This document shows positions 1 through 43,655 of a stretch of DNA of 43,655 nt, one piece after another; position 1 is the first letter of the stretch, and the number at the start of each line of letters is the position of its first letter. The notes below the pieces were generated by a model that was not told the DNA's origin, did not search any database, and saw only the letters and a list, made by a program, of their open reading frames with translations. A program made the position numbers and the translations under genes. Origin of the DNA: Myxococcales bacterium (GTDB taxonomy: Bacteria > Myxococcota_A > UBA9042); assembly GCA_023954815.1 (NCBI GenBank), contig JAGSHB010000028.1, forward strand, positions 1 to 43,655. The letters run 5' to 3'.

Positions 1-130
1 CCCACGACTTTGTGCCACGCGGGGTCACACGGATCCCCAGCGTGCCCGTGCCATGGGCGTTGTCCTCGTAGATGACATATCTCTTGTCTTTCGGTTTAAG
101 GCTCTCCACGTAGCGGGTCGAAAAACGCAT
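1..130 (-). CDS. Tyrosine recombinase (integrase), N-terminal part only
   Basis: The minus strand reads from an ATG at 130 to the window edge, giving 43 residues. They contain LKPKDKRYVIYEDN, a Gly-rich stretch and ends in VTPRGTKSW. This spacing (start, then LKP, KRY, a turn, GLGxRVxPxGxKSW) is the arm-type DNA-binding domain at the start of phage and genomic-island integrases of the P4/DUF4102 type. An AGGAG ribosome site lies at 137-141, six bases before the ATG. The catalytic domain lies outside the window. The gene reads away from a tRNA 3' fragment 220 bases off, the usual placing of an island integrase beside its attachment site. The family call rests on the N-terminus only. Confidence 0.8.
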   Translation of the reverse strand, partial: MRFSTRYVESLKPKDKRYVIYEDNAHGTGTLGIRVTPRGTKSW

Positions 131-312
131 AATCTGCTCCTGTCGTGACGACCCAACGACTACAAGTAGCGGTCATTTCTAAAGAGTCGGGTCAAAGTTC
201 GGCTTGAGTTTTGCCCCTTGCACGGGGTGAAACACGCTGACCCGGACTGTGACGCAATTTCTAGATTTTCACAAGCATTATGATCACTTAGGACACAACA
301 TCGGCACGCGAT

Positions 313-337
313 GAAACCGATTGAAACAGGCAGAAAC
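313..337 (+). repeat. Three GAAAC motifs at exact 10-bp spacing, possible integrase arm sites
   Basis: GAAAC occurs at 313-317, 323-327 and 333-337, that is once per helical turn, between the integrase start and the attachment-site core. Short phased direct repeats at this place are what arm-type integrase or excisionase binding sites look like. Function is inferred from position only; the motif is short and could be chance. Confidence 0.4.
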
Positions 338-350
338 ATGCTGGGACCGG

Positions 351-396
351 TCTCATAATCGTTAGGTCGACGGTTCAAGTCCGTCTCCAGCCACCA
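351..396 (+). other. Attachment site: 3' fragment of a tRNA-Met(CAT) gene
   Basis: From 352 the sequence is a good tRNA 3' part: anticodon loop CTCATAA (352-358, anticodon CAT at 354-356), variable loop 364-368, a perfect T stem GACGG/CCGTC (369-373 with 381-385) around loop TTCAAGT, a 3' acceptor strand 386-392, discriminator A and encoded CCA at 394-396. Upstream of the loop homology is lost: 347-351 (CCGGT) cannot pair with 359-363 (TCGTT), and no D arm is present. This is therefore not a working tRNA gene but the copy of a tRNA 3' end left at one boundary by site-specific integration. The intact gene should lie at the other end of the element, left of the window. Confidence 0.85.
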
Positions 397-413
397 AAAG
401 TTTCAAGCAGTTG

Positions 414-441
414 AAAAGGTCCCGCGAGGGGCCTTTTCCGT
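414..441 (+). terminator. Rho-independent terminator, probably of the original tRNA gene
   Basis: A ten-pair stem, AAAAGGTCCC (414-423) with GGGGCCTTTT (428-437), closes a GCGA loop and includes one G-T pair. It is followed by TTTTCCGTTT. It lies 18 bases after the CCA of the tRNA fragment, so it is likely the native tRNA terminator that stayed on the chromosome side when the element inserted. Confidence 0.75.
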
Positions 442-484
442 TTCGAGTCCGCGTGCCCACGCTGCGTACCGCACCACGTGCCGG

Positions 485-997
485 TTACGGCTCGGCCAAC
501 TCGCTGCTGTTTCCCAACTCTCGGCGCAGTCGCACCATCTCTCCGTCTCGAAGCACGACTGTAAATCCATGGCGCTCAAATAGTCTGATGAGCGGCCAAT
601 TGGTCGCCGAGGTATGGGTAGCCGCGTGCGTCAGCCCGTGTTTCACCATCCAGTGCTCAGCCCTGACCACAAGCGCGGACGCCAGCCCTTGACGGCGATG
701 CTCCGGCTGCACCCACACCGTCGAAATGAGTCCAATCCGGGAGCCGAGGGAGGGCTCGTGCCGAACGATAATATGACCCATTACTTCTCCGTCCGACGAC
801 TCGGCAACCCAAACCTCACCAGTGCATTCGTCCTCATCCAGGTGCCAGCGCACGCGATCCGCCAACCACTGTTGGCTGTACATGGTCGATCCGCGCTCGT
901 GCCCGAGGACCTCAATGAGCGTGAGGCGCATCCGCTCGGCGATCAGCGCGACCTCTGTAAGCGGATCGATCCGACGAATGAGGCATGCGTCTGCCAT
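485..997 (-). CDS. GNAT family N-acetyltransferase
   Basis: A 170-residue protein of the usual size for a single GNAT domain. Acetyl-CoA binding motif A is visible at about residues 92-111 (ISTVWVQPEHRRQGLASALV), with the R-R-x-G-x-A pattern that holds the pyrophosphate. A later TSATNWPLIRLFERHGF stretch is motif B, with the typical N-x-x-x-x-x-L/F-x-x-x-G-F pattern. The start is firm: AGGAGGTG lies eight bases before the ATG at 997. Substrate cannot be told from sequence; such enzymes acetylate amines on small molecules, antibiotics or proteins. It is the first chromosomal gene beside the integration site and stands alone. Confidence 0.85.
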   Translation of the reverse strand: MADACLIRRIDPLTEVALIAERMRLTLIEVLGHERGSTMYSQQWLADRVRWHLDEDECTGEVWVAESSDGEVMGHIIVRHEPSLGSRIGLISTVWVQPEHRRQGLASALVVRAEHWMVKHGLTHAATHTSATNWPLIRLFERHGFTVVLRDGEMVRLRRELGNSSELAEP

Positions 998-1207
998 CCT
1001 AAATCACCTCCTCTCGCCGGCGACCGCGCCGCTAGCTGAGTGCCACACCGATCCCGCCGCGCCGGAGTATGTGCCACGAGCGGCTTCCGGAGACACCACT
1101 TTTGCTTCAGATGATGGATGTTCGCGCGGCGTCGCACCCATCAGTGTAGCAACGTCGGCGGTCAGACGAACACACCAACGTGCGCCGCGCTGCCGGTCTT
1201 CATCATG

Positions 1208-2068
1208 TCACCCGCCGGCATGACGCCGTCCTCGTTGGTGAGACTGTCGGTCGCAGGAGGGCACGGCGACCTGACGGGTAGCCAGCCATTCGCACTTGGA
1301 GTGAACGGTGCCGGGACTACCGCGCTCCACTGCGCGCAGGGCAGATCGACAGCGCCGCCAGGCTCGGCCATGCGCGCCTGACCGATCCGGCGACCGCCGA
1401 CACAGGGCCTGCCCAGCGCGATGTTTCGGCCAAGGCCACCGTCCCGTCCAGGTCGCCACATCGATTCGATCGACACCGCGCCAGAGCTCAACTCTTCCAG
1501 CTCGGTTCGGGAGCCTGAGTTTCGATGACCTCGACGACCTCACCACGATGACATCGCCAGGGCGCACCACTTGCCCTCGTTTGACCTCGGCAGGGGCTGC
1601 CGCTCGACGTCCTTCCGCCTCAGTGGCTCTGGAGCCGCCGGCACGCACCGGCAAACGCCTACCGTCCGGTAACAGGAGGGTCAGACCTGCAACCGACGCA
1701 GGCTCGCTGCCGAGATAGACAAGCTCGACGTACTCGCCCACCACGTCCGCTATCAGAAGCGGGTCCGACATCACCTCGGAGATCACCAGATCGACGGCCG
1801 GCGGAAGCACCATCGTCGGTTTTGAGTCCTGATGATGGGCTGCGTGATCGTGAGAGGTGTTGCGATTTACAACCCTGCGGTCTTTCGGTTGGGCGGGCTT
1901 GGGGGTCAGCAAGGTGGCGATCGGCAGTGCACCGTGCCGCTGGGGTTCGGCGCTACATCCAATGGCAGCTAGGAGCAACCACGCGATCACGCCGCCAGAT
2001 CGCGACCATATTCGCCACTGATGCATGGGTACGGCGGGCTGGAGTGGACTGTGGAACGACTGATTCAT
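1208..2068 (-). CDS. Lipoprotein with lamin-tail (LTD) domain
   Basis: The 286-residue product has a hydrophobic segment ending in LLLAAIGC (Cys38), read as a lipoprotein signal despite a rather long N-terminus. After a Pro/His-rich linker comes a lamin-tail-domain pattern: LVISEVMSDPLL, then EYVELVYLGSEPASVAGLTL, then VVRPGDVIVVRSS and, near the end, AWRR and RGSPGTVH, like the closing GSPG of many bacterial LTDs. These domains occur on secreted and cell-surface proteins. AGGAGG lies four bases before the ATG at 2068. The last 30 or so residues (after GSPGTVH) have poor codon quality, and the +1 frame stays open to 1162, so a small frameshift near the 3' end is possible. Molecular role unknown. 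Confidence 0.65.
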   Translation of the reverse strand: MNQSFHSPLQPAVPMHQWRIWSRSGGVIAWLLLAAIGCSAEPQRHGALPIATLLTPKPAQPKDRRVVNRNTSHDHAAHHQDSKPTMVLPPAVDLVISEVMSDPLLIADVVGEYVELVYLGSEPASVAGLTLLLPDGRRLPVRAGGSRATEAEGRRAAAPAEVKRGQVVRPGDVIVVRSSRSSKLRLPNRAGRVELWRGVDRIDVATWTGRWPWPKHRAGQALCRRSPDRSGAHGRAWRRCRSALRAVERGSPGTVHSKCEWLATRQVAVPSCDRQSHQRGRRHAGG

Positions 2069-2239
2069 GATGCCTCCTGGGCTCGGTCAAGTGTGGATCC
2101 TCACAGTGCAGCCCCTGTGCCACCCTCAAATGTCAGTCTTTACACGCTGTTTCACTCCACTCCTTTGATATCATTCGCAGTCTCAGTACCAGTACCACAG
2201 CGTCAGTGAGACCATTTGGCGCCCAAGATCGCCATCGGG

Positions 2240-2267
2240 TTGACAGCCCCCACCGCCCATCTAGAAT
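2240..2267 (+). promoter_or_regulatory. Sigma70-type promoter of the PEGA protein gene
   Basis: A perfect TTGACA (2240-2245) and TAGAAT (2262-2267) are separated by 16 bases. The likely transcript starts near 2274, about 37 bases before the ATG at 2311. This is the best promoter match in the window. Confidence 0.7.
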
Positions 2268-2310
2268 CGCGGCTCCGCGACACGCGTTCGCCTTCGCCCA
2301 GGAATTTCTG

Positions 2311-3849
2311 ATGGTCCGTACTGCCGTTCTTCTCATCACTGCCATGGCCCTCAGTGCTATAGCTCAACCCGCGCTTGCCGCCGCTCCTGAATTGGAGCGC
2401 ACGGTCGTTCTCGTTGAGCTTCGCAATGGCCCGGATGCGAGCAGCCTAACCGTCGATTATCTCAAGGAGATAAGAAAGTCGTTTCAGACGCAGAACAAGG
2501 GTGACTTCATCCTCGTCAAAGACGCGACTGTGATCGAAAAGGTCGGCGCCAACCGGCAGCAGGTGCCGCCAGCGCTGACCGCAGAGCGCCTCGCGACCTT
2601 GGACGAGGCAAAGAAGAAGGGTGTTGCGTACCTCGATCAGGCGGACGCTGCCAACGCCGTCAAAGCATTGCGTTCCGCCGAGTCGAAGTTCCGAGCCGCT
2701 CTCGCGGCTCCGGGAGCCAATGACGCCCTCCGCAAGTCCTACCTCGACTTGCTGGCTAAACTCGCGACCGCCTACGTGATCTCCAAAGACCCAGACGCGG
2801 CCGCCGAAGTCTTTCGCACAGTTGTGACAGCCTTTGGCCCATCCGCTCCAGTCACCGATGACCACTACCGTCCCGACGTTGTTGAGATTTTTCAGCGTGT
2901 GCTCAAGGAGATGAAGAAGCTCCCGCACGGTTCGATCGATGTGTCATCGACGCCCCTGGGCGCCAAGGTGATTCTCGGCGGCATCGCCCGCGGCCGGACG
3001 CCGTCGCAGGTCAGCGATCTCATCCCCGGCAACTACAGCTTGCGCCTGCAGCGTGGCGCGAACACCTCGATGCTCCACAGAGTCCGCGTGGACGCCGGCA
3101 AGGCCTCGAAGATCCACATCGACCTGCAGTTCGAGTCACATCTGGTGCTGGAAGACACCCACGCTGGCCTCAGCTACAAGGATCTCGAAGCCGCCAAGCA
3201 GCGTGCAGCACTGGATGCCGTCTCGCTCGGTCGGCTCGTTGAGGGCGCCAACCTCGTGGTCGCCGTCGGTGTGTTCGATCGCAAGCTCGTGACCTTCGTC
3301 ATCGACGTCAACAAGAGCCGCAGCGTCCGTCGTTCCAGTTCGCGCATCCCACAGGTTGGAATTTCCAAACGTGCTGTGACCCGATCGATCGACACGATCA
3401 TGAATCGCAGCATTGGCGGTAGCGACGGGCAAGCTTGGTACACCTCGGTTCCCGGTTGGGCGGCAACAGGCGCCGGTGTGGTCAGCCTCGGTGTCGGCCT
3501 GGCGTTCGTGAGCTACCTCGACCAGAGCAGCATTACGGTTCACCACTGTGTCGATGCGAAGAACTCGTGTGCTGAATCAGAGAAGAAGGACCCTGCCCTG
3601 CAAAACCAAATCAACGCAGCGAAGCAGACCTACAAGGACGAGATCGGCACCAACAGCACAATTTCGGGAATTGGACTTGGCCTGGGCACGATCCTCATCG
3701 GCGCAGGTGCCTACCTGTTCTACCGGCACATGAACAGCAGCGAGATGGCCGCTATGCGTTACGCTCCTGCTCCGGGCGATCCCACCAGTGTGTTGCCTCC
3801 GATGAACTTCGGGTTCGCACGTACGCAGTTCTCTGCCGGCGGTCTGTAG
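2311..3849 (+). CDS. Exported PEGA-domain protein with C-terminal membrane segments
   Basis: 512 residues. The start at 2311 (AGGA at 2300-2303) was chosen because it opens directly with a signal peptide (MVRTAVLLITAMALSAIA, likely cut after ALA at residue 23); a longer frame back to 2206 covers the promoter. Residues about 100-190 are helical and Ala-rich, like a TPR-type region. A PEGA domain follows at about 206-275 (GSIDVSSTPLGAKVILGG, then RTPSQVSDLIPGNYSLRL), a beta-rich fold named for its motif and common in surface proteins. Two hydrophobic stretches near residues 390-415 and 450-470 probably cross or enter a membrane. The combination (repeat helices, PEGA, membrane tail) is familiar in myxobacterial genomes, but no molecular function is known. 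Confidence 0.75.
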   Translation: MVRTAVLLITAMALSAIAQPALAAAPELERTVVLVELRNGPDASSLTVDYLKEIRKSFQTQNKGDFILVKDATVIEKVGANRQQVPPALTAERLATLDEAKKKGVAYLDQADAANAVKALRSAESKFRAALAAPGANDALRKSYLDLLAKLATAYVISKDPDAAAEVFRTVVTAFGPSAPVTDDHYRPDVVEIFQRVLKEMKKLPHGSIDVSSTPLGAKVILGGIARGRTPSQVSDLIPGNYSLRLQRGANTSMLHRVRVDAGKASKIHIDLQFESHLVLEDTHAGLSYKDLEAAKQRAALDAVSLGRLVEGANLVVAVGVFDRKLVTFVIDVNKSRSVRRSSSRIPQVGISKRAVTRSIDTIMNRSIGGSDGQAWYTSVPGWAATGAGVVSLGVGLAFVSYLDQSSITVHHCVDAKNSCAESEKKDPALQNQINAAKQTYKDEIGTNSTISGIGLGLGTILIGAGAYLFYRHMNSSEMAAMRYAPAPGDPTSVLPPMNFGFARTQFSAGGL

Positions 3850-3885
3850 GCGTTCCGTCACGCAGCTCAGCGAGCCTAGACAACT

Positions 3886-4506
3886 GTGGCTGTCTTGCGC
3901 GCCCTGTCCTCAGAAGCCGCAGTCGCGTGCATCAACGACGGCCAATTGGTCGCGCACGCAACGACAACGCTGCTGGGCATCGCTGCTGCGCCTCTGCACG
4001 CCAGCGCGGTGACCAAACTCGATGCACTGAAGTCACGGGTAACTGGTCGCGGCTACGTGCACGTGTGTGACACGCCGGAGCGGGCCGAGGGCTGGATCGT
4101 CGACGTCGAGGCCGCAGCGGCGGTGTGGCGCAGTCTCGATGGACCAGTGACACTTATCGTTCCAGCGGGACCTCTGGCGCCACTGTCCGTGCTAGGTCCA
4201 GGCCACACGTTGGCGCTCCGCCTCGACCACCACCCCGCCGTGCGGGCACTCTGCCAGGGCACCCAATCACCAATTATCAGCACGAGTTTGAACCTCCCTC
4301 AGCAGACTCCCATTGCGGACATCACTCGAGTTCCAGCGGAGCTGACCCGTCACTTGGCAGGTAGCCTCACGGGCTCTCCGGAACCGCTCGGCACGCCTTC
4401 GACCTTGTTGAAGCAGACGGGGCACCACTGGCGCGTGCTTCGAGAGGGATCACTGTCTGGCGCCGCGATCAACGAGCTACTGGGCGGGATCGTCATTCAT
4501 GAGTGA
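3886..4506 (+). CDS. tsaC: L-threonylcarbamoyladenylate synthase (TsaC/Sua5/YrdC family)
   Basis: 206 residues, single YrdC domain, about the size of TsaC. These enzymes make threonylcarbamoyl-AMP from threonine, bicarbonate and ATP, the first step of t6A formation at tRNA position 37. Family landmarks are present: the Lys/Arg substrate region (LDALKSRVTGRG), the GPVTLIVPA core, LALRLDHHPAVRAL, and PIISTSLNLP in place of the usual S-x-N-x-S-G. A C-terminal STLLKQTGHHWRVLREGSLS matches the family end. The start is GTG at 3886 without a clear ribosome site. The stop overlaps the next gene by eight bases, so the two are probably translated together. The nucleotide-binding motifs are less strict than in E. 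coli TsaC, so a paralogue is possible. Confidence 0.75.
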   Translation: MAVLRALSSEAAVACINDGQLVAHATTTLLGIAAAPLHASAVTKLDALKSRVTGRGYVHVCDTPERAEGWIVDVEAAAAVWRSLDGPVTLIVPAGPLAPLSVLGPGHTLALRLDHHPAVRALCQGTQSPIISTSLNLPQQTPIADITRVPAELTRHLAGSLTGSPEPLGTPSTLLKQTGHHWRVLREGSLSGAAINELLGGIVIHE

Positions 4507-5257
4507 GCCGGTTGTCCACAGCGACGAAAGCTTGGATACGATGCTGCGTGGCCACATCCGGTTGCTGCAGTCCAAGAAGGGATACCGAACGAGCGTCGAC
4601 GCGATGTTGGTTGCGTGGTTTGCCTGGACACAGGCTCCCCAGGCTCGCCGCGCGGCCGACTTTGGAGCGGGCAGTGGACTCGTAGCCATCACCCTGGCCC
4701 GTGCCTTACCAGCGCTGCAGATGCACCTCATCGAACGGCAAGACACCCTCGTAGCTCGGGCGCGCCGCAATCTCATCGTCAATCGGGTGACTGCGCCCGT
4801 GACACAGCACGACTTTGCCTCTGGACCGGTTCCTGGCCTGTACGACCTCGACTTGGTGGTCAGCAATCCACCGTTCTATGCCCACAAGGGCCGTGTCGCC
4901 CCGCCGCACCCGGAACGCCGCGATGCCCACTATGAGTCGACGGCCGGCGTTGAAGCCTTCTGTACGGCTGCAGCTGCGGCTCTCAAACCCGATGGTCTGC
5001 TGTGCATGGTGTACCCAAGCGAGGGTGCCGATCGGCTGGTCGCCGCCTTTGCAGGCGCAGGGCTGGGGCGAATGCGGCTGTGCGCGCTGCACCATCGGAG
5101 CCTTAACAAGCCGGCCACGCGGGTGCTGCTGGCAGGGCAACGGGGGCCGCTTGATGTCGTGACGCTGCCCAGGATGCGCCTGCACCCTGAGGATGCCCTG
5201 GACCACACCTACATCCCAGAAGTGGAGAACTTCTTGGCTGAACTTGGCAACTACTGA
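4499..5257 (+). CDS. SAM-dependent methyltransferase, TrmN6/YfiC type
   Basis: 252 residues. The SAM-binding motif DFGAGSG is at 54-60 and the NPPFY motif, typical of N6-adenine and other exocyclic-amine methyltransferases, at 123-127. An N-terminal region (LLQSKKGYRTSVDAMLVAWF) matches the YfiC/TrmN6 group, which methylates A37 of tRNA1(Val). The ATG at 4499 overlaps the tsaC end, so both gene products may act on the same tRNA position. A role on rRNA or another nucleic acid is possible; the NPPF motif does not fix the substrate. No terminator is seen behind it. Confidence 0.75.
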   Translation: MSEPVVHSDESLDTMLRGHIRLLQSKKGYRTSVDAMLVAWFAWTQAPQARRAADFGAGSGLVAITLARALPALQMHLIERQDTLVARARRNLIVNRVTAPVTQHDFASGPVPGLYDLDLVVSNPPFYAHKGRVAPPHPERRDAHYESTAGVEAFCTAAAAALKPDGLLCMVYPSEGADRLVAAFAGAGLGRMRLCALHHRSLNKPATRVLLAGQRGPLDVVTLPRMRLHPEDALDHTYIPEVENFLAELGNY

Positions 5258-5453
5258 GTAGGGAATTACCGCCGAATGGTGCGCCTTCTGCAGACCTGCA
5301 CACGCCACGATGGCCCCATGAACTTGCGGGTGGGTAGGGTGACTGCTAGCTTGAATACGCAGACGGGAAAGGAAAAAAACCTGTCGAATGAATCGACCCG
5401 AAGCTTCGCGCGTCGAAAGTGTGGGAGGGATTGGGAGCCTCAGGAGGTGTACG

Positions 5454-5636
5454 ATGTTGGATGCGTTCATCATCGAGGAAATTAGGCGGAGAGAACGAAC
5501 AGACGATCGACTTCAGCCACGGCTGGAACGTCCGGACGCCTTCCCGCTGCCGCTGCCACCGGAGCCCGACCCCTATCGCGGCTACAACGACGACGACGAC
5601 GATGACAACAACGGCGTCATCATCATCGATATGTGA
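5454..5636 (+). CDS. Small acidic protein, unrecognised
   Basis: 60 residues with a very good start: AGGAGG (5442-5447) six bases before the ATG. The N-terminus MLDAFIIEEIRRRE looks like a short amphipathic helix; the middle is Pro-rich (PLPLPPEPDPYRGY); then come six consecutive Asp (residues 46-51, codons GAC/GAT at 5589-5606), two Asn, and a hydrophobic end GVIIIDM. No signal peptide or membrane segment. The strong ribosome site and clear three-part plan argue that it is a real gene. Short proteins with this helix-proline-acid plan seem familiar from related bacteria, but I cannot name the family. It converges on clpP. Confidence 0.65.
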   Translation: MLDAFIIEEIRRRERTDDRLQPRLERPDAFPLPLPPEPDPYRGYNDDDDDDNNGVIIIDM

Positions 5637-5688
5637 GTGTCGTCCTAGGTGGCTTGTCCGACGCTGGCTAACCTACGGTAAGGCTGTC

Positions 5689-6297
5689 TTACCCGAGATC
5701 GGAACGGCTCGTAATCACCCGTGAAATCAGCCCATATTCGACTGCTTCTTCGGCGGTGAGCCAGTAGTCGCGCTGCGTGTCGCGCTCGATCTGCGCGTCC
5801 GGCTGACCTGTCTCGGCGGCGAGCAGTTTGTTGATGCGCTCGCGGGTCTTGAGCAGCTCGTTCGCCGTAATCTCAAGATCACTGGCCGGCCCGTAGACCG
5901 TCATGGGGATCATCGGCTGGTGAATCAGCAGGCGCGTATTGGGCAGCGACAGGCGATCTTCTTTGTCGGCGCCAAGCAAGATGACGGTGGCGATCGAGGC
6001 GGCCAACCCTGCACATACGACACGGATCCGCGGCTGGATGAAGCGCATGATGTCGTAGATAGCGAACCCAGAGGTGACGCTGCCACCGGGAGAGTTGACG
6101 ATCAGCGTGATCGGCGCTTCGGGATCGTCCGCTTCCAAGGCCAACAACGCGGACGTGATAGCGCGAGCGACTTTCTCGTCAACCTGTCCGGTCAACTGGA
6201 TCTGACGGCTCTTGAACAGTTTCTCGCCAATGAAACTCGGGCCTTCAGCAGGCTTGGTCTCGTCGGGTTTCTTGGCCATGCGTACAGGTTCTGACAT
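5689..6297 (-). CDS. clpP: ATP-dependent Clp protease proteolytic subunit (paralogue)
   Basis: 202 residues. The serine protease triad is complete by position: Ser101 in GLAASIAT, His126 in TRLLIHQPM, Asp173 in ERDTQRDYW. The NSPGGSV loop (68-74) that forms the oxyanion hole is intact. ClpP forms a barrel of two heptamers and degrades proteins fed by a Clp ATPase. Differences from the housekeeping form include GLAAS for GQAAS, and a charged N-terminal tail before FIGEKLFKSRQI, suggesting a second ClpP. No tig or clpX gene is next to it, which also points to a stand-alone paralogue. AGGAG (6302-6306) precedes the ATG. Confidence 0.9.
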   Translation of the reverse strand: MSEPVRMAKKPDETKPAEGPSFIGEKLFKSRQIQLTGQVDEKVARAITSALLALEADDPEAPITLIVNSPGGSVTSGFAIYDIMRFIQPRIRVVCAGLAASIATVILLGADKEDRLSLPNTRLLIHQPMIPMTVYGPASDLEITANELLKTRERINKLLAAETGQPDAQIERDTQRDYWLTAEEAVEYGLISRVITSRSDLG

Positions 6298-6355
6298 GGG
6301 GCTCCTCGCCGCGGGGCGATCGACATGGGGTCGACAAGGCTACGGGCGGCGGACG

Positions 6356-7465
6356 CTAGCATGACAATGCACCGGTCACCACCTCTACAACGCGATCGCG
6401 CTCGGCCTCCGTTAGCCCAGGATAGACCGGCAGAGCGAGCACCTCCGCGCAACAACGCTCGGCGTTGGGCAGACATTCCGGCGGAGCGGCGGCTGCGAGT
6501 GCACCCTGCTGATGAAGCGCCCGCGTGTAGTAGACCGCATGGCCGATATCGGCAGCCCGAAGTTCCTCGATCAACCGGGCACGGTGGGGCGTCTGGATGC
6601 TGAACTGATTCCACGCGTGACCAGGCACATCGACCGGAAGCCGCAGCTGCTCGGCGTTGGCCAAACCTTCAAATGCACACAGATAGGCGCGCGCATTGAC
6701 CGCCCGCTTGGCATTCCAATCATCGAGAGCCGGCAGCAGCACGCCCAGCATCGCGGCCTGCAGCGCGTCCAAGCGGAAATTACCGCCCAACTCGTCGTAG
6801 TGATCCCGTGCCCGACGGCCGTGTTGGCGGATGCGCCGAACGTGCTCCACGAACGCCGCGTCGTGACTGAATACGGCGCCGCCATCGCCCAGCGCGCCCA
6901 GGTTCTTGGCCGGAAAGAAGCTCAAGGTGCCAGCGGCGCCGGCCAGGCCTACCGACCGACCGTCGGCGTCACGAGCGCCGATGGCCTGAGCGCAATCTTC
7001 GACCAAGACGCCTCCGCGACGAGCGCAGAGCGCGGCGATATCGGTCATCGGCACAGGCTCGCCGAACAGATGAACGGCCAAGACGCCGACCGTTTTTGAG
7101 GTCCAAGCGCGCTCAAAGCCCGAAACATCAGGGTGAAAGCCAGTGTCGGGCAGATCGACGAACACCGGCCGCAGGCCCGCGCGCAACACAGAAGAGGCAG
7201 AGGCGACGAACGATAGGGGCGTCATCAGCATCTCGCCGCCAGCAGGCAAGCCCAGGGCCAGCAGCGCTGCGATGAGCGCGTCCGTGCCGCAGGAAACGCC
7301 CGCCGTATCGCTCGCGCCGAGATAATGCGAGAGGCTGGCCTCAAAGGTCTTCACCTCGTGACCCAGAACGTAGACGCCGTGATCCAACATGCGCGAAAAG
7401 GCGGCCTCCAACTGGGGCCGCAGCGGAGCCTGCAGACGCTTCAGATCGACGAACGGAACCTTCAT
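6356..7465 (-). CDS. DegT/DnrJ/EryC1 family sugar aminotransferase
   Basis: 369 residues from the ATG at 7465, which overlaps the stop of the upstream gene as ATGA and has GAGGT just before it. It opens MKVPFVDLKR, typical of the WbpE/PglE/DegT group. The PLP-binding lysine is in SFFPAKNLGALGDGGA, and VEDCAQAIGA carries the cofactor-stacking region. These enzymes transfer an amino group from glutamate to a keto-sugar nucleotide. Together with the fused oxidoreductase-acyltransferase upstream, the expected product is a di-acetamido uronic acid nucleotide for O-antigen or capsule (WbpE role, UDP-3-keto-GlcNAcA as substrate). The exact sugar is inference; the 6-dehydrogenase (WbpA) is not in the window. 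Confidence 0.88.
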   Translation of the reverse strand: MKVPFVDLKRLQAPLRPQLEAAFSRMLDHGVYVLGHEVKTFEASLSHYLGASDTAGVSCGTDALIAALLALGLPAGGEMLMTPLSFVASASSVLRAGLRPVFVDLPDTGFHPDVSGFERAWTSKTVGVLAVHLFGEPVPMTDIAALCARRGGVLVEDCAQAIGARDADGRSVGLAGAAGTLSFFPAKNLGALGDGGAVFSHDAAFVEHVRRIRQHGRRARDHYDELGGNFRLDALQAAMLGVLLPALDDWNAKRAVNARAYLCAFEGLANAEQLRLPVDVPGHAWNQFSIQTPHRARLIEELRAADIGHAVYYTRALHQQGALAAAAPPECLPNAERCCAEVLALPVYPGLTEAERDRVVEVVTGALSC

Positions 7466-9045
7466 GATACCTCTAGGATGCGACCGCGCCATTGCCAAGC
7501 GCTGCCGCAGCGACTGCAGGACGCGGCCTCGCCGTCGGCGGGCAAGACGTCAAATGGCAGACGTTCGCCACAGGAGCACACCCAGCCCGCGACTTTGGCG
7601 GGCACACCGATCATCAATCCGTGGGCGGGTACGTCCTTGCTCACCACGGCGCCGGCACCAATGAACGCAAAGGCGCCGATCTCATTGCCGCAGACAACGG
7701 TCGCGTTGGCGCCGATGGTCGCGCCCTTGCCGACGACGGTCCGCGCGAACTCGTCGCGGCGGCTGACATGGGCGCGGGGCCGAACGACGTTGGTGAAGAC
7801 GGCAGACGGCCCGCAAAACACGTCGTCACGCAGGACCACACCGTCGTAGATGGAGACGTTGTTCTGAACCCGCACCCGATCGCCGACGATGGCGCCGGTC
7901 TGCACGAACGTATTTTGCCCAAACACACAATCACGACCGATGTTTGTACCGGTCATGATGTGGGCGTTGTGCCAAATCTTGGTGCCGTCGCCGATTGTCG
8001 CGTCCGAGTGGACTTCGGCTGAGCCATGAATCTGCACGCCGGGCGCAGCGCTCGCCGTCGGCACGGCCACCTGGGTCGGCTGGCCATTGCGCGCCATGGA
8101 CCGCTCGGCTGCATCGAGCACCGTCAACACCGCCAGGCCTTCGGCACCATCGGAGATCGGCTGCTGCGTCGGATCGGCGCAGGCGTTGAGAAAGACGGTC
8201 ATCTCTTTGGCCAGCGGCTCTTCACTCGGCAGCGGGACCGGCTCGGCCTGAGCCTTGAGGGGATGGGGATGACCATCTAGCCACTCGACCCCGTGCCGGT
8301 ACAGCACCAGCTTGTGCTCTGGCGCGCGATCGTCGAATACCGCCATCGCATCTTGGCCCACCACAACGAGGCGTTGCTCCTTGAACGGGTGCAGCCACGA
8401 TACGTAGATGTGCGCTTTGACACCCTGGGGCCAGGTCAGCGTGGTCATGGTCGTATCAGCGATCTCGGGGTGCAGGTAGTACCCACCAGTCGCGGTGACC
8501 TGCTCGGGCAGCGATCCAACCAGCCGGAGCAACACGGAAACATCGTGCGGCGCGAAGGACCAGAGGCTATTTTCCTCGCGGCGGAAACGACCAAGATTCA
8601 GCCGATTTGAGTACACATAGCGCAGTCTTCCGAGGTCTCCGCTATGAACCAGCTTGGCCAGCGCTTCGACTGCGGGGTGGTAGTGCAACAGGTGACCGAC
8701 CATCAACACACAGCCCTTCGAAGCGGCGAGAGCGACCAACGCGCGGCCCTCATCGACATCCAGTGCGAGTGGTTTCTCGACGAACACGTGCTGGCCGCGC
8801 TCGAGAAAGTGGCGCGTCACACGGGCGTGATCTGCGGCTGGCACAGCGATGGCGACTGCGTGCGACCGAGGTACGTCCGTGAGATGTTGCCAACAGGGAA
8901 CAGCGGGCCATTGCTCAGCGATCAGCGTTTTTGCGGCTGGACCAACCTCCACAATTCCTGCGAGGGCTCCAAGTTGATGTAGATTTCTTGCGAGGTTGCG
9001 CCCCCAACGGCCGCAGCCAATGAGGGTCACTTGAGTCGAAGACAC
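7462..9045 (-). CDS. Fused Gfo/Idh sugar oxidoreductase and hexapeptide acyltransferase (WbpB-WbpD type)
   Basis: About 527 residues from GTG at 9045; GGAG at 9053-9056 sets this start, while a TTG at 9081 lacks a ribosome site. The first 320 residues are a Gfo/Idh/MocA oxidoreductase: Rossmann motif GCGRWGRNLARN, EKPLAL with the catalytic Lys, and the HPEIADT region. The last 200 residues are a left-handed beta-helix acyltransferase with many hexapeptide repeats (IGDGTKIWHNAHIMTG, IGADA-like turns), ending in a zinc-ribbon-like tail with four Cys (CSCG and CSRCG). In Pseudomonas these are two enzymes, WbpB (C3 oxidation) and WbpD (3-N-acetylation), acting just before and after the aminotransferase encoded next. 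Fusion would couple both ends of the pathway. Confidence 0.85.
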   Translation of the reverse strand: MSSTQVTLIGCGRWGRNLARNLHQLGALAGIVEVGPAAKTLIAEQWPAVPCWQHLTDVPRSHAVAIAVPAADHARVTRHFLERGQHVFVEKPLALDVDEGRALVALAASKGCVLMVGHLLHYHPAVEALAKLVHSGDLGRLRYVYSNRLNLGRFRREENSLWSFAPHDVSVLLRLVGSLPEQVTATGGYYLHPEIADTTMTTLTWPQGVKAHIYVSWLHPFKEQRLVVVGQDAMAVFDDRAPEHKLVLYRHGVEWLDGHPHPLKAQAEPVPLPSEEPLAKEMTVFLNACADPTQQPISDGAEGLAVLTVLDAAERSMARNGQPTQVAVPTASAAPGVQIHGSAEVHSDATIGDGTKIWHNAHIMTGTNIGRDCVFGQNTFVQTGAIVGDRVRVQNNVSIYDGVVLRDDVFCGPSAVFTNVVRPRAHVSRRDEFARTVVGKGATIGANATVVCGNEIGAFAFIGAGAVVSKDVPAHGLMIGVPAKVAGWVCSCGERLPFDVLPADGEAASCSRCGSAWQWRGRILEVS

Positions 9046-9080
9046 GGGAACGCTCCGAGGGGGATCGGTGTTGGTGGGCA

Positions 9081-9104
9081 AGTCTATGCGAGACGCGATA
9101 GACT
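9081..9104. promoter_or_regulatory. Palindrome between divergent genes, possible operator
   Basis: AGTCTAT (9081-9087) and ATAGACT (9098-9104) are perfect inverted repeats, with a further GCG/CGC inside. It lies between the divergent starts at 9045 and 9124, where a shared regulator could act. It may also overlap a -10 element (TAGACT). Function inferred from position only. Confidence 0.4.
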
Positions 9105-9123
9105 ACTGACAACTGGAGGCATC

Positions 9124-9999
9124 ATGCGCCCGAGATCGAAGTTCTCGCAACCGGCACGCACGCACGTAATTTCCACGGCTGTCTGGCTAGTCGCCGGGTT
9201 GAGCGCTGGGGTGTCTATCCCGGCCCAGGCTGGGCCGTTGTGTCGCGCGGTGATGCTCAATTGCTTCGACGGTGCCAATTCGACCGGCATGAACCTGCGG
9301 CGCGCAATCGGTAGCAAGGCCTTGTCCAGGTGGGCGCTCAAGAACTGTCAGCCTGTGCCCAACTCGCCCGATCCCTATCGCTGCGACTGGAAAAAAACCC
9401 TGCGTACACGCCGGACTGCTGCGCCGCGAGCCGTGAAGCCGACGCCGACGCCTGCACAAGCTCGTGCGCCCAATCCCACTGCAGCACATCATCGGGCGGC
9501 TGCCCAACCGCGACCAGCCACGCCGCAACCTCCCGTACCGAGGCGCGATGTGCGCGGCCGCTATTCGACGACGCCAGCACCGGCACGCCTGCCGAAAGTG
9601 ACGGCCAAAGATCGCGCGCCGTTTGCGGCAGAAGTGCAGGCGGCAGCGGCTCGGTATCGGCTCCCAGCGAATCTGATTCGTGCGGTGATGAAGGTGGAGT
9701 CTGGCTACAACCCGACGGTCGTCTCCCACGCAGGAGCCGTCGGGCTGATGCAGCTGCTGCCGACGACCGCTAAGGCGATGGGGGTCAAAGACCTCCGCGA
9801 TCCGGCCCAAAGCATTCTCGGTGGTGCACGGTTCATTCGCATCTTGGCCAATCGCTTCCGCGGAGATCTCGTCAAAGTGCTCAGCGCCTACCACGCGGGT
9901 TCCACACGGGTGAAGCGGCGGGGAGGCACGCCCTACGCTGCTACCGATAGCTACGTGCGGAAGGTTCTCGGGGTCTATTACGCGCTTGCGGACAGGTGA
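9124..9999 (+). CDS. Exported lytic transglycosylase (SLT domain)
   Basis: 291 residues from ATG at 9124 with GGAGG at 9115-9119. An N-terminal signal peptide ends in IPAQA. The next 110 residues are Pro/Ala/Arg-rich, a likely flexible wall-spanning linker. The C-terminal SLT domain carries the catalytic Glu192 in VMKVESGYNP, then GAVGLMQLLPTTAKAMGV and LSAYHAGSTRV, the usual order of family 1 enzymes (Slt/MltC type). It cleaves the glycan strand of peptidoglycan forming 1,6-anhydromuramic ends, in the periplasm. Its stop overlaps the next start as GTGA, so it is probably made together with the large repeat protein; opening the wall for export or assembly of that protein would fit, but is speculation. 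Confidence 0.88.
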   Translation: MRPRSKFSQPARTHVISTAVWLVAGLSAGVSIPAQAGPLCRAVMLNCFDGANSTGMNLRRAIGSKALSRWALKNCQPVPNSPDPYRCDWKKTLRTRRTAAPRAVKPTPTPAQARAPNPTAAHHRAAAQPRPATPQPPVPRRDVRGRYSTTPAPARLPKVTAKDRAPFAAEVQAAAARYRLPANLIRAVMKVESGYNPTVVSHAGAVGLMQLLPTTAKAMGVKDLRDPAQSILGGARFIRILANRFRGDLVKVLSAYHAGSTRVKRRGGTPYAATDSYVRKVLGVYYALADR

Positions 10000-12900
10000 A
10001 CGTGTCGGGCCCCGTCACCCCGAGCGTTGCCTTGCCCTGCCCCAACTCGGCACTGGGCGACGGCGCTGTTGCGCAAGCGCGCTTTCAACAATTATCGCTA
10101 AAATACGGTCGTTTTTTGATAATCTGCCTTTTTTGGGCGCTCGGAGGTTGCAGTTCCTCCGATGGCCTCTCGATCGGCGCGCGATGTGATTCCGACAGCC
10201 AATGCGAATCCGCCTTCTGTGAGACGGGGCCCTGGCGCCCGGCACTGTGCGCGTTCCCCAACGCTGACCTCGATGGCGACGAGCTCGATGCTGTCGCCGA
10301 ACGGGCGGCAGGCACAGACTCCCAACGCGCAGATACGGATGACGATGGCATCGCCGACAAAGTCGAGGTTGGAGACAACCCAGCCGCACCCAAAGACCGT
10401 GACGGAGATGGAAAACCGGACGCGCTTGAGCATGACTTCAAAGACAGTGATGGCGATTGTCTCGCCGACCCAGACGACCAATCCAATGACGTGCCCGCCA
10501 GCAAGGAGGCACTCGCAGCGATCTTCTGCAACATTGGTGTGTGCGCTGGACACGCCCCCCGCGCCACCTGTGAAGGGGTGATTGGCCAGGTGACCTGCGA
10601 GGTGATCGGCGTGCCAGACTACGAACCAGAGGGCGAACGCCGCTGTGACAAGCGCGACAATGACTGCGACGGCGAAACAGACGAGGGACTCGAAGGCCTG
10701 GCCGGCGCGGCCTGTGGTGCGAGCGGCGTCTGCGTAGGTGCGCCGACGTCCCGCTGCATCGGTGGCCAATGGATCTGCAACCTCAGTGGTATCGCCGACT
10801 ACGAGACGGTAGAAAAGAGCTGCGATGGGGTCGACAACGATTGTGATGGCAAGACCGACGAAGCGCCGCTGTGCGACGACGGACTCCCATGCACAATCGA
10901 CGCGTGTGTCGGCGGAAAAGGCTGCCAACACACGCCATCAGGCCAACGCTGCAACGACGGCAACCCGTGCACCATCGATCTCTGCGAACTACCAAACGGG
11001 TGCCGCTCCCTACCACACATCGGTACCTGCAATGATTCGAATCCCTGCACAACAGGAGAGAGTTGCAGCAACGGCGTGTGCGAAAACGGCACGGCGACGA
11101 TTTGCGACGACGGCAACTCCTGCACCCTGGACACATGCGCCAAGGACAGCGGCTGCATCGGCGTGGCCTTGTCTGAGGGAACGGCGTGCAAGCCCATCGA
11201 CGCCTGTGCCCAGGCCGGAACCTGCGTGGCCGGCAAGTGCAAGGGCCACAGCGCTGTCGTCTGCAACGATGACAATCCATGCACAGCGGATAGTTGTGAT
11301 AGCGAAGCAGGCGGGTGCGTACACCTTGCCAACGAAGGAGCGTGTAACGACGGCAACCCATGCACGGAAAATGACAGCTGCCTCGCCAAGTTGTGCATGG
11401 GCGTGCCGCTTCCGAGCTGTTGCACCGCAAATACCGACTGCAGTGACCAAAACCCCTGCACGCAGGACAGCTGCCTGGGCGGAGCCTGTAAGAATGCAGC
11501 TTCCGGTCTCGACGCGTGCGACGACGGCAATGTCTGCACCTCGGGAGAGGCGTGCGCTGATGGGCTGTGCGTCGGAGGTATCTGGGATGTCTGCGACGAT
11601 TCGGATGCCTGCACGCTCGATATCTGCGACAACAAGACGGCTGCGGCGAGCTGTACGCACGCGTCACTCCCGGACGGCGCCAACTGTGATGACGGCGATG
11701 TCTGCAACGGCTTTGGCGCTTGCGGGCAAGGCACCTGCAAAGTTGGGCTGGCCTTGGATTGCGACGACGGCAACCCTTGCACAAAGGACGTTTGTCACCC
11801 ACTTAAGGGCTGCACACATGCCGCACACAAGGGCGATTGCGACGATGGAAACGCGTGCACCATGGCTGATGTCTGCGCGTCAGGAGCCTGTGTAGGCGTG
11901 GCGCTACAATGCGGCGATCTCAATCCCTGTACCATCGACACCTGCAAGGTCGAACTCGGGTGTCAGTACTTGCCGGTTGCAGGCAGCTGTGACGACGGGA
12001 GCGCCTGCACAACGGGCGATGCGTGCTCCGAGGGAGCTTGCAAGGGGACCGACACGAACTGTGACGATGGAAAACCGTGCACAATCGATACTTGCTCAAA
12101 AATCGGTGTCTGTGAGCACGATGACAAACCCACAGAAGCCACCGGCTGCGATGACGGCAACGCTTGTACATTGGGCGATCTGTGTAAGTCCGGTGTGTGT
12201 TCTGCGGGCGTCTCAATCGACTGCCAGGACGGAAATACGTGCACCAACGACACCTGCGACAAGGTCTCGGGCCTGTGCAAATACACCTTTCGCACAGGCA
12301 GCTGCGTAACAGCGACCGGCTGCACATCGGACGCTTCGTGCAAGCTCGGCCTCTGCCAGGGCACACCCATCGCAAACTGCTGTAAACTCAACGGAAACTG
12401 CAACGACGGCAACCCATGCTCCATCGATAGCTGCGACAAATCCACAGGGCAATGCAGCCACGCGCCCGTCAGCGGGCTCGGGTGCGGAGACGGCTCCAAG
12501 TGCACTGTGGGCGATGTGTGTGTGGGCGGGTTGTGCAAGGGGGCCGCCTATTTGGGGTGCGATGACGACAAGCCATGTACGCTGGACTACTGCCTGAGCC
12601 AGACCGGATGCCATCACCTGTTGACGGTCACAGGCCTCTGCTCGGACGATGACCCCTGCAATGGCATCGAACACTGCAGCGTCGGCGGCTGTCTGCCCGG
12701 CGTCGCCCCCGACTGCGACGATGGAAAGCCGTGCACCCTGGATCTCTGTGAAAAGGCGAAGGGATGCGTGAGCGCATTCAAACAGCCCGGCACCAGCTGT
12801 GATGACGGATCGGGATGCACCACGACGGACCAATGCGATGGCCTCGGCACCTGTGTTGGCACGCCGACCAAGGGAGCCGGTTGCTGTACATCTGATGCGG

Positions 12901-13550
12901 CCTGCGACGATGGGTACGCCTGCACACTCGATAAATGCCTCACCGCATTGGCGCGCTGCACCCACACGCCCCTGACCTGCAACTCAAACCAACAATGTAC
13001 GGCGGGTTGGTGCGAAACAGGCAGCTGCAAGGCGGCAAGTCGCTGCTTGGCACCGGAGGTCTACGCCGAGAGCTTCGAACAAGACCAGACCCCGGGATGG
13101 TTGCTCTCCTCGGACGCCCCGCCTGTCAGCGCGACCGTGGCCTGGATACCGACCAAAGATGGAGCAGCGGTCGACGGCAGCCAAGTTCTGCACTGCCCGC
13201 TGGCGGCTGGCACATTCACAGCGCGCTTGCCGACCATGGCGCTAAGCGCTGGTGATTGGCGACTGAAAATGAACGTGAAACTCGACAAGGACGGCGCCGA
13301 TTGCACCCAGGGTGGCCTCTATGCCAAACGCGACGGAACGGCCCTGCCCGGCGGTACGCTGTGCAAGAGCAGCGGCGCAATGGTTGCCGTCGATCTGCCC
13401 TTGTCGGTGACGCACAACGGTGATGTGGTGGAGCTATCGATGGTGTGGGTCGGGGTGGCAGCCAAACCCACGACAACACGGGGTGTATGGATCGATGATG
13501 TGCGGATCGTCGCTGTGCCCGGCGGTTCAGGATGCGCATGCACCCCCTGA
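9996..13550 (+). CDS. Giant Cys/Asp-rich repeat lipoprotein, MopE/thrombospondin-3-like
   Basis: Up to 1184 residues. A hydrophobic segment ends in WALGGC (Cys52), a good lipobox; the GTG start at 9996 leaves an unusually long N-terminus, so a later start is possible though none has a good ribosome site. Residues about 90-165 hold Asp-rich calcium-loop repeats (DTDDDGIAD, DRDGDGKPD, DSDGDCLAD). Two MopE-type blocks follow (CDKRDNDCDGETDE and CDGVDNDCDGKTDE). Then about two dozen units of the form C-D-D-G-N-P-C-T-x-D-x-C run to about residue 990. The last 170 residues, starting VYAESFEQDQTPGW, resemble a beta-sandwich. Probably a calcium-stiffened, disulfide-bonded outer-surface stalk. Repeat content matches proteins of Myxococcota; function unknown. 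Confidence 0.85.
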   Translation: MNVSGPVTPSVALPCPNSALGDGAVAQARFQQLSLKYGRFLIICLFWALGGCSSSDGLSIGARCDSDSQCESAFCETGPWRPALCAFPNADLDGDELDAVAERAAGTDSQRADTDDDGIADKVEVGDNPAAPKDRDGDGKPDALEHDFKDSDGDCLADPDDQSNDVPASKEALAAIFCNIGVCAGHAPRATCEGVIGQVTCEVIGVPDYEPEGERRCDKRDNDCDGETDEGLEGLAGAACGASGVCVGAPTSRCIGGQWICNLSGIADYETVEKSCDGVDNDCDGKTDEAPLCDDGLPCTIDACVGGKGCQHTPSGQRCNDGNPCTIDLCELPNGCRSLPHIGTCNDSNPCTTGESCSNGVCENGTATICDDGNSCTLDTCAKDSGCIGVALSEGTACKPIDACAQAGTCVAGKCKGHSAVVCNDDNPCTADSCDSEAGGCVHLANEGACNDGNPCTENDSCLAKLCMGVPLPSCCTANTDCSDQNPCTQDSCLGGACKNAASGLDACDDGNVCTSGEACADGLCVGGIWDVCDDSDACTLDICDNKTAAASCTHASLPDGANCDDGDVCNGFGACGQGTCKVGLALDCDDGNPCTKDVCHPLKGCTHAAHKGDCDDGNACTMADVCASGACVGVALQCGDLNPCTIDTCKVELGCQYLPVAGSCDDGSACTTGDACSEGACKGTDTNCDDGKPCTIDTCSKIGVCEHDDKPTEATGCDDGNACTLGDLCKSGVCSAGVSIDCQDGNTCTNDTCDKVSGLCKYTFRTGSCVTATGCTSDASCKLGLCQGTPIANCCKLNGNCNDGNPCSIDSCDKSTGQCSHAPVSGLGCGDGSKCTVGDVCVGGLCKGAAYLGCDDDKPCTLDYCLSQTGCHHLLTVTGLCSDDDPCNGIEHCSVGGCLPGVAPDCDDGKPCTLDLCEKAKGCVSAFKQPGTSCDDGSGCTTTDQCDGLGTCVGTPTKGAGCCTSDAACDDGYACTLDKCLTALARCTHTPLTCNSNQQCTAGWCETGSCKAASRCLAPEVYAESFEQDQTPGWLLSSDAPPVSATVAWIPTKDGAAVDGSQVLHCPLAAGTFTARLPTMALSAGDWRLKMNVKLDKDGADCTQGGLYAKRDGTALPGGTLCKSSGAMVAVDLPLSVTHNGDVVELSMVWVGVAAKPTTTRGVWIDDVRIVAVPGGSGCACTP
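10867..12960 (+). repeat. Coding repeat array, about two dozen CDDGNPCTxDxC units
   Basis: Inside the large lipoprotein gene, units alternate between a form like CNDGNPCTIDLC followed by a Gly-Cys half (GCRSLP, GCIGVA, GCTHAA) and a form like CDDGNACTMADVC followed by GACVG or GLCVG. Unit length is mostly 19-24 codons. DNA words such as GACGACGGCAAC recur, but units have clearly diverged, so the array looks old rather than recently amplified. Confidence 0.85.
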
Positions 13551-14893
13551 CCTTCCTGCTGCGGGGGCGCCACTACCGTCGGCTGCTGATGGTGCTCCTG
13601 GGGCTCCTGTACGCCGGGTGTGCCGGGCAAGAGCGGGCCTGTTCGGTCGATGGGACCTGCCCGCCCAATACCGTCTGCATCGACAAAGTGTGTAAGAACG
13701 TCCCGTGGTGGTCCGACGTGACCTCCTTGATGGACGTCAGCGCCGACACGGCATGCGACCCCAAAACTGGATCGACATCGACCACGAATGCGGTGGCCGG
13801 CAGCGCGCGTGTGGTTGCCGGTTGGGTGCAAGACAGGTTGGTCATGTACGGGGGAGATAGCCCTCAAGGCGGCCGGTGCAAGTCGACCGGTGCAGCGTCA
13901 GCGCTATCGGTCAGCTGGGCTCCCTGCGACGGCTGGCGAACAACGGTTGGACAGAGACCGCCGGCTCGCAGCGCGGGTGCGGGTGCATCCGGTATGGGCA
14001 GCCTCTGGCTCATGGGCGGCTGGCGACGCACAACCTCGACGGGCGCCTGGATCCTCAGCGGGGACCTGTGGCGCTTTGGCAGCGGTGTGCAGCAGTGGAC
14101 CAGGGTCACCCAGCAAACGATTCCAGTCCGGCACAGCGCCGCTCTGGCCGTGCAAGACAGCCCGCCAAGTGTGTGGGTGTTCGGCGGCGACGCGGGTACG
14201 ACGAGCGCTGCGTCCATCTTCCTATTTGATTTGCGGCGCTACCGTTTCGGCAAGTCGCTATGGGAAGTGCCACTGGTCAAGGGCAAGGCGCCGGGCGGCC
14301 GCGCAGAGCACAATCTGGTCGCCATCGCGGGCGGCAAGCAGCTGCTGCTATTCGGCGGCCGCTCAAAGGCTGGGCTGCTCGGCGACCTCTGGCTGCTCGA
14401 TACCGACAAGCTCGCCTGGACAAAGCTCCCGGACTCAGCTGTGGCGCCGTCACCCAGGCGGGGTGCGCAGATGGTGGTGACCCACGAGGCTGTCTGGCTT
14501 TTTGGCGGTCATGATGCCAGCGCACAGGGCTTCCGGAATGACCTGTGGCGGATGCCGCTTAGCAGTCTAGGGAAGTGGCAGCGACTCAAGGCTGGAGATC
14601 TTGGAAAAGGCGCGACGACGGGCGGGGTGCTGCTGCCGTTGACCGACCCGTGCACGCCGCCAGCTGGATTCGCTCAGCTCGACCCCACCAGCCCACCGCG
14701 GCGCAGTCACGGTATCCTGACCGCACACGGCGGGGCGTTATGGTTGCGCGGCGGGCAGGGAGAGTGCGGCGCGCTGGGCGATATCTGGCGTCTCGATACA
14801 GCCACCGTCACGTGGTCGATTGCTCACGGAGATGAGAGCGGGTGGTCTTGTGAGCGCCGTGGAGAGACCTGCGCCTCCCTGTGCGGTCCTTGA
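13532..14893 (+). CDS. Kelch-repeat lipoprotein
   Basis: 453 residues from ATG at 13532 (a second ATG two codons on is also possible), overlapping the preceding gene by 19 bases. Signal LLMVLLGLLYAGC with lipid Cys at 30. A short Cys-rich piece (CSVDGTCPPNTVCIDKVC) follows, like the Cys-rich units of its neighbour. From about residue 95 there are repeated Kelch blades: VMYGGD, LWLMGGW, VWVFGGDAG, LLLFGGRSKAG with GDLWLLDTDKLAWTKL, VWLFGGHDAS, LWLRGGQGECGALGDIWRLD. This is a beta-propeller, generally a binding scaffold. Overlap with the repeat protein suggests the two lipoproteins work together at the cell surface. Confidence 0.85.
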   Translation: MRMHPLTFLLRGRHYRRLLMVLLGLLYAGCAGQERACSVDGTCPPNTVCIDKVCKNVPWWSDVTSLMDVSADTACDPKTGSTSTTNAVAGSARVVAGWVQDRLVMYGGDSPQGGRCKSTGAASALSVSWAPCDGWRTTVGQRPPARSAGAGASGMGSLWLMGGWRRTTSTGAWILSGDLWRFGSGVQQWTRVTQQTIPVRHSAALAVQDSPPSVWVFGGDAGTTSAASIFLFDLRRYRFGKSLWEVPLVKGKAPGGRAEHNLVAIAGGKQLLLFGGRSKAGLLGDLWLLDTDKLAWTKLPDSAVAPSPRRGAQMVVTHEAVWLFGGHDASAQGFRNDLWRMPLSSLGKWQRLKAGDLGKGATTGGVLLPLTDPCTPPAGFAQLDPTSPPRRSHGILTAHGGALWLRGGQGECGALGDIWRLDTATVTWSIAHGDESGWSCERRGETCASLCGP

Positions 14894-15048
14894 TTGCTCG
14901 TTCATCTATGCGCCCAGATCTTCAGAAACACTCCGAATTTTCGGGATCACAGTGGAATTCCGTCTCACCACAGCGCGATCATCTCCCGTTCGCTGGGCAG
15001 AAGCGTCGGACATCCGTACACTAGCGAAAATCGCCCCTGGAGCCCTGC

Positions 15049-15561
15049 ATGTCGCACCGCCTATTTCTTCCCATCTGTCTGTTGGTCGTCGCCGTCGGGA
15101 CCCTCGGCTGCTCCACAGACAGCAGCAGCTCTGCGGCCAACACGCGCACTGGCCCGTGGTGGGTCTGCCCACCGGTGAAAGGGCCTGGCCTCGAGCACGG
15201 AAGGAAGTGCGCGACCAACGCCGACTGCATGTACGGTCACTGCTTCGATAGCGGGTTCCTCGCTGGCTACGTACCGGGCATCAAGTTCTGCACGAAGAAC
15301 AACGGCTGCACGGGCGGCGACAGTTCATCATCGGCGGCCTGCTCAACCGATGGCGCCTTCGCGTCGGCCTTCGAGAAGTCCACCAGCGGCGGCAATGCCA
15401 AGCGCACCAGCCCAGAGCCCTACAAGGTGTGCGCAAAGACGTGCGCTTCCGACGCCGAGTGTGCCAACTGGAACATCGAAATGCCCGACTGCATCAAGAG
15501 CAGCACGGACTACGTCAGCATGGGCACGAAAGGGGTCTGCGGCGTCAATCCATTCAAGTAG
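15049..15561 (+). CDS. Small Cys-rich lipoprotein, unrecognised
   Basis: 170 residues. A clear lipoprotein signal, VVAVGTLGC (Cys21), is followed by a Ser-rich linker. The rest has about eleven Cys, including CATNADCMYGHCFDSGF and CAKTCASDAECANW, the spacing seen in small disulfide-rich modules of related surface lipoproteins. It follows the Kelch lipoprotein after a 155-base gap and is probably part of the same envelope group, but may have its own promoter. No function can be assigned. Confidence 0.75.
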   Translation: MSHRLFLPICLLVVAVGTLGCSTDSSSSAANTRTGPWWVCPPVKGPGLEHGRKCATNADCMYGHCFDSGFLAGYVPGIKFCTKNNGCTGGDSSSSAACSTDGAFASAFEKSTSGGNAKRTSPEPYKVCAKTCASDAECANWNIEMPDCIKSSTDYVSMGTKGVCGVNPFK

Positions 15562-15636
15562 CCGGCTCCATCAGGACGTCGAAAGCACAGCGGAAAAGTG
15601 CTCCGGTTCGTGGTATCCGACATCCCTGTGGAATCG

Positions 15637-15665
15637 TTGATCGTTCCCCTACGAGGCGGTACTAT
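15637..15665 (+). promoter_or_regulatory. Sigma70-type promoter of the CorC-like gene
   Basis: TTGATC (15637-15642) and TACTAT (15660-15665) with a 17-base spacer, about 40 bases before the TTG start at 15707. Each hexamer matches four of six consensus bases. Confidence 0.5.
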
Positions 15666-15706
15666 CGCCAGACCGCGCAACTGAGCGCGACGCGGAGACT
15701 CGAGAG

Positions 15707-17071
15707 TTGGACAAACCTCCTGCTGGCCTTGTGGCTAAAGTGGCTGATGTAGCAGATGTAGCCGAAGCGGCTGACGACCCGCTTAGTGCCGGCCTGCTAG
15801 TCATCGGTTGTCTCGCATTTTCCTTTCTTTTCGCGGGCTCTGAAACCGCGATTACCAGCATGGGTGAGCCGCGAATTCGGCGGCTGCTCGACGAGGGCGT
15901 TGGCCCCAAGCGCTTCCTGCAGACCTGGCTAGACGACCACTCGGCGATTCTAACGTCGCTGCTGGCCGGCAACACCCTCGTCAATATCATCGCGTCCGCC
16001 CTGACGACCTCACTGACGTTAGATTTGGTCAGGACCGGCGCAATTCCTAGCGCGATTGGGGAGTGGGCGGTCAGTGCTGGCGTGTTTCTGTTGACGATGC
16101 TGGTGCTGGTGGTCGGAGAGATCGCCCCAAAAACCCTCGCCAAGAGCCATCCGACCTGGTTTCTGCGGCCTTTTTGGGTGGTCTGGGGCTTTCATCTTGC
16201 GACGACGCGGGTCACGAGCGGTCTCAATTGGATCGCCAAACGACTCATCGCCTTTCTGGGTGTGGACACCGATGCCGGTGGTTTTGTGGTCACCGAGGAA
16301 CAGATCGAGGACATGGTCCGCATCGGCGCCGAAGAGGGCTCCATCGACGACAGCCGCGGTAGCCTGCTGCAGAACGTCTTCGACCTCTGGGATACGGCCG
16401 TTCGCTCGATCATGACCCCACGTACACAGGTCGTGAGCCTGCAGGCCGACATGAGCCATGAGTCCGTGGTCGACACCATTCGGGAGAGCGGCTACTCGCG
16501 CTACCCGGTTTACGACACCTCACCTGACGACGTCATCGGAGTGTTCTACGCCCGGACGCTGTTGCAAAACGATGCCGCCGTGGAGCAGTTCAGCCTGCGT
16601 CAGCACCTCAGCCCGACGATGTTCGTGCCGGAGACGCAAAAAGCGGCCTCACTGCTCAAAGAGTTTCAGACGGAAGCCGTGCACATGGCCGTCGTCGTCG
16701 ATGAGCACGGTGGCACGGCTGGCGTGGTGTCGCTTGAAGATGTGCTTGAAGAGTTGGTCGGCGAGATCTACGACGAGCACGACGAGGTAGACCATCTGCT
16801 GGTCTGCACAGCCCCCGACGTGTGGGAAGTCGATGCCAGCGCTGAGTTGCGCACGGTCGAAGAGGACCTCAACGTCGAATTGCCGGAAGAGACGCCCTAC
16901 AGCACAGTCGGTGGATTTGTCGTCGATCAGCTGGGGAAGTTGCCCGATCCTGGCGATACGATGGAGTGGAACCGCCTGAAGATCACGGTGCTGGCCGCCG
17001 ATGACAAGAAGGTGCTGCGCGTCGAGATTCGCGTGATGCCGCCAGATGAAGAGCTGCCGAAAGCGGGCTAA
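15707..17071 (+). CDS. CNNM / CBS pair / CorC_HlyC membrane protein
   Basis: 454 residues. The N-terminal CNNM (DUF21) domain has several membrane segments and the motif FAGSETAITSMGE near residue 45, then NTLVNIIASAL and GEIAPKTLAKSHPTW. A cytosolic CBS pair follows (IMTPRTQVVSLQADMS, then HMAVVVDEHGGTAGVVSLED) and a C-terminal CorC_HlyC domain (STVGGFVVDQLGKLPDPGD). Members are linked to magnesium or cobalt transport and are often misnamed hemolysins. The start is a TTG at 15707 with GGAG ten bases upstream; an in-frame GTG at about residue 9 is an alternative. It stands alone between promoters, typical for a housekeeping ion-homeostasis gene. Confidence 0.88.
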   Translation: MDKPPAGLVAKVADVADVAEAADDPLSAGLLVIGCLAFSFLFAGSETAITSMGEPRIRRLLDEGVGPKRFLQTWLDDHSAILTSLLAGNTLVNIIASALTTSLTLDLVRTGAIPSAIGEWAVSAGVFLLTMLVLVVGEIAPKTLAKSHPTWFLRPFWVVWGFHLATTRVTSGLNWIAKRLIAFLGVDTDAGGFVVTEEQIEDMVRIGAEEGSIDDSRGSLLQNVFDLWDTAVRSIMTPRTQVVSLQADMSHESVVDTIRESGYSRYPVYDTSPDDVIGVFYARTLLQNDAAVEQFSLRQHLSPTMFVPETQKAASLLKEFQTEAVHMAVVVDEHGGTAGVVSLEDVLEELVGEIYDEHDEVDHLLVCTAPDVWEVDASAELRTVEEDLNVELPEETPYSTVGGFVVDQLGKLPDPGDTMEWNRLKITVLAADDKKVLRVEIRVMPPDEELPKAG

Positions 17072-17086
17072 CCCAGCCTGACGAGA

Positions 17087-17830
17087 CTACTTTCCACCGA
17101 TATTGAGCGTCAGGTTCGGTGCTGGCGGGTTGACCTGGACTTCGCGCGTGGCCAGGGCTGCGGCAGTCGCGCCACCCAAGACAGCGGCCCCAACGGCGCT
17201 CCAGAACCACCACTTGCCGAACAGCGACTTGTCCTTCTTGACGACGGGCGCTGGGATGTCCTTTAGCTTGATGGTCAGACTCACGAGCTTGCCGGCCCGG
17301 ATGTCGATCACCTGGGTCGACGGCATTTTGCCCGCAGCGACCACCTCGAGCTTGTGCTTGCCGGGGGGAACATCGCCGTCGAAGGGCGTACGACCGATGG
17401 GCTTGCCGTCGAGCAGCACCTGCGCGCGGCGGATGTTGCAGGCCAACTTCAAGATACCGCCAGAGGGCACCAAATCCGCTTCTACCTCACGCTGCTCACC
17501 GGCTTTGAGGCGGACAGTGTCGACAAAAGGGGTGAACCCGCGCTTTTGAAGACGAATAACGTGCGGGGCACCTGGGGTGACCACGATCGGGTCTTCCATG
17601 GGCACGACGCCGATCTTCTTGTCGTCCAAGAAGATGGTCGCACCGCGGGTCATCGACATGATCTCCACGGTGGTCTTCTTCTTCACTTTGCGGGCGCGCC
17701 GGGGACGCTTGCGACGAGCGTGAGCGTCGAGCGCTGGGCCGAGAGCGAGTGTGACCGCCACGAAGAGCCCCATAGCGCGCGCTGTGCGACCGCGCATGAT
17801 GCGACTTCCGTAGGTGAGTTGGTGGTCCAT
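17087..17830 (-). CDS. Membrane-anchored protein with two PEGA domains
   Basis: 247 residues from ATG at 17830, which has GGAG eight bases upstream; ATG at 17797 is a second choice. After a signal-like segment (MGLFVAVTLALGPALDAHA) comes a strongly basic patch (RRKRPRRARKVKKK). Two PEGA units follow: TRGATIFLDDKKIGVVPMED with GAPHVIRLQKRGF, and RRAQVLLDGKPIGRTPFDGD with PPGKHKLEVVAAG. A hydrophobic segment near the C-terminus (WFWSAVGAAVLGGATAAAL) would anchor it. Its layout recalls the PEGA protein at 2311. It follows the transglutaminase gene with a 60-base gap and may be in the same transcript. Confidence 0.75.
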   Translation of the reverse strand: MDHQLTYGSRIMRGRTARAMGLFVAVTLALGPALDAHARRKRPRRARKVKKKTTVEIMSMTRGATIFLDDKKIGVVPMEDPIVVTPGAPHVIRLQKRGFTPFVDTVRLKAGEQREVEADLVPSGGILKLACNIRRAQVLLDGKPIGRTPFDGDVPPGKHKLEVVAAGKMPSTQVIDIRAGKLVSLTIKLKDIPAPVVKKDKSLFGKWWFWSAVGAAVLGGATAAALATREVQVNPPAPNLTLNIGGK

Positions 17831-17889
17831 GCGGTGTCTCCCTGTGTGCGGGCTCATTGTGGCGCCCCCGCAGGGTCCGCGCAAGGATC

Positions 17890-20175
17890 CTACCCGCCGT
17901 GTCGCTTGACCTCGGCCTCTTCCACACGCAATCGCCGCTCAAAGAGGACGGCCGCCTGCAGTGCGCGCTGACGTGAGTCCGGGGTATCCATGCCGTATCG
18001 CGCCCGATCCCAAGCGGTTGCGAACGCCCTGGCTTCGGGAGAGACGTCCGGACAGGCCGCGATCACGCCGTCCGTCGCCTGACGCCAAGTCTGCCAAGGG
18101 GCGCGCGGCACGCCCAGACGCCGCAGACTCCGATCGATGCGTACGGTAGTTTTGTGAAGACGTTCATCAAATACGGCCTGCGTATCTCGGCGGCGCCACC
18201 ACCACACGCCCACAGCGAGCGCTCCGGTCAGCAACGCTGCGGGAAGCCATGGCCACTGCTCACCGCCCTCGTCGGTCTCCTGCCCCTCTGGCGCAGGTGC
18301 TGCCTCGTGCCGTGAGGGCCGTTGGCGTGTCTTGATCCGCAGCCCGGACGTCATCTTGCGCAGCGTGCGGCCGATCTTCCGCATGACGTCGACCTGTCGC
18401 TCTAGGTCGTACTCAACGACCCACGTGTACCAAAGCATCGCGCCACCATCGGCGATGCGACGCGCCAACCCGATAAGGCCCTGTAGTTCCGGTGCGAGCT
18501 GCCCTGCGGGCGGGGTGGGGTCAAACGTCGCCCAACCGTAGGCCGGGAAGTAGACCTCGACCCAGCTGTGGGCATCCCCTTGTTTGATCATCCGGTAGTC
18601 ACCGAAATCGTTGAACTGCCCGCCCAGGAAGCCGTTCACAACACGCGCCGGGTGGCCTAAAGACCGCATCATGACGGCCATGGAGGTGGCGAAATACTCG
18701 CAGTGACCGCGCTTGTTGCCGAAGAGGAAATCTCCGAGCGGATCGGCGGGATCTTGGTCGCCGGCGAGGCTGTAGGTCCAGTCGCGGCGCAGTGATTCTG
18801 TCACGATCAAAGCCTGCGCCAGACGCGAGGTCTTGCCGGCGGTCAGCGTCTTGGCCAGGGTCGCAATCCTGGGGTCGAGCTTGTCGGGAAGCTGCAGCCA
18901 ACGCTCCTTGACCCACGTCGGCGTCGTCTCTTTGGCGTGCGCCCGAATCTGCGCTCGGCGCCTGGACTCACTGATCGGCTCGACAACCACCGCCGCGTAG
19001 GCCAGGGATGTATCCGCCGGCGCCTTGAACGTCAGATCGCCACCGAGACCGTAGCTGATGCGCTTCTGACGGCCGCGGTACACGTCGTACTCACTATCGA
19101 GGAAGGTCAGTGAGCGGGTGCGCGGCGGGGCAAAGAGAACGCGCACGTCCGTATGGAGCGGCTCCAGATAGATGTGCATGAGGTAACCGCGTTCGAGCCC
19201 ATCGATGGGTTCGCCGCGCTTCGGCACGTCGAATCGCTGACCAAAGCGCTGCAGGCGCCACCGGGGGCCCTTGGTGCGGCTCCAATTACGACCGTCGAAG
19301 TGGTCAAAGCTCAACCCGCGCAGCCGGACCGACCGGCGCAATCGCGCTTTATCCTGGGGAAATCGCAGGCGCATGACCACCTGAGCGCTCGTCTTGATCT
19401 TGCCGAAATTACCCAGCTTTACAGCGTCCGCAAAGCCGGTGACCTGCTGTGTTGCGCGGGTGCGGGCGTAGAAAAAACCCATACCGAGGCGCGGAAAGAG
19501 GAAGAAGAACAGCATCGAGGCGAGCAGGGCGCAGATGGCCATCACGCTCGAGGTGAAGAGGAACCCGCCGCCGATCAACCGCCGTTGCCGCCACTGCAAC
19601 GTCTCGAGAGAGATAGGAGACTCTGGTAACGATTCTGGCGTCTTGGTGCGTCGCCAGGGTATCCAGCTACGTTGCGGCGGGAGCAAATGCTCGGGGCCAG
19701 TTTCGGTCTGAACTTCGATCTCGCGGACGAGGTGCACCATGGTCAGCGACCAGATCGCCAAGATGGCATAGGCCACAAAACAGACGGCGAAGATCATCGA
19801 CGGGTGAATCACCGCTGCGACCAACATGAGCAGGAAACTCAGGGCGAAAAGCTGCAGATAGTCTTTCGCGAATCGGCGTTGGAAGAGGCGACTGGCCGTC
19901 ATCAGCAGGGCGAATTCGAGGGCGTGCAGCAGCCAGTTGCCATCTCTGTAGGACCACAGCGTAAGTGCCGCGAGTGCGACAAAGAGCACAGCGGTCCAGA
20001 CGAGCGCTGTTCGCTGCTGAAGGGGACCATCTGTGCGCCGGAAGAAGCTGCCGACAAAGGCCACGGCAAACAAAACGGGCGCCGCAACACCGAGCTCGCC
20101 GCTGAGCGCGACGGCCAAAAACGCGACGCCAACCAAACCATAACTGGCCCATTGGAAGGTGCGCTCGAAGTTCAC
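17890..20175 (-). CDS. Membrane transglutaminase-like protein (TgpA type)
   Basis: 761 residues from GTG at 20175, whose start overlaps the upstream stop as GTGA; a longer frame to 20430 is a shadow. The N-terminal 200 residues have about six membrane segments (DUF3488). A periplasmic transglutaminase-like domain follows with the full triad: Cys492 in GHCEYFA, His536 in DAHSWVE, Asp552 in TFDPTPP. A last membrane segment (LPAALLTGALAVGVWWW) leads to a DUF4129-like cytosolic tail. P. aeruginosa TgpA, with the same plan, is needed for growth; its substrate is unknown. It pairs with the DUF58 gene, a familiar arrangement. Confidence 0.9.
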   Translation of the reverse strand: MNFERTFQWASYGLVGVAFLAVALSGELGVAAPVLFAVAFVGSFFRRTDGPLQQRTALVWTAVLFVALAALTLWSYRDGNWLLHALEFALLMTASRLFQRRFAKDYLQLFALSFLLMLVAAVIHPSMIFAVCFVAYAILAIWSLTMVHLVREIEVQTETGPEHLLPPQRSWIPWRRTKTPESLPESPISLETLQWRQRRLIGGGFLFTSSVMAICALLASMLFFFLFPRLGMGFFYARTRATQQVTGFADAVKLGNFGKIKTSAQVVMRLRFPQDKARLRRSVRLRGLSFDHFDGRNWSRTKGPRWRLQRFGQRFDVPKRGEPIDGLERGYLMHIYLEPLHTDVRVLFAPPRTRSLTFLDSEYDVYRGRQKRISYGLGGDLTFKAPADTSLAYAAVVVEPISESRRRAQIRAHAKETTPTWVKERWLQLPDKLDPRIATLAKTLTAGKTSRLAQALIVTESLRRDWTYSLAGDQDPADPLGDFLFGNKRGHCEYFATSMAVMMRSLGHPARVVNGFLGGQFNDFGDYRMIKQGDAHSWVEVYFPAYGWATFDPTPPAGQLAPELQGLIGLARRIADGGAMLWYTWVVEYDLERQVDVMRKIGRTLRKMTSGLRIKTRQRPSRHEAAPAPEGQETDEGGEQWPWLPAALLTGALAVGVWWWRRRDTQAVFDERLHKTTVRIDRSLRRLGVPRAPWQTWRQATDGVIAACPDVSPEARAFATAWDRARYGMDTPDSRQRALQAAVLFERRLRVEEAEVKRHGG

Positions 20176-21536
20176 GCGGCCCCCCGGACGGGTTTGTCGG
20201 CACGGGTGACGCTGACGATCTCGCCTGTGCCGGAGATCACCACGTCGACGGTGGCCGCTGGCCCATCGATGCGGACATCGGCGCGGGACGCAAAAACAAC
20301 GCGAACCCGCTCCTGCACAACCGACGAAGCCCCCGTCGACAAGGGAACCGCCGTGCCAGAGGCCAGCGCGTCGTGTCGATGCCACGCCTGACGCACCCGC
20401 GCGGCCCAGATCGCATCTTCCAAGGGCCAACGGGGCGGCGGTGGGCGATCGGCGAGCACCAAAGCGGCGAGCAACCGTTGGATACGCCGAAGCTGACCGG
20501 CGCCACCATCCAGATCGGGTTCGGGCACAACGATCCCCGCGAAGGTGCGCAGTCCGACGCTCATCCCCTCAGCGAGTAGACTGGCGCAGATGCCAGCGAC
20601 CGTTTCGCAAGCGCCATCGAGCAGGGTCGGATCGTCACCCTGCCCCGGCGCCACGTGCACAAACTCGACCCAGGCCGCCCGCGTGGCCTCCTCCTCCCAC
20701 TCTCGCGCGATGAGACGCCCACGCTTGGCGGACACTTTCCAGTGCAGATCGCGGGTCGGCTCTCCGACGCGCCAGTCTCTCAGACCAAGAAACTCGCTAC
20801 CAAAGCCCTTCTTGCGGGTGTGCGCGAGATCACCTCGGCCGGCACCGCGAGAGGCTTCCCAGTCCAACTGGGCCACACGCGGCAGCACCAGCCACCGCAT
20901 CGGCTCTTCGAAGATGCGCGACTTGCGGGCAAAACCAAATGGATAGGCCGTGGTGATCCGAAACCCATCACTGACGACAGGGCCGCGACGCTGCGCAATC
21001 ACCGCGACGAAGCCCTGCCCAACCTCATGGGGCCGCAAATGCAACACGTAGCCCGGCCGCATCTTGAAGGCGCCGTCGTCGACGACTTCATCGACCTCGA
21101 TATTGAACGACGCCCGCTTCTTGTCGTTGTGCACCTCTGTCCGCAGCAGGGTTGTTTCACCCAACTCCAGCTCGGTCGGATGCCGCCGCACGGCCTTGAC
21201 GTGGGCCAGGTTCATCTCGCTGAGAATACCCGAGATCGCGATGATGCTGATCAGTAGGCTGAGCACCAAATACAGCAGGTTGTTGCCCGTATTGACCGCG
21301 CCAACGCCGAGCAGCAGCGACATGGCGATGATCCACTTGCCGTCGCGCGTGACGATGAGTTTGCGGGGAAAAAGCCGGTTCGACCGACCGAGGCTGCGCC
21401 AGAACCCGACCCGTTTGCGACGCTCACGCGCAACCTGGGCATGCCGTTGCCGAATGAGGGGGCCGTCTTGTTTGGGGCGGTGCTGTGCATCATGCATCAC
21501 TCGGCCATGGTGCACGTGACGGGCGCCCCTGGGCAA
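20172..21536 (-). CDS. DUF58 domain protein
   Basis: Up to 454 residues. Two adjacent membrane segments (WIIAMSLLLGVGAVNTG and LLYLVLSLLISIIAISGIL) precede a beta-rich region and the DUF58 signature GLRDWRVGEPTRDLHWKVSAK followed by GRLIAREWEEE. DUF58 proteins have a von Willebrand A-like fold and are usually encoded with a MoxR AAA ATPase and a TgpA-type transglutaminase. The transglutaminase is present downstream with a GTGA overlap; MoxR is absent on the upstream side. The start is uncertain: TTG at 21536 has no ribosome site, and ATG at 21497 is an equal or better choice. Confidence 0.85.
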   Translation of the reverse strand: MPRGARHVHHGRVMHDAQHRPKQDGPLIRQRHAQVARERRKRVGFWRSLGRSNRLFPRKLIVTRDGKWIIAMSLLLGVGAVNTGNNLLYLVLSLLISIIAISGILSEMNLAHVKAVRRHPTELELGETTLLRTEVHNDKKRASFNIEVDEVVDDGAFKMRPGYVLHLRPHEVGQGFVAVIAQRRGPVVSDGFRITTAYPFGFARKSRIFEEPMRWLVLPRVAQLDWEASRGAGRGDLAHTRKKGFGSEFLGLRDWRVGEPTRDLHWKVSAKRGRLIAREWEEEATRAAWVEFVHVAPGQGDDPTLLDGACETVAGICASLLAEGMSVGLRTFAGIVVPEPDLDGGAGQLRRIQRLLAALVLADRPPPPRWPLEDAIWAARVRQAWHRHDALASGTAVPLSTGASSVVQERVRVVFASRADVRIDGPAATVDVVISGTGEIVSVTRADKPVRGAA

Positions 21537-21599
21537 GCGAACGGACGGCCATGTGGGCGCGGCACCGCAGGGATGGTGTCGGTGATCTTGCCGCGGCGC

Positions 21600-21628
21600 T
21601 TGATTGGTCGGGGGCCATCACCTACAAA
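21600..21628 (+). promoter_or_regulatory. Possible promoter of the BMC-like gene
   Basis: TTGATT (21600-21605), 17 bases, TACAAA (21623-21628); four of six matches in each box. It lies in the 190-base divergent gap between the DUF58 gene and the ATG at 21727, where nothing else was seen. Confidence 0.4.
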
Positions 21629-21726
21629 CGCACGGCGGGACGGTCGAAATGCGAGCACCTTCGGCCAAATCGGCTGATTGAGCGCATGAGTCAAGACGCA
21701 CACCCGAACTTTGGTGGGAGCCCCTG

Positions 21727-22356
21727 ATGGCGGAACAAATCGAACTGCGGACCTACACGACCATCGACAGCCTGCAGCCGCAGACAGCGGCCTTCGTGGC
21801 GACTGTTGCTGGCGGCTACTTGCCCCTTCAGAACCAGGCAGCTTTGCTTGTGGAAGTGGCGCCGGGCATGAGCATCAACCGGGTGACGGACACCGTGCTC
21901 AAGAACACCGACGTGACGCCAGGGATGCAGATCGTCGAGCGTGCTTTCGGCATGCTTGAGGTCCACTCGGAGGACAAAGGGCAGATCGAGGCCGCCGGTC
22001 AGGCCGTTTTGGACTTCTACGACATCTCTGAGACGGACCGACTCAAGCCCAACATCCGCAATGCCCAGATGATCACGGGCGTGGCTGGCCATCACGCGAT
22101 GATCGTCAACCGGATGCGCCACGGCGACATGCTGGCCGAGGGCGAGACCCTGTATCTGCTGGAAGTTCATCCCGCGGGATACGCGCTGCTCGCTGCCAAC
22201 GAAGCCGAAAAACACGCCACGATCAAAGTGCTGGAGTTCCGTACGTTCGGGGCTTTCGGTCGGGTTTGGCTCGGTGGTGATGAAGAGAACATCGCCGAAG
22301 CTGACAAGGCCGTCCGCGCGATGCTCGAGTCCCTCGATGGCCGCGCCAACGGTTGA
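21727..22356 (+). CDS. Tandem BMC (microcompartment shell)-like protein, orphan
   Basis: 209 residues, GGGAG at 21716-21720 before the ATG. It falls into two similar halves of about 100 residues: QAALLVEVAPGMSINRVTD with MQIVERAFGMLEVHSEDKG in the first, and ETLYLLEVHPAGYALLAANE with IKVLEFRTFGAFGRVWLGGD in the second. The pattern hydrophobic-E-V-x-P, an Ala-rich helix, a strand with V-L-E and a G-x-V/W-L-G-G-D turn is that of the BMC fold; strands before each core suggest a permuted type such as EutS/PduU or CsoS1D. BMC proteins form hexagonal or trimeric tiles of protein shells. No other shell protein or microcompartment enzyme is near. The fold call is by eye and needs a profile search. 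Confidence 0.65.
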   Translation: MAEQIELRTYTTIDSLQPQTAAFVATVAGGYLPLQNQAALLVEVAPGMSINRVTDTVLKNTDVTPGMQIVERAFGMLEVHSEDKGQIEAAGQAVLDFYDISETDRLKPNIRNAQMITGVAGHHAMIVNRMRHGDMLAEGETLYLLEVHPAGYALLAANEAEKHATIKVLEFRTFGAFGRVWLGGDEENIAEADKAVRAMLESLDGRANG

Positions 22357-22412
22357 TGCGCACCTGACGCCATCCGCCGGCCCCTACTTCTAACCCTTTG
22401 TTCCTGCGCGCC

Positions 22413-24512
22413 TTATTCCGAACCGCCTTCTTCGCGGAGCGGTGCGGCGTCCCTCTGTGTCATTTCAACGGTCAGACCGCATGAGAACTGCTGGGAGCCA
22501 GCGGCAAGATGCTGCCGGAAGAGCAGAGCTACCCCTTGAAACGCTTGGGCTATCGGCCGACCGACCGGCTGGCAGCACGTCACGATCGGCGCGTGGCTCA
22601 ATCGACCCAGCTCAATCGAAGGACGCAGCGTGACGTTCAACTCGGGGTAGGTGACGTGCACAGCGGCGACCGAAGACCGCTGTGGATCGGTGTCTGTCGC
22701 CAACAGGGGCTCGGACGGCGCCTCTTGGCTGGTCGGAGCCGCCCTGCGCTCTGCCGTCACCACCATGGCAGAAGGGTCAGCGCCCAAGCCGCTCAGGTTA
22801 CATTCGACCCCAAAATCCAGGGCCTGAGCCAGCGGGGCGCTCAGTTCTACGCTCCACTTGACGTCGATGCGCGCTTTGCCTGCGACCATGGTGACGCTCT
22901 TGAGCAGGGCGACACCGACGGTCTGCGCTGCGGTCTCGATGGTGCCATCCGCTGACAGGTGGACGGTCACGTAGCCGTCGGCACCGAAGCCCTCATCGTC
23001 GACCGACAGCAAGCGGTAGGCTTGCGCCATGAGATCGGAACGCTCCGCAGCGTCGGTCATCCAGTCGCTCACCGGTGCGTTCGGGAGGACAAAGCGATCG
23101 TGAAATAGTGCCCGCTCGTGACCATCTGTGGGCTGAGCGCCGTGGGGGTGATACGACTCCGCACGGCGCGTCAGCACGTCGTGAAGGGCTGCAGCGGTCG
23201 GAATGTGTTCGAGCCCGACGACGGCGCCCCCGCGACTCGGCGCCAGCACGACGCGCATCTGGCGGGAACGCACGAGCACGCTGGTTGTCATGTCAGCGAA
23301 GAGATCGCGCAGGCTGACCTCAAGGCCGTCATCGGCCGCCTCATCGACCAGCTCATCGCAAGCGACCTCCGCACGGATGAGGTTCCGGTACACGCCAGCG
23401 CGCAGGTCCGCGTCGTGGATGCCGGCGCGATGACCGTGGCCATAGGCTGCCCCGGTCTGCCCGCGATAGAGCATCCGACGCGGCCGCTGCAGCTGATTCA
23501 TCGCGCGAAAGCCGCCGTTGCGCATGACACGTTCGACCGCAGCGAAACGGCGTGCCGCCTCGATCATACGTTTGTGCAGCCTGTCGGCCTCGCCGTAGCG
23601 CGCCAAGAAGGCCTGCCAAATACTCCCAAGCAGCCACTGACCTGCCTTGCGCGCCCGCCAGGTCGCCACCTCCGCCGGCGGCAGCGTCAGCTCGACCAGA
23701 TCAGGATGCAGACTGTCCGGCAGATAGACGCGACCACGAGACGGTGTCGTCTCAAGCGATCGCGACGGTGGAACCACAGTGAGCCAAGAGGACTCCTCAG
23801 TGGCGCGCTCAAACAACCGTTGGAGCCAGGGCAGTCCGCGACTGGGGTGATCGAGCAGTGACACGATGTCGCCGGCCCAGGTCAACGTCAGGTCGGCCTG
23901 CTCCGCTTCAAGGCGCGCACGCAGATAGTCCACCACCTCGTCGGGCCCGTCGCTCGCCATGCGTGTCTTGAGGTCATGATCGACTGGAAAAACCGCGACC
24001 GGCCGCGCCGCGTGTTCGGTGACATACCACCCCGAGATCTCGCCATTGACCCCCGCCGACCGCAAGGCTCGCTCGTCGATGAGCGTCCACCGCACACCGG
24101 CGTCGCTCAAGATCTCCGCCATGCGCGGCATCCACACTTGCTCGATCAACCAAGCGCCTGTGGGCCGAACACCCGTGCGCCGCTCCAGATAGCCGGCGGT
24201 CATCTCCAGTTGTCCCACCGCATCGCGCCAAAGCAGCAACGCCAAGATGGGAGAATAGAAGCCGCCGCCGATGATCTCGGCCTCCCCCGCACTCACAAGG
24301 GACGCCAGCCGGTCGGCCAGTGCGCGATCGCTCGCCTCCAGCCACTCGAGAAGATGGCCGCCGACGTGCAGGGCTGTGTCGATAGATGGGTGCGCGATCA
24401 ACAGGTCGATCAGCGGCTCGTACCACTGCGCAACGGCGGCGGCCACGCGAGCGGACGGGGTCCCAGCAGGCTGGTGGAGATGAAGCGCGAGGTGAAGGGT
24501 AAGTTGCGCCAA
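22413..24512 (-). CDS. Glycoside hydrolase family 57 protein (4-alpha-glucanotransferase / amylase type)
   Basis: 699 residues. The N-terminus LHLALHLHQP is the GH57 signature start. GAWLIEQVWMP places Glu124 where the nucleophile (Glu123) of the Thermococcus litoralis enzyme lies; the acid/base Asp fits Asp215 in TWAGDIVSL, but the usual D-G-E-K-F-G context around it is lost. GRVYLPDSLHPDLVEL and LYRGQTGAAYGHGHRAG then YRNLIRAE match the central DUF1925 and the C-terminal DUF1926 beta domains. Family members act on alpha-1,4-glucans such as glycogen. The TTG start lies six bases after the upstream stop. The diverged acid/base site leaves open a changed or lost activity. Confidence 0.85.
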   Translation of the reverse strand: MAQLTLHLALHLHQPAGTPSARVAAAVAQWYEPLIDLLIAHPSIDTALHVGGHLLEWLEASDRALADRLASLVSAGEAEIIGGGFYSPILALLLWRDAVGQLEMTAGYLERRTGVRPTGAWLIEQVWMPRMAEILSDAGVRWTLIDERALRSAGVNGEISGWYVTEHAARPVAVFPVDHDLKTRMASDGPDEVVDYLRARLEAEQADLTLTWAGDIVSLLDHPSRGLPWLQRLFERATEESSWLTVVPPSRSLETTPSRGRVYLPDSLHPDLVELTLPPAEVATWRARKAGQWLLGSIWQAFLARYGEADRLHKRMIEAARRFAAVERVMRNGGFRAMNQLQRPRRMLYRGQTGAAYGHGHRAGIHDADLRAGVYRNLIRAEVACDELVDEAADDGLEVSLRDLFADMTTSVLVRSRQMRVVLAPSRGGAVVGLEHIPTAAALHDVLTRRAESYHPHGAQPTDGHERALFHDRFVLPNAPVSDWMTDAAERSDLMAQAYRLLSVDDEGFGADGYVTVHLSADGTIETAAQTVGVALLKSVTMVAGKARIDVKWSVELSAPLAQALDFGVECNLSGLGADPSAMVVTAERRAAPTSQEAPSEPLLATDTDPQRSSVAAVHVTYPELNVTLRPSIELGRLSHAPIVTCCQPVGRPIAQAFQGVALLFRQHLAAGSQQFSCGLTVEMTQRDAAPLREEGGSE

Positions 24513-24518
24513 GAGAGC

Positions 24519-25010
24519 CTAGAGTTTCTTCGGCGGGGCGCGACGTTTGCCGCGGTGATAGTACACCAGCACCTGCTCAGGATTGACCATGTACACCTGG
24601 CCGCGAACCGAACGCAGGGCCAGCGGCTTGCCCGGCTCAATGGCGATCAAAGTGCCGTGCAGCAGCGTTTGGCTCTTGTCCTTCAACAAGATCTGGTCGT
24701 AGTTCGTGATGCCCTTGGGCTCGGCGCCAGACTGAAACGCGACCTTGCTGATCTCGCGAAATTGGATGAACCGCAGCTCACCGTACCGGGCGAGGATGTA
24801 CCCGTCCTGGTTCTTGCCAACCACTTTAGCCACCACCGCTTTACCGCTCTTTAGCATCACGCGATCGCCCTTAACCGGGCATTTGGGACAGACGGACTGT
24901 ACCGGCGTAAATGGGCGAAAAGCGACGAGCATCAGCGCCGTGGTCACCATGACGGCTGCGATGGCCAAGCGTTTGGCTAGCCGGGTGGAGCGGGGCGATC
25001 GGTCTTTCAT
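24519..25010 (-). CDS. Small membrane-anchored protein with CPKCP motif, unrecognised
   Basis: 163 residues from ATG at 25010, chosen because GGAGG lies nine bases upstream and the protein then opens with a basic stretch and one membrane segment (LAIAAVMVTTALMLVAF). Next comes VCPKCPVKGDRVMLKSG, a Cys pair (41 and 44), and a beta-rich domain with repeated short strand patterns (KVVGKNQDGYILARYG, then RFIQFREISKVAFQSG). The end is very basic (YYHRGKRRAPPKK). It sits six bases upstream of the GH57 gene and is probably co-transcribed with it. No function can be assigned. Confidence 0.7.
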   Translation of the reverse strand: MKDRSPRSTRLAKRLAIAAVMVTTALMLVAFRPFTPVQSVCPKCPVKGDRVMLKSGKAVVAKVVGKNQDGYILARYGELRFIQFREISKVAFQSGAEPKGITNYDQILLKDKSQTLLHGTLIAIEPGKPLALRSVRGQVYMVNPEQVLVYYHRGKRRAPPKKL

Positions 25011-25110
25011 GGGTACTGGCCTCCAGGCGGCCGCCAGCATAGCACTGTGAAGGAGGTGGGCAAAAGGGGGGGTGGGTTCGGTTAGAATCGATTGAGCGAT
25101 ACCGGGCCGC

Positions 25111-25131
25111 GTTCGTCGATCAACGACGAAC
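25111..25131. promoter_or_regulatory. Perfect inverted repeat upstream of bolA, possible operator
   Basis: GTTCGTCG (25111-25118), ATCAA, CGACGAAC (25124-25131). No T tract follows on either strand, so it is more likely an operator than a terminator. It lies between divergent genes starting at 25010 and 25273; the rest of this 262-base gap shows only a GGAGG at 25020-25024 and no other clear signal. Confidence 0.4.
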
Positions 25132-25272
25132 AGAATCATCAACACAGCTTGTGAAGTAGGACGGATTTAGTCCACGTTTTTCGCCATCTGCGGCACAAAC
25201 GATTGCCACGCTCGGCCGAATCCAGAACAATTCGCGTCCGCGCGCAACCACGCCCGCAGGAGACCACCATTT

Positions 25273-25524
25273 ATGGCCATTCCTATCGCTGCTAGTCCCA
25301 TGCAAGCCTTCATCGAAAAGCGCCTTTCCGAGGCCTTTCCTGAGGCAGACGTCGAGGTCCGTGACACGACGGGCGGAGGCGATCACTTTCAAGTCGACAT
25401 CGCGTCAAAGCAGTTCATCGATTTGAGCCGTATCGAGCAGCACCGGATGGTGTATGCGGCGTTGGGCGAGCGCGTCGGTCATGAAATTCACGCGCTGGGT
25501 CTGCGGACACGCCTACCAGAATAA
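25273..25524 (+). CDS. bolA: BolA/IbaG family protein
   Basis: 83 residues, the normal length of the family. The signature is complete: AFPEADVEVRDTTGGGDHFQ, then LSRIEQHRMVYAALGERVG and HEIHALGLRT. The His in QHR and the GGGDHF loop are the usual iron-sulfur ligand region. BolA proteins bind a [2Fe-2S] cluster shared with a monothiol glutaredoxin and act in iron-sulfur trafficking. The glutaredoxin gene follows after 76 bases. AGGAG lies ten bases before the ATG. Confidence 0.92.
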   Translation: MAIPIAASPMQAFIEKRLSEAFPEADVEVRDTTGGGDHFQVDIASKQFIDLSRIEQHRMVYAALGERVGHEIHALGLRTRLPE

Positions 25525-25600
25525 ACCGATCCCCCACGGCGCCTTCACCCCGGCGCCAAAAACGCGGCGGCAGAGGTCGCTCGCATGTAGAGAGGACACC

Positions 25601-25927
25601 ATGAGTGACGTACAGCAGCAGATCGAAGAAGTCGTCAAAGGCAACCCCATTGTGCTGTTCATGAAGGGCACACCCAACTTTCCGATGTGTGGGTTTTCGG
25701 CCCGCGTGGTCGACGCTCTCAAGCAGTCCGGCCAGCCGTTTCAGGCGGTCAACGTGCTCGCGGACCCAGAGGTTCGTGAGGGCATCAAGGTCTACGGCAA
25801 CTGGCCGACGATCCCGCAGCTGTACGTCGAAGGGCAGCTGATCGGCGGCTGCGACATCACCCTGGATATGTTTCAGTCCGGTGAACTCGCGCCCCTACTC
25901 GAAAAGGCCGCTACCGACGCATCATAA
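25601..25927 (+). CDS. grxD: Monothiol glutaredoxin (Grx4 type)
   Basis: 108 residues from ATG at 25601 with AGAGGA just upstream; a longer frame from 25454 runs across bolA and is discarded. The CGFS active site (Cys30) is present in TPNFPMCGFS, with Lys22 in LFMKG, the cis-Pro region NWPTIPQLYV and GGCDITLDM, which bind glutathione. Such proteins hold a glutathione-ligated [2Fe-2S] cluster and pass it to apoproteins, or pair with BolA. The two genes are adjacent and probably form one operon. Confidence 0.93.
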   Translation: MSDVQQQIEEVVKGNPIVLFMKGTPNFPMCGFSARVVDALKQSGQPFQAVNVLADPEVREGIKVYGNWPTIPQLYVEGQLIGGCDITLDMFQSGELAPLLEKAATDAS

Positions 25928-25948
25928 AACAACCGCAAAACACTGCGA

Positions 25949-26917
25949 TCAGCTCGGGCTCGCCATGAGGGCCTGCAGCTGATCGAGCGGTACGGTGTAC
26001 GTCGTTTTGCAGTAGTCGCACGTTGACTCCAACGGCTCACCACCATCGGCCAACTCTTGCAGATCGCTCTGCGGCAGTGTCGACAGCAGCGTGAGCACGC
26101 GCTCCGCTGAGCACGGGCAGAAAAAGCCCACGTCCTGCCGCGCAGCTTGATCCCAGTACAGACCACTCATCAGCGCGTTGGCCCAGCCCATAGCGTCTGG
26201 ATCGTCCGCGGTCATCCCGGTGCTCAGCTCGGGCAGCGTCTCGAGGTTGTTCACGAGGCAACCGAGATCTTCCTTGGTGCCCTCTGGCATCAGCTGCACC
26301 AGAAAACCCAGGGCATGCTCAACCGTACCTTCCGGGGTCACCTGCACATCGAGTCGCAGCAGGCTCAAGATCTGCTCACTCTCCATCAGGTAGCGCATCA
26401 ACAGCCCATCGATATCGTCGTGCTCCATGGTGATGGCGCTGCGATAGGTGGAACGCCCGGGCCGCGTACGGGCGACTTGCAGGGTGCCATTGCCGACCAA
26501 CAGCCCGTCATCCAGGGTCGCTTTGGGGTTGCGCACGGTTGCGCGCATGTGGCCTTCGGCGTAGCTATCGACGACAAAATTCCCCGCAGATCCAGCGTTT
26601 TTGCTGCCAAGCTGCAGCTGCTCGTCCGGGTTGAGACAGGCCCGCAGGAGCTGGGTGCCGGCCATGAGCTCACCCACCAGCTTGGCTGCCGCCGGACTAC
26701 AGCCAAGACGCTGCGTCGCTTGGTGCACCGCCTCAGTTGCGCGCACAACCAAGATACGAACCTCACCCTCACGCGTCAGCCCGCGCCAGAGCGTGTCTTC
26801 GGTGATCTCCGGCACGGTCGGCAAGGTCTGCGCGGGGGCAACTCGGCGCGCCTCACGAGCGAGCTTGTAGCGCTCAACAGGACTCAGATTGTCGGTATCG
26901 GTGATTGGGTCGGCCAT
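25949..26917 (-). CDS. hslO: Redox-regulated chaperone Hsp33
   Basis: 322 residues from ATG at 26917 (GGAGA upstream). The C-terminal zinc switch is intact: Cys267 and Cys269 in FFCPCS and Cys300 and Cys303 in CDYC. The core shows VGELMAGTQLLRACL and NGTLQVARTRPGRSTYRS, typical of the substrate-binding domain. Hsp33 loses zinc and becomes an active holdase on oxidative plus heat stress. It converges on the glutaredoxin gene with 21 bases between stops, so three redox genes sit together. Its upstream region holds one copy of the structured intergenic element. Confidence 0.92.
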   Translation of the reverse strand: MADPITDTDNLSPVERYKLAREARRVAPAQTLPTVPEITEDTLWRGLTREGEVRILVVRATEAVHQATQRLGCSPAAAKLVGELMAGTQLLRACLNPDEQLQLGSKNAGSAGNFVVDSYAEGHMRATVRNPKATLDDGLLVGNGTLQVARTRPGRSTYRSAITMEHDDIDGLLMRYLMESEQILSLLRLDVQVTPEGTVEHALGFLVQLMPEGTKEDLGCLVNNLETLPELSTGMTADDPDAMGWANALMSGLYWDQAARQDVGFFCPCSAERVLTLLSTLPQSDLQELADGGEPLESTCDYCKTTYTVPLDQLQALMASPS

Positions 26918-27029
26918 GGATTCTCCAGCGGTCCAGATTCCGCTTGATGTCAAAGTTGGGGGCGCTTGTGGCCCGCCGATGTACAGAAAATTGGCGGCGT
27001 ACACGGGCACGAATATCAGCTGCGTCACT

Positions 27030-27115
27030 CTAGCAGCGTGCGGCGTAATTAAAATTACTGTCGCAGCACGCTGCTAGTTTTCTTTTCTATTGGGGGGGGC
27101 TAACAGCGCCCCCAG
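27030..27115 (-). repeat. Structured intergenic element, copy 1
   Basis: A long hairpin has perfect arms TAGCAGCGTGC (27031-27041) and GCACGCTGCTA (27066-27076), with an inner palindrome GTAATT/AATTAC (27045-27050, 27053-27058). On the plus strand a pyrimidine tract TTTTCTTTTCTATT (27078-27091) follows, then a short G/C hairpin to 27115. Read on the minus strand (the direction of both flanking genes) the order is G/C hairpin, A-rich linker GAAAAGAAAA, long hairpin, hslO. The element is nearly the same as the copy at 29062 and lies in the same orientation. The rest of the 287-base gap to the ATPase stop shows no gene. Confidence 0.85.
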
Positions 27116-27204
27116 TCACGGCGAGCCGCGACTTCCCCATCCGAGCAGACAGCGCCCCATGGGGTGCGTCTCCAAAAAAACGAGGAAAAGCGCAGTCTGC
27201 TAGG

Positions 27205-29016
27205 CTAGAAAGCAGAATCGACCGTGACGCGCAGCACCTCGTCGAAGGAGGTCAATCCTAGGGCGAGCTTCTTGATCGAGGCTTGCCGTAACGTCAACAT
27301 CCCATCGCGCTGGGCCTGCCGCCCAAGCTCTCCAGCGTCGGCCCCATCGATGATCGCGCGCTTGAGTTTTTCGTTGCTGGTCATCACTTCGAACACACCG
27401 AGGCGACCCTTGAGACCGATGCCGCGGCAACGCGCACAACCAGCCCCGTGATAGACCGGGAACGTCTCGCCCTTGCGCAGCTCCAAGCCCAGCGCCGCGG
27501 CCTGTTCGACCGAAAGCTGCGCCTCTTCGCGACAATGTAGGCACACCTTCCGCAGCAGGCGCTGGGCGACCACCCCGACGAGCGTCGTGGCCAACATGAA
27601 CGGCTCAGCACCCAGATCGAGCATCCGACCAATGGTTGATGGGGCGTCGTTGGTGTGCACCGTCGCGAGGACGAGGTGTCCCGTCAGCGCGGCTTGAATC
27701 GCGTTGCGCGCCGTCTCGGTGTCGCGCACCTCGCCCACCATGATCACGTCGGGATCTTGGCGTAGCAGCGTGCGCAGCAGTGAGTCGAAGGTCAGGCCCA
27801 ACCGCGGGTTGACAGCCGTCTGGTTGAACTGCTCGACGACCATCTCGATGGGATCTTCAATGGTACAGACGTTGACCGTGGGCGAGGCGATCGCCCGGAG
27901 CGCCGAGTAGAGCGTCGTCGTCTTACCGCTGCCGGTCGGGCCGGTGACCAGAATCAGGCCGTTGGGCCGGCGAATAAAGGAGCGAAACTGCTCCAGCTCC
28001 CCAGCAAAGAGACCGAGCTGATCGATGTCCTGGAACAGCACTTGCGGATCGAAGAAGCGAATCACCGCCTTTTCGCCAAAAGCCGTCGGCATGGTCGAGA
28101 TACGCAGCTCCACCTCGACATCATTGTGCGCGAGCTTGATCCGACCATCCTGCGGGCGGCGCTTTTCTGCGATATCGAGACGCGCGAGGGTCTTGATCCG
28201 GGAGACGACCGCCTTGTGGACGACCCGCGGTAGCTCCTGGACCTTGTGCAGCACACCGTCGATCCGCAGCCGCACGTGGCTCACCTCGCGCTTGGGCTCG
28301 ATGTGCAGATCGGACGCGCGTTGATCCAGGGCGTACTTGAGCAGGAACTCGACCGCGTGAACCACGTGGCGATCGTCACTGTCGACCCCCTGACGCCCGG
28401 CTGACAGGCGAACGAGCTGCTCGAGGTTGCCAAAGTCCGTGCCACCATCGCTGAGCTCGGCGACGGCACCTTTAACGGACGCACGAAACCGGAACACCTC
28501 ATCCAAGACACGCTGAATATCAGAGGCTTGGGCAACGACGACATCGACGGGACACTTGGCGCGCGTCGCCATGGTCGCGATGACCTCTTGATCGAAGGGG
28601 TTTTCCATCGCCAAGACGAGGTGACCGTTTTCAAACCCCAGCGGCAGGACCCGATTGCGGCGCGCAAAGGCAAAACTGACGGCGCTGGTCACGGTCTGCG
28701 GGTCGATGCGCAGGGGATCGATGTTGACGAACCCGACCCCTGCCCGCTCAGCGACAGCCTGCTGAATTCGGGCTTCCGTGATCTGCCCACGCCCACGGGC
28801 CGGCAGGCGAAAACTGGCGATCACCTCTGGCCAGGTCACGGGAACGTCGGAGCGGCCGTCCTTTTCCCGCTCGCGCTCGAGCCGCTTGCGTTGCCCAACG
28901 GCCTTCATACGCACATCGGCCACGCGAGGCGCCTCGAGCACAGCGGCTTGCACGAGCAGTTCGAGCAGCGTGTCGAGATTCAGCGGTGGGTTGGCGCGCG
29001 GGGTCTCTCGGCTCAA
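27205..29016 (-). CDS. Type IV pilus / type II secretion assembly ATPase (PilB/GspE family)
   Basis: 603 residues. An MshEN-like N-terminal domain lies at about 76-175. The ATPase domain has Walker A GPTGSGKTTT (359-368), the Asp box TIEDPIE, Walker B in DPDVIMVGEVRDTETA, the His box LVLATVHTNDAPS and, near the end, the zinc Cys pairs CLHC and CARC. These hexamers power pilus extension or pseudopilus assembly at the inner membrane. The Cys tetrad and MshEN region point to PilB/GspE/MshE rather than PilT. The start is TTG at 29016 without a strong ribosome site. No other pilus or secretion gene adjoins it; a pilin gene lies 13 kb away. Confidence 0.9.
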   Translation of the reverse strand: MSRETPRANPPLNLDTLLELLVQAAVLEAPRVADVRMKAVGQRKRLEREREKDGRSDVPVTWPEVIASFRLPARGRGQITEARIQQAVAERAGVGFVNIDPLRIDPQTVTSAVSFAFARRNRVLPLGFENGHLVLAMENPFDQEVIATMATRAKCPVDVVVAQASDIQRVLDEVFRFRASVKGAVAELSDGGTDFGNLEQLVRLSAGRQGVDSDDRHVVHAVEFLLKYALDQRASDLHIEPKREVSHVRLRIDGVLHKVQELPRVVHKAVVSRIKTLARLDIAEKRRPQDGRIKLAHNDVEVELRISTMPTAFGEKAVIRFFDPQVLFQDIDQLGLFAGELEQFRSFIRRPNGLILVTGPTGSGKTTTLYSALRAIASPTVNVCTIEDPIEMVVEQFNQTAVNPRLGLTFDSLLRTLLRQDPDVIMVGEVRDTETARNAIQAALTGHLVLATVHTNDAPSTIGRMLDLGAEPFMLATTLVGVVAQRLLRKVCLHCREEAQLSVEQAAALGLELRKGETFPVYHGAGCARCRGIGLKGRLGVFEVMTSNEKLKRAIIDGADAGELGRQAQRDGMLTLRQASIKKLALGLTSFDEVLRVTVDSAF

Positions 29017-29061
29017 GCGTCAGATCCGAAGCAGAAGGGACGGCATCGTCCGCTTGCTATC

Positions 29062-29143
29062 TTAGCAGTGTGCGGCGTAATTGAAATTACTGTCGCAGCA
29101 CACTGCTACTTTTCTTTTCTATTTGGGGACTAGAGCGCCCCAG
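29062..29143 (-). repeat. Structured intergenic element, copy 2
   Basis: Arms TAGCAGTGTGC (29063-29073) and GCACACTGCTA (29098-29108), inner palindrome GTAATT/AATTAC (29077-29082, 29085-29090), pyrimidine tract CTTTTCTTTTCTATTT, then a short hairpin TGGGG/CCCCA (29124-29128, 29138-29142). Over about 62 bases it differs from copy 1 at four places, two of which form one compensatory pair (C27037-G27070 versus T29069-A29102). It lies 46 bases upstream of the ATPase start and just after the ttcA stop. Confidence 0.85.
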
Positions 29144-29167
29144 CTGCGGCAGACACAACCGTCGAAC

Positions 29168-30079
29168 TCAGGAAAATGCGTCGAGCTGATCGTCAGCGGT
29201 GTCTGTGAGCCGTGTGTTGAAGTCGAACTGCTTGCGATCGAGGAGAAATCGCGGATGCAGGTTCTTCATCGCGTTGAGCGCGCTCGGCAGGGCACCTGGG
29301 TAGACATCGTCAATCTGCCCCAGCAACTGCTCCATTTGGGCGCGCTTGAGATCTTCCTGGCGGCTGCACAACGAGCACGGAATCAACGGCCACGGCTGAT
29401 GACCGGCGTAGGCGATGATCATCTTCTCGGGCACGTAGGACAGCGGCCGAATCAGCACATTTGCCCCGTCATCACTCATCAATTTTGCTGGCATCGCTTT
29501 GAGCTGACCGCAGAAGAAGAAGTTCAGCATGAACGTCGCCAGGATGTCGTCACGATGGTGACCGAGCGCGACCTTGGTGCACCCGAGACGCTTCGCAGCG
29601 CTGTACAAAATGCCCCGGCGCAACCGGCTACAAAGCGAGCAGGTCGTCTTGCCTGGCTCCAGCTTGCTGAGCACAACGTCGTAGGTGTGCTCGTGGATGA
29701 TCTCGTAGGGAGAGCCGCAGTTCTTGAGGTAATTCTCGAGGGTATCGAGCGGAAAGCCGGGGTGACCCTGATCGAGGTGCACCGCCACAATCTCAAAGTT
29801 GAACGGCGCACGGCGCTGAGCGCGCTGCAAGAAGTGAAGCAGTGCGTAGCTGTCTTTACCGCCCGACATGCAGACCATGACCTTGTCGCCCTCTTCGAGC
29901 ATGTCGTAGTCGTGGGTGGCCTTGGTGACCAGATACGCGATGCGCTTTTCGAGCTTTGCCGGGTCGTCCGGGATCTTCATCCGGAGCGGGGCGGCAGGCG
30001 CAGCGCCACTTTCGAGCTGACCCAACGCCAGTTTTGGAGCGGTTGGCGCGGAAGGTATTACGGGCAGGCTGGTGGTCAC
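29168..30079 (-). CDS. ttcA: tRNA 2-thiocytidine(32) synthetase
   Basis: 303 residues from GTG at 30079, chosen because GGAG lies six bases upstream; a GTG at 30136 has none. The PP-loop SGGKDS (72-77) binds ATP, and two CxxC pairs, CSLC at 147-150 and again at 235-238, match the cluster-binding cysteines of TtcA. GHHRDDILATFMLN is the family's conserved HHxDD region. The enzyme adds sulfur to C32 of some tRNAs. The first 30 residues are a Pro/Ala-rich extension. The 246 bases between this gene and the H1-like gene show no further feature. Confidence 0.9.
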   Translation of the reverse strand: MTTSLPVIPSAPTAPKLALGQLESGAAPAAPLRMKIPDDPAKLEKRIAYLVTKATHDYDMLEEGDKVMVCMSGGKDSYALLHFLQRAQRRAPFNFEIVAVHLDQGHPGFPLDTLENYLKNCGSPYEIIHEHTYDVVLSKLEPGKTTCSLCSRLRRGILYSAAKRLGCTKVALGHHRDDILATFMLNFFFCGQLKAMPAKLMSDDGANVLIRPLSYVPEKMIIAYAGHQPWPLIPCSLCSRQEDLKRAQMEQLLGQIDDVYPGALPSALNAMKNLHPRFLLDRKQFDFNTRLTDTADDQLDAFS

Positions 30080-30325
30080 GACGCTCTCCGCGTTTGAGGG
30101 GTCACACAGGCGCGGCGACCGAATGGCTGTGCGCACGAGTGGGCAAGCCAGCGCGCGGCGGCGGTGTTCCTACCAGAGCGTGCGTGGGACAACAACGCAA
30201 AAATAGACGCAGCGCCGCGGTCATAGGACATCAGCGAAGCAATCATGGGACAGGCGGACCCTGCGAAAGGGCGCGGATCCGACTAGCGTAGGTCGTGCCG
30301 CCCAAAGAGCGGCAACGCGGATGGA

Positions 30326-30697
30326 CTACTTCTTGGCAGGGGCCTTTTTCGCCGGTGCCTTCTTGGCAGGTGCAGCCTTCTTTGCAGGCGCAGCTTCCTT
30401 CGCCGGGGCGGCCTTTGCTGGCGCGGCCTTCGCTGGTGCTGCCTTCGCTGGCGCCTTGGCAGCGGGGGCGGCGGCGGCGGCGGGCGCAGCGAGCGCTGAG
30501 ACGACGGCGCTACTGTCACCAGCGACGCCATCAAGCGCACCGGAGATGGCCTTCAGAGCGGCAGCATCGTAGGACGCGCCCTTGTCGACACCGGCGGCGG
30601 CCAGGACCTCCGACGCGATGGTGCGAGCGCTGGCATAGTCCCAACGCTTCTCGAATGCGAGGATCAGATCGGCGTGGCTGGTTCCGGTAGCGGCCAT
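30326..30697 (-). CDS. H1-like protein with Ala/Lys/Pro repeat tail
   Basis: 123 residues from ATG at 30697 with AAGGAG seven bases upstream; the longer frame to 30805 lacks this. Residues 1-68 form a small helical domain (HADLILAFEKRWDYASARTI, then AGVDKGASYDAAALKAI). The rest is a run of KAAPA and KKAPA pentapeptides like the tails of bacterial histone H1-type proteins (AlgP, Hc1). Such tails bind DNA by charge. The globular part I do not recognise. Repeated GCC/GCT-rich DNA underlies the tail, so its length may vary between strains. Confidence 0.75.
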   Translation of the reverse strand: MAATGTSHADLILAFEKRWDYASARTIASEVLAAAGVDKGASYDAAALKAISGALDGVAGDSSAVVSALAAPAAAAAPAAKAPAKAAPAKAAPAKAAPAKEAAPAKKAAPAKKAPAKKAPAKK

Positions 30698-30852
30698 AGC
30701 AAGCTCCTTCGAGATATGTTCGTTGGTGAGCGGTGTCCCAACAGTGTAGCGAATCGTGTCGCCGCAAATGTACGACCAGACGATCCCGGCGGCAAGTTTG
30801 CCCACAGTCCACCACTTTGCGGGTAGTTGTGAGGGGGCTCACCGGTCCCAAA

Positions 30853-30880
30853 TTGAATCTCTGTCGCCTGCGCACAGAAT
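30853..30880 (+). promoter_or_regulatory. Possible promoter of the large lipoprotein gene
   Basis: TTGAAT (30853-30858), 16 bases, CAGAAT (30875-30880), about 31 bases before the ATG at 30912. Four of six matches in each box; it lies in the divergent gap behind the H1-like gene. Confidence 0.4.
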
Positions 30881-30911
30881 GCGCTAGTCTTCGGCGGCCT
30901 GAGAGGTCTCC

Positions 30912-32804
30912 ATGCTGCGTACGAACTTGCAACTTTCAGCTTTTATCGTGCTGATCACATTCGGTCTGGCCTCGTGCGGAACCGAGTATGTCAACGGCAC
31001 CGTCGTCATGGCGGACGGCACCAGCGACACGGGCCTGAGCTTCATTGGCTCGGATGTGGGCGCAGGAGCAACGACGGACGCAGCCGGCGATGCAGGCGCG
31101 GCAAGCGATGCAGAAGGGGACATCGAGACCAAGCGCGAGATCATCGTGCTGCTCAACACTCAACAGCCGCAGGTTCTGGCCCCGAACGGCCTTCTTCCAG
31201 TCAACATCAAGGTCATCGACTACAGCCTGGGCGCGCCAGCTGCGGGCGTGGCCGTATTTTATGAAGTCGTCGAAAACCTGAGCAACGGTCCCGGCACCTT
31301 CGACTCGATGATGACCGGCACTGACAACAAAGGGCTGACCGGCACCGTGTTCCGCGCCAACAAGGGCCCGATGCAGCAGTACAAGGTCAAGGTCAGCTGC
31401 GCGGGCGCCGACCCGGTGTTTTTCCAAGTCAAGGTCACGGATACGCCGAAGGGCAACATCCGCGTCACGATGAACTACGACAATCAGCTGCAGATCGGCC
31501 AAGTGACGGTCCGGTTGATGCCGATGCCATTTACGTGCGCGTCGTTCAAAGCGATCTACCCGCCGGCTGGCTACGTGGGGAGCAAGAGCAGCTTCTTGGC
31601 CGACAAACCCAAGTTCAGCGATCTACAAGCCAACAAGAAGTACGGCATCTATCTCGTCGCCAAGGACGCCAGCAACCATCTGGCTGCGGCAGGGTGCGCC
31701 GACGGCATCTTGGTGCTGGATCAACAGACCACCGAAGTGACGGTCACGGTCAAGACGCTCGCCCTCCAAGCGGCCGGTCCCTACGACATGATCAACCACT
31801 TCGATTTCACCGGCGCGATCCCAGGCACGCTCGGTAAGATCCTCGATGGCGCGGTGCAAATCTTCTACGATCCCGGCGCGTTTATCGTCAGCCAGGTGAA
31901 GAACCTGATCAAACAATTCCTGCCGTCCATCATCGTCAACGCGGCGTTTGGCTTGTTCGAAAAACAGCTCGCGAAGGTGATGACCGACTGGCTGCTCAAC
32001 AGCTCGCCCAAGTGGCTGCAGGACTTTTTCGGCATCGGCCAGGACGTACTGCAAATCGTTAAAAAGCTCGAAATGCTGGGGATATTGAAGATCTTCAAGG
32101 TCTCCAACGACTTCTTTATCAAGGGCGAGATCAACTTTACCGGGGTGAACCTGTACTGGAAGCTCGGGTGTAAGAAGGGCACGCCAGGCTACGCCACCTG
32201 CGGCAAGGTCGGCTGTGACGAAAAGAAGAAGGACTACGCCACCTGCGCGACCTTCGACATGGCCAAGAGCATCAACGACCCGAACTTCCCGCTCGACCTG
32301 CTCGCTGGCACGTTGACGGGCACGATCAGCGCGCAGACCAAGCTGACCATCGACGCAAGCACGATCAAGCTCAACTACGGCAAGCTGATCATGTATGTGC
32401 TCACCCACGTGGTGCTCAAGCAGATCACCGGCGAGACCAGCTTTGCCGGCGCCATGAGCAAGTTGGTCAACTGCGCGGGCATCGCCAAGGGGATTGGCTC
32501 GTCGATCCTCGGCAAATTGGGCCTCAAGGAATCGAAGGTCAAAGGCGCGTGCGATAGCGCCGTGTCCCTGCTGGTGCTGCCGATTGAACAGATGCTGCTG
32601 GGCCTGAAGATGGACTCCAACCTGATGCTGCAAGGCAAGGGTACGCTGGAGGACGACAAGCCAGGCATCGGTCCCGGTAAGGACTGGATCGGGGACCTGA
32701 AGGTCGATCGGATCATCAACGGCATCTGGACCGGCACGATCGTGTCTGGCACGCCTGGCAAGCCCTTCAAGGGCGACTTTTCAGCGGTTCGCCAAGAGCT
32801 CTAA
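30912..32804 (+). CDS. Large lipoprotein with Ig-like domain, unrecognised
   Basis: 630 residues. Lipoprotein signal FIVLITFGLASC with lipid Cys22. An Asp/Ala/Gly-rich linker follows (residues 45-75). Residues about 80-180 resemble a Big1/invasin-type Ig-like domain (VLAPNGLLPVNIKVIDYSLG, DNKGLTGTVFRANKG, VKVSCAGADPV). The long remainder is mixed helix and strand with several Cys and stretches of amphipathic helix (GAFIVSQVKNLIKQFLPSII). It ends in beta strands. Surface or periplasmic location is expected. GAGAGGT precedes the ATG. Family not recognised. Confidence 0.75.
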   Translation: MLRTNLQLSAFIVLITFGLASCGTEYVNGTVVMADGTSDTGLSFIGSDVGAGATTDAAGDAGAASDAEGDIETKREIIVLLNTQQPQVLAPNGLLPVNIKVIDYSLGAPAAGVAVFYEVVENLSNGPGTFDSMMTGTDNKGLTGTVFRANKGPMQQYKVKVSCAGADPVFFQVKVTDTPKGNIRVTMNYDNQLQIGQVTVRLMPMPFTCASFKAIYPPAGYVGSKSSFLADKPKFSDLQANKKYGIYLVAKDASNHLAAAGCADGILVLDQQTTEVTVTVKTLALQAAGPYDMINHFDFTGAIPGTLGKILDGAVQIFYDPGAFIVSQVKNLIKQFLPSIIVNAAFGLFEKQLAKVMTDWLLNSSPKWLQDFFGIGQDVLQIVKKLEMLGILKIFKVSNDFFIKGEINFTGVNLYWKLGCKKGTPGYATCGKVGCDEKKKDYATCATFDMAKSINDPNFPLDLLAGTLTGTISAQTKLTIDASTIKLNYGKLIMYVLTHVVLKQITGETSFAGAMSKLVNCAGIAKGIGSSILGKLGLKESKVKGACDSAVSLLVLPIEQMLLGLKMDSNLMLQGKGTLEDDKPGIGPGKDWIGDLKVDRIINGIWTGTIVSGTPGKPFKGDFSAVRQEL

Positions 32805-32963
32805 TCCACCGAAGCCCCCCAGGCCGACGGTGCTAAAGCGCCAAACCTGCGATGTGCGGGGCGTTGGCAGCGCTGACACCGCTTCCTTTGCAATCGCTCG
32901 CCGTTTCGACTAACTCACCCGTCGCTGATGGCCTGAACTCGGCCCAACGTCCATCGAGGTAAG

Positions 32964-33503
32964 ATGTACATCGCGAAACTTTCATCTGCGGCGGTTGTCG
33001 GCTGTCTGTTGACGATGGTGGTGGCTTGCAGCGCGCCGCCTATCGAGCGTTTGCATGGTGAGCCCAAAGCGGCCGACGCGTTTACGAAGGCGCGCAATCC
33101 CGCACCAGGGGCAGCGGACGCTATCAATCGCTTCATCGCGTCGGTACGGGCCGGGCAGGTCGAGCAGGCCTACGAGCAGCTCAGCAAGAAGACGCGTATG
33201 GCGCTCGAAGCACGGGCGCGCACGACGGGGCTGAGAGGGATCGATCTGCTGCGGCCAGCTGGCCCGAATGTCAGCCCAGCGGCGCGCAAATTCTATGTGA
33301 CAGACGCGATCGCCACCTTTGCGATGACCGACCTCAAGACGATTCGGGTGGGCGAGCGACCCTGGCCGGCGGGCAAGCCCCACGACGGCACGGGCCTGAC
33401 CTGGATCGTTGAGTTGGTCAGTAAGTCGGGCAAGACCCGGCAGGTGAAGCTGGTCTTTGAAGGCGTGCTCTGGCGCATCCACAACCCCAGCCTGAAAATG
33501 TGA
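32964..33503 (+). CDS. Small lipoprotein, unrecognised
   Basis: 179 residues. Signal SSAAVVGCLLTMVVAC, lipid Cys22. After a linker, residues 50-100 form an Ala-rich helical part (AADAINRFIASVRAGQVEQA, then YEQLSKKTRMALEARA), followed by strands (GTGLTWIVELVSKSGKTRQV, then KLVFEGVLWRIHNPSL). The helix-then-sheet plan recalls NTF2-like or DUF4878-type lipoproteins, in which the last strands form a curved sheet; this is a guess. A gap of 159 bases separates it from the large lipoprotein. Confidence 0.7.
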   Translation: MYIAKLSSAAVVGCLLTMVVACSAPPIERLHGEPKAADAFTKARNPAPGAADAINRFIASVRAGQVEQAYEQLSKKTRMALEARARTTGLRGIDLLRPAGPNVSPAARKFYVTDAIATFAMTDLKTIRVGERPWPAGKPHDGTGLTWIVELVSKSGKTRQVKLVFEGVLWRIHNPSLKM

Positions 33504-33509
33504 GCGCTA

Positions 33510-33530
33510 GGCTGAGCACCTGACTCAGCC
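33510..33530 (+). terminator. Hairpin between lipoprotein gene and miaB
   Basis: GGCTGAG (33510-33516) and CTCAGCC (33524-33530) pair perfectly around a seven-base loop, seven bases after the lipoprotein stop. There is no T tract, so it may only pause transcription or protect the upstream mRNA. Confidence 0.35.
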
Positions 33531-33589
33531 CTGACCGGAGAACTCCCCCGATGATTACGACGATGGCGCACGATGAAGAGGAGTCCGCA

Positions 33590-35023
33590 ATGATGGCGGC
33601 ACAGTCCACGGAGCGGCAGCGCTACGTCTACATCGAGACGCTGGGCTGCCAGATGAACGTCTACGATACCGAACGCATGGGCGAGGCCCTGGCGGCGGAC
33701 AATTACAGCCACACGGACGACAGGGCCGTAGCTGATCTCATCGTGATCAACACCTGCAGTGTGCGCGAAAAGAGCGAGCACAAGATGATCTCGCTGCTCG
33801 GCAAGTTACGGCCACTCAAGGAACACAACCCCGAGCTGGTGTTGGCCGTGTCGGGCTGCGTCGCCCAGCAAGAGGGCGAACGGCTGCTGAAGAAGGTCCC
33901 GCATCTCGATATCGTGCTGGGTCCGGACCAAATCGCTGCCCTGCCCGGCTTGGTGCGCGAGGCCCGCGATGAGCACGCCCGCGCCGCTGCGACCGCTTTC
34001 ATCAACCGCAAGGAATATGAGTTTGTGCAGGCCGGCGCGCCAACAGACGGCCGCGTGACGTCTTTTGTGACCGTGATGAAGGGCTGCAACAAGTTCTGCT
34101 CATTTTGCATCGTGCCGACCACCCGTGGCCGTGAGATGAGCAAGCCGAGCGATGACATCGTCGCTGAGGTCGAAAAGCTGGTCGGCGCCGGGGTGCGAGA
34201 GGTGACGCTGCTCGGCCAGAACGTGAACAGCTACGGGTTGGACAAACGTGGGCGCCAAGGTGCCGATGGCGAAGTCGACTTTGCTGGTTTGATCGACAAG
34301 GTCGCGCAGATCTCGGGATTGGAGCGGATTCGATTCACCACCAGCCATCCCATGGACTGCAGTGATGCGTTGATCGACGCCTTTGCCACGCAGCCGAAGC
34401 TGATGCCCTGGTTCCACCTGCCGATTCAATCGGGTAGCGAGCGCGTGCTGCGGATGATGCGGCGGCGCACGGTGATCGATGAGTACGTCGCCCGCATTGA
34501 ACGCCTGCAGATCGCCCGCCCTGACATCGCCATGAGCTCCGATATTATTGTGGGTTTCCCGGGCGAGACCGACGCCGATTTTGAGTTGACGATGGACCTG
34601 CTGCGCAAGCTGCGTTTCAGCACGCTCTTTGCCTTCATGTACTCGCCTCGCCCCGGCACCGCCGCGGCCAGAATCCCAGACGATGTGCCGCTGGCGACCA
34701 AGAAAGCTCGGCTTCACGCGCTACAAGCGCTGCAAAATGAGATCACCGCTGAGTGGTTGGCGAGCTTCATGGGCCAAGAGATCGAGGTGCTGTTTGAGGG
34801 GCCGTCGACCCAGCACGCGAGGGGTGCGAAGTCCAAGTCCCTGGCCGCACGTCCCATCGGTGGACCGCCGCAGCTGATGGGCCGGACCCCGCACAACATC
34901 AAGGTCAACGTCGAGACCACCGACTACTACGCCCTTCGTGATTGGCCTGGGCGCCTGGCGCGCGTGCGTATCGACCATGTCGGCCGGCACTCCCTCAACG
35001 GCAGCCTCATTGGATTCGTCTAG
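33590..35023 (+). CDS. miaB: tRNA-2-methylthio-N6-dimethylallyladenosine synthase
   Basis: 477 residues from ATG at 33590, chosen for AGGAG six bases upstream; a frame from 33551 adds 13 residues. UPF0004 domain cysteines are at 20 (ETLGCQMN), 56 (INTCSVRE) and 90 (VSGCVAQQ); the radical-SAM cluster is C-x3-C-x2-C at 166, 170 and 173 (GCNKFCSFC). A TRAM domain closes the protein (LMGRTPHNIKVNVE). MiaB adds a methylthio group to i6A37 of tRNA using two [4Fe-4S] clusters. YIETLGCQMN and PTTRGREMSKP are typical of MiaB rather than RimO or MtaB. Confidence 0.95.
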   Translation: MMAAQSTERQRYVYIETLGCQMNVYDTERMGEALAADNYSHTDDRAVADLIVINTCSVREKSEHKMISLLGKLRPLKEHNPELVLAVSGCVAQQEGERLLKKVPHLDIVLGPDQIAALPGLVREARDEHARAAATAFINRKEYEFVQAGAPTDGRVTSFVTVMKGCNKFCSFCIVPTTRGREMSKPSDDIVAEVEKLVGAGVREVTLLGQNVNSYGLDKRGRQGADGEVDFAGLIDKVAQISGLERIRFTTSHPMDCSDALIDAFATQPKLMPWFHLPIQSGSERVLRMMRRRTVIDEYVARIERLQIARPDIAMSSDIIVGFPGETDADFELTMDLLRKLRFSTLFAFMYSPRPGTAAARIPDDVPLATKKARLHALQALQNEITAEWLASFMGQEIEVLFEGPSTQHARGAKSKSLAARPIGGPPQLMGRTPHNIKVNVETTDYYALRDWPGRLARVRIDHVGRHSLNGSLIGFV

Positions 35024-35039
35024 GGCGAGCGGCAACGCC

Positions 35040-35426
35040 ATGCGATTTGCACCCGCCGCCTTGTGGGCCGGCTGCATCTGGTTTCTATCGAGCTTTGACT
35101 GGCGAAAGATGCCGTGGCGCTCAGCCGACGACAGCGCATGGCTCGACGCGCTGCCGGCGTGGATTCCCGTGGACAAGATCGTGCATGCCCTCATCTTTGG
35201 CCTGCTCGCTGTGCTCATCACTCGGCCCAGCCTGCTGCGTCCGCGCCGCGCATGGCTCACCGCAGTGGGTCTGTGCGCGCTGTGGGGCGGCATCGATGAG
35301 TGGCACCAATCTTGGATTCCAGGTCGCGACAGCGACGGCATGGATGTCGCCGCGGATGTGACCGGCGCCGCTGTCGGAGCGTGGCAGGTGACCCGCAGCA
35401 GGCTCAGCAGTAAGCTGCGGCGATGA
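35040..35426 (+). CDS. VanZ-like family membrane protein
   Basis: 128 residues from ATG at 35040, 16 bases after miaB; the frame is open further back inside miaB but that part is antisense-quality sequence. Four hydrophobic segments and the family motifs: WAGCIWFLSSFDW near the start, VDKIVHALIFGLLAVLI with the conserved Lys-x-x-H, then WGGIDEWHQSWIPGRDSDGM with D-E-x-x-Q and R-x-x-x-x-x-D. VanZ homologues are widespread small membrane proteins; only one is tied to teicoplanin resistance, so this should not be read as a resistance gene. Its stop overlaps thiD as ATGA. Confidence 0.85.
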   Translation: MRFAPAALWAGCIWFLSSFDWRKMPWRSADDSAWLDALPAWIPVDKIVHALIFGLLAVLITRPSLLRPRRAWLTAVGLCALWGGIDEWHQSWIPGRDSDGMDVAADVTGAAVGAWQVTRSRLSSKLRR

Positions 35427-36277
35427 GCGGACATCCGACCGACATACACCTTCAGCAGCGACCGGCTTCGGCGCCCCGCCCTGTTGCGTTGACCATCGCG
35501 GGGAGCGACTCGGGTGGCGGCGCGGGGATTCAGGCCGATCTCAAGACCTTCAGCGCATTGGGCGTCTACGGCACCTCAGCGATCACCGCGCTGACAGCCC
35601 AAAATACCCGTGGCGTCCGTGGGATCGAGGCTGTTTCCCCCGCCTTTGTGGCAGCTCAAATCGACGCTGTCGCCAGCGATCTGACGGTCCGCGCGACGAA
35701 GACCGGCATGTTGGGTAGTGCCGCCGTCATTTCCGCCATTGCGGCAGCGGTCAGGCGCTGGCACCTCGCGCCATTGGTCGTCGATCCAGTGATGAAGGCG
35801 AGCACGGGTGCGCAGCTGCTGTCCAACACCGCGCTGACCGCCCTGACCGATGAGCTCTTGCCGTTGGCGACGCTCGTCACCCCAAACGCAGATGAAGCGG
35901 CGATCTTGGTCGGGCATCCGGTGCAAAGCTGGCCAGCGGTGCAGGCCGCCTGCAAGACCATCGCGCAGTGGGGGCCGCGGGCGGTGCTTATCAAGGGTGG
36001 CCACATCGAGTCAGATGCAGGCGAGTCGGTCGATACCCTGTGGGATGGCGAGGTGTTCCACAGATTTTCTCGGCCGCGTCTAGCCATTCGGCACACCCAC
36101 GGCACCGGATGCACATTCGCCAGTGCCATCGCTGCGCAGCTGGCCCTCGGCGACCCGCTCCCTGTTGCGATCGCCCGCGCGCGAGACTACGTACAAGGGG
36201 CCATCGCAGGCGGGCTCGCCCTAGGTAGCGGCGTCGGGCCGGTCGACCATGCGTGGCGAAAGAGTGGCAAGCCATAG
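35423..36277 (+). CDS. thiD: Hydroxymethylpyrimidine / phosphomethylpyrimidine kinase
   Basis: 284 residues. ALTIAGSDSGGGAGIQADLK is the ThiD N-terminal signature for HMP binding; VVDPVMKASTG, LVTPNADEA, VLIKGGHIE and the anion-hole HGTGCTFASAIAA with the catalytic Cys are in their usual order. It phosphorylates HMP twice in thiamin synthesis, using ATP, in the cytosol. The ATG overlaps the VanZ-like stop by four bases, and both follow miaB closely, so miaB, the VanZ gene and thiD probably share a transcript. No other thiamin gene is near. The first 18 residues are a Pro/Gln-rich extension. Confidence 0.93.
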   Translation: MSGHPTDIHLQQRPASAPRPVALTIAGSDSGGGAGIQADLKTFSALGVYGTSAITALTAQNTRGVRGIEAVSPAFVAAQIDAVASDLTVRATKTGMLGSAAVISAIAAAVRRWHLAPLVVDPVMKASTGAQLLSNTALTALTDELLPLATLVTPNADEAAILVGHPVQSWPAVQAACKTIAQWGPRAVLIKGGHIESDAGESVDTLWDGEVFHRFSRPRLAIRHTHGTGCTFASAIAAQLALGDPLPVAIARARDYVQGAIAGGLALGSGVGPVDHAWRKSGKP

Positions 36278-36338
36278 TGTTGGGCAGGCCACAGTGTTGG
36301 ACGACAAGCCATGGTGCTGGACGACAAGCCATCAGCGA
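36268..36338 (+). repeat. Imperfect tandem repeat at the 3' end of thiD
   Basis: Units of 18 to 20 bases: CAAGCCATAGTGTTGGGC (36268), AGGCCACAGTGTTGGACGA (36286), CAAGCCATGGTGCTGGACGA (36305), then a partial CAAGCCAT copy (36325). The first unit holds the thiD stop codon (36275-36277). The array lies in the 148-base gap before the next, converging gene and has no hairpin. Confidence 0.75.
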
Positions 36339-36425
36339 ACTTGAGGCCTATGAATTCAGGCATTTCGCCGTCACGGGGCTTCGAAAGAGCGGCTCAAGTG
36401 AGGGACTGGACGCCAAGTTCCGGAC

Positions 36426-37010
36426 CTACGGATTGTTGCCGTTGGCGGCGGCCCAGCGCTCGGCGAGCGATTGTTTGCGACTTTGCACCTGAGCCTCTTC
36501 GCTAGCGACGAGCAACTCACGCAGGTCGGTGCAGGCGCGCAGGTAGTTTTCAACCAACGATGGCAAGTAGCGACGACCGATGAAGCGGCGCGGTGGCGCG
36601 TAGCCGGGCGGTGTACGGTCGTCTGCCTCAAGGCCAACCGTGGCGGCCAATCCGGTGACCTCGGCATCAAACTCGCACACCAGCGCCCACACCGCCGGCA
36701 CCGCCCGCAAATCCTTGGAGTCCGGAATCTCGGTATCGGAGCGAGGTAGCGCAAGCCACGGCTCATCGGCCGCCAAGCGTGTTGAGATGGCCTCGGCCGA
36801 GCGCGTGCCCAAGGCCTTGGCTGCCTTCCTCAGCGCCGCGAGCGCCGGGTCGCTAATGGACTCGGCGATCTCTGCTTCAGCCATGAAACGACGCTGCAGC
36901 TCGCGGTCTGGGTAGCCCGCTAGATCTTCCGAGAGCAAGACAGCGATCTCTTTTCCAGCCGCGAGTACACGGGTCTGGGTCGCGTCGAGTCGTTCGTTGA
37001 GTTGGCTCAT
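36426..37010 (-). CDS. Unrecognised cytosolic protein
   Basis: 194 residues from ATG at 37010, with GGAG about ten bases upstream; the frame reaches to 37061. It opens MSQLNERLDATQTRVLAAG, mostly helical and charged, with an Ala-rich mid part (DPALAALRKAAKALGTRSAE), a Trp-rich segment (EPWLALPRSDTE and VPAVWALVCEFDAEV) and a helical end (SLVENYLRACTDLRELLVAS). No signal peptide, membrane segment or known motif. It lies 130 bases after the glutamate dehydrogenase on the same strand and could be read from the same transcript. Function unknown. Confidence 0.65.
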   Translation of the reverse strand: MSQLNERLDATQTRVLAAGKEIAVLLSEDLAGYPDRELQRRFMAEAEIAESISDPALAALRKAAKALGTRSAEAISTRLAADEPWLALPRSDTEIPDSKDLRAVPAVWALVCEFDAEVTGLAATVGLEADDRTPPGYAPPRRFIGRRYLPSLVENYLRACTDLRELLVASEEAQVQSRKQSLAERWAAANGNNP

Positions 37011-37140
37011 GGCAGAGACTCCGAAAGGGGGCGCCCCACTATAGATGATTCGATCCCGCAATGAACAGTGCGCGGCTACCGGCGACGGTCATGACCAAGG
37101 GCGCCAGGAGCGCGTGAACCACCCATGACAGGCGTCATAC

Positions 37141-40100
37141 CTAGGCTCCGATCCGACTACGAAGGCGCGTTGTGAGTACGATTTGCGCAGCGATTTGGTC
37201 ACGCTCTGACGGCACCTGCCGCGCCAACGCCCAAACGTCGCTGAGGTCGCCGCCATTGGACAACAACTTGCGCACGCTAGAGCGGCGCAGTGCCCCGGTC
37301 GGCGCGATCCCCTCGGCGACACGCCGCGACAGACGCAACATGGAAGCGCAGAGATCTTGCCGCAAACTCGCCCTTGCAGCGGCGATCCAGCGACTCGATG
37401 CGGCCTCTTCCTGGAGCCCAATCAGCGCACCCAGCCCGGTCACATGAGCCGTGCTGAACCACACCTGAACGGCCCGCTGCGGCTCGATGCTGGTGGTCTC
37501 GGCGAGATCAGCGATCCAAACGAGGTGGGTGAACCCGTCGAGACGAGCCAAGCGGCGAGCGAGGTCGCGCGGAATGCCACGACTCTCCCACTGGCGAGCC
37601 AATGCGGTTATCTCGCCGCCCTTTTGGCTCTTCAGCGCCTTGTGAATCGCCGGCGTCACGGATGCGACCAGGTCGCACAGGGCGCTCCGCCCCTCCATCG
37701 CGGCCGATAGGGCCGCAGTGTCGATGTAGCGTGCCAAGATCGCCCGGGTCGCCCCGGCGAGCACATTCTCGACGCGTTCGATCGCGTCGTACTGCGCTTG
37801 CGCCTGAACCGAGCCATCGAGTCCGTTGATCGCCGCCCGCAGCGACGTGGCGCCCAGCACTTCGGCGGCGAGCGCGTAGGCGTTGCACAGATCGGCAACC
37901 GGACGCTCCACTTCCACAGCGAGTGTTGGCAGCAGGAGCGCGCCGCCATAGTCGACAATCTCATTGCCCCAAACCATGCACACGATCTCGTGGCGCAGCT
38001 TGTGGCCAACGATCGCATCACTGAAGCGAGTGGTCACTTCGGCAGGAAAGTACGAGTTGAGATAGTGATCGGCCACGTGGCGAGACGCGTTCGGGTCGGC
38101 GGTCAGCTCGTTGTACACCCACATTTTGGCGAATGCGTGCACACGGGCGAGTTCGGGGCGGGTCAGGCCCAGATTTGCGTGCCTGCGCTCTCGCACCGTC
38201 TCGGCTGAGGGCAGATCCTGCAAGTCGCGATCAATACCCAGCTTCTCGGCAAGAAAAGCGATCGTCCGCTCCCACGCGCGCAGGCTTTGTGGGGCGGTAC
38301 TCTCCTCGACGCTTAACGCTAGGCTGTGCTGATAGTTGTCGCCCAACACCGCGTCACAGACCTGCTGGTCGATGGCAAAGAGCACCTCGTCACGCTGTGG
38401 CATGGTGAGCTTTTTCGCGGCGAGCAGCCGAGCGAACAAGATCTTCAGATTGACCTCATGGTCGGATAGATCGACGCCCGCGGAGTTGTCGACCGCGTCG
38501 GTGTTGATCCGGCCGCCACGCAGGGCAAATTCCACGCGCGCTGCGTGCGTAAAGCCCAGGTTTCCGCCCTCACCAACGGCTTTGCAGCGCAATTGGGTGG
38601 CGTTGATGCGGACAGCGTCGTTGGCCTTATCGCCGGCATCGAGGTGGGTCTCGTGAGAGGCCTTCACGTAGGTGCCGATGCCGCCGTTCCACAGCAGATG
38701 CACATCGGCGCGAAGCAGAAATTGGACCAGTTCGTCGCCGCTCACCACCGGCGTGGTGGCGCCCAGGGCTTGCTGCACCTGGGGCGTCAGCTCGATGCGT
38801 TTGGCACCGCGTGCAAACACACCGCCGCCCTCGCTGAGCTTGTCCGTATCGTAGTCAGACCAGCTGGAACGCGGCAGGTCGAATAGCCGCTTGCGCTCCT
38901 CCCAGGACGAGGCTGGCTCAGGCGTCGGATCGAGGAAGATGTGGCGGTGGTTAAACGCACCGATGAGCTTGGTGGTCTTGCTCAACAGGAGGCCGTTACC
39001 AAACACATCGCCGGACATATCGCCGATGCCGACACAGGTGAACTCGTCCTTCTGGGTGTCCATGCCCATCTCACGGAAGTGACGCTGGACACAGACCCAC
39101 GCGCCCTTGGCCGTGATGCCATAGAGCTTGTGATCGTACCCCTGAGAGCCGCCCGAGGCGAACGCATCACCAAGCCAGAAGCCGCGCTCGATGGCGATGC
39201 TGTTGGCCGTATCCGATAGGTGCGCCGTGCCTTTGTCTGCAGCAACCACGAGATAGGGATCAGGGCCATCGTGGACCACCACATCGACCGGATAGACGAC
39301 CTTGTCGCCGATGATGTTGTCGGTGACGTCGAGCAAGCCGTGGATGAAGACTTTGTACAGCTCATCGGCCCGGCGGCGGCGCTCTTGGTCGTCCCCGACG
39401 TTGCCCTTCAGCACAAAACCGCCCTTGCTGCCTACCGGCACGATCAGCGTGTTCTTGACCTGCTGCGTGAGCATCAACCCCAGAACTTCAGTCCGGAAAT
39501 CGTCGACCCGATCCGACCAGCGCAATCCACCTCGTGCCACCGGACCGCCGCGCAGGTGAACGCCTTCGATCCGTGGATCGTAGACCCAAATCTCGTAGAG
39601 CGGCCGCGGGTCGGGCATCAGCTCCACGTCGGCGCAGCGGAACTTGAAGCTCAGGGCACGGCGAGCGCCATTGAGCGCGAAGTAGTTTGTGCGAATCGTC
39701 GAGGAAATCAGGTTGAAGTACATCCGCAGGACCTTGTCGGTCACCACGTCTGAGACGCCTTCGAGCTGCGCGACGAAGCGTTCGGAGATCTTCTCGATCC
39801 GAACTGCGCGACGCGGACTCTTCGCCGCCGAGAGATGCCCCCCGGTCTCGCCCAGGTAGGGCTCAAAGCGGGCATCGAACAGGTCGATCAAAGTGCGAGC
39901 AATAGCTGCGTTGTCGTGCAGCGCACGCTGCACGACGTTTGGCGGAAACGCGGTACCGAGCTGCCGAGCATAGCCGATGTAGGCCCGCAGCACGTTGAGA
40001 TGTCGCCAAGTCAGCCGCGCCGGCAGCAGCATGCTGTTGAGACTCGACGAATTGCTGCGGCCATCCAACACAGCGCCGATGGCGTCGATCAGTGCGTCAC

Positions 40101-41976
40101 CATGATCGAGAACTGCGGCCCCCTGGTCGGCGCTCAAATCGATGCGGTAACGCTCAAAATAGAGCTCCCGACCATCGGCATCGATCAAGCGCGACGTGGA
40201 CTCCCCCAACACCCGCAACCCGAAATGATCGATGATCGGCAAGATGTCTGTCAGCGCGGTGTCGGAGGTGCCGAATGACAGCAGGCGCACGACTCCCTCA
40301 GCCCGATCCTGCGCGTCCTGGCGGAGCGCAATCTGAATCTGCCCACCGGCGTGAACCCGTTCAAATGCGTGCAAATCTTCGACAAGATGCCGCGCCTCGA
40401 CCCGTGCGCAATAATCCCGAGGCAGGCTATCGCCGTACAGCACGCAGTTTCGGTCGATATCCTGCTCGCTCTCACCCTCGTCTCGGAGCATGTCCCGCAT
40501 GCGCTCGATCCACGGGCTGACGATGGCTTCGACCTGATCGCTCAGCGTGTCCAGATCTGCGGTCTTGAGCTCGGTCTCGCTCTGCAGCAGGTAGTGCCAC
40601 ATCGCAGCGTCGGTCTTGCCGACCAACAGACGAAACTCGACGTGATCGGCCTCAAATTCACGGCGGATGAGCTGCTGAACCTGCCAACGCAGACGGTCGC
40701 CATAGCGATCGCGCGTCACGATGACAAAGGCATGCGCCACGGTGCGATTGGCGTTGTAGCTGCAGTGGACCCGCGGAACGCCGCCGAAATCGACGTCGAT
40801 GGCCTCGTTGATCAGGCCCTGAATCTCGCGATTGGTCGACGCGAATGTGTAGGTCAGCGGCACACGGTCAAAGAAGCTGCGGAACAACTTCATCCGGTGG
40901 GATCGCGGAACCAGGTCCTCGTTGACCGCCATCTTGGTCAGCCGGGCGCGCATCACCGGCACGCGCGAAGCCGAATGGGTCAGCGCGGCGTACGTGAACA
41001 GGCCCTGAAAGACGATGCCGCCGTCCGGATCGCCATCTTCGTCGAAGAGGCGAATTCTGATCTCTTGCATGCGCGCGTCACGATGAACAGGCGAGTCGAG
41101 ACGGCTCTGGTGGATGGTGATGATCGGCGCGTCGTCGTCGAACGCGATCGTTGGGTCGGTGCCGCAGCTCGCCGTACCCTTGGGATCGTAGGTGCCGAGG
41201 CCGAGGCGCCCGGTGGGTCGATTCGACGTATCGAAGCCGTAGGCCCCCATGAAGACAAAGTGATCGTCCAACAGCCAATCACAGAAACTGGCGACCTCGT
41301 TGAGCTCTCTCTCACGGGCTGGCATCGCCTCCACTGCATACGTCAGCGTGGAGCTGACATCGCGGACAAGCTTGCGAATCGGCCGGAAATCTCGCACGAC
41401 ACGCTGCGCGCGCTCGAGATGATCACGCACCAAGGTACGAATCTCGTCGGTCCGTGACTGTGCCGTCGGTAGGCTCAGGAGATGGCAGGTGAATGATTCG
41501 TTCTTTCCCCCCTCCACGTCCGCGCCCATGTCGACCAGATTGCCCTCACCATCGCGGAGCACAGGCAAGATCATATTGAGCGTGCCCAGGATGCGAACGC
41601 CCAGACGACGGAGCACCAGCTTGATGGTATCGACCACAAACGGCTGATCAGCCATGCAAGTTTCGAGGCTCACCATGTGGAGGTCGTACCCCTCACGGTT
41701 AACCGTCGGCACCGAGCAGCCAACGCTCACGGTGCCGCGTGGCACGACCTGAACCGCCGCCAACGCCTGTGCCACGTGGGCCGGGACGTCATCGGCCGGA
41801 TGTCGATTGAGGAAGTCGTCATCGGCTCGGCGCACGACGCTCGTTCCCATGAACAGGGCTTGGCGGCGTGCCGATTCGTCGTCCCACAACTCCGATGCTT
41901 CGAGCTTAGCGAGCATCAGGTTGCGACGATCGTCTCGGTGACTGTGGCGTTTGAGTGTTCCGGCGGGCTGGGACAT
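37141..41976 (-). CDS. gdhB: NAD-specific glutamate dehydrogenase, large (180 kDa) type
   Basis: 1611 residues from ATG at 41976, which has GGAGG six bases upstream; the frame is open to 42105 but that part has no start signal. Length matches the L-GDH180 class (Streptomyces, Pseudomonas GdhB). The catalytic region shows LRGGPVARGGLRWSDRVDDF, TLIVPVGSKGGFVLKG, PDPYLVVAADKGTAHLSD, GGSQGYDHKLYGITAKGAW and LLWNGGIGTYVK, with the substrate Lys and catalytic Asp regions in usual order. Long N- and C-terminal domains flank it, the first with ACT-like regulatory folds. It deaminates glutamate to 2-oxoglutarate with NAD, typically for amino-acid catabolism. The name gdhB is by family, not by locus. 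Confidence 0.93.
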   Translation of the reverse strand: MSQPAGTLKRHSHRDDRRNLMLAKLEASELWDDESARRQALFMGTSVVRRADDDFLNRHPADDVPAHVAQALAAVQVVPRGTVSVGCSVPTVNREGYDLHMVSLETCMADQPFVVDTIKLVLRRLGVRILGTLNMILPVLRDGEGNLVDMGADVEGGKNESFTCHLLSLPTAQSRTDEIRTLVRDHLERAQRVVRDFRPIRKLVRDVSSTLTYAVEAMPARERELNEVASFCDWLLDDHFVFMGAYGFDTSNRPTGRLGLGTYDPKGTASCGTDPTIAFDDDAPIITIHQSRLDSPVHRDARMQEIRIRLFDEDGDPDGGIVFQGLFTYAALTHSASRVPVMRARLTKMAVNEDLVPRSHRMKLFRSFFDRVPLTYTFASTNREIQGLINEAIDVDFGGVPRVHCSYNANRTVAHAFVIVTRDRYGDRLRWQVQQLIRREFEADHVEFRLLVGKTDAAMWHYLLQSETELKTADLDTLSDQVEAIVSPWIERMRDMLRDEGESEQDIDRNCVLYGDSLPRDYCARVEARHLVEDLHAFERVHAGGQIQIALRQDAQDRAEGVVRLLSFGTSDTALTDILPIIDHFGLRVLGESTSRLIDADGRELYFERYRIDLSADQGAAVLDHGDALIDAIGAVLDGRSNSSSLNSMLLPARLTWRHLNVLRAYIGYARQLGTAFPPNVVQRALHDNAAIARTLIDLFDARFEPYLGETGGHLSAAKSPRRAVRIEKISERFVAQLEGVSDVVTDKVLRMYFNLISSTIRTNYFALNGARRALSFKFRCADVELMPDPRPLYEIWVYDPRIEGVHLRGGPVARGGLRWSDRVDDFRTEVLGLMLTQQVKNTLIVPVGSKGGFVLKGNVGDDQERRRRADELYKVFIHGLLDVTDNIIGDKVVYPVDVVVHDGPDPYLVVAADKGTAHLSDTANSIAIERGFWLGDAFASGGSQGYDHKLYGITAKGAWVCVQRHFREMGMDTQKDEFTCVGIGDMSGDVFGNGLLLSKTTKLIGAFNHRHIFLDPTPEPASSWEERKRLFDLPRSSWSDYDTDKLSEGGGVFARGAKRIELTPQVQQALGATTPVVSGDELVQFLLRADVHLLWNGGIGTYVKASHETHLDAGDKANDAVRINATQLRCKAVGEGGNLGFTHAARVEFALRGGRINTDAVDNSAGVDLSDHEVNLKILFARLLAAKKLTMPQRDEVLFAIDQQVCDAVLGDNYQHSLALSVEESTAPQSLRAWERTIAFLAEKLGIDRDLQDLPSAETVRERRHANLGLTRPELARVHAFAKMWVYNELTADPNASRHVADHYLNSYFPAEVTTRFSDAIVGHKLRHEIVCMVWGNEIVDYGGALLLPTLAVEVERPVADLCNAYALAAEVLGATSLRAAINGLDGSVQAQAQYDAIERVENVLAGATRAILARYIDTAALSAAMEGRSALCDLVASVTPAIHKALKSQKGGEITALARQWESRGIPRDLARRLARLDGFTHLVWIADLAETTSIEPQRAVQVWFSTAHVTGLGALIGLQEEAASSRWIAAARASLRQDLCASMLRLSRRVAEGIAPTGALRRSSVRKLLSNGGDLSDVWALARQVPSERDQIAAQIVLTTRLRSRIGA

Positions 41977-41986
41977 ACGGGGCCTC

Positions 41987-42033
41987 CGGCAGTGTCGTGT
42001 GCAAGCCCGCGTATGGGCGCACGACGACTGCCG
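41987..42033 (-). promoter_or_regulatory. Leader hairpin next to the gdhB ribosome site
   Basis: CGGCAGT (41987-41993) pairs with ACTGCCG (42027-42033), and TCGTG (41995-41999) with CACGA (42020-42024), giving a long interrupted stem. Its 3' foot touches the ribosome site (41983-41987). It could tune translation of the dehydrogenase. A possible promoter on the minus strand is TTGCTT (42067-42062), 18 bases, TATAAG (42043-42038), but this would start transcription inside the stem. Confidence 0.4.
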
Positions 42034-42067
42034 CCCGCTTATAGGACGCAGTCGTAGAGCCAAGCAA

Positions 42068-42111
42068 GACGCGGTGCGTCCACAAGCCGGTTCTGCGTGG
42101 CGCACCGCGTC
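42068..42111. repeat. Perfect 11-bp inverted repeat in the gdhB-pilin gap
   Basis: GACGCGGTGCG (42068-42078) and CGCACCGCGTC (42101-42111) with 22 bases between. No T tract. It lies in the 274-base divergent region between gdhB and the pilin gene, and may be an operator or part of the gdhB leader. Confidence 0.6.
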
Positions 42112-42214
42112 ATAGATCGCCCCAAATCGTTGCGCACTGCGTCATGATCAAATCCTCATGAGCCCCACGCAACGCCCTTTGCATTTGCTCGTTGACGACG
42201 TTGGAGCGCATCGC

Positions 42215-42228
42215 CACCATGAATGGTG
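42215..42228. promoter_or_regulatory. Short palindrome just upstream of the pilin ribosome site
   Basis: CACCAT-GA-ATGGTG at 42215-42228, about 22 bases before the pilin ATG. It may be an operator or a leader hairpin. No GG-N10-GC sigma54 promoter, frequent before pilA genes, was found around it. Confidence 0.35.
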
Positions 42229-42250
42229 TGCATGACGCAGGAGAGGGCGG

Positions 42251-42799
42251 ATGACAAAGCAGAACAAACAACTCGGCTTCACCTTGCTCGAGTTGATGAT
42301 CGTCGTGGTGATCGTCGCTATCCTCGCGACCGTAGCCGTTGCATCCTACAAGCGTTTTTCACGTCGCGCGCGGGTTCAAGAGGCCATCGCCTTCCTTGGC
42401 GACGTCCGGATCAAGCAAGAGAGCTACTACCAGACCTACCATCGTTATGTGAGCTCTGGCACCAGCTTCACCGATTGGTGGCCGAAATCATTGAACTCCG
42501 GCACTTCCATGGCGGCCTGGGGCATCAACTGCAGCAAGTCCGGTGATCAGACGGCACATCCGGGCTGGTGCGCGCTGGGCGCCGGCTTTTCATCCGCGCA
42601 GGAAGTCCAATTTCAGTACATGGTCTGGGCGCGCGACCCGGCAAACCCGACGGCGCCGCCAGCGGGGTATATCCAAGACGCGAACCAGGACTGGTGGATC
42701 GCCCGCGCACGGGCCGACTTCAGCAACGACGGTAAATTCTCGAATATTTATCTCACGAGTGAGCTGCGAGAGCCGATCCTAGAGAACGAGACCGAGTAG
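42251..42799 (+). CDS. pilA: Type IV pilin (major-pilin-like)
   Basis: 182 residues, AGGAG close before the ATG. A short leader MTKQNKQLG is followed by the prepilin cleavage site and conserved helix FTLLELMIVVVIVAILATVA, with Phe at mature +1 and Glu at +5 (Glu14). The mature protein of 173 residues has Tyr/Trp-rich strands and a Cys pair (residues 92 and 105) that may form the loop of the head. Size fits a major pilin, but minor pilins and type II pseudopilins share these features; the absence of neighbours leaves this open. Prepilin peptidase is expected elsewhere. Confidence 0.85.
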   Translation: MTKQNKQLGFTLLELMIVVVIVAILATVAVASYKRFSRRARVQEAIAFLGDVRIKQESYYQTYHRYVSSGTSFTDWWPKSLNSGTSMAAWGINCSKSGDQTAHPGWCALGAGFSSAQEVQFQYMVWARDPANPTAPPAGYIQDANQDWWIARARADFSNDGKFSNIYLTSELREPILENETE

Positions 42800-43655
42800 G
42801 CGATTGTCAGCCTCCGCCTCCCGCCGCAGGAGCGTCAACCACTGCGACGCTAGGTCGGGCTCTTCCAGCGCTGTTGCCGCTCGACGTATCGCTGCAACGG
42901 CCCGGCGCAACGGCCCCTGAGTCGTGCCGCGAACAGCCAATAGCGCTTGTCCGCAGGCACACGCAAACGCCACCTCTGGCGCCCGCTCAATCAGTGCGTT
43001 CATCGCCGACTGCACCGTCCGCTGCCGTCTGTCGTGGCTCCGAATAAGGGCAGAGAGGGCCGCGGACGCATCTGACTCATCACAGAGAACCTCCACGATC
43101 CACGGAGCGTCATCCGCGTCGAGGGCAACCCCGACCAGCGCCGCGCGCCGCACTGCCCATAGACGTGAGTCTGTGAGTTTCTTAGTCAGCAAAAAGGCTG
43201 ATTTATCGGGCTGCTGGCGGAATATCCACGCCGCGATGGGCTCCCCTCGTTCGCCCATGGACTCGGCCGTCGACGTGACGGTGTCCACGAGCGCGCCGTA
43301 CAGTGAGCTGCGTCTGTCGTAGGGCTGGGCGAGACGATTGAGGTCGGCTAGCCGGCGCTGATCCGTCAGGACGGCTGCGAGGCGGGTGAGTGCCGTCCGC
43401 ATCGGAGGCCACACAAAGGCCGCCTCACAGGCGAGGTCGATGTCGGCGTTCGCGACAGCTTGCTCCACCAGCGTCGACATCAAACCGTCTCGTGCGTCGG
43501 CGCCGTGGTGCTCCTGCCAACGGTCACCGGATTGGGCAAACCAAAGCGACGCCGCACTGACGACCTGTCGTCTTGCATCGGCGTCTCTGCGACAACGCTG
43601 TGTGAGCGGGGCCAACAGCGCGTTTCCAAGGCTTGTGGGCGCGGACAGCAGCGAC
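42779..43655 (-). CDS. Helical-repeat-like protein, 5' end outside the window
   Basis: The minus-strand frame stays open from the window edge to a stop at 42779, giving about 292 residues without the true start. It is almost all helix with Ala/Leu/Arg-rich pairs of about 35-40 residues (DLACEAAFVWPPMRTALTRL, then SRLWAVRRAALVGVALDADD, then APEVAFACACGQALLAVRGT), the look of HEAT or Armadillo-type repeats, though no repeat is clean. No membrane segment in the visible part. Its last 21 bases overlap the end of the pilin gene on the other strand. Family not recognised. Confidence 0.6.
   Translation of the reverse strand, partial: SLLSAPTSLGNALLAPLTQRCRRDADARRQVVSAASLWFAQSGDRWQEHHGADARDGLMSTLVEQAVANADIDLACEAAFVWPPMRTALTRLAAVLTDQRRLADLNRLAQPYDRRSSLYGALVDTVTSTAESMGERGEPIAAWIFRQQPDKSAFLLTKKLTDSRLWAVRRAALVGVALDADDAPWIVEVLCDESDASAALSALIRSHDRRQRTVQSAMNALIERAPEVAFACACGQALLAVRGTTQGPLRRAVAAIRRAATALEEPDLASQWLTLLRREAEADNRLLGLVL

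Follow-up and report, generated by a model that had tools for sequence, protein, structure and literature searches.

The window, that is, the whole 43,655-nucleotide stretch of DNA that we analyzed, carries adjacent genes for the Hsp33-type chaperone HslO, a PilB/GspE-like ATPase of type IV pilus assembly and TtcA, and each of the two gaps between these genes holds a copy of a hairpin-forming repeat (Table 1). The copies, at 27030 and 29062, lie on the same strand, as had been noticed in an earlier sequence-only reading, and with 92% identity over 66 nt they form the strongest direct repeat of such kind in the window. Two differences described in that reading were found as given: a change of both stem partners in the first hairpin, hp1 (C27037-G27070 to T29069-A29102 in the second copy), and a change in its loop (A27051 to G29083). 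The accompanying claim that pairing is preserved holds for the first of these. However, the outermost hp1 pair, C27030-G27077, is both altered and unpaired in the second copy (T29062.C29109), which the reading did not mention.

The repeat had been taken to span about 85 bp, but this covered only the first half of the full element, 27030-27203. The end of this element is one base off the ATPase stop codon, which sits within a CTAG. Single-strand folding of the complete copy gave z = -4.4 as RNA and -5.1 as DNA. The second copy matched a covariance model over 29062-29166 (69.6 bits); its 3' half is gone after hp2 and the copy ends at about 29143.

Two further features of the window were observed. 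Positions 10872-12930 contain many imperfect direct repeats of ~54/32 nt with the pattern TGCGACGACGGCAACCCxTGCACC; their translation would be a cysteine-rich repeat, CDDGNPCT. Positions 30326-30805 on the minus strand encode a small histone-H1-like protein with an Ala/Lys/Pro-rich tail (PAKKAAPAKK).

Table 1. Features of the hslO-ATPase-ttcA region (window coordinates)
Feature	Position	Strand	Description or basis
HslO gene, Hsp33-type chaperone	25949..26917	-	Flanking gene
Full-length mobile repeat, 174 bp	27030..27203	+	Between the hslO start side and the gspE/pilB-like stop codon; aligned copies have sharp borders and unrelated flanks
hp1	27030..27077	+	CTAG-capped palindrome, 48 nt, CTAG at both feet
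T-rich tract, TTTTCTTTTCTATT	27078..27091	+	Sequence; orientation bias at stop codons
hp2	27092..27113	+	G-run/C-run hairpin
hp3, AGTCACGGCGAGCCGCGACT	27114..27133	+	Strong covariation across species and genera
Conserved TTCCCCA after hp3	27133..27139	+	
hp4, terminal hairpin, AGCAGACAGCGC ... GCGCAGTCTGCTAG	27144..27203	+	Degenerate hp1
PilB/GspE-like type IV pilus assembly ATPase gene	27205..29016	-	Flanking gene
Truncated older copy	29062..29143	+	hp1 (29062-29109), T-tract, hp2 and a remnant of hp3; located in the gap from the ttcA stop to the ATPase start
TtcA gene	29168..30136	-	Flanking gene

Architecture of the element

When genome copies were aligned together with their flanks, a unit of ~172 bp with sharp borders (CTAGCAGCGTGCG ... 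CGCAGTCTGCTAG) emerged, in which hp1, the T-rich tract, hp2, hp3, CTTCCCCATCCC, the terminal hairpin and CTAG follow one another. hp1 consists of a 12-bp outer stem, a mismatch and an inner stem with a one-sided bulge, and together with the T-rich tract it resembles an intrinsic terminator on the plus strand. A stretch, CTTCCCCA, lies 3' of hp3 and before the degenerate terminal hairpin. The CCCC of TTCCCCA is predicted by RNA folding to pair with the first Gs of hp2, which would make a three-way junction. Terminal inverted repeats (CTAGCAGNNTGCG) are present at both ends, the end of hp4 being the inverted partner of the 5' end of the element, and they are perfect over 13 bp in most copies of the congener G002. 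Where units are repeated in tandem, with a period of about 112 bp, the terminal hairpin can be recognized as a decayed hp1, and solo hp1 copies are present both in the genome of the window (G000) and in G002. The latter also has subfamilies of 160 bp and of 242 bp, the longer with an 83-bp insert in hp2.

Copy number and distribution

The genome of the window (6.44 Mb, 314 contigs) contained at least 41 BLAST matches. A covariance search, proposed with the sequence-only reading as a check for copies elsewhere, found them far beyond chance: the model, R1, matched 136 times in this genome and 114 times in G002, both figures being upper estimates of copies, as some matches are weak and some are opposite-strand matches of the palindromic hp1. 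Another congener, G003, had 1-2 matches, one of them with R1, and the R1 search of a third, G001 (67% complete), gave none. Across the class, G009 was the sole further genome matched, and most of the class is without the element. When GTDB species genomes were scanned for an exact pattern, 42 contigs were detected, all from one MAG (5_bin.26), which carries G002-type copies. Some copies in G002 are 99% identical to the consensus, and such near-identity indicates recent, species-specific amplification; subfamily bursts have occurred in two species.

A scan of IMG/VR for two core patterns found none. In Rfam, the window had no match at the gathering score and five loci had no meaningful match (E up to 1). 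BLAST matches in other members of the phylum (L055-L058) were short and coincidental. In G003, the 1-2 isolated three-hairpin copies (L212, L258) lack CTAG and are followed by CCCCACCGCGTACGGGCTCCGCCCTTTTT. Over 3.7 kb compared, only the repeat is common to the window and a contig of a related MAG (L072, JAUIAC010000015.1).

Insertion sites and gene context

CTAG is found at both ends in 47 of the 77 full copies tabulated, the borders are sharp and the flanks of different copies are unrelated. In 35 of 66 copies with usable flanks, an end CTAG provides the stop codon of the adjacent gene. These stop-fused copies have the gene on the side of hp1 and the T-tract in 27 cases versus 8 on the other side (two-sided binomial p = 0.0019). 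In G002, stop-codon CTAGs account for 21 of 40 insertions versus 18 of 62 background CTAG sites (p = 0.02). We detected no copy that clearly splits a reading frame, although L102 gave a hint of one joined ORF.

Element-free orthologous loci have native stop codons. At L083, G002 has CTAG-element-CTAG, whereas the element-free ortholog in G003 has a single TAG; the L106 site is element-free in G001, where it reads GTAG, and the L090 site is element-free in G003. In G000, the same stop codon of the L106 site still bears a decayed hp1; some of the insertions are thus ancient and have been inherited. In G002, the gspE-hslO gap holds a copy joined to the stop codon of the ATPase gene, with an orientation opposite to that of the window's copy, which points to either independent use of one landing place or an inversion.

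The target-site pattern is thus CTAG on both sides of the element and a single (C)TAG in empty sites. It should be noted, however, that many copies have unequal tetranucleotides. Two copies have equal ends other than CTAG (ATAG/ATAG and CTAT/CTAT), which resemble a target duplication, but five are of the type TTAG...CTAG with no TTAG/TTAG, which do not. The tetranucleotide is altered at the 5' end only in 17 copies versus the 3' end only in 7.

Three roles had been offered for the repeat: a leader RNA, a protein-binding site or a miniature mobile element. A leader RNA acting in cis on the ATPase gene and hslO would agree with the window, where both copies precede these genes in a like arrangement. 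However, genome-wide the copies occur in both orientations and in all gap types (21 convergent, 25 tandem, 10 divergent), mostly behind gene ends; hp1 faces a gene end in 37 of 56 cases and a gene start in 19, these counts being approximate as they come from a crude simple gene caller, with a weak gene-call background for G000. The consistent position upstream of starts therefore does not extend to the genome, where gene ends are favored, and, with no Rfam match either, a leader RNA is very improbable. The dispersal, unrelated flanks, CTAG ends and single (C)TAG in empty sites indicate a mobile element instead, so that the miniature mobile element was the right option among the three. We conclude, with a probability of about 0.85, that the repeat is a non-autonomous mobile element landing on CTAG.

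Pairing of the hairpin arms

Among 36 copies drawn from the two species, pairing is seen in 95% of cells and six pairs show double changes; none of 500 shuffles reached this pairing score. Preserved pairing, as claimed in the earlier reading, is right for the family as a whole. Within the window's genome alone, 51 distinct hp1 arm pairs were found, with pairing far better than in shuffled arms. At hp1 positions 5-9, 223 of 255 cells are paired versus 185 expected (maximum 200 in 20,000 shuffles), the exact excess being uncertain since shuffling leaves the kinship of the copies in place and the model had guided the alignment. In older copies, CTAG and TGC..GCA are unchanged but enclose other arms, e.g., GTAGG/CCTAC or CGACG/CGTCG. 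In hp3, the whole stem differs among G000, G002 and G009 yet remains paired (a 5-bp stem was demanded for extraction, and unpaired hp3 was therefore uncountable). At the family level, pairing is strongly conserved while the letters change. The lone C-G to T-A change between the two window copies is weak evidence by itself, because many sister copies have a C.A mismatch at that pair, which is commoner there than T-A.

The earlier reading went from change under preserved pairing to selection on the structure, but paired changes may also arise without selection, by template switching between hairpin arms in replication (quasipalindrome correction). This is a known route to paired changes and a process that creates and maintains hairpins (PMC8794818). 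It would account for paired changes within single copies, e.g., GTAGG/CCTAC and CTAT/ATAG, and for the many one-sided C.A intermediates at C27037-G27070, and for single-copy changes it is a serious rival. However, the hp3 arms differ across species and genera while the AG..CT closing is fixed and TTCCCC stays adjacent, and the hp2/hp3 spacing is kept; homogenization of arms alone does not account for these features. As the source of the paired changes in place of selection, we consider template switching possible, at well below even odds.

The core in another genus

A second covariance model, R2, was run on G009, which belongs to a different genus of the same family, and gave 22 matches. Eight of them are a 172-bp MITE with inverted ends GGGCGCGGTTC (L229-L233, L235, L240 and L242), flanked by 9-bp duplications that are exact in seven copies and offset by one base in the other. 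The middle of this MITE consists of the T-tract, hp2, hp3 and CTTCCCCAC. The other G009 copies, and one in G003, lie outside the MITE and run on into CTTCCCCACYGCGTRCGG and a further hairpin. Thus, the core is common to different mobile chassis, namely CTAG-bounded hairpin elements in one genus and a MITE with 9-bp duplications in another. A tentative and, taken as a whole, rather unlikely extension would be to regard the hp2-hp3-CTTCCCCA core as a folded, modular device, adopted by at least two unrelated mobile chassis and also standing alone, and to suppose that what spreads is this structured core rather than a single transposon family, and that the CTAG elements are moved by a shape-reading enzyme which leaves a hypervariable paired 5-bp stretch in each copy.

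Comparison with known elements

The repeat shares with REP, BIME and REPIN sequences the form of short, dispersed, extragenic palindromes with imperfect hairpins, which occur near gene ends as singles, doublets and tandem arrays; its copy number is likewise high (>100, by the 136 and 114 model matches). However, in known REPs one end of the palindrome bears an unpaired tetranucleotide, GTAG or CGTC (PMC3733652), whereas our element has neither tag and its CTAG is paired at both feet. It also has the additional hp2-hp3 core, and none of the RAYT (Y1) genes examined is flanked by it. Palindromic elements derived from IS200/IS605 are similar in that a hairpin lies close to each end and the insertion point is marked by a tetranucleotide, but the ends of the present element are inverted repeats of each other and no TnpA is linked to it. 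The resemblance to MITEs, e.g., of IS5 type, includes small size, absence of coding sequence, sharp borders, unrelated flanks, terminal inverted repeats, the CTAG target and near-identical bursts. Unlike MITEs, it has hairpin-capped ends and hypervariable paired arms, its target duplication is not fully consistent, and no parental IS was found among DDE_Tnp_1 genes. Finally, a GC hairpin that immediately succeeds a stop codon and leads into a T-rich tract, the sequence form of a putative intrinsic (Rho-independent) terminator, is present in 27 of the 35 stop-fused copies; here, unlike in intrinsic terminators, it is delivered within a mobile repeat and the T-tract is broken by a C.

Candidate mobilizing enzymes and a model

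No autonomous element or transposase with the ends of this repeat was found among the Y1 and DDE_Tnp_1 genes examined. Lone CTAGCAGNNTGCG matches were considered as ends of an autonomous element and on reading proved to be decayed copies, solo hp1 or chance matches.

One candidate is an HUH/Y1 enzyme of an IS200- or REP-like single-strand element, which would recognize the CTAG-footed hairpins and cut at CTAG. We place it just short of an even chance. The hairpins with a one-sided bulge at both ends, solo hp1 copies and head-to-tail arrays, hypervariable yet paired arms, the 5' tetranucleotide being more variable than the 3' one and the many Y1 genes in the genome all argue for it, and conservation of the hairpins would be compatible with Y1 single-strand mobilization. 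On the other hand, the 14 Y1 genes of the window's genome have other repeats or none, never this element, the 10 Y1 loci in G002 and G003 are also without it, and the unpaired tag of known REPs is absent. These Y1 genes (L039-L052 in the window's genome, and L112-L121) encode ~330-400 aa, and most carry inverted TGCCAGGCGTTTCG-type repeats of their own on their flanks, which form a distinct REP-like family.

Alternatively, the repeat might be a MITE of an IS5-like DDE insertion sequence, with terminal inverted repeats CAGNNTGCG, a 4-bp CTAG duplication and the hairpins as passengers. There is precedent in IS5, which most often duplicates CTAG (PMC5493358). The inverted ends, the doubling of CTAG relative to empty sites, the two copies with equal non-CTAG tetranucleotides and the location of the related G009 core in a MITE with 9-bp duplications are in line with such an origin. 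However, the DDE_Tnp_1 loci had no matching ends, and TTAG/CTAG ends occur five times versus none for TTAG/TTAG. In addition, the five bases internal to the 5' CTAG are highly variable among copies and still pair with the other arm of hp1, which is unexpected for an inverted repeat read by sequence. A DDE origin is possible but doubtful, and an enzyme that is neither HUH/Y1 nor DDE is plainly unlikely.

Whichever enzyme is involved, the mobile element landing on CTAG can be pictured as a hairpin-capped miniature repeat that would copy itself around the genome, moved in trans. Insertion at CTAG, often at the C-TAG of a stop codon, would leave CTAG on both sides. The enzyme probably handles folded ends, so that the arms could stay paired while their letters drift. 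An insertion at a stop codon would leave the protein undamaged, and where the orientation is the commoner one, hp1 and the T-tract could terminate transcription of that gene; such copies might therefore be tolerated or kept. From the orientation bias and the T-tract, transcription termination behind genes would be the most likely local effect; a simple terminator scan did not list hp1, whose loop exceeds the limit of the scan.

These findings add a genus-level family of mobile palindromes outside the two described REP tag classes. The dozens of paired-arm variants within one genome raise the question of whether template switching could be separated from selection, and reuse of the folded core in a different, MITE-type chassis raises the question of whether RNA or DNA structure is of advantage to miniature elements. 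For the host, CTAG stop codons would be safe landing sites, and the element may give its genes ready-made terminators.
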